A stretch of 32,004 bases of DNA from Clostridiales bacterium. GTDB taxonomy: Bacteria; Bacillota; Clostridia; Christensenellales; Aristaeellaceae. The DNA lies in assembly GCA_015056395.1 (NCBI GenBank), contig SVGK01000005.1, forward strand, positions 1 to 32,004. The letters are read 5' to 3'. A program made the position numbers and the translations under genes. How positions within the stretch are numbered: position 1 is the stretch's first letter; every line of letters starts with the position of its first letter. The notes under the pieces are model-generated. The model worked only from the letters and a program-made list of their open reading frames with translations. It was not told the origin of the DNA and did not search any database. Of this stretch, positions 1 to 32,004 are shown one piece after another.

Positions 1-73
1 ACCTGCGGCTCGAAGGCCGGTTCGTCCTGCAGGGCGACCTCCATGCAGAGGAACCGGCCTTCGAGCCGCAGGT
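1..73. repeat. Perfect 23-bp inverted repeat at the window edge
   Basis: Bases 1-23 are the exact reverse complement of bases 51-73, with a 27-base spacer. The repeat starts at the very first base of the window and lies inside a reading frame for a sensor protein. Perfect arms of this length inside coding sequence at a sequence end are typical of fold-back assembly or amplification artefacts, but a genuine palindrome cannot be excluded from sequence alone. Confidence 0.9.
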
Positions 74-750
74 CGCTGTCCTGCCCGTCCTTCGCCGCGG
101 CGTCCCAGAACACTTCGACGGTGTCACGGGGGTCTGCGTAGGTCTGGCGGAAGTCGTCCAGCATGCGCCGCTGGTTCACCTCGACGATACACATGGCCCG
201 CACACCGCCGTCCTCCATGTCGAGGAGATCCACGGCATATACCGCGCGGCTGGGGCTGATCTGCCATGCCCGGCTGTCGGGCAGCTCCGCGTCCGAAAGC
301 CACTGCGGCAGCGCCGCCACCACGCGCGACTGCGAGATCACGCAGTCGCGCGTGGTGGCGGCCCGTGCTCGGCAGATACAGGTAGGCCCCGTCCAGTATG
401 CCGTCATAGCGGTTGTACAGCGCGGACAGGCTGTCGCGCAGCTCCGTCTGCAGCGCGTAGCGGCGGTACCAGTCGATGTCGTCATACATGTTGACCAGCG
501 TCCTGAGCGTCGTGGAATTGAGCAGCCTGCGCTGTTCCATGTCGATGTCGTTCAGCGTCCCCTCCAGCGCGGCAAAGCCCGCCTCCAGGCGCTCGGTGCG
601 GTTCTGGCGCTGGAGCGCCGCGTTGCTGCGCAGGGCGGTCATGCGGAAGAAGGCGAAGAATAGGGTAGCGATCAGTATGATCAGCATGGAAGGCGCGACA
701 GTGCGCATGAGCATGTATCTGAGCACCCTTGAATCCGCTTTCTTCGACAT
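1..750 (-). CDS. Membrane sensor protein (YesM-like histidine kinase or membrane AraC-type), partial and frameshifted
   Basis: The start ATG at 750 follows a GAGGAGG ribosome binding site. Residues 1-16 are basic and residues 17-37 form one hydrophobic membrane helix. An extracytoplasmic segment follows, with a coiled-coil start and a YDDIDWYRRY-like region, as in the sensor part of YesM-type kinases or membrane-anchored AraC regulators. Up to about base 375 the protein reads well. After that this frame becomes Arg/Gly/Ala-rich and stops at 124. The frame shifted by one base reads on sensibly from about 347 to base 1 (motifs ISQSRVVAALPQWL, AVYAVDLLDMEDGGVRAMCI). The gene therefore carries a single-base frame change at or just before the hairpin at 313-362, and it is cut by the left edge. 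The catalytic or DNA-binding domain is not visible. It lies 81 bases after two GH32 genes, so it may sense or regulate sugar use, which is inference. Confidence 0.6.
313..362. repeat. Perfect 22-bp inverted repeat, 6-base loop, at a frameshift
   Basis: Bases 313-334 and 341-362 are perfect reverse complements separated by AGATCA. The structure lies where the sensor gene loses its reading frame. The first frame is sensible before it and the frame one base away is sensible after it. Confidence 0.9.
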
Positions 751-787
751 GGTCGCCCTCCTCTGCCGGCAGGCCGCCGGATACGAC

Positions 788-818
788 GCGGCACGGCTTA
801 TGAAAAGAACCGTGCCGC
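788..818. other. Intercistronic hairpin between GH32 and sensor gene
   Basis: GCGGCACGG at 788-796 pairs perfectly with CCGTGCCGC at 810-818 across a 13-base loop. It lies between the GH32 stop (832) and the sensor start (750) on the minus strand. No T-run follows it on the minus strand, so it looks more like an mRNA processing or stabilising hairpin, or a partial attenuator, than a full terminator. Confidence 0.55.
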
Positions 819-831
819 ATACTCTTGATCT

Positions 832-2253
832 TTATTTTGCGAACAGATGGATGTTTTCGAACCGGACCTTTCCCTCGGAGGCGAAGAGGCCCCAATGGCC
901 GCCCGTGATGTCGAACATGCGCGTCCCCATGGCGATGCGGCCGTCCAGGTAGACCTCCAGCACAGTGCCGTCCACGCAGACGTCTATGTGCACTTTCCTG
1001 CCCAGCTTGTGCTGCAGCGGGCGCTCCTGCTCCACCTCATAGGGGAACTTCTGGCCGCCGCGCTCCGTCATGCGCACGCCGGACTTGAACTCCAGCCGCT
1101 GGTTGAAGAGGTCCGCTATGGCGTAGTAGCCCACGGCGAAGCCCTCGTCCACGTGCAGCGCGACGCCGAACTGGGCGGTGTCCGCAAGCAGCTCCGCATC
1201 CATGGACAGGCGGCAGGTCCCGGCGATGTCGTTCAGAAGCAGCGCCGCATAGCCATAGGGCGTATCCGCGGTCCAGGCTTCGTCCGCATTGGTCCACGCG
1301 CCGGACAGGGGCCTGGCCGCCACGCTCTGTTCATCGCCGAAGGCCGCAAGCACCGTGTCCAAGGGCTTTACGTACAGCATGCCCCGCTCGTCCTGCCAGA
1401 GCTCGTGCACGATCAGGCTGCCGCCCCAGTCCCATGTGTTGCAGTCGAGCCCATCGTGCTGCTGCGGATCGAAGAAGTGCTGGTTGCACTCCCGCGTGGG
1501 GTTCCAGCCGTATATGAAGCGGCGCGTGCCGTCCGTGCCCGTCTTGGCGGCGTAGAACGCCCGGGTGTCGAACGTGTCGATCTCAGGCGTCAGCCAGGGG
1601 CCTTCCGGGCTGCGGCTCATGCGGTACAGCGTCTGGAACCTGTCGGCGTAGCAGGAGAACACCAGATAGTACCAGTCGCCCCACTTGAACATGTCCGGGC
1701 ACTCGAAGGCGCACTGCGCGTCCATGGGCGCGTACAGAGGCTGGCAGAACTCCCAGTGGTGCAGGTCGTCCGACTTGCACAGGCCCACGCAGGCGCGCCG
1801 CGTGGTCGGGCCTTGCTTCTGCGCCGCGAATATCATCCACCAGCGCTTCTCGTCCTCGTTCCAGAACACGAAGGGATCGCGGAAGTGGACGGGCGCGTAG
1901 ATGTCATCGTCCGAGCGGAAGCGGTCCTCCGGGATCTCACGCCAGGTGTCCAGATCCTCGCTGACGGCATGGTCTATGTAGTTGCGCTCCGGATCCTGCT
2001 GGAACGTGCAGAAGAACATGTGGTAGAGCCCGTCCACATTGATCACGGAACCCGTGCCGCCCACGATATGGGTGTCGTGCTCCTGAAAGTGCACGTGGTC
2101 CTTGGTGGACAGCATCACCCAGCTGTCGTGGTGATCGGCGTCGCGGTTGCCCCTGTAGTTGCGCAGGTAGAAGGGCTTGAACGTCCCGTCGTCGAAGAAG
2201 GGGATCACGTCGCCCAGCACGGCCCGTTCAGGCCTGTAGTAAACAGCCATCAT
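832..2253 (-). CDS. Glycoside hydrolase family 32 (beta-fructosidase-like), second of tandem pair
   Basis: This is a 473-residue intracellular enzyme with no signal peptide. It is expected to hydrolyse beta-fructosides such as sucrose, its phosphate, or fructo-oligosaccharides. The family's three acidic sites are visible. The nucleophile Asp is probably D15 in GDVIPFF, which replaces the usual NDPNG. The RDP motif is at 125-127, and the ECPD motif gives the acid/base E184. Residues ~330-473 form the C-terminal beta-sandwich. The ATG at 2253 overlaps the TGA of the upstream GH32 gene (ATGA). A second ATG at 2250 is 7 bases from the AAGGAGG sequence and could be the true start. The protein is closely parallel to its neighbour: the RDP and ECP motifs fall at identical residue numbers. 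This suggests tandem duplication followed by divergence. Substrate is not readable from sequence. Confidence 0.9.
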   Translation of the reverse strand: MMAVYYRPERAVLGDVIPFFDDGTFKPFYLRNYRGNRDADHHDSWVMLSTKDHVHFQEHDTHIVGGTGSVINVDGLYHMFFCTFQQDPERNYIDHAVSEDLDTWREIPEDRFRSDDDIYAPVHFRDPFVFWNEDEKRWWMIFAAQKQGPTTRRACVGLCKSDDLHHWEFCQPLYAPMDAQCAFECPDMFKWGDWYYLVFSCYADRFQTLYRMSRSPEGPWLTPEIDTFDTRAFYAAKTGTDGTRRFIYGWNPTRECNQHFFDPQQHDGLDCNTWDWGGSLIVHELWQDERGMLYVKPLDTVLAAFGDEQSVAARPLSGAWTNADEAWTADTPYGYAALLLNDIAGTCRLSMDAELLADTAQFGVALHVDEGFAVGYYAIADLFNQRLEFKSGVRMTERGGQKFPYEVEQERPLQHKLGRKVHIDVCVDGTVLEVYLDGRIAMGTRMFDITGGHWGLFASEGKVRFENIHLFAK

Positions 2254-3686
2254 CGTCCCTCCTTCGTAAACAGGCGGATGCTCGTGAATGAAGCGCCGCC
2301 GTCCGCCACGGCCAGGCCGAACTTGCGTCCGTGCAGGTCATAGGCGCGCGTGGACAGTGCGATCTCGTCGTTCACATACAGCACCATCACGCTGTGATCC
2401 ACATACAGCGCCACGTCGTAGCGCTTTCCGGGCGTGAGCGCCAGCGGGCGGGACAGCTCCACGTCCCACGGGAAGGTCCAGCCGCCCTGCTCGTGCATGC
2501 GCAGCGCGCTCTTGTACTCCACGCGCTCGCGCTTCGGGTCGAAGTAGAAGTAGTAGCCCCGGGCGAACTCGCCGTCCACCTGCACGGCCAGCGCCACGCG
2601 GTCCGTGCCGGGGCGGAACGTGAACGACATTTCGAAGCGGCACACCTCGGGCACGTCGTTCACGGTAATCAGGCTTGCATAGGACTGAGGGCTTTCGACC
2701 GAAGCGGTCCCGTCGCCCGCGTCCCAGGCTCCGTTCAGGGGCATCCACTTGAGCCGGTTCTCCACCGTCAAAGCCTCTTTGAGTGCGGGGATCGGGCGCA
2801 CGGCCAGCGTGCCGTCCTCATGCTGCCACACCTCGTGCACCACCATGCTGCCGCCCCAGTCGTAGGTTTTGTAGTCGTATCCCTCGTGGCGTGTATCCGG
2901 GTCGAAGCCCCAGGTGTTGCGCCCGCGGGTCGGGTCCCAGCCGTATATGTAGCGGCGCTCACCGTCGGTGCCGGTCTTGGCGGCGTAGAAGGCGCGCGCG
3001 TCGAATGCGTCGTTTACGGGGCGCAGCCACGGGCCCTGCAGGCTGCGGCTCATGCGGTAGACGGTCTGGAAGCGGTCGGTGAACTGGGAGAACACCAGGT
3101 ACCACCAGCCGTTCATGAAGAACAGGTCGGGGCACTCGTAGGCGGACATGCTCGCCTCGGGCGCGTAGAGCGGCCGGCAGCAGGTCCAGGCGTGCAGGTC
3201 GTCCGACTTGCAAAGCCCGACGCAGCCCCTGCGCAGCGTAGGCCCCTGCGCCTGCGCGCACACCAGCATCCACCAGCAGTGCTCCTCCTCGTTCCAGAAC
3301 ACGAAGGGATCGCGCCAGTCCGTGGGTAGGTACAGGCTCTCGTCGGGGCCGAAGGTCTCCTCCGGCAGGGGCGTCCAGTGCGCCAGATCGTCGCTGACGG
3401 CGTGGCAGATGTACTGCCGCTGCGGGTCGCGCCTGAACACGCAATAGAACATGTGGTACACGCCGTCCGATTTTAATACGCTGCCCGTGCCGCCGCGTAT
3501 GCCGGTGGGCGTCTCCGAGAGTATGTGCAGGTTGTCCTGGGTGGTCAGCATGTGCCAGCCGTCGGTGCGGTCGGCGCCAAAGTAGTCGTTCCAGTTCTTC
3601 AGATAGAAGGGCTTGAACACGCCCTCGTCAAAGAACGGTATCACATCGCCTACCCGCGCGTGCTGCGGGGTGTAGAACAGGTCCAT
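2250..3686 (-). CDS. Glycoside hydrolase family 32 (beta-fructosidase-like), first of tandem pair
   Basis: This is a 478-residue GH32 enzyme without a signal peptide, so it is cytoplasmic. The likely nucleophile is D14 in GDVIPFF, RDP is at 125-127, and the acid/base E184 is in YECPD. A five-bladed propeller should span about residues 10-320, with a beta-sandwich after it. An in-frame ATG exists at 3707, but the AAGGAGG box lies between it and the ATG at 3686 with 7-base spacing, so 3686 is the start. It is the first gene of an operon with the downstream GH32 gene, which overlaps it by 4 bases, and probably the sensor gene. The WMNDPNG box of classical invertases is absent, so this belongs to a divergent GH32 branch. 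An intracellular fructan-oligosaccharide role is inferred. Confidence 0.9.
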   Translation of the reverse strand: MDLFYTPQHARVGDVIPFFDEGVFKPFYLKNWNDYFGADRTDGWHMLTTQDNLHILSETPTGIRGGTGSVLKSDGVYHMFYCVFRRDPQRQYICHAVSDDLAHWTPLPEETFGPDESLYLPTDWRDPFVFWNEEEHCWWMLVCAQAQGPTLRRGCVGLCKSDDLHAWTCCRPLYAPEASMSAYECPDLFFMNGWWYLVFSQFTDRFQTVYRMSRSLQGPWLRPVNDAFDARAFYAAKTGTDGERRYIYGWDPTRGRNTWGFDPDTRHEGYDYKTYDWGGSMVVHEVWQHEDGTLAVRPIPALKEALTVENRLKWMPLNGAWDAGDGTASVESPQSYASLITVNDVPEVCRFEMSFTFRPGTDRVALAVQVDGEFARGYYFYFDPKRERVEYKSALRMHEQGGWTFPWDVELSRPLALTPGKRYDVALYVDHSVMVLYVNDEIALSTRAYDLHGRKFGLAVADGGASFTSIRLFTKEGR

Positions 3687-3709
3687 AGGGCATCCTCCTT
3701 CCTGCATCC

Positions 3710-3715
3710 ATTATA
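3710..3715 (-). promoter_or_regulatory. -10 box upstream of the GH32 operon
   Basis: TATAAT on the minus strand at 3715-3710 lies 24 bases before the GH32 start at 3686, leaving a very short leader that contains the AAGGAGG site. The matching -35 position (about 3733-3738, ATGTTT) is poor, so the promoter may need an activator. Confidence 0.5.
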
Positions 3716-3809
3716 TAACACGCGGGACAAAAAAACATGCAAAAATACGGATAATGATGGTCTTTTTCTGACCAACGCATGCCTTCGGCTTAAGCGCATG
3801 GTACGGCGA

Positions 3810-3857
3810 AGCCCAAAAACACAAAGGCAGCGAGGAACAAGTCCTTCGCTGCCTTTG
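3810..3857 (-). terminator. Rho-independent terminator of infC-rpmI-rplT
   Basis: The arm AAAGGCAGCGA at 3823-3833 pairs with TCGCTGCCTTT at 3846-3856. On the minus strand the stem is followed by TGTTTTTG. It lies immediately downstream of the rplT stop at 3867. Confidence 0.85.
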
Positions 3858-3866
3858 CGTTTTTGA

Positions 3867-4223
3867 TCACTTCAGCGCTTCCTTCGCCTTTTCGGCCAGC
3901 GCGGTGAACGCCTCGGGGCTGGAGATGGCCAGCTCGGAGAGCATCTTGCGGTTGATGTCCACGCCCGCGACCTTCAGGCCGTTCATCAGGCGGGAATAGC
4001 TCAGGCCGTTCATGCGGGCTGCCGCGTTGATGCGGGCGATCCACAGGCGACGGAAGTCGCGCTTCTTCTGCTTGCGGCCGATGTAGGCGTAACGCAGGGA
4101 ACGGCGAACCTGTTCGCTGGCTGCGCGATACTGCTTGCTCTTGGCGCCAAAGTAGCCCTTCGCAAGCCTCATTACCTTGCGCTTTTTCTTCTGCGCATTG
4201 ACTGCACGCTTAACTCTTGCCAT
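3867..4223 (-). CDS. rplT: 50S ribosomal protein L20
   Basis: This 118-residue basic protein has the usual L20 length and sequence ([20 protein letters not shown] at the start, then the [12 protein letters not shown] region and the [15 protein letters not shown] core). It binds 23S rRNA early in large-subunit assembly and, in Bacillota, also binds the leader of its own operon to repress it. The ATG at 4223 follows AAGGAGG by 9 bases. It is the last gene of infC-rpmI-rplT, 15 bases after rpmI, and a terminator follows. Confidence 0.98.
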
Positions 4224-4238
4224 TCTTGATTCGCCTCC

Positions 4239-4436
4239 TTACTTGTACGGGATCAGTTTCTTCATAGTCCTGCCTTCGGTGGTGGTCAGATAGGCCGCCT
4301 TGCGAAGGTTACGGGTACGCTTGGTGGGCTTCTTGGTCAGAATATGACGCTTGAACGCCTGCGCGCGCTTGACCTTGCCGCTCTTGGTCAGGTTGAAGCG
4401 CTTAGCGGCTCCCTTATGGGTCTTCTGTTTGGGCAT
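4239..4436 (-). CDS. rpmI: 50S ribosomal protein L35
   Basis: This is a 65-residue, strongly basic protein with the L35 signature ([20 protein letters not shown], then [13 protein letters not shown]). It is a small globular component of the large ribosomal subunit. The ATG at 4436 is preceded by AAGGAGG. It sits between infC and rplT in the conserved order and is presumably translationally linked to them. Confidence 0.98.
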
Positions 4437-4471
4437 GTCTCTTCCTCCTTTTTGACGATAGACGATAGACT

Positions 4472-4984
4472 TCAGTTCGCATCCTTGGGACTGACGATCA
4501 TCGACATGTTGCGTCCCTCGATGGCCGGGGGCTTGTCGATCTTGCCGTAATCCTTGATCCTCTCCGCGAAATCTGTCATGACCTGGCGGCCGATCTCCGA
4601 ATGCGTGATCTGCCTTCCACGGAAGCGAATCGTTGCCTTTACCTTGTTGCCCTCCTTGAGGAACTTGATGGCGTTCTTGACCTTGACGTCGACGTCGTGA
4701 TCCTCAATGGTGGCGGAAAGGCGCACCTCTTTGATGTTGATGACCTTCTGATTCTTGCGGAATTCGCGCTCTTTCTTGGACTGCTCGAAGCGGTACTTCC
4801 CGTAGTCCATGATCTTGCACACCGGCGGCACCGCTTTGGGCACGATCTTGACTAAGTCAAGGTTCAGCTCCTCGGCCTTTTCCAGCGCCTGCCTCGTGGG
4901 CATGATGCCCAGCTGCTCGCCGTTCTGATCGACGACGCGCACTTCGCGGTCGCGGATCTCCTCGTTGATCATGAGATCGTTTAT
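4472..4984 (-). CDS. infC: Translation initiation factor IF-3, probable ATA start
   Basis: IF-3 binds the 30S subunit and checks the start codon. The N-domain ([21 protein letters not shown]) runs to about residue 75, followed by the Lys-rich linker and the C-domain ([16 protein letters not shown]). The first ATG, at 4972, is 21 bases from GGAGG (4998-4994), which is too far for normal initiation. In frame upstream, ATA at 4984 lies 9 bases from GGAGG and adds ITIND-L-like residues (ATA-AAC-GAT-CTC before the ATG) that fit the usual IF-3 N-terminus. Non-AUG infC starts are known (AUU in E. coli) and make IF-3 autoregulated. The ATA choice is therefore an inference from spacing and family practice. 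The conservative ATG model is 4472-4972, 166 residues. Confidence 0.9.
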
Positions 4985-5117
4985 TGTGATGCACCTCCTG
5001 CATTGATCCCCTTATAAAATAAAGAGCAGCGCAAAAACGCACTGCCCCCGATGGATATCGTTCCAAGAGACCGTTGCAACTTTCGACGCAAGGTGAGAAG
5101 TGTGCGCTTCTGCTTCA
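4985..5117 (-). ncRNA. infC operon leader with intrinsic attenuator (L20-leader-like)
   Basis: About 130 bases of untranslated leader separate the promoter from infC. The 5' part has a GAAG-CTTC hairpin followed by TCACCTTGCG and a TTGC-GCAA stem. Further down, the arms at 5026-5032 and 5039-5045 form a 7-bp stem (one G-U pair) with an A/T loop, followed on the minus strand by TCTTTATTTT. That is a rho-independent terminator placed before infC. In Bacillus subtilis the same operon is controlled by L20-dependent premature termination in its leader. The position and the terminator fit that model. Assignment to the L20-leader family is from memory of its features. Confidence 0.7.
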
Positions 5118-5123
5118 AAAGAT

Positions 5124-5152
5124 ATTATAGCCCGTGCAGGGCCGATTTGCAA
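5124..5152 (-). promoter_or_regulatory. Promoter of infC-rpmI-rplT
   Basis: TTGCAA at 5152-5147, a spacer of 17 bases, then TATAAT at 5129-5124 on the minus strand. The start of transcription is expected near 5117. Confidence 0.85.
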
Positions 5153-5262
5153 GGGAAGGTTCTGTTAAACATCGTTGGGACACGGTGATGGGGCCTTTGT
5201 GACTCAAGGCAGAATTGAGACGATTGTTTACCCAACTTTATCATCCTATCCACGGGAAACAC

Positions 5263-5291
5263 TTGCAATTTGGTGTCTTCCGTGGTAAAAT
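5263..5291 (+). promoter_or_regulatory. Promoter of rpsT
   Basis: TTGCAA at 5263-5268, 17 bases, TAAAAT at 5286-5291. Transcription would start near 5298, giving a leader of about 28 bases before the TTG start of rpsT. Confidence 0.8.
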
Positions 5292-5325
5292 ACACCTTGT
5301 CAATTTGCGTGGGGAGGTGAATACA

Positions 5326-5586
5326 TTGCCGAATATCAAGTCTGCCGTGAAGCGCGTCAAGGTGTCCGAGAAGAAGAACCTGCGCAACCGGATGATCAAG
5401 TCTGCGATGAAGACTCAGGTCAAGAAGTTTGATTCCGCCGTAGCCGCGAACCAGGCCGATGTCAAGCTGCTCAGCGTGACGCAGGGTGTGGTTGACAAGG
5501 CTGCCGCGAAGGGCGTTATCCATAAGAATGCCGCGAACCGCAAAAAGGCTCGCCTGGCGAAGCGCCTGAACAAGGCCGCGCAGTAA
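5326..5586 (+). CDS. rpsT: 30S ribosomal protein S20, TTG start
   Basis: This 86-residue, Lys/Ala-rich helical protein of the small subunit has the S20 pattern (PNIKSAVKRVKVSEKKNLRN, then IHKNAANRKKARLAKRLN near the end). The start is TTG at 5326, 7 bases after GGGGAGGTG. The open frame extends upstream to 5215, but that part overlaps the promoter and does not resemble S20. E. coli rpsT also starts with UUG and is autoregulated, so the weak start codon is probably functional. The gene is monocistronic with its own promoter and terminator, divergent from infC. Confidence 0.96.
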   Translation: MPNIKSAVKRVKVSEKKNLRNRMIKSAMKTQVKKFDSAVAANQADVKLLSVTQGVVDKAAAKGVIHKNAANRKKARLAKRLNKAAQ

Positions 5587-5606
5587 CGCGCCAAATCATC
5601 AAACGG

Positions 5607-5633
5607 GGGACGCTGAAAAGGCGTTCCTTTTTT
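5607..5633 (+). terminator. Terminator of rpsT
   Basis: GGGACGC at 5607-5613 pairs with GCGTTCC at 5621-5627 (one G-U), followed by TTTTTT at 5628-5633. It lies 21 bases after the rpsT stop, and its T-run abuts the next promoter. Confidence 0.85.
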
Positions 5634-5634
5634 G

Positions 5635-5663
5635 TTGCATAAACGGCACAAAAGTGTTATAAT
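5635..5663 (+). promoter_or_regulatory. Promoter of the 24-residue-repeat protein
   Basis: TTGCAT at 5635-5640, 17 bases, TATAAT at 5658-5663. It begins directly after the rpsT terminator T-run, so the following gene is independently transcribed. Confidence 0.85.
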
Positions 5664-5717
5664 GGTTGGGAAAGCGGCCGTGGCGGCCGTGACCTGACGA
5701 TGAAAGGAGAACGTGTT

Positions 5718-6098
5718 ATGGGTATCGGAGACGATCTGGACAGGGTGGAGGAGAACATCGAGGCCAAGACGAAGGAGGTCCTGGACAAGACCGATGTCGA
5801 CGAGAAGTTCGCCGAGGGCGTCAAGACCCTGAAGGAGAAGGCGCAGGAGGTCCTGGACAAGACCGACGTCGACGAGAAGATCGCCGAGGGCCTGAAGGGC
5901 CTGAAGGAGAAGGCACAGGAGGTCCTTGACAAGACCGACGTCGACGAGAAGATCGCCGAGGGCGTCAAGAGCCTGAAGGAAAGGGCCCAGGAGGCGCTTG
6001 ACAAGACCGACGTCGACGACAAGATCATCGAAGGCGCCAGGAGCATCAAGGAAAAGGTCAGCGCCCTGTTCAACAACAAGGACGAAAAGTCCGTCTGA
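5718..6098 (+). CDS. Small charged protein of four 24-residue tandem repeats, function unknown
   Basis: This is a 126-residue acidic/basic helical protein with no signal peptide and no Cys. After a 19-residue head come four repeats of the pattern EVLDKTDVDEKIAEGVKSLK-EKAQ at residues 20-43, 44-67, 68-91 and 92-115, then a short tail SALFNNKDEKSV. The spacing of hydrophobic residues suggests amphipathic helices, as in LEA-like or surface-coating stress proteins, but no family is assigned. The ATG at 5718 is chosen over that at 5700 because AAAGGAG lies between them, 8 bases before 5718. It has a near-consensus promoter and its own terminator, implying a single-gene and possibly abundant transcript. 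Confidence 0.85.
   Translation: MGIGDDLDRVEENIEAKTKEVLDKTDVDEKFAEGVKTLKEKAQEVLDKTDVDEKIAEGLKGLKEKAQEVLDKTDVDEKIAEGVKSLKERAQEALDKTDVDDKIIEGARSIKEKVSALFNNKDEKSV
5775..6062 (+). repeat. Four 72-bp in-frame tandem repeats
   Basis: The units at 5775-5846, 5847-5918, 5919-5990 and 5991-6062 are highly similar at DNA level. Each encodes a 24-residue helix unit. Units 1-3 share GAGGTCCT-GACAAGACCGA near-identically, and the last unit is the most diverged. Confidence 0.93.
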
Positions 6099-6111
6099 TC
6101 CAGGTTTCAGA

Positions 6112-6148
6112 GAAGGCCCCGGCACGCATGCGCTGGGGCCTTCATTTT
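6112..6148 (+). terminator. Hairpin terminator after the repeat protein
   Basis: A 12-bp stem pairs 6112-6123 with 6132-6143 (one G-U), with an 8-base loop, followed by ATTTTC. It lies between two convergent genes and probably stops transcripts from both sides, though the minus side lacks a T-run. Confidence 0.75.
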
Positions 6149-6609
6149 CAGAACCTGTCGCGTTCCGATCCTAAGAATATCGTCTCGCCATAGTCGATCA
6201 GTGCGAATATGTTGTCGCGTATCGCGCGCGGGAACAGGTTCGCCACGCGCACGGCGTTCACGTCCAGCCATTCCATGCCCAGCTGGAACTTGTCCGTTTC
6301 CGTGGGCTCCTTGCGGGGCACGTCGTCCAGCTTGCACAGGAACACGAAGTAGATCTTGTGGTTCATGCCGTCATCCCGGCCGGAGGAGACGCGCTCGTAC
6401 AGCCCGGACAGGCGTATGGGGGAGACCGTGTATCCGGTCTCTTCAAGCAGCTCGCGCCGCACGGTCTCGGTGAGCAGCTCGCCGTTGTGCTGGCCGCCGC
6501 CGGGCAAAGCGAAGTATTCGCCGTAGCGGGAGATGCAGCGGTTCAAAAGTATCTTGTTCTCGTGCAGTACGATGGCCTTGGCGGAATTGCGAGCGGACAC
6601 TTGTTTCAT
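6148..6609 (-). CDS. Nudix hydrolase
   Basis: This is a 153-residue cytoplasmic enzyme of the Nudix family, which cleaves nucleoside diphosphates linked to another group. The Nudix box GX5EX7REUXEEXGU is complete (GGQHNGE, then LLTETVR, then RELLEETGY). The three catalytic glutamates are present. The frame is open upstream to 6672, but ATG 6609 (MKQVSARNSAK) is preceded by AAGGAG with 6-base spacing and lies downstream of a clear promoter. The substrate cannot be told from the sequence. It faces the repeat-protein gene convergently. Confidence 0.92.
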   Translation of the reverse strand: MKQVSARNSAKAIVLHENKILLNRCISRYGEYFALPGGGQHNGELLTETVRRELLEETGYTVSPIRLSGLYERVSSGRDDGMNHKIYFVFLCKLDDVPRKEPTETDKFQLGMEWLDVNAVRVANLFPRAIRDNIFALIDYGETIFLGSERDRF

Positions 6610-6643
6610 CACGCTCCTTGCAGCTTGGGATAAATCTTTAATT

Positions 6644-6672
6644 ATTATACTCCTTTTCGCGCAAAATGACAA
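6644..6672 (-). promoter_or_regulatory. Promoter of the Nudix gene
   Basis: TTGTCA at 6672-6667, 17 bases, TATAAT at 6649-6644 on the minus strand, 35 bases before the start at 6609. Confidence 0.85.
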
Positions 6673-6720
6673 GGCAGGAAAAGTGAAGGTTCTGGATATT
6701 GTTGGCCGGTGCGGCCCCGC

Positions 6721-8076
6721 TCACGCGGCGCGCACGACCAGCTTTTTTCTTTCGAACCGGTAGTAGACGATGAAGGCCGCGGCCGTGATCGCCCATGTGA
6801 TCGGATAGCTGATGGATATGGCGTACACCGTGTGCCACCCGGGCACCACGACATACATCCACATCACGCGGAACAGGCACACGCCTATGGCCGTGATGGC
6901 GGTGGGGATCAGCGTGTTGCCCATGCCGCGCAGCGCGCCGGAGATCATCTCGACGGGCACGAACAGGAAGTACCACGGCGTGATCGCGCCCATCATCACC
7001 GCGGCGATGGCGAGCACCTCCGGGTCATTGGTGAACAGGCCGAACAGCTGCCTGTGCAGCGCGAAGAAGAACGCCGAGAACGCAAGCGCCGCCAGCGTGG
7101 ACATGCCCGCGCAGGTGACGAGCCCCTTGCGTATGCGCTCATACTGCCGCGCGCCGTAGTTCTGGCCGACGAACGTCATGATGGCGATGCCGAAGGCGTT
7201 GTTGATCATCCAGAACATGCCGTCGACCTTGCCGAGCGACACCCAGGCGGCGACGGTGGACGTGCCGAAGCCGTTGATGGTCGACGTGATGATCATGTTG
7301 GAGACGGTGTAAAGCACGGACTGCAGGCCGGACGGCAGGCCTATGCGCAGCGTATCCCTGAGTATGCGCCCGTCGAACCTGATCTCGCGCCATACGAGCT
7401 TCGCGCCGGCATGGCCGCCCGCGAGCGTGGCGAGCACCAGCACGGCGCTCAGGCACTGCGCAAGCGACGTGGCGATGGCCACGCCCGACACGCCCATGCC
7501 GAAGACGATCACGAACACGATGTCCAGCGCCACGTTGCTCAGGCACGAGGCGATCAGGAACATGAGCGGTCGGCGCGAATCGCCCAGCGCGCGCAGCACG
7601 CCCGAGCCCACGTTGTAGATCATCGCGGGCACCATCGCCAAAAACACGATGCGCAGATAATCGGTGGAATGCTCCAGTATGTCCTCGGGCGTGTTCATGA
7701 GCCTGAGCAGGCCCGGCGCAAAGATGAGCCCCAACGCCGTCATGACGAGCCCTGCGGCCACGGAAAGCGCCATGGCTGTGTGCAGAGCGCGGTGCACGCC
7801 GCGTTCGTCGTTCGCGCCGAAGAACTGCGATATGATCACCGAAGCGCCCGAGGAGAGGCCGACGAAGAAGCCGATCAGCAGGTTGTAGATCTGCGCGGTC
7901 GAGCCGCCCACCGAGGCCAGCGCCTCCTTGCCGACGAAGCGGCCGACCACGATGGCGTCCGCCGTGTTGTAAAGCTGCTGGAACAGCGTGCCCAACAGTA
8001 TGGGGAAAAAGAATGAGAGCAGCTGCCTCCAGATCACGCCCTGCGTCATGTCGCCGGATCCATGTGAACGGCCCAT
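6721..8076 (-). CDS. MATE family multidrug/cation efflux transporter
   Basis: This 451-residue membrane protein has about 12 hydrophobic helices in two similar halves, as in MATE (NorM/DinF) exporters that use an ion gradient to expel cationic compounds. Recognisable family stretches are FFFPILLGTLFQQLYNTADA in helix 1 and GRFVGKEALASVG after it. A second-half counterpart is IGLPSGLQSVLYTVSNMII. The start ATG at 8076 follows GGGAGG. The frame is open 69 bases further, but those codons run across the promoter. It is a single gene with its own promoter. No strong terminator is seen before the Nudix promoter, so some readthrough is possible. Substrate unknown. Confidence 0.93.
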   Translation of the reverse strand: MGRSHGSGDMTQGVIWRQLLSFFFPILLGTLFQQLYNTADAIVVGRFVGKEALASVGGSTAQIYNLLIGFFVGLSSGASVIISQFFGANDERGVHRALHTAMALSVAAGLVMTALGLIFAPGLLRLMNTPEDILEHSTDYLRIVFLAMVPAMIYNVGSGVLRALGDSRRPLMFLIASCLSNVALDIVFVIVFGMGVSGVAIATSLAQCLSAVLVLATLAGGHAGAKLVWREIRFDGRILRDTLRIGLPSGLQSVLYTVSNMIITSTINGFGTSTVAAWVSLGKVDGMFWMINNAFGIAIMTFVGQNYGARQYERIRKGLVTCAGMSTLAALAFSAFFFALHRQLFGLFTNDPEVLAIAAVMMGAITPWYFLFVPVEMISGALRGMGNTLIPTAITAIGVCLFRVMWMYVVVPGWHTVYAISISYPITWAITAAAFIVYYRFERKKLVVRAA

Positions 8077-8116
8077 AGTTTCCTCCCGATCGCGCTCAGT
8101 ATTCGAAAGCAAGCTG

Positions 8117-8145
8117 ATTGTAACGCAAACGGCAGGGGAAATCAA
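8117..8145 (-). promoter_or_regulatory. Promoter of the MATE gene
   Basis: TTGATT at 8145-8140, 17 bases, TACAAT at 8122-8117 on the minus strand. Confidence 0.75.
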
Positions 8146-8173
8146 GGTGGGATGAGATTAAAGAACTGTAAGC

Positions 8174-8207
8174 AAATCAAATGCCGGGGAAGCGTCGTCC
8201 CCGGCAT
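8174..8207 (-). terminator. Terminator of the aldo/keto reductase gene
   Basis: ATGCCGGGG at 8181-8189 pairs perfectly with CCCCGGCAT at 8199-8207. On the minus strand it is followed by TTGATTTG. It starts 17 bases after the reductase stop at 8225 and lies before the MATE promoter. Confidence 0.8.
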
Positions 8208-8224
8208 GCCTATACCTTTTGCGG

Positions 8225-9187
8225 TCAGCCCCTGAGCAGCCAGTCGGCCTGTTCGTCTGTGAGCGTGATGTCCGCGGCCGCCGCGATGTCGTTGACGTGC
8301 TTTTCGGACGACGGCGAGACGATGGGGAACAGCGCCATGGGTTCGTGCATGAGCCAGGCTAAGCAGATCTGCGGCACGGTATAGCCCAGATCCCCCGCCA
8401 GCGTCTCGGCGCGCTTCAGGCGCGCGCGGTTGACCGGCGCGTCGTATTCCATGATGGGCGCCTTGTCGATGCAGTCCTCTATGGGCTTGCCGCCGTCCGT
8501 GCGGAACTTGCCGGACAGGTAGCCGCGCCCCAGCGCGGAATAGTTGAACACGGGCGTGCCCGTCTCCTCCAGCCAAGCGCGGTAGGGCGCCTGCGCATCG
8601 CCGGATATGGAGAAGCTGCCGCCCCACGGGTCGAACATGTACTCGGCCAGCGAATAGGCGGGGCTCACCGCGGTGAAGCCCTCGAGGCCGTTTGCCTCGG
8701 CGAACGCGTTGGCCTGCAGCACGCGCTCGAGCGTCCAGTTGGAGCCGCCGAAGCGCAGTATCTTTCCCTCGGCCTTCAGTTTGTTGAGCTCGATCACGAT
8801 GTCGTCCACGGGGCGCGTCGGGTCGTCGCGGTGCAGTATGTACAATTCGACGTGGTCCGTCCTGAGCTTCCTGAGGGATGCCTCAGCCTGCCTGCGTATG
8901 GTCGCGCCGCTGAACACGTCGGTCGAGCCCTTTTGCCCGGGGTTCAGGCCCTTGTCCAGTATCACCGCCTCGCCGCGGTGCCCGCGCGACGCGAGCCATT
9001 CGCCCAGTATTTCCTCGCCGTCTCCATAGCTGTGCGCGGTGTCGAACGTGCGGAAGCCCGCGGCCCACGCAAGGTCCAGGCTCTTGAACGCCCGGCCCTT
9101 CGTGTCGTGGCGCGTCGCGGCGACCGTGGTGCCGTAGGTGAGCGCGGAGAGCGGCTTGTCTATGCCCTGCAATGTGCGATACTTCAT
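8225..9187 (-). CDS. Aldo/keto reductase
   Basis: This is a 320-residue NAD(P)H-dependent oxidoreductase with the (beta/alpha)8 fold, reducing aldehydes or ketones. The catalytic tetrad is visible: D49 (FDTAHSYG), Y54, K79 (VILDKG) and H119 (YILHRDD). The C-terminal half has the family's LGRGYLSGKF region and the IVSPSSEKHVNDI nucleotide-binding end. ATG 9187 is preceded by AAGGAGG with 8-base spacing. It is divergent from the GH2 gene. A palindrome overlaps its -10 box, which suggests repression by a dimeric regulator not encoded nearby. Physiological substrate is unknown; sugar or glycoside derivatives are possible given the neighbour. Confidence 0.94.
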   Translation of the reverse strand: MKYRTLQGIDKPLSALTYGTTVAATRHDTKGRAFKSLDLAWAAGFRTFDTAHSYGDGEEILGEWLASRGHRGEAVILDKGLNPGQKGSTDVFSGATIRRQAEASLRKLRTDHVELYILHRDDPTRPVDDIVIELNKLKAEGKILRFGGSNWTLERVLQANAFAEANGLEGFTAVSPAYSLAEYMFDPWGGSFSISGDAQAPYRAWLEETGTPVFNYSALGRGYLSGKFRTDGGKPIEDCIDKAPIMEYDAPVNRARLKRAETLAGDLGYTVPQICLAWLMHEPMALFPIVSPSSEKHVNDIAAAADITLTDEQADWLLRG

Positions 9188-9222
9188 ATCCGAAACCTCC
9201 TTGTGAGATGGTCATTCCTTCT

Positions 9223-9237
9223 ATATACACAGTATAT
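9223..9237. promoter_or_regulatory. Candidate operator palindrome over the reductase -10 box
   Basis: ATATAC (9223-9228), ACA, GTATAT (9232-9237) is a perfect 6-bp inverted repeat. It overlaps the minus-strand -10 element (TATACT at 9236-9231) and the probable start of transcription, the usual place for a repressor site. Confidence 0.45.
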
Positions 9238-9259
9238 TGTCGCTACCTGCGCTTGTCAA
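9231..9259 (-). promoter_or_regulatory. Promoter of the aldo/keto reductase gene
   Basis: Consensus TTGACA at 9259-9254, 17 bases, TATACT at 9236-9231 on the minus strand. Confidence 0.88.
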
Positions 9260-9302
9260 TAGCGGAGTGTTACGTTTGACCGCATATTTTAACGGATGAG
9301 GC

Positions 9303-9331
9303 TTGCAATTTGCCGCGCGGGCGGTTATACT
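9303..9331 (+). promoter_or_regulatory. Promoter of the GH2 gene
   Basis: TTGCAA at 9303-9308, 17 bases, TATACT at 9326-9331, 37 bases before the ATG at 9368. The -35 boxes of this and the divergent reductase promoter are only about 45 bases apart. Confidence 0.85.
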
Positions 9332-9367
9332 TGTCTTACCCGAAAAGATCGTAAAGGGGGCAAACAA

Positions 9368-11836
9368 ATGATACGAGAGTCCTTCAACAACGGCTGGCGC
9401 CTCGCGCCGGGACAGGGCAGCCTGTTCGAACTCTTCAATGGGGGCGGCGGCGGTGAGTCCGTGCCGGTGCAGCTGCCGCACGACGCCATGATCCACGAGA
9501 CGCCGGACCCAAACGATCCAAGCGGCGGACAGACGGGCTTCTATCCGGGCGGGCAGTACACTTATCTGAAGACGTTCGAGGCGCCTGCGTCCTGGCGCGG
9601 CAAGGACGTGTGGCTTGAGTTCGAGGGCGTGTCCATGACGGCCATGGTGTTCGTCAACGGCATACACGTGGCGACGAACCTGTATGCCTATTCGGGCTTT
9701 TACGCGAAGATAGACCACGCACTGACGTTCGGCGCAGACAACGAGGTCAAGGTCATCGCCAACAACCCCACGCCCAACAGCCGGTGGTACCCCGGTAGCG
9801 GCATATACAGGAGCGTGGACCTGCTCGTGGGCGGCGACGTGCACATCACCAACGACGGCGTGCGCGCAAGGACGTTGTTGGCAAACGCTGATGAAGCGAT
9901 ACTCGAGGTCGAGACGGACGTCGTCAACATCACACGCGACAGGCAGACCGTGACGGTGAGGACCACGCTGTGCTCAGACGGCGCGCCCGTCATCTCTGAC
10001 ACCGTGCGCGCCACGCTGTTCTCGCTGGGCGAGGACACGCTGCGCCAGAGCCTCTACATACCCTCTCCCAAACTCTGGAACGTCGATTCGCCGAACCTCT
10101 ATGAACTCAGTGTCGAGGTGCTGCGCGGGGACGAAGCGCTCGACGCCGCCCGCGAGACGATCGGCCTGCGCACGCTGACGCTGGATGTGGCGCACGGCCT
10201 GCGCATCAACGGCGTGCCGGTCAAGCAGAAGGGCAGCTGCATACACCACGACAACGGCGTGATCGGCGCGGCGACGTTCCCGGCGGCGGAGGAGCGGCGC
10301 GCGCGCCAGCTCAAGGAGGCGGGCTTCAACGCTATACGCTCCGCGCACCATCCCATGAGCCGTGCCATGCTGGAGGCCTGCGACAGGGTCGGCCTTCTGG
10401 TCATGGACGAGCTGTCCGACATGTGGTATGAACAGAAGAACCGCAACGACTTCTCGACGTATTTCGACGCCTGCTGGGAACAGGAGATCGAGCGCATCGT
10501 CAAGAAGGACTACAACCATCCCTGCGTGATACTCTACTCGACCGGCAACGAGATCGTCGACCTGGGCCGTCCGACGGGCGGCATGCTGAACCGGCGCTTC
10601 GCGAACAGGTTCCACGCGCTGGATCCCTATCGCTTCACCACGACGGCGGTCAACGGCCTGCTGAACGTGATGCAGTCCGGACGCATGGACCGCATCGTGG
10701 CCGACATACTCGCAAAGAACGGTATGACGTCCCCGGACGTGTCCGGCGACGGCATAGCCGCCATGAATGCCATGATGTCGCTCACGAACTCCGACGACTT
10801 CGCCTGCCATCCGCTGATGACCGAGGCCCTGGAGGAACCTGCGCAGGCGACCGACGTGGCGGGCTTCAACTACCTGACCGCGCGCTATGGCGATCTTGAA
10901 AAGCTGCTGCACCCGAACAAGACCGTGCTGGGCACGGAGACCTATCCGGACGACATCGTGCGCCTGTGGTCGATCGTGGAGAAGTATCCGCACGTGCTGG
11001 GCGACTACACGTGGACGGGCTACGACTATCTGGGCGAGGCCGGCTGCGGCATATTCTACTATGACGGCACGATCAACTTCTCGTCCCACTTCCCGGACAG
11101 GATCGCCTATATAGGCGACATCGACATCATCGGCACGCGCCGCCCGATCAGCTATCTGCGCCAGACGGTGTATGGCGACAGGGCGCTTCCCTATGTCGCC
11201 GTGACGCGTCTTGACCGCTACGGGAAACCGCACTCCAAGACGGCCTGGATGTACAAGGACAACATCGCCTCGTGGACATGGCCCGGCTTCGAGGGAAAGC
11301 CCACCGAGGTACAGGTCTATTCCCGCGACGACGAGGTCGAGCTGTTCCTGAACGGCCGCTCGCTGGGGCGAAAGCCCGCAGGTCCTGCACATGGCTTCGA
11401 GGCCTGCTATGAGATCATGTACGAGCCGGGCACGCTCGAGGCCGCGGCGTACACGGACGGCAGGGAGACCGGGCGCTTCGCTCTCCGTACGGCGGGCGAC
11501 GATACCGTCATGGAGGCGTGCGTGGAACGGCCTAATCTCAGGGCAGGGGCGGGAGACCTGGCGTTCGTCACGGTGTGCCTGACCGACGGCAAGGGCATTT
11601 TGAAGCCCTATGAGAAGCGCGTGATAAACGTATCGGTCGAGGGGCCGGGCGTGGTGCAGGGCTTCGGCAGCGCGGACCCGCAGCCCGTGCGCAGCTATGA
11701 CGACACCGCGTGGGAGACATATGACGGAAAGGTCATGGCGGTGATACGCGCCACGGACGAAGCGGGGGACATCGCGGTGACGTTCGCCTGCGACGGCATG
11801 GATCCGGTGAAAGTCATGCTCGCGAGCTGCAAATAA
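9368..11836 (+). CDS. Glycoside hydrolase family 2 (beta-galactosidase-like)
   Basis: This 822-residue intracellular enzyme is expected to remove terminal beta-linked sugars (galactose, possibly glucuronate or others). Domain order: jelly-roll sugar-binding domain ~1-165, immunoglobulin-like domain ~165-275, TIM barrel ~280-590, then C-terminal beta domains containing TAWMYKDNIASWTWPGFEG and PTEVQVYSRDDEVELFLNG, as in GH2 proteins with a DUF4982-type domain. The acid/base is E395 (STGNE) and the nucleophile E524 (GTETYP). ATG 9368 follows AAAGGGGG by 7 bases; the upstream in-frame codons overlap the promoter. It has no signal peptide, is monocistronic, and is divergent from the reductase. Exact substrate is uncertain. 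Confidence 0.93.
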   Translation: MIRESFNNGWRLAPGQGSLFELFNGGGGGESVPVQLPHDAMIHETPDPNDPSGGQTGFYPGGQYTYLKTFEAPASWRGKDVWLEFEGVSMTAMVFVNGIHVATNLYAYSGFYAKIDHALTFGADNEVKVIANNPTPNSRWYPGSGIYRSVDLLVGGDVHITNDGVRARTLLANADEAILEVETDVVNITRDRQTVTVRTTLCSDGAPVISDTVRATLFSLGEDTLRQSLYIPSPKLWNVDSPNLYELSVEVLRGDEALDAARETIGLRTLTLDVAHGLRINGVPVKQKGSCIHHDNGVIGAATFPAAEERRARQLKEAGFNAIRSAHHPMSRAMLEACDRVGLLVMDELSDMWYEQKNRNDFSTYFDACWEQEIERIVKKDYNHPCVILYSTGNEIVDLGRPTGGMLNRRFANRFHALDPYRFTTTAVNGLLNVMQSGRMDRIVADILAKNGMTSPDVSGDGIAAMNAMMSLTNSDDFACHPLMTEALEEPAQATDVAGFNYLTARYGDLEKLLHPNKTVLGTETYPDDIVRLWSIVEKYPHVLGDYTWTGYDYLGEAGCGIFYYDGTINFSSHFPDRIAYIGDIDIIGTRRPISYLRQTVYGDRALPYVAVTRLDRYGKPHSKTAWMYKDNIASWTWPGFEGKPTEVQVYSRDDEVELFLNGRSLGRKPAGPAHGFEACYEIMYEPGTLEAAAYTDGRETGRFALRTAGDDTVMEACVERPNLRAGAGDLAFVTVCLTDGKGILKPYEKRVINVSVEGPGVVQGFGSADPQPVRSYDDTAWETYDGKVMAVIRATDEAGDIAVTFACDGMDPVKVMLASCK

Positions 11837-11839
11837 AGC

Positions 11840-11868
11840 TGGACAAATCGCGTTAAGTATGCTATAGT
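11840..11868 (+). promoter_or_regulatory. Promoter of the exported protein gene
   Basis: TGGACA at 11840-11845, 17 bases, TATAGT at 11863-11868. It begins just after the GH2 stop, so the downstream gene can be expressed on its own. Confidence 0.65.
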
Positions 11869-11905
11869 TATCGTGGTATCATGATAGATTATGGAGGTAA
11901 TACAA

Positions 11906-12922
11906 ATGAAGAAGATCACATCGATACTGATGGTCCTCATGCTGCTCTTCACCGGCTGTGCGTTTGCCGACAGCGCGGTCGTGATCGCCGATCCGGTGAT
12001 CATCATCGACACCGGCGAGCAGAGCACGATCGACCTGTCCGGCCTTGAGGTCGATGTCGTGATAGGTTCCGTGAACGACGCGACCGCGATCAGGCTCGAC
12101 ATCCTCGGCGGAGAGGAAAGCCTGTTCGGCGTGACGGCGAATCTGGTGGACGACAAGGCCGTGTTCGCCATCGACGGCATCGATGGCGTGTATTGTGCGG
12201 CGATGCCTGAAAACATGCAGATGGACAACCTGACGGAAAGCTTCGACTTCGAATCCTTCAACATCGACTTCGAAGCCATCGACGCGGAGGCGCTGATGGG
12301 CATCATCGCAAACGGCGTGCAGATCGAAGAGAACTCGATCTACGTGCCCTACACGACGGTCAACGAGCTGATCGCGGCCGTGGCGCCCGCGTTCGAGAAC
12401 GCGACTATACCGAACTTCGACGCGAGCGAGCTTCTCGAAGCCGCGGCCCAGCTCAAGGATTCCGATTCCGGCATCTCGCTGCTTGCGCAGTACGAGCAGA
12501 CCGAGGATTCCCTCACCGGTTCGGCTTACGTCCTGCCCGTGTCCGAAGGCACGGAGGGCGATCCGGTCGTGACGCTGAACGGCCAGTACAGCGAGGACCT
12601 GATCTCCTTCGCTCTGGACGTGCCCGACCAGATCAACGTGTACGCGAACCTCGAAAAGGCCGATGAGAACGGCATGATGTGCACGCTGGGCGGCTCTCTG
12701 AACGGTCTGGGCGCGGGCCAGCTTTCCGGCTACGTCGCCATGACAGAGGTCGACGCGGAGATCCCCGCGCTGGATGCAAGCGCGGCGATCGACGTGGAGA
12801 GCCTGGACGAGGAGACGGCCGAGGCGCTCAACGAGCAGTTCCAGAACGCGCTGGGCGGCGTGCTCAACTATGTGAGCAACGCGCTGATGGCGGAAGAGGC
12901 CGTGGAAGAAGAGGCCGAATGA
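11906..12922 (+). CDS. Exported protein or lipoprotein of unknown function
   Basis: This 338-residue acidic protein has an N-terminal signal (MKKITSILMVLMLLFTGCAFA). Cleavage could be at FTG|C, giving a lipoprotein with an imperfect lipobox, or after AFA by signal peptidase I. The mature part is rich in Asp, Glu, Ala and Ile and has few basic residues. It looks beta-rich at first (residues ~25-100), with a helical C-terminus ending in a Glu-rich tail AEEAVEEEAE. No catalytic motif or family is recognised. ATG 11906 is preceded by GGAGG with 8-base spacing. It follows the GH2 gene by 69 bases but has its own promoter, and a strong terminator follows. Confidence 0.8.
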   Translation: MKKITSILMVLMLLFTGCAFADSAVVIADPVIIIDTGEQSTIDLSGLEVDVVIGSVNDATAIRLDILGGEESLFGVTANLVDDKAVFAIDGIDGVYCAAMPENMQMDNLTESFDFESFNIDFEAIDAEALMGIIANGVQIEENSIYVPYTTVNELIAAVAPAFENATIPNFDASELLEAAAQLKDSDSGISLLAQYEQTEDSLTGSAYVLPVSEGTEGDPVVTLNGQYSEDLISFALDVPDQINVYANLEKADENGMMCTLGGSLNGLGAGQLSGYVAMTEVDAEIPALDASAAIDVESLDEETAEALNEQFQNALGGVLNYVSNALMAEEAVEEEAE

Positions 12923-12938
12923 CGCTCATATGAACGGG

Positions 12939-12973
12939 AGAGCTCCGGAGACCATGTTCTCCGGAGCTCTTTT
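12939..12973 (+). terminator. Terminator after the exported protein gene
   Basis: A perfect 13-bp stem pairs 12939-12951 with 12958-12970 over a 6-base loop, followed by TTTC. On the minus strand no T-run follows, so it acts mainly on the plus-strand gene. Confidence 0.85.
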
Positions 12974-13076
12974 CATATCCACGCTACCGTTCACCGCCTG
13001 ACCATAAGGCCCTTCATGCACGATGTGGCGTTGTGGAAACTAAGGACGGTCTGCTTTTCCTCATCTGTACATCCGA

Positions 13077-13628
13077 TCAGAAGCTTGCCAGTATCCTCTC
13101 GCAGAAGCGCATGATCTCTTCTTCGTGCTTTGCGACGTCCTCCCTGTGTTCCACGCGGCAGAGGCCCAGGCTCCCGCAGCACTCGATCTCCATGTGCCCG
13201 TAGAAGTGCTCGATGGTCTGTATGAGCCGCTCGCATTCCCGCATGTTCGGCCCCGTGCGCAGCACGATCGCATAGCCCCTCTTGCCGCTGCCTATGGAGG
13301 CGTGCGGCTCGTGCGTATTGCACCACGGCGTGCACCTGTCTATGAAGGCCTTGAACTGACCCGGCACGTCCGCCCAGTAGGAGGGGGAGACGGTCACGAT
13401 CACGTCCGCGCGAACGAATTCCGCGATCAGCGCGTCGACGTCGTCCCGCTGTACGCATCGCGCGGTCGCGTGGCAGCGCCTGCAGCCGTGACAGAAGCCG
13501 AAGCGATAGTCGTCTATGCATACGGCCCTGGCTTCGTGATGCTTTGAAAGCTGCGCCTGTGCGATCTCGACGATGCGCGCCGTGGCGCCCGTCCTGACGG
13601 GGCTTGCGTTGATGATCAGCGCGTTCAA
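13077..13628 (-). CDS. Iron-sulfur flavoprotein / NADPH-dependent FMN reductase family
   Basis: This 183-residue flavodoxin-fold protein has the N-terminal phosphate-binding loop (INASPVRTGATAR) and the SPSYWADVPGQFKAFIDR stretch of this family. Cys46, 49, 52 and 58 form CX2CX2CX5C, which matches the compact 4Fe-4S motif of archaeal and clostridial iron-sulfur flavoproteins. It therefore probably shuttles electrons between FMN and a cluster rather than being a plain FMN reductase. The start is TTG at 13628, overlapping the TGA of the preceding hydrolase gene (TTGA) with AAGGAGG upstream, so translation is probably coupled. It is the last gene of the operon. No clear minus-strand terminator is seen after it. 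Confidence 0.87.
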   Translation of the reverse strand: MNALIINASPVRTGATARIVEIAQAQLSKHHEARAVCIDDYRFGFCHGCRRCHATARCVQRDDVDALIAEFVRADVIVTVSPSYWADVPGQFKAFIDRCTPWCNTHEPHASIGSGKRGYAIVLRTGPNMRECERLIQTIEHFYGHMEIECCGSLGLCRVEHREDVAKHEEEIMRFCERILASF

Positions 13629-14416
13629 GGCGTGACCTCCTTTCGACCTGAGGGCGCGTGGCCGTCGACCTGTGCCAGCAGCTCCTTCACGTATTCATCG
13701 GGACGGCCGAGCGCGTATTCTCCGTGCCGAAGTCCCGGCTTGACCTCGACGCGGCCGTTCGGCAGCAGCGCATCAATAAGCCTCGCGGAGCGCAGCACGC
13801 GCTCAGGCTCCCTTGCGCCGACGACGATGCGCACGTCGGCGCGGCTGTTCTTCAGCCCCGCACTGGGCGCGTAAGAGGCGTTCGCCTTCAGGAAGGCCGC
13901 CAGGTCGTTCTTCGATATGGCGCATGTGTCCCTGTAGTATTCCTCGAACAGCGCGGGCTTTATGTTGAGCGCGCGGGCCTGCAGCCGCGCGAACCACAGC
14001 CTGCGCATCAGGCCATGGGATGACGCGACAGCGGGGTCGACCAGCGCCTGTGTCAGGCGCGAGGGGATCGCCAGCGCGCTTTCGATGATCGCGTATCTGC
14101 ATATGTCCTCCCGCATGGACAGGGCTTCCGCGACGACCTGCGCGCCCAAGGAGACGCCGCCCAACAGCAGCACGGAGCCGCCGTAAGTCTCGTCTATAAG
14201 TTCAAGCAGTCTCCGGGCACACCCTTCGATACTCGTGAAGGCCGCACCGCTGCCGGCGTGCCCGTCCAGTATGGGAAGCGCCACGCGAAATCGTTTGTCG
14301 AGCAGAGCCGCTTCGTCCCTGAAGTTCCACCACGACAGGCCGCCGCCGTGCACGAGCATGACGACCGGGCCATCGGGCGGACCGGATACCACGGCCTTCA
14401 TGCGCTCCTCAGCCAT
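13625..14416 (-). CDS. Alpha/beta hydrolase
   Basis: This is a 263-residue cytoplasmic alpha/beta-hydrolase-fold protein. The oxyanion region HGGG is at 23-26, the nucleophile elbow GVSLG gives Ser89, and the likely catalytic His is H231 (LRHGEY). The acidic member probably lies in the VVGAREPERV region near residue 200. A cap region lies between about 120 and 190. ATG 14416 follows GGGAGG. It is 21 bases after the dehydratase gene and overlaps the flavoprotein gene by 4 bases, so it is in one operon with them. The family includes esterases, lipases and C-C hydrolases; substrate is not inferable. Confidence 0.88.
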   Translation of the reverse strand: MAEERMKAVVSGPPDGPVVMLVHGGGLSWWNFRDEAALLDKRFRVALPILDGHAGSGAAFTSIEGCARRLLELIDETYGGSVLLLGGVSLGAQVVAEALSMREDICRYAIIESALAIPSRLTQALVDPAVASSHGLMRRLWFARLQARALNIKPALFEEYYRDTCAISKNDLAAFLKANASYAPSAGLKNSRADVRIVVGAREPERVLRSARLIDALLPNGRVEVKPGLRHGEYALGRPDEYVKELLAQVDGHAPSGRKEVTP

Positions 14417-14437
14417 GATGCGACCTCCCTGCCGGGC

Positions 14438-15385
14438 TCACTTCAATATGTCGAGCTGTTCAAGTCCGACGTTCCCGCCGGAGAGCAGGAAGCACACCTT
14501 CATCTCGGGGCTTACGGGGATCGCGCCCTGCAGCACCGCGCCCAGGCCTATGCAGGCGGAAGGCTCGGCGAGCACCTTGCCCTCCAGCAGCAAAAGCTTC
14601 ATGCCCCTGAGCATCTGTGCGTCTTCCACCGGCACGACGCCGTTCGCGTGGCTTTGCACCTGCGGGAAGCAAAGGCTTCCGGGCGTGTCCGAGACCAGCG
14701 CGTCCGCGAGCGAGGCATGCCTTTCCACCGTAACGGGATGGCCCGCGGCGAGGCTGGCCGAGTAGCGCGGCAGCGCCGCGGGCTCCGCGCCGTATATGCG
14801 CACATCGGGCGCGAGCGCCTTCACCGCGGTCGAGAGGCCGCCCAGAAGGCCGCCTCCGCTCACGGGCGAGACCACCATGTCGACGGACGGGCACTGCTCT
14901 ACGATCTCGATGCCCGCGGTGCCCTGCCCGGCCATGATGTCCTCGTCGTTGTACGGGGGCACCATGGTGGCGCCGCGCTCGGCGCGCATCCGTTCGGCGA
15001 CCTCGAAGCGCTCCGTGGCGTCGCACAGCACGACCTCAGCGCCGAGCGCGCGTATGTTCCGGACCTTGACATCAGGCGCCGTGCGCGGCATGACGATCAC
15101 CGCCGTCGTGCCGAGCTTCCTTGCGCACCAGGCCACGGCGCGCCCGTGGTTGCCGGACGACGCCGCGACGACGCCGTGCGCCAGCTGCTCTTTGGAGAGC
15201 GTCAGCATCTTGTTGAGCGCGCCGCGCAGCTTGAACGCGCCCGTCCGCTGCATGCATTCCGCCTTGACATAGACCCTGCAGCCGAGATGCGCGTCCAGCG
15301 CGGCCAGGCGCAATAGCGGGGTCCTCTCGATGTACGGGGAGATGCGCTCGTGCGCCTTTCGTATCGTCTGAATCGTCACGGACAT
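14438..15385 (-). CDS. Threonine/serine dehydratase, PLP-dependent, catabolic type
   Basis: This is a 315-residue fold-type II PLP enzyme that deaminates threonine or serine to the 2-oxoacid. The PLP lysine is K52 (TGAFKLRGA), the SSGNHG loop is at 76-81, and the phosphate-binding SGGGLLGG is at 176-183. There is no C-terminal regulatory ACT domain, so it resembles TdcB-type catabolic dehydratases or serine racemase rather than biosynthetic IlvA. The C-terminal LLSGGNV motif is present. ATG 15385 follows GAGGAGG by 8 bases. It lies 36 bases after an exported unknown and 21 bases before the hydrolase, in one operon. Racemase activity is an alternative. Confidence 0.9.
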   Translation of the reverse strand: MSVTIQTIRKAHERISPYIERTPLLRLAALDAHLGCRVYVKAECMQRTGAFKLRGALNKMLTLSKEQLAHGVVAASSGNHGRAVAWCARKLGTTAVIVMPRTAPDVKVRNIRALGAEVVLCDATERFEVAERMRAERGATMVPPYNDEDIMAGQGTAGIEIVEQCPSVDMVVSPVSGGGLLGGLSTAVKALAPDVRIYGAEPAALPRYSASLAAGHPVTVERHASLADALVSDTPGSLCFPQVQSHANGVVPVEDAQMLRGMKLLLLEGKVLAEPSACIGLGAVLQGAIPVSPEMKVCFLLSGGNVGLEQLDILK

Positions 15386-15421
15386 GGTTCGATCCTCCTC
15401 AGAGCGTCTGTCGTTCGTTGG

Positions 15422-16039
15422 TCAGGGCTCCACGTAGCCCAGCTCTATGTACAGCCAGTAGTACTCGTCGTACAGCCCGCAGCAGGCGTCCATGCCCATG
15501 TTCGCGCTGAACGCCTTTTGCATGACCGCGGTCCACGAGCCGTATTTCTCGTACAGCTCGTCGGGCGTCGGCCCCTCTTCATGGCCGTAGGTCTCCAGAT
15601 TGCTCTGCTTGACGGCCTCGAGTCCCTCCGGATCGTCGTCATAGGACGCAAGGCGCAGGCGGTTGCGCTCCTCGGAGACGGCTTTTGCCATCTCCTCGAT
15701 CGAGGCTCCTTCATCGCGCATCCGATAGAGTATGTCCGTCATGGAATCCATCGACTCGTGGTAGGCCCTGCGCTCCGCCTGCGCTTCCGCCACGAATGCG
15801 GGATCTGTCCAGTCGTAGTCCGCGTAGGCGCCCAGGCGCTGGGACTGCGGATCGGGAGAGAAACCGTACACGGCGTCGGGGTCTTCGACGATATCCGCCA
15901 TGGCCTCCGCGTTCTCTCTGGGATCGTGCACATACGCAAAGCCGCCGTCCTGCGGCGCGGGGGCTATGCCCTCCGCGGCGGCGAGCAGACAGAGGAGAAG
16001 TGTCATAAGCACAAGTGACGAATAGATGATCCTTTTCAT
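15422..16039 (-). CDS. Exported protein of unknown function
   Basis: This 205-residue protein has a signal sequence (MKRIIYSSLVLMTLLLCLLAAAEG) and an acidic, Tyr- and Glu-rich mature part. A central helical stretch (about residues 85-125) is followed by a region ending in a Cys pair (MDACCGLYDEYYWLY) near the C-terminus. No family is recognised. ATG 16039 is preceded by AAAGGAG and overlaps the stop of a tiny upstream frame (ATGA). It lies between a CorA-like transporter gene and a dehydratase gene on the same strand. Confidence 0.8.
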   Translation of the reverse strand: MKRIIYSSLVLMTLLLCLLAAAEGIAPAPQDGGFAYVHDPRENAEAMADIVEDPDAVYGFSPDPQSQRLGAYADYDWTDPAFVAEAQAERRAYHESMDSMTDILYRMRDEGASIEEMAKAVSEERNRLRLASYDDDPEGLEAVKQSNLETYGHEEGPTPDELYEKYGSWTAVMQKAFSANMGMDACCGLYDEYYWLYIELGYVEP

Positions 16040-16194
16040 GGATATGGCTCCTTTCCGGTTCTGGATACAGGTGCGGTCCCGTTCAGTGCCTTCAGGTGCG
16101 TCCTCGTGAACAGGCCGAAGCGCACATCCAGCGCAAGCAGCAGGAATACTGCGCAGGCGATCAGCTCATAGCGGAACACCTCGAGATATATCAC
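16036..16194 (-). CDS. Tiny membrane protein, GTG start (tentative)
   Basis: This is a 52-codon frame starting with GTG at 16194, which overlaps the CorA stop (GTGA), and ending with a TGA that overlaps the ATG of the exported protein gene (ATGA). It encodes one hydrophobic helix (LIACAVFLLLAL) followed by a basic tail (FTRTHLKALNG). The overlaps on both sides are typical of translational coupling. The ribosome binding site is weak (AAGAAG within the CorA end), so it may be an untranslated spacer. Nothing can be said about function. Confidence 0.4.
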   Translation of the reverse strand: MIYLEVFRYELIACAVFLLLALDVRFGLFTRTHLKALNGTAPVSRTGKEPYP

Positions 16195-17102
16195 ATCCAC
16201 TTCTTCTTTTTGAACCAGATCAGGCACACGATCACGATCGCCACGGAGATCAGTATCACCACGGGATAGCTGTACTTCCATTCGAGCTCCGGCATATAGC
16301 GGAAGTTCATGCCGTACCAGCCCGCGATGAGCGTAAGCGGCAGGAAGATCGACGTGACGACGGTCAGCACGGTCATTATGCGGTTCTGCCTGACGTCCAG
16401 CTGCGACTGCATCAGGTCGCGCAGCTGCATCACATATTCGCGCTGGCCGGTGACCATGTCCTGCAGGCGCGTGACGCGCTCGGTGAACAGGTGGAAGTAG
16501 CGCAGGTTCTCCTCGCGGAAGAAGCCGTTCTCGTTCTCTTCGAGCTCCTGCCCAAGGTCGATCAGCTGCTCGTAGTGCACGCGCAGGTCCAGCAGGTCGC
16601 CGCGTATGTCGTTCATTTCCTTGGGGTATGCTTCGACCTCGCCGCGCAGTATGGCCTCCTCGATCAGGTTCAGACGGTGTTCGGACCTTTCGAGCAGCTG
16701 CAGGTCGCGGCTGATGGTCAGCTCCAACAGGTCGTAGAGGAAGCGCTCGAGGCTGGGAAGCCGCCACTTCTTCCTGCGGTTGATCGCGTCCAGGAGCCCG
16801 GCGACATAGTCCGTGTCGTCCACCAGCACCACGCCCTTCTCGTCCAGCGCGAACGAGAAGCCGTGGCGCGGCCCGCCGATGTCATCGCGGTCCGGTATTG
16901 ACATGGTGCCCGTCAGAGAGTCCAGGTTGACGACCGCCTTCGTCTCCTGCGCCGCGTCCATATCCATGTCGATCTCCATGTCGAAGCGCTCGCGCGCATC
17001 GAGCCACTCCTGCGCGGTCAGCAACGCGACGTACTGGCAGCCGCCCGCCCGCACGTCCTCCCACGCGCAGGGCGTCAGGGACTCTTTGATCAGATAGTAC
17101 AT
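16191..17102 (-). CDS. corA: CorA family Mg2+/divalent cation transporter
   Basis: This is a 303-residue inner-membrane channel protein. The N-terminal two-thirds is the cytoplasmic domain with long acidic helices. Two membrane helices lie at about 245-263 (TSIFLPLTLIAGWY) and 278-297 (YPVVILISVAIVIVCLIWF). The family's GMN selectivity motif is at residues 264-266 (YGMNF), and the basic tail KKKKWM is typical. The frame is open upstream, but ATG 17102 (MYYLIKESL) has GGAG 7 bases before it and lies downstream of a promoter. It is the first gene of a minus-strand operon. Ion preference (Mg2+, Co2+, Ni2+) cannot be told. Confidence 0.93.
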   Translation of the reverse strand: MYYLIKESLTPCAWEDVRAGGCQYVALLTAQEWLDARERFDMEIDMDMDAAQETKAVVNLDSLTGTMSIPDRDDIGGPRHGFSFALDEKGVVLVDDTDYVAGLLDAINRRKKWRLPSLERFLYDLLELTISRDLQLLERSEHRLNLIEEAILRGEVEAYPKEMNDIRGDLLDLRVHYEQLIDLGQELEENENGFFREENLRYFHLFTERVTRLQDMVTGQREYVMQLRDLMQSQLDVRQNRIMTVLTVVTSIFLPLTLIAGWYGMNFRYMPELEWKYSYPVVILISVAIVIVCLIWFKKKKWM

Positions 17103-17147
17103 GTTCGTTCTCCGTCGAGATTGCTGTGGTGTTCGGTTGCTGTTATC

Positions 17148-17176
17148 ATCATACTCCAGTTTATGTATCCCGTAAA
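17148..17176 (-). promoter_or_regulatory. Promoter of the corA operon
   Basis: TTTACG at 17176-17171, 17 bases, TATGAT at 17153-17148 on the minus strand, 46 bases before the corA start. The -35 match is modest. Confidence 0.6.
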
Positions 17177-17255
17177 CGACACTCATCAAATTTAACAAAT
17201 GCGGAGCACCTGATGTGATCGGGCCCTGGTATGGCTTTCGTCTTTGCTTAAGTGG

Positions 17256-17301
17256 ACATAAAGAGCCCGCCCATACCCTGCTTATGCAGGGAAAGGCGGG
17301 C
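17256..17301 (-). terminator. Terminator of the large LRR protein gene
   Basis: GCCCGCC at 17265-17271 pairs with GGCGGGC at 17295-17301, with an inner stem CCCTGC/GCAGGG. On the minus strand it is followed by TCTTTATG. It lies 20 bases after the stop at 17322. Confidence 0.8.
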
Positions 17302-17321
17302 GCGTGAAGACAGCGGGATCA

Positions 17322-20300
17322 TTATCCGTTTACGATGACCAGCCTGTCCGTACAGCCTTCGAACGCGGTGCCATCTATGCTCGTCACGCTGTCCGGCAGC
17401 ACCACAGCCACGAGGTTCGGGCAGTCGGCGAAGGCGCGCGGTCCGATGGATGTGACGCCTGCGGGTACCACGATCATCTGTGCATGAACGCCCAGGAACG
17501 CTTCCTCGCCTATCACGCCGAGACCGGAGGGAAGCGTAAGTACCTTGCCGCGGTCGACCACCGCGATGCGATGTTCGCCGCCCCAGCCGGGTTCGTGCCC
17601 CTGGCTCCATACGCTCACACCGGCTGAATATACAGTGCCCGCTTCGAGCGCTTTTCCTTCGTAGAAACCTTCGATGATGTAGGTGCCCGGTTCATCGTAA
17701 TCATGGTCGAGTATCCATTCAACCTCATCCTCCATTGACACCTTGTACCATTCGACATTCTCCGAATACCCGAAACTGAATTCGATATCGTCGCCGTACC
17801 AGACGATCGAGGGGAAGTGCTGCTCGGGCGCTGTAAGCGGACCAGCGGAGGTCGTCTCAACGATATAGCTCTGTCCGGTCGCGGACCACACGCCGCCAAA
17901 CATGGCCTGTGCGTAGACGGTATGGTCGACATTGGACCACCACCAGAGTGTCCCCTCGCCGTGTTCGCCGTCGAAGTACAGCTCGCTGTCCCAATACCCG
18001 TCGGGCGTGACCGCGATGACGCGGATCTGCTCCGCGCCGGGGGCGTCGACCGTGAAGGGCAGGTCCTGGCCTATGGGGACGGTGAGGGCGGAGAGGGAGA
18101 GGGTGACTCGGGTATCGGGGGACTGTCCGTCTGACCATACCGCATGGAGTACGGTGCCTCCGTTGGGTATGGTGATCGGTTCGGGAAGAACATCGCCGTC
18201 TTTTTTGCTGCTCCATCCGCAAAAGATCATTCCCGGTCGTTCTGGCACGAGGGAGGGAATCTCGTCGCCTTGCTGTCCCATGATGAATCCGATCAGATCG
18301 TCTCCGGAATAGTACAATACGGGGAATTCGTTATACGTGAATCCCTGTCGCCTGATCTCATCCGATGCCGGTCCCTGCTCAGGTCCATAGAAGACGCAGG
18401 TACTTGGTATGAACTGCCACCAGTTTGATTCGAAAGTATCCAGTGCTTCTGAGACGAAGATGGTCGAGATGGTATAGGGATGACCTGCGTTATGTGTGAA
18501 TCTGAATGAATGTGATGTGATGGCGGTACAATTGTCGGACAGTATCAACGTATCATCCGTTCTTGCTCTGGGGACTGCGATCAATCTGCCGTCGGTTGAG
18601 TAGAGCGCATTGTCAAATTCATAGAAATGCTTGTTTTCCGGGTCGACGAATATAGATTGCAGGCAGTATGCATAGTCAAATGCGCTTACATCGATTGATG
18701 TGACGGAGGATGGAATGTACACAACTGTCGTGCCATAGTCGATACAACTGCTGGGAAGAGTTGTGACCCCGTCGGGGATCTCCAGCACAGTTGCGCCATC
18801 GGGATGATAATAGGAGCCAAGAACTCCATTGTCAACAGTCAGATAATCGGCAGACCATTGTGCATACAAGGTCGTTTCTTTAGCTGGCATAGTAAACTCG
18901 ATGCCTGCGGGCATAAGTGCGTTTTTGTCAGTTTCAAGATACCAGCCCTGGAACGTCATCCCATCCCTTCCTTTTGGTGCGAACAGCGCAAATGTCTGTC
19001 CGGCAGGTAGGTTCCAATCGTCTGATTCCTTGCCGTGGACGCTTTCAAAGTGAAGGGTATACAGTTGAGTGTTTACGGGAATGCTTATGCTTGATATGAT
19101 GCGGCGATGAATCGCGGGATTCGTCTCATTGTATGTGAAGGCCTCGTCGGCAATTGTCGTATCGGCCGGTATGGAAAGGTCGCAGAGCGAATAACAGTAC
19201 GAAAACGAATGGTAGCCGATTTCCGGCGTTCCATCGGCGATCTCCAGCGATTCGAGCGCGTACAGCCTTTCAAAATTCATCAGGCCCTCGATTGCACCAA
19301 TTTCAATGTCTTTCAGACGATAACATTTGATCAAATTGACGCTTTCCACGTCGCCAACAGTGATCGCATCCAGAGTAGGGCAGTCTTCCAACCATAACGC
19401 GCCCATTCTCTCACTGTTATTGATAATAACGGTATCCATAGCTCCTTTTATGGTGATGTCGTTGCATTTACGGCAATTGATGATGACCTCCGACAGCATC
19501 GGAGATTCGATCTCGATGCTCCCATTGATCGTGTCGGCATTTATGTTGACGGATGTAAAGTATTGGCCGACAAGGCAGATGTCCCCATTGATCGTTTCCG
19601 CGTCGATCACGACACTCTTAGCACCGGAATACAGCGCACCCGAATTCAATGTCAAAGTGTCACTGTGGATCGTCAGACTGTCCAGACCGAAGGTGTCTAC
19701 AAAAGCGAATTCATCGATTTCTGAAACGGTGAGATCCAGATTTCTGAGCGATGAGCACTTTGCAAACGCATATGTACCGATTTGTTGAAGTGGAACATCG
19801 ATACTGACACTTTCAAGGTTTGAACATCCATAGAAACAATAACGCGGTACCGTTCTGACTGCTGAAGGCCAAGAGAGACTGGTCAAACCAGAATCAGAGA
19901 AAGCAGAATCGCCAACGGATACTATGCCCTCAGGAAGTGATAAAGAAGTCAGAGATTTACAATTTGAAAACATGTATTCATCAACAATTTTCAACGACGA
20001 AGGTAAAACGACGTTTCTCAATGAAATGTCAGATGTGAAGCGCGGCACATCCTGTGCGGATTCCGAAAGCTTCACTGACACCAGATTAGGGCAGTTGTGG
20101 TATGAACCGCATTGAATCATATTGTCATTGCACGTCACGGTCCTTAGGTAATAACAGTTGGGATATCCGCTCGTGCCGACGACCATATCACCGAATACGA
20201 GATTCGTCGTATGACTGCCGGATTGGTCGCCATACGCGACATAGAGGGGATAACTTGCGTAGTTTCCTGTCCATATCCCTTTGAAGGCAGAGGCCTCTGT

Positions 20301-22337
20301 GGTATTGCCTGCTTCGACGAGCTTGTCATAGATAGTACTCAAGTAATACTGCTGCGGATCGTTTCCGTACGCATGGATCCTGCAGACCTCTTGGCCATCA
20401 AACTCCATAAGCCCCAGATACCAGACGTTGTAGGGCCTTATATACCAGTTTGTCGTTGCCGGAAGATCAGAATCCTTCTCCCAATCAGCGGTCAATGTTT
20501 TGTAGCCAGACCAATCTATAGGTTGGTTGTATGTGTCAAAGGGGAATCTGTTTCCGTCTTCGTCGATCCAGCCTTTGAAGCCATACCCCGGACGGACCAT
20601 ATTCCAATCATGACCTCTGCAGTCATAATATGTATCATACATCGAGAGATCGACGATGATGGGTTCGACTCCCGATATAGCCGGGTCCATGATCAGACCG
20701 CGTTGACGCGTGCATTGATCTGTGCGGCGGTATTCGCCATAGCGACTCACTTCAAAATGGCCGGTCTCACCGTTTTCCAGCTCTGCCCCGTTACAATAAA
20801 ACTTCGTATCAAAGCGGGCATTTTCCCATTCCTTGGTGATGTATACGGATGTGACCATTCCGGCTGTGACGCCAGCATGTACGCCAAACCCCAGATCCCA
20901 TTCATTCGACCAGTAATATTTGTAGTCTACAAATTTGAATTTCGAATCCTTCTTAAGGTTCCTCAAGAACGGGATAGCAGTCACATCCAAACCCGGCGTG
21001 AGCGTGACCTGCGTACGCCAGACGGCATCGTTGGTCACGTCGATGCAGTTCTTGGTTCCTTCGAATTCCTCAACGGTGCTTGATACGACCTCGCGCTTCC
21101 AGGACGGACCTGTGACAACTTCGAGTAGCGTTACACACTCAAGAAAATCGGCGGAGATTCCAAAGTTGATGGCGATCTCTTCGCCATGGTTCTGAATAAT
21201 TTGGGTGTAGCCCGCTTCAGGTGAACGATACAGATTCGTCCATGTTCCTGTCGCATCGTTATAAGAGAACCCCATGTGACCATTGTTGAACACAATGCTC
21301 TTAGTGCTGCTGTCGGTATTCGTGAGCTGCAGCATTGCGAACAACTTAAGGCTGAACTTTGTAGGCCCCAGCGGAATGGGGCAGGAACCGATCTCAATCT
21401 CATGAACGCCATTGTCAAACCATATACGTTCCTTTGCTTGTCCGATTTCCAACTCTACTGCGAAATCTGTTTCGAATCGAATCGATTCGATGAATTGCTG
21501 CGATGCATCGATCACCGGTGCATCCTCGCGCAGGGAATGAAAAGGTATTCCAAGCATTCCCATAAAACCGGCGGTATTGACACGGATCTCAAAGTCTGTG
21601 TTGAAAACGTGGATGCGGCCATTCAATCCAAACAGGTTTTTCAGTACATCGATTATATGTCTATCGGTATTCGTGTATTCCGCTACTGCGACGCCGTCTT
21701 CCCAATGTATGCTTCCGTTTCCGCCTCTCGAGGCGTGGTCCACGCGGATGATGATTTCGTCGTAAGTATACATGGGATCCAACTCGACAACCGTTGCGAT
21801 GGATCTGCCATCCGAATTGGTTAACGTTGAGATCTGCCATGCTGTATTCTTCTCTGGGACGTACAGCAGCTGGGCTGGCTGCAACATTCTTCCAAGGGCA
21901 GGGCTCAAACTGTAACGGTCAGACGACATGATATAGTAATCGCTTCCGGTGAGGTCGACGACGACGTCGGAAAAATCCAGATCCGAAAGATCCACCGCAT
22001 GATAACCGTGCGCCTCTGCCCAATCCAGGACCGGAGCGCCATGCTTTGCCTTGATGCGCACGCCAGAAGCGATGCAGCCATCACTGAAATCAATCAGGGC
22101 GACTGGTACCGTGACGCTTTGGGCTGATGACGGTATGGCATCCTGATCAATTCCCATTACATAATGATCTCTGAGTTTCTCCGGGATCGAAGGATTGTTG
22201 TTCGTCCCCCTGTACTCCGTGATGTGGGCAAACCCCTCGTCGTCCACGCGATAGCTCCATTCCTCTGCGGCCAGGGCGCATACGGTCAGGGCAATTACGC
22301 TTGAGACCAGCAGCAGAGCGATCAACAGCTTTTTCAT
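17322..22337 (-). CDS. Giant exported protein with BspA-type leucine-rich repeats and InlB-B repeats
   Basis: This 1671-residue protein has a signal peptide (MKKLLIALLLVSSVIALTVC-ALAAEE). The first ~560 residues are beta-rich with no recognised family. InlB-B/Listeria-Bacteroides-type repeats (GWxx...G...TL-A-W pattern) occur near 570-620, 1110-1162 and 1360-1405. BspA-like LRR_5 repeats (pattern LTSLSLPEGIVSVGDSAF) occupy about 700-1090, 1166-1260 and the last ~80 residues. No LPXTG, SLH or C-terminal membrane anchor is seen, so it is probably secreted or held non-covalently. Such proteins often mediate adhesion to hosts, mucin or other bacteria. The frame is open upstream to 23165, but ATG 22337 has GAGG and a signal peptide, and the upstream part crosses two promoters and a riboswitch. 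Codons between ~18.3 and 22.3 kb are AT-rich, unlike the C-terminal 300 residues. Confidence 0.9.
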   Translation of the reverse strand: MKKLLIALLLVSSVIALTVCALAAEEWSYRVDDEGFAHITEYRGTNNNPSIPEKLRDHYVMGIDQDAIPSSAQSVTVPVALIDFSDGCIASGVRIKAKHGAPVLDWAEAHGYHAVDLSDLDFSDVVVDLTGSDYYIMSSDRYSLSPALGRMLQPAQLLYVPEKNTAWQISTLTNSDGRSIATVVELDPMYTYDEIIIRVDHASRGGNGSIHWEDGVAVAEYTNTDRHIIDVLKNLFGLNGRIHVFNTDFEIRVNTAGFMGMLGIPFHSLREDAPVIDASQQFIESIRFETDFAVELEIGQAKERIWFDNGVHEIEIGSCPIPLGPTKFSLKLFAMLQLTNTDSSTKSIVFNNGHMGFSYNDATGTWTNLYRSPEAGYTQIIQNHGEEIAINFGISADFLECVTLLEVVTGPSWKREVVSSTVEEFEGTKNCIDVTNDAVWRTQVTLTPGLDVTAIPFLRNLKKDSKFKFVDYKYYWSNEWDLGFGVHAGVTAGMVTSVYITKEWENARFDTKFYCNGAELENGETGHFEVSRYGEYRRTDQCTRQRGLIMDPAISGVEPIIVDLSMYDTYYDCRGHDWNMVRPGYGFKGWIDEDGNRFPFDTYNQPIDWSGYKTLTADWEKDSDLPATTNWYIRPYNVWYLGLMEFDGQEVCRIHAYGNDPQQYYLSTIYDKLVEAGNTTEASAFKGIWTGNYASYPLYVAYGDQSGSHTTNLVFGDMVVGTSGYPNCYYLRTVTCNDNMIQCGSYHNCPNLVSVKLSESAQDVPRFTSDISLRNVVLPSSLKIVDEYMFSNCKSLTSLSLPEGIVSVGDSAFSDSGLTSLSWPSAVRTVPRYCFYGCSNLESVSIDVPLQQIGTYAFAKCSSLRNLDLTVSEIDEFAFVDTFGLDSLTIHSDTLTLNSGALYSGAKSVVIDAETINGDICLVGQYFTSVNINADTINGSIEIESPMLSEVIINCRKCNDITIKGAMDTVIINNSERMGALWLEDCPTLDAITVGDVESVNLIKCYRLKDIEIGAIEGLMNFERLYALESLEIADGTPEIGYHSFSYCYSLCDLSIPADTTIADEAFTYNETNPAIHRRIISSISIPVNTQLYTLHFESVHGKESDDWNLPAGQTFALFAPKGRDGMTFQGWYLETDKNALMPAGIEFTMPAKETTLYAQWSADYLTVDNGVLGSYYHPDGATVLEIPDGVTTLPSSCIDYGTTVVYIPSSVTSIDVSAFDYAYCLQSIFVDPENKHFYEFDNALYSTDGRLIAVPRARTDDTLILSDNCTAITSHSFRFTHNAGHPYTISTIFVSEALDTFESNWWQFIPSTCVFYGPEQGPASDEIRRQGFTYNEFPVLYYSGDDLIGFIMGQQGDEIPSLVPERPGMIFCGWSSKKDGDVLPEPITIPNGGTVLHAVWSDGQSPDTRVTLSLSALTVPIGQDLPFTVDAPGAEQIRVIAVTPDGYWDSELYFDGEHGEGTLWWWSNVDHTVYAQAMFGGVWSATGQSYIVETTSAGPLTAPEQHFPSIVWYGDDIEFSFGYSENVEWYKVSMEDEVEWILDHDYDEPGTYIIEGFYEGKALEAGTVYSAGVSVWSQGHEPGWGGEHRIAVVDRGKVLTLPSGLGVIGEEAFLGVHAQMIVVPAGVTSIGPRAFADCPNLVAVVLPDSVTSIDGTAFEGCTDRLVIVNG

Positions 22338-22461
22338 CGCAGATACCTCGCAATTCGATTCGGATGGGAAGTAAGTGATCGGAGAGACAATATGCTGATG
22401 AGAGAAGCATCCAAATACGTGCATCCGGTCGGTCAAATATTTGTCACAATACGATGCATAG

Positions 22462-22490
22462 AGTATACCATCATTGTTATGACACTTCAA
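22462..22490 (-). promoter_or_regulatory. Promoter of the large LRR protein gene
   Basis: TTGAAG at 22490-22485, 17 bases, TATACT at 22467-22462 on the minus strand. This gives a leader of about 118 bases before ATG 22337, in which no known riboswitch was recognised. Confidence 0.75.
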
Positions 22491-22614
22491 GAGCATATAG
22501 GCTTTCGTTAAAAAAGTCGTCTGCCAGGACACAAGACCATGCTTGATGCATAAGAATAACCTGTCGAGCAGGTGAAATAGAGACGAAATCATGCACACAT
22601 TGGGGAAATCCTCA

Positions 22615-22643
22615 TTGACCCCCGTCCCCGCAAGTGCTATAAT
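22615..22643 (+). promoter_or_regulatory. Promoter of the cobalamin-riboswitch unit
   Basis: TTGACC at 22615-22620, 17 bases, TATAAT at 22638-22643. The transcript would start near 22650 and so contain the whole aptamer. Confidence 0.88.
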
Positions 22644-22649
22644 ATCCTT

Positions 22650-22900
22650 GAGGCCGTCCAAAGGACGGCAAATCATCCACACAAGGGACAAAGGGTGCGC
22701 GTCATCCCGCACATGCGGGACCGGGACGCGAGAATAGGGAAGCGGGTGCGATCCCCGCGCGAACTCGTCACCGTGAAGGGAGAGAGACTGTGCGATACGC
22801 GCCACTGGCGAAAGCCGGGAAGGCCGCGCAGGCTCGCCTGATCCCCAAGCCGGGAGACCTGCCCTCTGTCGACATGGAGACCGGCCACGAGACACTGGCC
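22650..22900 (+). promoter_or_regulatory. Cobalamin (B12) riboswitch aptamer
   Basis: Characteristic blocks appear in order. AGGGAAGCGGGTGCGATCCC is near 22736-22755. GCCACTG is at 22801-22807. GCCGGGAAGGC is at 22814-22824. The B12 box AAGCCGGGAGACCTGCC is at 22847-22863. Conserved hairpins lie between them (for example CCCGCACATGCGGG near 22716). In such RNAs cobalamin binding normally turns the downstream gene off. The 3' limit is approximate. Confidence 0.95.
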
Positions 22901-22957
22901 GGCGCCGCAGCGTCGTAAACGCACGGGCAGCACTTGCCCCTGCGTTCATGTCCTGTG

Positions 22958-22997
22958 CTCCTGTCGGCTGCGTCCCAACGTGGAAAATCGACAGGAG
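22958..22997 (+). promoter_or_regulatory. Shine-Dalgarno-sequestering hairpin (riboswitch expression platform)
   Basis: CTCCTGTCG at 22958-22966 is perfectly complementary to CGACAGGAG at 22989-22997, which contains the ribosome binding site of the chelatase gene (ATG at 23009). No T-run terminator lies between the aptamer and the gene. Control is therefore probably at translation initiation, with competing stems at 22881-22902 and around 22918-22946. Confidence 0.7.
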
Positions 22998-23008
22998 GAG
23001 AGGGACCC

Positions 23009-23932
23009 ATGAAGAAACTGCTTGCACTGATACTAGCGCTGACGCTCGGCCTGACATGCGCATTTGCGCTGGCCGAGGACGAGGAGAACTACGAGACCGG
23101 CGACGCGTCGCTGGACGATGCGCGCAACCAGGACGACATCGGCGAGAAGGAGCTGCTGGTCGCATCGTTCGGCACGTCCTTCAACGACAGCCGCAGGCTC
23201 ACCATAGGCGGCATCGAGTCCGCATTGGAGTCGGCCATGCCGGACTACAGCGTGCGCCGCGGCTTCACCAGCCAGATCATCATCGACCATGTGCTCTCCC
23301 GCGACGGCGTTGAGATCGACAACATCGCCGCTGCGCTCGAGCGCGCGGAGAACAACGGCGTCAAGGTGCTGGTCGTGCAGCCCACGCACCTGATGGACGG
23401 CTTCGAATACACTGACCTGGTGAACGAGATCGCCGAGCACGCGGATGCCTTCGAGGCGGTCAGCGTGGGCCAGCCGCTGCTGTCCACCGACGAGGACTTC
23501 GCGCGCGTCGCGGAGGCGATCGTCGAGGCGACCGCGGAGTACGACGACGGGCAGACCGCCATCGTGTTCATGGGACACGGCACCGAGGCGGACTCCAACG
23601 CCGTCTATGAAAAGATGCAGGGCGTGCTCGCCGACATGGACAAGGCCAACTACTACATCGGCACCGTCGAGGCGGAGCCTTCCGTGGAAGACGTGATCGC
23701 GGCGATAAAGGACAAGGGCTACAAGCGCGTGGTGCTGCGCCCCATGATGGTGGTCGCGGGCGACCATGCCAACAACGACATGGCGGGCGACGAGGAGGAC
23801 TCCTGGAAGACACTGTTCGCCAACGAGGGCTACGAGGTCGTGACCGTGCTGGAAGGCCTTGGCCAGATCCCCGCGATACAGCAGCTCTACGTCGAACACG
23901 CGCAGGCCGCGGCCGCGTCTGTCGAGGGGTGA
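23009..23932 (+). CDS. cbiK: Exported sirohydrochlorin cobaltochelatase (CbiK-like)
   Basis: This 307-residue protein has a signal peptide (MKKLLALILALTLGLTCAFA-LAEDE) and an acidic linker to ~46, then a CbiK/HemH-type two-lobed chelatase. Start of domain: ELLVASFGTSFNDSR. The metal- and tetrapyrrole-binding residues of CbiK are all present: H190 (FMGHG), E221 (GTVEAEP) and H253 (AGDHANNDMAGD). Classical CbiK inserts Co2+ into sirohydrochlorin in the cytoplasm. An exported version parallels the periplasmic CbiK of Desulfovibrio and may serve metal or tetrapyrrole capture. ATG 23009 follows GGAGGAGAGG. It is under a cobalamin riboswitch, and the next gene starts 8 bases later. Confidence 0.9.
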   Translation: MKKLLALILALTLGLTCAFALAEDEENYETGDASLDDARNQDDIGEKELLVASFGTSFNDSRRLTIGGIESALESAMPDYSVRRGFTSQIIIDHVLSRDGVEIDNIAAALERAENNGVKVLVVQPTHLMDGFEYTDLVNEIAEHADAFEAVSVGQPLLSTDEDFARVAEAIVEATAEYDDGQTAIVFMGHGTEADSNAVYEKMQGVLADMDKANYYIGTVEAEPSVEDVIAAIKDKGYKRVVLRPMMVVAGDHANNDMAGDEEDSWKTLFANEGYEVVTVLEGLGQIPAIQQLYVEHAQAAAASVEG

Positions 23933-23939
23933 TGGACAT

Positions 23940-24782
23940 ATGAGGCGCATCATCGCTTTGCTGATCGCCGCGCTTATGTGCGCGAGCGCGTGCCTGGCCG
24001 AACAGGTGGACACGTCGCACGTGGCCGATGCGGGCGACAGGATCGCGGCGGAGGACGTGCTCGAACCGGGCATGCAGCCCGTGGCCGCGGAGGCGCTCGC
24101 GGACGGCACGTATGACGTCGCGGTGGACAGCTCGTCTTCGATGTTCAAGATCGCCTCGGCGACGGTCACGAAGGAGGGCGACGCGCTGACGGCGTCGCTC
24201 GTCATCGCGTCGGACAGCTACATGTACCTCTATCCCGGTACGGCCGAAGCGGCGGCGCAGGCCGAAATCGATCAGCTCGTCGCGCCGGAGGCCCTCGGGG
24301 AGGACGGCAACCGCTTCACCTTCGCCATCGACGCGCTGGACGCGCCCGTGGACTGCGCGGCGTTCTCCCGCGCAAAGCAGCAGTGGTACCCGCGCGTGCT
24401 CGTGTTCCGCGCGGACTCTCTGCCCGCGGAGGCCTTCAACAGTGCGGAAGGCGCGGCGCTCGAGGACGGCGCCTACGCCATACCCGTGCGCCTTGAGGGC
24501 GGTTCGGGCCGCACACAGGTCGAGAGCCCGGCACAGGTCATCGTGCAGAACGGCGAGGCCACGGCAAGGCTCGTTTTCAACACGGAGAAGATCGACTTCG
24601 TCATGGTCGGCGATGAGAAGTTCCTGCCCGAATACGAGGACGGGACCGCGGTATTCACGCTGCCGGCCGCGTCGCTTGCGCGGCCCATGGCGGTAGACGT
24701 CGACAGCACGGTGATGAAGCCCGCGACGCTGGTCAGGTACACGCTCAGCTTCGACGCGGATCAGGCCGGACACATCGACTGA
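23940..24782 (+). CDS. Exported two-domain surface protein, putative metal/tetrapyrrole binding
   Basis: This 280-residue protein has a signal sequence (MRRIIALLIAALMCASAC); Cys18 may be lipidated or cleavage may follow CLA. Two beta-sandwich-like domains are visible. The first spans about 54-161 (DGTYDVAVDSSSSMFKIASA ... QQWYPRVLVFRADSLP). The second spans about 176-272 (DGAYAIPVRLEGGSG ... VMVGDEKFLPEY ... TLSFD). Both begin with DG-Y and resemble the NEAT-like domains of clostridial surface proteins found with iron, haem or corrinoid uptake genes. The family name is uncertain. ATG 23940 lies 8 bases after the CbiK-like stop, so the two are co-translated and share B12 control. A terminator follows at 24798. 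Confidence 0.8.
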   Translation: MRRIIALLIAALMCASACLAEQVDTSHVADAGDRIAAEDVLEPGMQPVAAEALADGTYDVAVDSSSSMFKIASATVTKEGDALTASLVIASDSYMYLYPGTAEAAAQAEIDQLVAPEALGEDGNRFTFAIDALDAPVDCAAFSRAKQQWYPRVLVFRADSLPAEAFNSAEGAALEDGAYAIPVRLEGGSGRTQVESPAQVIVQNGEATARLVFNTEKIDFVMVGDEKFLPEYEDGTAVFTLPAASLARPMAVDVDSTVMKPATLVRYTLSFDADQAGHID

Positions 24783-24797
24783 GAGAATGACGGACGC

Positions 24798-24833
24798 ACG
24801 GGGATCTGAACGAGTTTTCGGATCCCCGTTTTT
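24798..24833 (+). terminator. Terminator after the B12-controlled pair
   Basis: ACGGGGATC at 24798-24806 pairs perfectly with GATCCCCGT at 24821-24829, followed by a TTTTT run to 24833. It separates the chelatase unit from the two-component genes. Confidence 0.88.
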
Positions 24834-24864
24834 CAAAAGAACTCTCATTACAAAAGAACGCTCA
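24834..24864 (+). repeat. 14-base direct repeat before the response regulator gene
   Basis: CAAAAGAACTCTCA at 24834-24847 and CAAAAGAACGCTCA at 24851-24864 differ at one base and are spaced by TTA (17-base period). They fill the space between the terminator and the ribosome binding site of the regulator gene, where a promoter or binding site would be expected. No clear -10/-35 pair was found there. Confidence 0.8.
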
Positions 24865-24875
24865 AGGAGGCCCAT

Positions 24876-25556
24876 ATGCGAGTCCTGTTGGTCGAGGATG
24901 AAAAGAACCTCTCCTCCGCGATATGCCGTATGCTCAGGAAGGACAACATACTGGTCGACCCCGTGTACACGGGCACAGACGGCTATGACTATGCGCTTTC
25001 GGGCATATACGACGCGGTGATACTGGATGTGATGCTGCCGGGCATGGACGGCTTCAAGGTGCTTGAGAAGCTTCGCGGCGAGGGCGTCGCCACGCCCGTG
25101 TGCATGCTCACCGCGCGCGCCGGTCTGGACGACCGCGTGCACGGCCTGAACAGCGGCGCGGACTATTACCTGCCCAAGCCCTTCCAGATGGAGGAGCTGC
25201 TGGCCTGCCTGCGCGCGATCACGCGCCGCAAGGACGAGACGCCCGTCATGGCGCTGGCGTTCGGCGACGTTGCGCTCAACCAGGGCGAGGCGAAGCTCAG
25301 CTGCACGGCCACGGGACAGTCCGTGAAGCTGGGTGCGAAGGAGTTCCAGCTGATGGAGCTGTTCCTGCGCAATCCCAGGCAGATACTGCCCAAGGATGTC
25401 ATCATAGAGCGCATATGGGGCTATGAGAGCGACGCGGAATACAACAATCTGGAGGTCTACGTCTCGTTCGTGCGGAAAAAGCTGACGTTCGTGGGCTCGA
25501 AGGTCAAGATCAAGGCCTCGCGCGGCGTGGGCTATTCGCTGGAGGAAGAGGCATGA
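24876..25556 (+). CDS. OmpR/PhoB-family response regulator
   Basis: This is a 226-residue DNA-binding regulator. The receiver domain (1-118) has E7 and D8 of the acidic pocket, the phospho-acceptor D51, T79 and K101 (LPKPF). The C-terminal winged helix (about 130-224) has the family's PKDVIIERIWGYESDAEYN and VSFVRKKL motifs and the KASRGVGYSL end. ATG 24876 follows AAGGAGG by 5 bases. The stop overlaps the kinase start (ATGA). It is likely phosphorylated by that kinase. The signal and the targets are unknown. Its placement next to the B12-controlled genes is suggestive but a terminator lies between. Confidence 0.96.
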   Translation: MRVLLVEDEKNLSSAICRMLRKDNILVDPVYTGTDGYDYALSGIYDAVILDVMLPGMDGFKVLEKLRGEGVATPVCMLTARAGLDDRVHGLNSGADYYLPKPFQMEELLACLRAITRRKDETPVMALAFGDVALNQGEAKLSCTATGQSVKLGAKEFQLMELFLRNPRQILPKDVIIERIWGYESDAEYNNLEVYVSFVRKKLTFVGSKVKIKASRGVGYSLEEEA

Positions 25557-26935
25557 TACGCGCGCTCAGGCGGAGGATGATACTCACCGTACTGGCCGGC
25601 CTTCTGTTGGCCAGCGCGGGCGTCGTGTTCTGCATAAACGCATTGAACCAGCGCGACATACGCACGCAGGTCGAGCAGGTGCTCTCGCTCCTGATCGAAA
25701 ACGGGGGCGAGAGGCCGCTGGGCCGGGGCGGCAGACCGTCGGACGGGAGCTTTTCACAGACGGCGACAAGGCCGCCGCTGCCGGACGACATGGAGGCGCT
25801 GAGCGCCTCGGGCCAGCAGCCGAACGGCATGCAGCCCATGGGGCCGGGATACGGGAACGAGCCGACAGAAAGACGTGATGGCCTCATGAGCCAGCGCCTG
25901 GACGAGGTCAGCCGGGCGGGCATGTCGAACTACTACACGATATGGCTCGACAAGAACGGCACCGTGCAGGACTGGGTCAGCGACCGCGCGGACCTGTACA
26001 CCGACGATGAGATCGCGGATATGGCGGCGCAGGTCTTCGTAAAAGACAGCGCGTCGGGCAATATCGGAAGCCAGTATTTCAAACGCAGCGACGGCGAAGA
26101 CAGCGTGCTGATCGTCGTGGTGGACGCGCGCGTGGAGCAGCAGAACGCGCGGAGCGTGCTGCGCACGACCGCTCTCGCGGCGCTGATCGAGGACATACTG
26201 CTCTCCATCGGGGCGATACTGATCGTCAACAGGCTGATCAGGCCGGTCGACCAGGCGTTCGAAAAGCAGAAGCAGTTCGTATGGGACGCCAGTCACGAGC
26301 TGAAGACGCCGCTTGCGGTCATCTCCGCCAACGCGCAGGTGCTGGAAGGGGAGATCGGGAAAAGCGAGGAGCTTGCGTACATACGCTCCGAGATCGACCG
26401 TTCGGACGCGCTGATACAGAACCTGCTCGCGCTGGCGCGCATGGACAAGGATCCGGGCCGCCAGCCCATGGAGCGCTTCGACATGAGCCGCGCCGTGCTC
26501 AGCGTGGCGCTGCCGTTCGAAAGCGTCGCGTTCGAGGCGGGCCGTACACTCGAGACGGATGTGCCGGAGGGTATATCCGCATTCGGGAACGAAGAGATGG
26601 TCAAGCAGCTTGTGGTGATACTGCTGAGCAACGCTGTCAAGTACTCCGACGACGCAGGCACGATACGCGTCTCGCTGGCCGAGAAGGGGGAAAGGCGTAT
26701 ACTCAGGGTATACAACACCGGCGACGCGATACCCGAGGAGGCGCAGCAAAAGATATTCGACCGCTTCTACCGCGTTGACCAGTCCCACAATTCCGAAAAG
26801 CCCGGCAGCGGGCTGGGGCTGGCCATCGCAAAGAGCATCGTGGAGATACACAAGGGGCGGATCGACGTGACCAGCGCGCCCGAGCAGGGCACGACGTTCA
26901 CGGTGACGCTGCCGGGAAGGGGAGGAAGGAGTTAG
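25553..26935 (+). CDS. Membrane sensor histidine kinase
   Basis: This 460-residue kinase has two membrane helices (about 8-30 and 204-226). The extracytoplasmic part between them begins with a Gly/Pro/Gln/Met-rich low-complexity stretch (52-105) and continues with a compact sensing domain. The H box contains H248 (WDASHELKTPLAV), the N box N360 (LLSNAVKYSDD), and the ATP-binding G boxes include VYNTGD and GSGLGLAI (418-425). No PAS or complete HAMP domain is seen. It overlaps the response regulator gene by 4 bases and phosphorylates it by family rule. Its TAG stop lies inside a heptanucleotide repeat array, so the last residues may have been altered by repeat insertion. Confidence 0.95.
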   Translation: MIRALRRRMILTVLAGLLLASAGVVFCINALNQRDIRTQVEQVLSLLIENGGERPLGRGGRPSDGSFSQTATRPPLPDDMEALSASGQQPNGMQPMGPGYGNEPTERRDGLMSQRLDEVSRAGMSNYYTIWLDKNGTVQDWVSDRADLYTDDEIADMAAQVFVKDSASGNIGSQYFKRSDGEDSVLIVVVDARVEQQNARSVLRTTALAALIEDILLSIGAILIVNRLIRPVDQAFEKQKQFVWDASHELKTPLAVISANAQVLEGEIGKSEELAYIRSEIDRSDALIQNLLALARMDKDPGRQPMERFDMSRAVLSVALPFESVAFEAGRTLETDVPEGISAFGNEEMVKQLVVILLSNAVKYSDDAGTIRVSLAEKGERRILRVYNTGDAIPEEAQQKIFDRFYRVDQSHNSEKPGSGLGLAIAKSIVEIHKGRIDVTSAPEQGTTFTVTLPGRGGRS

Positions 26936-26962
26936 GAGTTAGGAGTGAGGAGTTAGGAGTTG
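26928..26962 (+). repeat. Five GGAGTTA-type heptanucleotide repeats
   Basis: GGAGTTA, GGAGTTA, GGAGTGA, GGAGTTA and GGAGTTG run head to tail from 26928 to 26962. The first unit contains the TAG stop of the histidine kinase gene. Similar short arrays are known in intergenic regions of several bacterial groups. Confidence 0.92.
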
Positions 26963-27042
26963 GATGGCTGGGTCAGGAGTGATGTGATGCTGACCTGTTG
27001 ACTTCCGGTCGGACAGGATCGGTCTTACCATGGGCACTATTG

Positions 27043-27066
27043 ATTCTGAATTCTTAATTCTGAATT
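27043..27066 (+). repeat. Three ATTCTGA-type heptanucleotide repeats
   Basis: ATTCTGA, ATTCTTA and ATTCTGA run from 27043 to 27063, with the start of a fourth unit (ATT) to 27066. They lie 80 bases after the GGAGTTA array. The DNA between (26963-27042) has no gene or recognisable structure. Confidence 0.88.
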
Positions 27067-27069
27067 GAA

Positions 27070-27113
27070 GGCCAAGCGCCGCGCACGATGATCGTCGTGC
27101 GCGGCGCTTGGCC
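27070..27113. terminator. 19-bp perfect hairpin between convergent genes
   Basis: Bases 27070-27088 and 27095-27113 are perfectly complementary with a 6-base loop. The arm ends 1 base from the GH3 stop on the minus strand. A T-rich sequence is weak on both sides (minus: TTCAATTC; plus: GTTATC), so termination may rely on stem strength. It probably serves both the histidine kinase and GH3 transcripts. Confidence 0.75.
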
Positions 27114-27114
27114 G

Positions 27115-29337
27115 TTATCCCAGCCTCTTCCCATCGAACCCTATGCCGAAGCCGTAGTCATAGGCGTTGCCCTGTTCATCCGTGTAGACATCCAGGTCGA
27201 GCGCCCTGTCCTCCGCGTGCTGTTCGACGGTGGCCATGTCGCGCGGCAGCTGGAACGGGAGCCGACCGCGCGGCTGACAGCGTCCGAACACGATGTCCAG
27301 CACCGCCTCGCGCGACACGCCGAATTCCGCCACGATGGCGTCCGCCTCCGCCTCGAATTCGGAGACGACCATGGGGTTGTTCATGGTCTCCACCACGATC
27401 ACGGGCTTGCCCGCCATGGCCCTGCGCGTATCGAGTATGTTGTCCAGGTCGGACTCGTTCACCGCGATGTTCGTCTTGCCGCGGTAGCTCCTGTCGGTGA
27501 AGCTCTCGCGGAAGTCGCCGCCGGCGATGCTCGGCTTGCGCGCCTCTGTGGCGGTGTAGGGCCTGTACTGCAGGGTCAGCGGCAGATAGCCGTTGCCGCC
27601 GCTCGCGGCGTCCTCGGGGGAGTAGGGGTCGCTGGCGGGGCTCTCGGCGAACACGATGGCCACATCCGCCTCTTCGGGCGTGGGTACGCGCACGCCGTAG
27701 CGCGCGATCACGTCGTCCGTCACGGGGTCGTCCTCGCGCGCGGGCACTTCGCTCCTGAAGAAGCTCTTGGTCGCCCTGAGTCTGCGCCCGGGCACATAGA
27801 CCTTGAGGCCTTCCTTCAGCGGCAGCGCGCCGCCCTTGTTCTTGAGCAGCACGACGCTCTTGAGCTGCGCCTCATAGCCGTGACGGCGGAATTCCTCGTT
27901 GCCCACGATGCGCGCGGAGGCCGCGGGGTCCAGGTAGGGATCCTCGAACAGTCCGCAGTGGAATATGTTCACCAGCAGGCGCGCGGCCGATTCGCGGAAG
28001 CGGGCGTCCATCACGTCCCTGCCATACCGTTCGCAGCCTATCCTGTATGCTTCGATCAGGGGCACAGGGTCGTTGTTGCCGCCGAACTGGTCCACGCCGT
28101 TCATGAGTATGCGCAGGTGGCGTTCGGCCGTGGTGAGATTCTGCACGTTGTAGCAGCGGCTGCCGAACGAATCCATCACCGGCGCGGGGTCGCCCGTGAT
28201 GCCCCAGTCCGTGCAGATGATGCCGTCGAAGCCCGCCTCGCCGCGCAGGCGCTGTGTGATGATGTTGCGGCTGTAGGAGTTCCCGACGTTCTGCCCGTCC
28301 GTGTCGTCAAATCCCCACGAGACCGTGTAATAGGGCATGACGGCCGATGCGCACTTCGTCGGGCCGTCCAGCCTGAAGGCCGCCTCCGTGAAGGGCTTCA
28401 TGTGCTCCGCCGCGTTGCCGGAGGGATACACCGCGTAGGCGCCGAAGGGATAGTGCGCGTCGCGCCCGCCCTCGCCGGTGCCGCCGCCCGGCCAGTGCTT
28501 GACCATGGTGTTGACGGATTCGCGCCCCCAGCCGTCCGACGCGCCTTCGGTGGTCTGCATGCCGTCGCAATAGGCGCGCACCAGCGGTAGCACGTCCTCC
28601 GTCACGGAACCCAGCGTGTCCTGAAGCCGCATCCAGCGCGGCTCGGTGGACAGGTCGATCTGCGGACCCAGCGCCGTGGTGATGCCCAGCGCACGGTATT
28701 CGATCGAGGCGTCGTGCGCGAACTGCCGGACGACGTCCGGATCGAAGCACGACGCGAAGCCTATGCCCTCCGGCCAACGGCTCACGTCGGAGCCGGCGTT
28801 CTTGTATTCGGCGGAGGCGTGCCGCGCGCCGCTCCTGGGATCTGAGGAGATGTTCACGGGTATGGCGTGCGGCTGTGCCTCCGCGAGCGCCTGCAGGGCG
28901 TTGCTCCAGCGCGCCGACGTGTCCGCGTCGCGCACGGCGCTCATCAGTATGTGGCGTATGTGGTCCTTCTGTATCAGCAGCTTCTGCTGGTCCGAGAGCG
29001 CGTAGGGCGGCACGCCCGCTTCTTCGTATTCTTTTCCGCCGTATGTGCCGCGGAAGGGCATGCCCGCGCGCGGCGGGACCATCTGATGCGAGGAATAGAG
29101 CATCAGCCCCGCTATCTCCTCTATGGTCATGCGCGCGGATAGGTCCTTCGCGCGCTCCTTCGCGGGCAGTCGCCAGTCCTCATAGGGAAGGAGCGTGCCC
29201 GTGCGCTCGTGGTCCTTGAAGAAGAGGCCGTCCTGCTCGATGATCGAAACGCCGGAGCCCTCGGCGAGGCCCAGGTCGGGACCGCCCTCCTGCGAGACGA
29301 TGCGTATGCCGCCGGACGTGATGTCCTTTGTGATCAT
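27115..29337 (-). CDS. Glycoside hydrolase family 3 (beta-glucosidase-like)
   Basis: This 740-residue enzyme has no signal peptide and probably releases terminal beta-linked glucose or xylose from imported oligosaccharides. The N-terminal TIM barrel (about 55-400) holds KHWPGGG (280-286) and the nucleophile D377 (IICTDWG). The second alpha/beta-sandwich domain (about 480-715) contains the flexible acid/base region. The C-terminus ends DYGFGIGFDGKRLG and does not show a fibronectin-III domain. ATG 29337 follows AAAGGAG with a longish spacing (11 bases) and lies 6 bases after the U32 gene stop, so it is the last gene of that operon. Exact acid/base residue and substrate not determined. Confidence 0.92.
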   Translation of the reverse strand: MITKDITSGGIRIVSQEGGPDLGLAEGSGVSIIEQDGLFFKDHERTGTLLPYEDWRLPAKERAKDLSARMTIEEIAGLMLYSSHQMVPPRAGMPFRGTYGGKEYEEAGVPPYALSDQQKLLIQKDHIRHILMSAVRDADTSARWSNALQALAEAQPHAIPVNISSDPRSGARHASAEYKNAGSDVSRWPEGIGFASCFDPDVVRQFAHDASIEYRALGITTALGPQIDLSTEPRWMRLQDTLGSVTEDVLPLVRAYCDGMQTTEGASDGWGRESVNTMVKHWPGGGTGEGGRDAHYPFGAYAVYPSGNAAEHMKPFTEAAFRLDGPTKCASAVMPYYTVSWGFDDTDGQNVGNSYSRNIITQRLRGEAGFDGIICTDWGITGDPAPVMDSFGSRCYNVQNLTTAERHLRILMNGVDQFGGNNDPVPLIEAYRIGCERYGRDVMDARFRESAARLLVNIFHCGLFEDPYLDPAASARIVGNEEFRRHGYEAQLKSVVLLKNKGGALPLKEGLKVYVPGRRLRATKSFFRSEVPAREDDPVTDDVIARYGVRVPTPEEADVAIVFAESPASDPYSPEDAASGGNGYLPLTLQYRPYTATEARKPSIAGGDFRESFTDRSYRGKTNIAVNESDLDNILDTRRAMAGKPVIVVETMNNPMVVSEFEAEADAIVAEFGVSREAVLDIVFGRCQPRGRLPFQLPRDMATVEQHAEDRALDLDVYTDEQGNAYDYGFGIGFDGKRLG

Positions 29338-29343
29338 TGTGCG

Positions 29344-30552
29344 TCACGCTCCTTTTCCTTCGTCTGTGCGTATGCGCAGGAAGTCGCCCCTTTCGAGCGC
29401 GGCTTCCGCGATGAGTCCATATGTCCTGTCGGGCACGGCCGCTTCATCGACGGCGTTCCCGTCACCGTCCAAAAGCCCGTCGACGACGAGCTTCGTACCC
29501 AGCGTGCGCGGCGAGAGTATCTCCAATACGTCGCCCTTCTTTATCCTGTTGCGCAGCCGTACCATCGTCACGCCGTTGCGCGTATCTTCAAGCACGTTCG
29601 CTACGAAGCGGCAGTCGGCGATGTAGACGCCCTGGTCGCCCGCATGCCGCCTGAGCTCGCCGAAGTAAAAGCCCGAGGAATAGGGGCGGTGGCTGGCCGA
29701 ATCCAGCTCCGCCTGCAGCGCGCCTGTGTCCGGATATCCGTCGAGCCTGCGCCTGTAGGCGTTCACGACCGTGGCGACATAGTAGGGCGACTTCATGCGC
29801 CCCTCGATCTTGAACGAGGTCACGCCCGCTGCGGCGATGCTGTCGATGAAACCAAGCGCGTTCAGGTCGAACGAGCTCAGTATCGCCATGCCCCGATCGT
29901 CTTCCTCGACCGGGAAGAACTGCCCGGGGCGCTTCTCCTCCATCAGATGGTATGTCCATCGGCAGGGCTGCGTGCACGCGCCCCTGTTGGCGCTTCGGCC
30001 GGTCAGCGCGGCGGAGATCATGCACCGCCCGGAATAGGCCATGCACATCGCGCCGTGCACGAAGGCCTCGAGTTCGATGTCCGGCGCGCGCCTGTGCAGC
30101 GCTTCGATCTGCTTTAGCGTCATCTCGCGTCCCAGCACCACGCGCGCCGCGCCCATGTCCCGATAAGTGAGCGCCGCCTCGGCGTTCAGGCAGTTCGCCT
30201 GCGTGCTCACGTGCACGGGCAGGCGCGGTTCCGTGCGGCGGATCGCGCGTATCGCCCCCAGGTCCGCGACGATCGCGGCGTCCGTGCCCGCTTCATGGAG
30301 CGCCTGCGCGTAGTCGCCTAGCGCGTGAATGTCCTGGTCGTCGCAGAAGGCGTTCACGGTCACGTACAGCTTCCTTCCGAGCGCGTGCGCCCTCTTGGCC
30401 GCTTCGGCGACGCCCTCCATCGAAAAGCCCGCCTTCGCGGCGCGCAGCTGAAGCTTAGGACCGCCGATATAAACGGCGTCCGCGCCGAAGCGCAGCGCCG
30501 TTTCGAGCGCCTCCATGTCGCCGGCAGGCGCCAGCAGCTCAGTGGAAGGCAT
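29344..30552 (-). CDS. U32 family protein (collagenase-like peptidase / RNA hydroxylation type)
   Basis: This 402-residue cytoplasmic protein has the full U32 signature EAFVHGAMCMAYSGRCMIS at 162-180. A further Cys pair is in GACTQPCRW (193 and 197), and these probably bind an iron-sulfur cluster. The family was described as collagenase-like, but well-studied members (TrhP/YegQ, RlhA/YdcP) introduce hydroxyls in tRNA U34 or 23S rRNA, which is the more likely role. The start is ATG 30552, sharing one base with the TGA of the DUF624 gene (TGATG); the TTG just upstream is less likely. The C-terminal beta-barrel (about 320-402) is present. Confidence 0.9.
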   Translation of the reverse strand: MPSTELLAPAGDMEALETALRFGADAVYIGGPKLQLRAAKAGFSMEGVAEAAKRAHALGRKLYVTVNAFCDDQDIHALGDYAQALHEAGTDAAIVADLGAIRAIRRTEPRLPVHVSTQANCLNAEAALTYRDMGAARVVLGREMTLKQIEALHRRAPDIELEAFVHGAMCMAYSGRCMISAALTGRSANRGACTQPCRWTYHLMEEKRPGQFFPVEEDDRGMAILSSFDLNALGFIDSIAAAGVTSFKIEGRMKSPYYVATVVNAYRRRLDGYPDTGALQAELDSASHRPYSSGFYFGELRRHAGDQGVYIADCRFVANVLEDTRNGVTMVRLRNRIKKGDVLEILSPRTLGTKLVVDGLLDGDGNAVDEAAVPDRTYGLIAEAALERGDFLRIRTDEGKGA

Positions 30553-31475
30553 CAATCCTCATCATCCTCCGGCAGATACACCGTGTCGTCCCAGTCCTCC
30601 GGGCGCAGACCTATGTTGGTCTCCGCGCCCTCGATCCTCTCGTTCAGGTACTTTTCACAGATCGCGTTGGCATAGGAGCACGTGATCAGCATGTTGAAGG
30701 CGACCAGGAACACGAAATAGAGCAGCACCAGCACCAGCAGCACGTGCAGCTGTATCGAGGGCACGATCAGCGCAAGGCCCAGCGCGATGGCGGGCACCAC
30801 CAGCGTGAGCAGCCGCACGCCGATCGCGCGCGGCAGGCTGCCAAGCGTGATCAGTATCGAGTTGCGCAGCAGGTTCTTGACGCTCAGGTCGTAGGTGACC
30901 ATCATCATGTAGATGACCATCTCGACCAGGTTCCAGACCATGGCGATCATCAAAAGCATGCCCAGCGGCACGACCCATACGACGCTCTGCGCGAGCATGG
31001 ACGAGTAGAACACGAAGCCTATGTAGGTCAGGAAAGGCATCACGCCGCTGATCAGCGAGACCACAAGCGACTGCTTCCAGTTGTTGCGCACCGCCTCCCA
31101 GAAGTCGCTCCAGAAGAAGCTGTGCTGGTCGCGCGCCCAGTTGCGCACCACGTATGTGGCGCCGGCGGTGAACGGGCCCGTGATCAGTATGCAGGGGATC
31201 AGGAGCATCAGCCATGTCGAGATGTAGCTCTGCACGCTTGCGCCCATCAGGGCCGCCTCGTCCGTGAGCGGCAGCAGCGCGATGAACGACCAAATGACTG
31301 CCGGCAGCCAGAACACCATGTACAGCAGGTTCATGCCGAAGAGCGCGCCCCAGTTGACCTTGAACACGGCGCCGAACAGCTCGAACCTGTTTTTCGGCAT
31401 GTCGGATATGGTGTAATCCTTTTGACCGGCCTTGCCGTACATATAGTTGTTCATCATGTTTCCGAAGAAGCCCAT
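30552..31475 (-). CDS. DUF624 (YesL-like) membrane protein
   Basis: This 307-residue protein has about six membrane helices. Its first 40 residues are polar (MGFFGNMMNNYMYGKAG...), followed by helices such as GMNLLYMVFWLPAVIWSFIA and LISGVMPFLTYIGFVFYS, and an acidic tail ending PEDDED. The layout fits DUF624/YesL proteins, often found near sugar uptake or two-component genes, with unknown function. The frame is open far upstream, but ATG 31475 follows AAAGGTGG and lies downstream of a good promoter. It is the first gene of the operon with U32 and GH3. Confidence 0.82.
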   Translation of the reverse strand: MGFFGNMMNNYMYGKAGQKDYTISDMPKNRFELFGAVFKVNWGALFGMNLLYMVFWLPAVIWSFIALLPLTDEAALMGASVQSYISTWLMLLIPCILITGPFTAGATYVVRNWARDQHSFFWSDFWEAVRNNWKQSLVVSLISGVMPFLTYIGFVFYSSMLAQSVVWVVPLGMLLMIAMVWNLVEMVIYMMMVTYDLSVKNLLRNSILITLGSLPRAIGVRLLTLVVPAIALGLALIVPSIQLHVLLVLVLLYFVFLVAFNMLITCSYANAICEKYLNERIEGAETNIGLRPEDWDDTVYLPEDDED

Positions 31476-31509
31476 GGCGCATGACCACCTTTCAATCACG
31501 TCTATTGTG

Positions 31510-31538
31510 AGTATAACAGAACTGGACGTGGATTGCAA
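31510..31538 (-). promoter_or_regulatory. Promoter of the DUF624-U32-GH3 operon
   Basis: TTGCAA at 31538-31533, 17 bases, TATACT at 31515-31510 on the minus strand, 35 bases before ATG 31475. Confidence 0.87.
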
Positions 31539-31629
31539 GAACAAATCCATTATCGCGCGAAAGGCGTGAACAGCGCGTGAACAGATTGGAAATTCGACGA
31601 TTTTGCGATGATAATTCAGCAAAACAACG

Positions 31630-31658
31630 TTGACCGTGCCGTTTCGATGTGCTAAAAT
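31630..31658 (+). promoter_or_regulatory. Promoter of the L,D-transpeptidase gene
   Basis: TTGACC at 31630-31635, 17 bases, TAAAAT at 31653-31658, divergent from the DUF624 operon promoter. Confidence 0.82.
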
Positions 31659-31701
31659 GAAGCGCAGTTGTGAAGACATATGCATTTCGGGAGGTATCTC
31701 T

Positions 31702-32004
31702 ATGGCTTTGAAACGCCTGCTGGCGGCATTCACCGCGCTTGTGATCGCTGCGCTGACGCTTACGGCGCCCGCGTTCGCAAAAGGCGAGGACATGCCCTAC
31801 CGCATCACGGTCGATCTGACCAACCAGATCGTCACGATCTATTCGAACGAGGACGGCAGCATCGTGCGCCAGATGCTGTGTTCCGCGGGCGTGCAGGACT
31901 CCACGCCCCAGGGCACTTTCTATATGGAGCCCAACATGAAGGACAAGGACGACCGCAAGGACTGGTACCACTTCAAGGGCTTCGGCGTGTACGCGGCGTT
32001 CGCC
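31702..32004 (+). CDS. L,D-transpeptidase (YkuD) family protein, 5' part
   Basis: Only the first 101 residues are in the window; the gene runs off the right edge. The start ATG 31702 follows GGGAGG by 7 bases. A signal peptide (MALKRLLAAFTALVIAALTL-TAPAFA) is followed by YRITVDLTNQIVTIYSNEDG and SAGVQDSTPQGTFYM, the start of a YkuD domain. Such enzymes form 3-3 cross-links in peptidoglycan outside the membrane. The catalytic HGT...SHGC motif would lie beyond the edge, so activity cannot be judged. Confidence 0.87.
   Translation, partial: MALKRLLAAFTALVIAALTLTAPAFAKGEDMPYRITVDLTNQIVTIYSNEDGSIVRQMLCSAGVQDSTPQGTFYMEPNMKDKDDRKDWYHFKGFGVYAAFA

Follow-up and report, generated by a model that had tools for sequence, protein, structure and literature searches.

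How can a cobaltochelatase that lies outside the membrane serve B12 synthesis in the cytoplasm? The question was raised by two adjacent genes in a 32,004-nucleotide stretch of Clostridiales DNA (contig SVGK01000005.1), here called the window. A preliminary description of this sequence had seen an exported CbiK-like chelatase paired with a NEAT-like two-domain surface protein under B12 control, and held that such a chelatase could not obviously contribute to cytoplasmic B12 synthesis. We annotated the following features at the locus.

22615..22643, plus strand: predicted sigma-70-like promoter, TTGACC-17-TATAAT with TG before the -10 element (11/12 in a consensus scan)
22676..22880, plus strand: cobalamin riboswitch aptamer, RF00174 (Rfam, 92.7 bits, E 5e-22)
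22945..23010, plus strand: predicted expression platform, a hairpin that by folding would sequester the cbiK Shine-Dalgarno region
23009..23932, plus strand: gene for a CbiK-family cobaltochelatase of 307 aa, predicted to be exported (ORF; PF06180)
23940..24782, plus strand: gene for an exported protein of 280 aa with two NEAT-fold domains (ORF; ATG at 23940)
24798..24834, plus strand: intrinsic-terminator-like hairpin with a 13-bp stem, then UUUUU, closing the two-gene unit

The B12 control claimed for the pair is supported by the riboswitch, and in relatives from several genera, isolates among them, RF00174 aptamers likewise lie upstream of the orthologous operons. In the hairpin 3' of the riboswitch, CUCCUGUCG pairs with the Shine-Dalgarno region of cbiK, and the minimum free energy (MFE) of the segment 22925-23020 that holds this expression platform is -41.8 kcal/mol (z -3.84). 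We infer that switching operates through this hairpin upstream of cbiK. The consensus scan returned 3 promoter-like sites in the region, compared with 0.6 in shuffles. Only 7 nt separate the chelatase gene from the NEAT gene. The terminator-like hairpin, which was absent from the pattern-scan list, has an MFE of -22.4 kcal/mol over 24785-24845 (z -3.05). Directly after it, genes for an OmpR-type response regulator and a histidine kinase occupy 24876-26935 on the plus strand; this two-component system was not seen as a conserved neighbor in relatives. Divergent from the riboswitch operon, a gene on the minus strand (17322-22337) encodes a 1,671-aa BspA-type leucine-rich-repeat protein with Listeria-Bacteroides repeats, and two mutually similar GH32-type glycoside hydrolases of 473 and 485 aa are encoded in tandem at 832-3707, also on the minus strand.

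The identification of the first protein as an exported CbiK-like chelatase carrying H190, E221, and H253 was borne out. It matches the Pfam CbiK family PF06180 with an E value of 8.8e-79 (264.9 bits; cut-off, 26.2). It scores 224.2 bits against the NCBIfam equivalog SiroCoChCbiK (NF047852), below the cut-off of 400, which by sequence places it in the same superfamily but outside the curated equivalog. The three catalytic residues are invariant in an alignment of 15 relatives and aligned with those of 1qgo. Solved relatives are FetB (9b86), which is the best PDB match (E 1.9e-49), CbiK (1qgo), and a further chelatase (2xvx), which we take to come from Porphyromonas gingivalis, Salmonella, and Desulfovibrio, respectively. 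The N terminus, MKKLLALILALTLGLTCAFALA, resembles a signal peptide over about residues 1-22, with a classical n-h-c stretch. A strongly hydrophobic N terminus is present in 77 of 80 chelatase relatives, many of which have a lipobox, and in two relatives three S-layer homology (SLH) domains precede the chelatase domain; export of the window chelatase is therefore a well-supported prediction. Cytoplasmic CbiKs of relatives begin directly at the catalytic domain, and the exported Firmicutes CbiKs and their cytoplasmic relatives fall into separate clades with full support in a tree built without the Desulfovibrio protein. A search of the window's own genome found no second CbiK.

The NEAT-like, two-domain character of the partner was likewise upheld. 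The protein scores 16.3 bits against Pfam NEAT (PF05031), under the cut-off of 32.8, and its Evtepia orthologue clears that cut-off with 33.6 bits. A sequence-profile search against the PDB yielded only chance aminotransferase matches, so the assignment rests on the fold and on the orthologues. In a Foldseek search with the AlphaFold2 model (pLDDT 87.5), NEAT domains ranked ahead of everything else (IsdX1, E 1.5e-5, TM 0.70 by target length), and the protein is thus NEAT by predicted fold. All solved NEAT matches of the model are haem carriers. The two domains (about residues 50-168 and 172-273 of 280) are homologous to each other (hhalign probability, 96.7); VIA gave a Z of 12.4 for domain 2, and domain 1 aligned only in two-domain rows. 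Y150 and Y267 are invariant among relatives in the sequence alignment, and either might correspond to a haem-ligand tyrosine of the last NEAT hairpin. No second NEAT protein was found in the window's genome (G000).

The recurrence of the pair in other genomes, on which the preliminary description had staked its interpretation, proved widespread. We searched 200 genomes of the family for the exported CbiK and the NEAT protein: the chelatase was present in 31, and 30 of these also had the NEAT protein, which occurred in addition in one CbiK-less genome. We also analyzed 80 loci from named genomes, of which 62 extend more than 4.5 kb downstream; as the 80 were picked as best matches to the exported query, the counts measure consistency and not unbiased frequency. 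Among the 62 loci, a NEAT gene adjoins the chelatase gene in 59, a BtuF-type protein is encoded nearby in 58, a FecCD permease in 57, an ATPase in 56, and cbi genes in 28. The pair thus recurs across many genera, which rules out a lone-gene artefact. Gene models in the relatives' high-GC contigs came from codon-scored calling and are not curated; at one locus (L090), Pfam confirmed the binding protein, permease, ATPase, tetrapyrrole methylases, CbiG, CobO, and CbiJ. The window pair itself, closed off by the terminator-like hairpin, has no gene for a binding protein, permease, or ATPase next to it. In one genus (L091, L092, L093, and L100), a NEAT-BtuF gene lies beside ribosomal and ssb genes and not beside the cbiK pair; the components can therefore be scattered.

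Searches with domain profiles made from the window protein, together with Pfam, revealed that the parts are also fused to one another. CbiK-NEAT-NEAT fusions occur at six loci (L124, L130, L143, L145, L156, and L193), SLH-CbiK-NEAT fusions at two (L184 and L189), and NEAT-NEAT-BtuF fusions at five (L140, L149, L152, L169, and L180). At L181 (the same as L204), a single lipobox protein of 777 aa combines CbiK (residues 47-300), NEAT (316-423), and periplasmic-binding (501-738) domains, a CbiK-NEAT-BtuF arrangement followed downstream by FecCD, ATPase, cbiD, cbiF, cbiG, and cbiH. This joining of chelatase, carrier, and receptor is the strongest evidence that all three handle a single shared ligand.

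The preliminary description had also reported that no corrin gene lies nearby. This is correct within the window, but a different contig of the genome bears cbiD, F, G, H, and E, and many relatives have the pair embedded in the anaerobic cobalamin (cbi) operon. HemB, HemC, CobA, and CbiL were not found in G000, the assembly of which is 80% complete. With ring genes present and HemB, HemC, and CobA absent, this genome and two single-contig relatives have the gene content that defines precursor salvagers. CbiD is present in all 31 family genomes with exported CbiK, compared with HemC in 4, HemB in 3, and a true CobA in 5; 27 of the 31 are without HemC, and 26 are without both HemC and CobA. Six of these 26 kept CbiL (G016, G031, G036, G070, G077, and G095), and 20 are also missing CbiL, including the window's genome and two single-contig genomes. 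Most of the genomes are incomplete assemblies, so that absences carry most weight in those that are single contigs or better than 93% complete, and the genomes behind these counts are not phylogenetically independent. A permissive methylase scan of the single-contig genomes G162 and G184 uncovered no hidden CbiL or CobA; their methylases were CbiF, CbiH, CbiE, an RsmI-like protein, and a partial match in a protein of ∼510 aa that we took for YabN-type. CbiL methylates cobalt-factor II to cobalt-factor III, which is then contracted by CbiH (PMC7242693). Thus, the retained set would begin at cobalt-factor III in most of the family genomes and at cobalt-sirohydrochlorin in those that kept CbiL.

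A CbiK without a signal was found in 5 of 33 CbiD genomes (G060, G061, G159, G171, and G039), all five of which have CobA, and the first four are exactly the 4 genomes with HemC (p = 1.2e-4, phylogeny ignored). This pattern suggests that the chelatase is kept inside where the ring is methylated inside and is otherwise only outside, with G017 as an exception. G017, from the window's genus, encodes an exported tandem double CbiK with NEAT, BtuF, and FecCD (L076 and L107) and has CobA-HemD and CbiL; HemC and HemB were not found in it, and it fits no simple salvage scheme. In G039, which has a cytoplasmic CbiK and is without HemB or HemC, CobA is joined to a NAD-binding siroheme-synthase domain and lies beside two FecCD transporters. 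FecCD/BtuF sets adjoin such a CobA-siroheme-synthase-domain protein at L109:6406-13364 (G039) and at L117, and these sets likely form a uroporphyrin(ogen) importer, that is, salvage one step earlier. Three of the genomes with HemC (G060, G171, and G159) encode a relative of the NEAT protein that is anchored in the membrane, together with an ABC-2 permease and an ATPase (L083:7578-14440, L084, and L085), a cluster that adjoins cbiL, a cobA-hemD fusion, hemC, and hemB and at L083 has a cobalamin riboswitch upstream. At L199, an ABC-2/ATPase/cbiL set is divergent to the exported-cbiK operon. The ABC-2/NEAT cluster might export a tetrapyrrole.

Outside the family, 37 of 50 genomes with exported CbiK are without HemC and 36 are without CobA, and the 13 with HemC all have CobA. 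Three cultured strains with exported CbiK are without both HemC and CobA, namely, Evtepia gabavorous KLE1738, Ruminococcus flavefaciens Y1, and Fusobacterium naviforme ATCC 25832, making the salvage hypothesis testable. In Evtepia, the riboswitch is followed by an uninterrupted series of cbiK, NEAT, btuF, btuC, btuD, cbiD, cbiL, cbiF, cbiG, cbiH, cbiJ, cbiE/T, and cbiA, then CbiB, CobD, CobQ, and CbiC homologues; R. flavefaciens kept cbiL in its cbi cluster.

In our view, the chelatase-NEAT pair probably belongs to a salvage system, repressed by cobalamin, that serves metal-free precursors of the B12 ring. Low B12 would cause the riboswitch to free the ribosome site, and the set would be expressed. 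The chelatase, anchored outside the membrane, would insert Co(II) into isobacteriochlorins that the cell scavenges from its microbial neighbors: presumably sirohydrochlorin (factor II) in genomes with CbiL and already C20-methylated factor III in those without it, an assignment that follows from which genes are absent. The NEAT domains would hold the (cobalt-)tetrapyrrole and hand it over, a BtuF-like protein, often itself NEAT-bearing, would deliver it to the FecCD/ATPase importer, and cytoplasmic CbiH-F-G-D-J-E/T-C-A and later enzymes would complete the corrin ring. We infer the identity of the substrate, catalysis, transport, and the direction and order of hand-over; gene linkage, fusions, the riboswitch, the presence of cbi genes, and the absence of HemB, HemC, and CobA, often with CbiL, are features of the genomes. 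Where HemC is present, in 13 of the 50 outside genomes and 4 of the 31 family genomes, salvage would be supplementary. The opinion that an extracytoplasmic chelatase could not serve cytoplasmic B12 synthesis is thus contradicted by the genomes, since the exported chelatase sits with an ABC importer and cbi genes where the tetrapyrrole-making steps are missing. Surface capture, also suggested in the preliminary description, is supported for corrin precursors and is less likely for haem, given the cobalamin regulation and the linked cbi genes; taken as a whole, that earlier interpretation is partly supported.

The ligand could instead be a corrinoid or haem. If the system were one for plain uptake of B12 or cobinamide, BtuFCD would act with NEAT corrinoid binders, and the chelatase would bind extracellular cobalt or corrinoid or re-metallate metal-free corrinoids. 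A FecCD/BtuF family importer under a cobalamin riboswitch is indeed the usual setting of a B12 transporter, but this explanation, which we regard as unlikely, accounts neither for a catalytically intact chelatase that is kept and fused nor for the conservation of ring-building cbi genes in the absence of HemC, CobA, or CbiL. We give somewhat less credence still to haem-iron acquisition, in which the exported CbiK would strip iron from haem or swap porphyrin metals, NEAT would bind haem, and the ABC transporter would import haem or porphyrin, a scheme put forward for FetB/IhtB of P. gingivalis. FetB, the closest relative of the chelatase with a solved structure, is, after all, named a haem-binding protein, and every solved NEAT match is a haem carrier; FetB is reported in a review to make Mn-protoporphyrin (PMC13402209), and IhtB is described as a putative ferrochelatase or reverse ferrochelatase (PMC13227078). 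Against this stand the cobalamin riboswitch, operons that run on into cbi genes, and the fact that the co-varying genes are corrin genes, and the source of the tetrapyrrole for the cbi pathway of these genomes would be left unexplained. In a third alternative, the cbi genes would be relics in decay, and the chelatase-NEAT set would have some unrelated function at the surface. This would agree with the loss of early pathway genes from many genomes, yet it is highly improbable in view of long, intact cbi runs with an order conserved over many genera, riboswitch control and fused parts, and gene losses that end sharply at the point predicted by salvage.

Salvage of metal-free precursors by the chelatase-NEAT set, if true, would explain where corrin-making bacteria without tetrapyrrole synthesis obtain the ring, identify a transport system for intermediates at the sirohydrochlorin level, and extend the role of NEAT domains beyond haem. 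Bacteria that cannot begin B12 synthesis could nonetheless complete it, with a gene set that is widespread in gut bacteria; predictions of cobamide auxotrophy from gut and rumen genomes would change, since organisms at present scored as "incomplete" B12 makers may be ones that enter the pathway late. Cobalt-starved producers release sirohydrochlorin- and factor III-type factors. It is conceivable, if on the doubtful side, that cobalt insertion outside the membrane is a community process, with metal-free sirohydrochlorin and factor III as public goods among gut bacteria. CbiK-NEAT lipoproteins would then add the metal at the surface, and the resulting cobalt isobacteriochlorins would be imported. 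Producers may export the ring via the ABC-2/NEAT cluster that in some relatives lies with cbiL-cobA-hemD-hemC-hemB.

Parts of this system have known counterparts. The window chelatase shares the CbiK family, the H-E-H set, and an alignable whole catalytic domain with Salmonella CbiK (1qgo/2xwp), which unlike it is cytoplasmic, and with the periplasmic CbiK of Desulfovibrio (2xvx). Neither of the two is known to have a NEAT partner or to be fused to NEAT domains. A B12 element controls cbiK-cbiL as well as btuCDF in Desulfovibrio (PMC545781). P. gingivalis FetB/IhtB (9b86) is likewise an exported CbiK homologue, and P. gingivalis is without the steps to precorrin-2 (PMC6461909), as are exported-CbiK genomes here; it differs in being described in haem/porphyrin metabolism and is not known to have a NEAT partner. 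The parallel suggests sirohydrochlorin as a substrate to consider for the debated function of FetB/IhtB. IsdX1, IsdX2, IsdH, and Hbp2 share the NEAT fold and are surface proteins that pass a tetrapyrrole toward an ABC importer, but their sequence similarity to the window protein is weak and its control is by cobalamin and not by iron; unlike these carriers, the NEAT proteins studied here have a cobaltochelatase as neighbor or fusion partner and are linked to cbi genes. Both exported CbiKs and haem carriers with NEAT domains are thus already known, and precursor salvagers have been predicted from genomes (PMC6461909). In the open-access literature, we found no report joining NEAT with a cobalamin riboswitch or a cobaltochelatase, which is no proof of novelty; as far as that search extends, an extracytoplasmic cobaltochelatase with NEAT carriers and a dedicated ABC importer for B12 synthesis is undescribed. 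A further precedent is the class of tetrapyrrole precursor salvagers of Shelton et al., mostly Firmicutes, which likewise have corrin-ring and loop genes and miss early tetrapyrrole genes; that class was defined by its missing early steps and tested with ALA, and it differs in that no uptake at the sirohydrochlorin level and no transport or chelatase machinery was named (PMC6461909).
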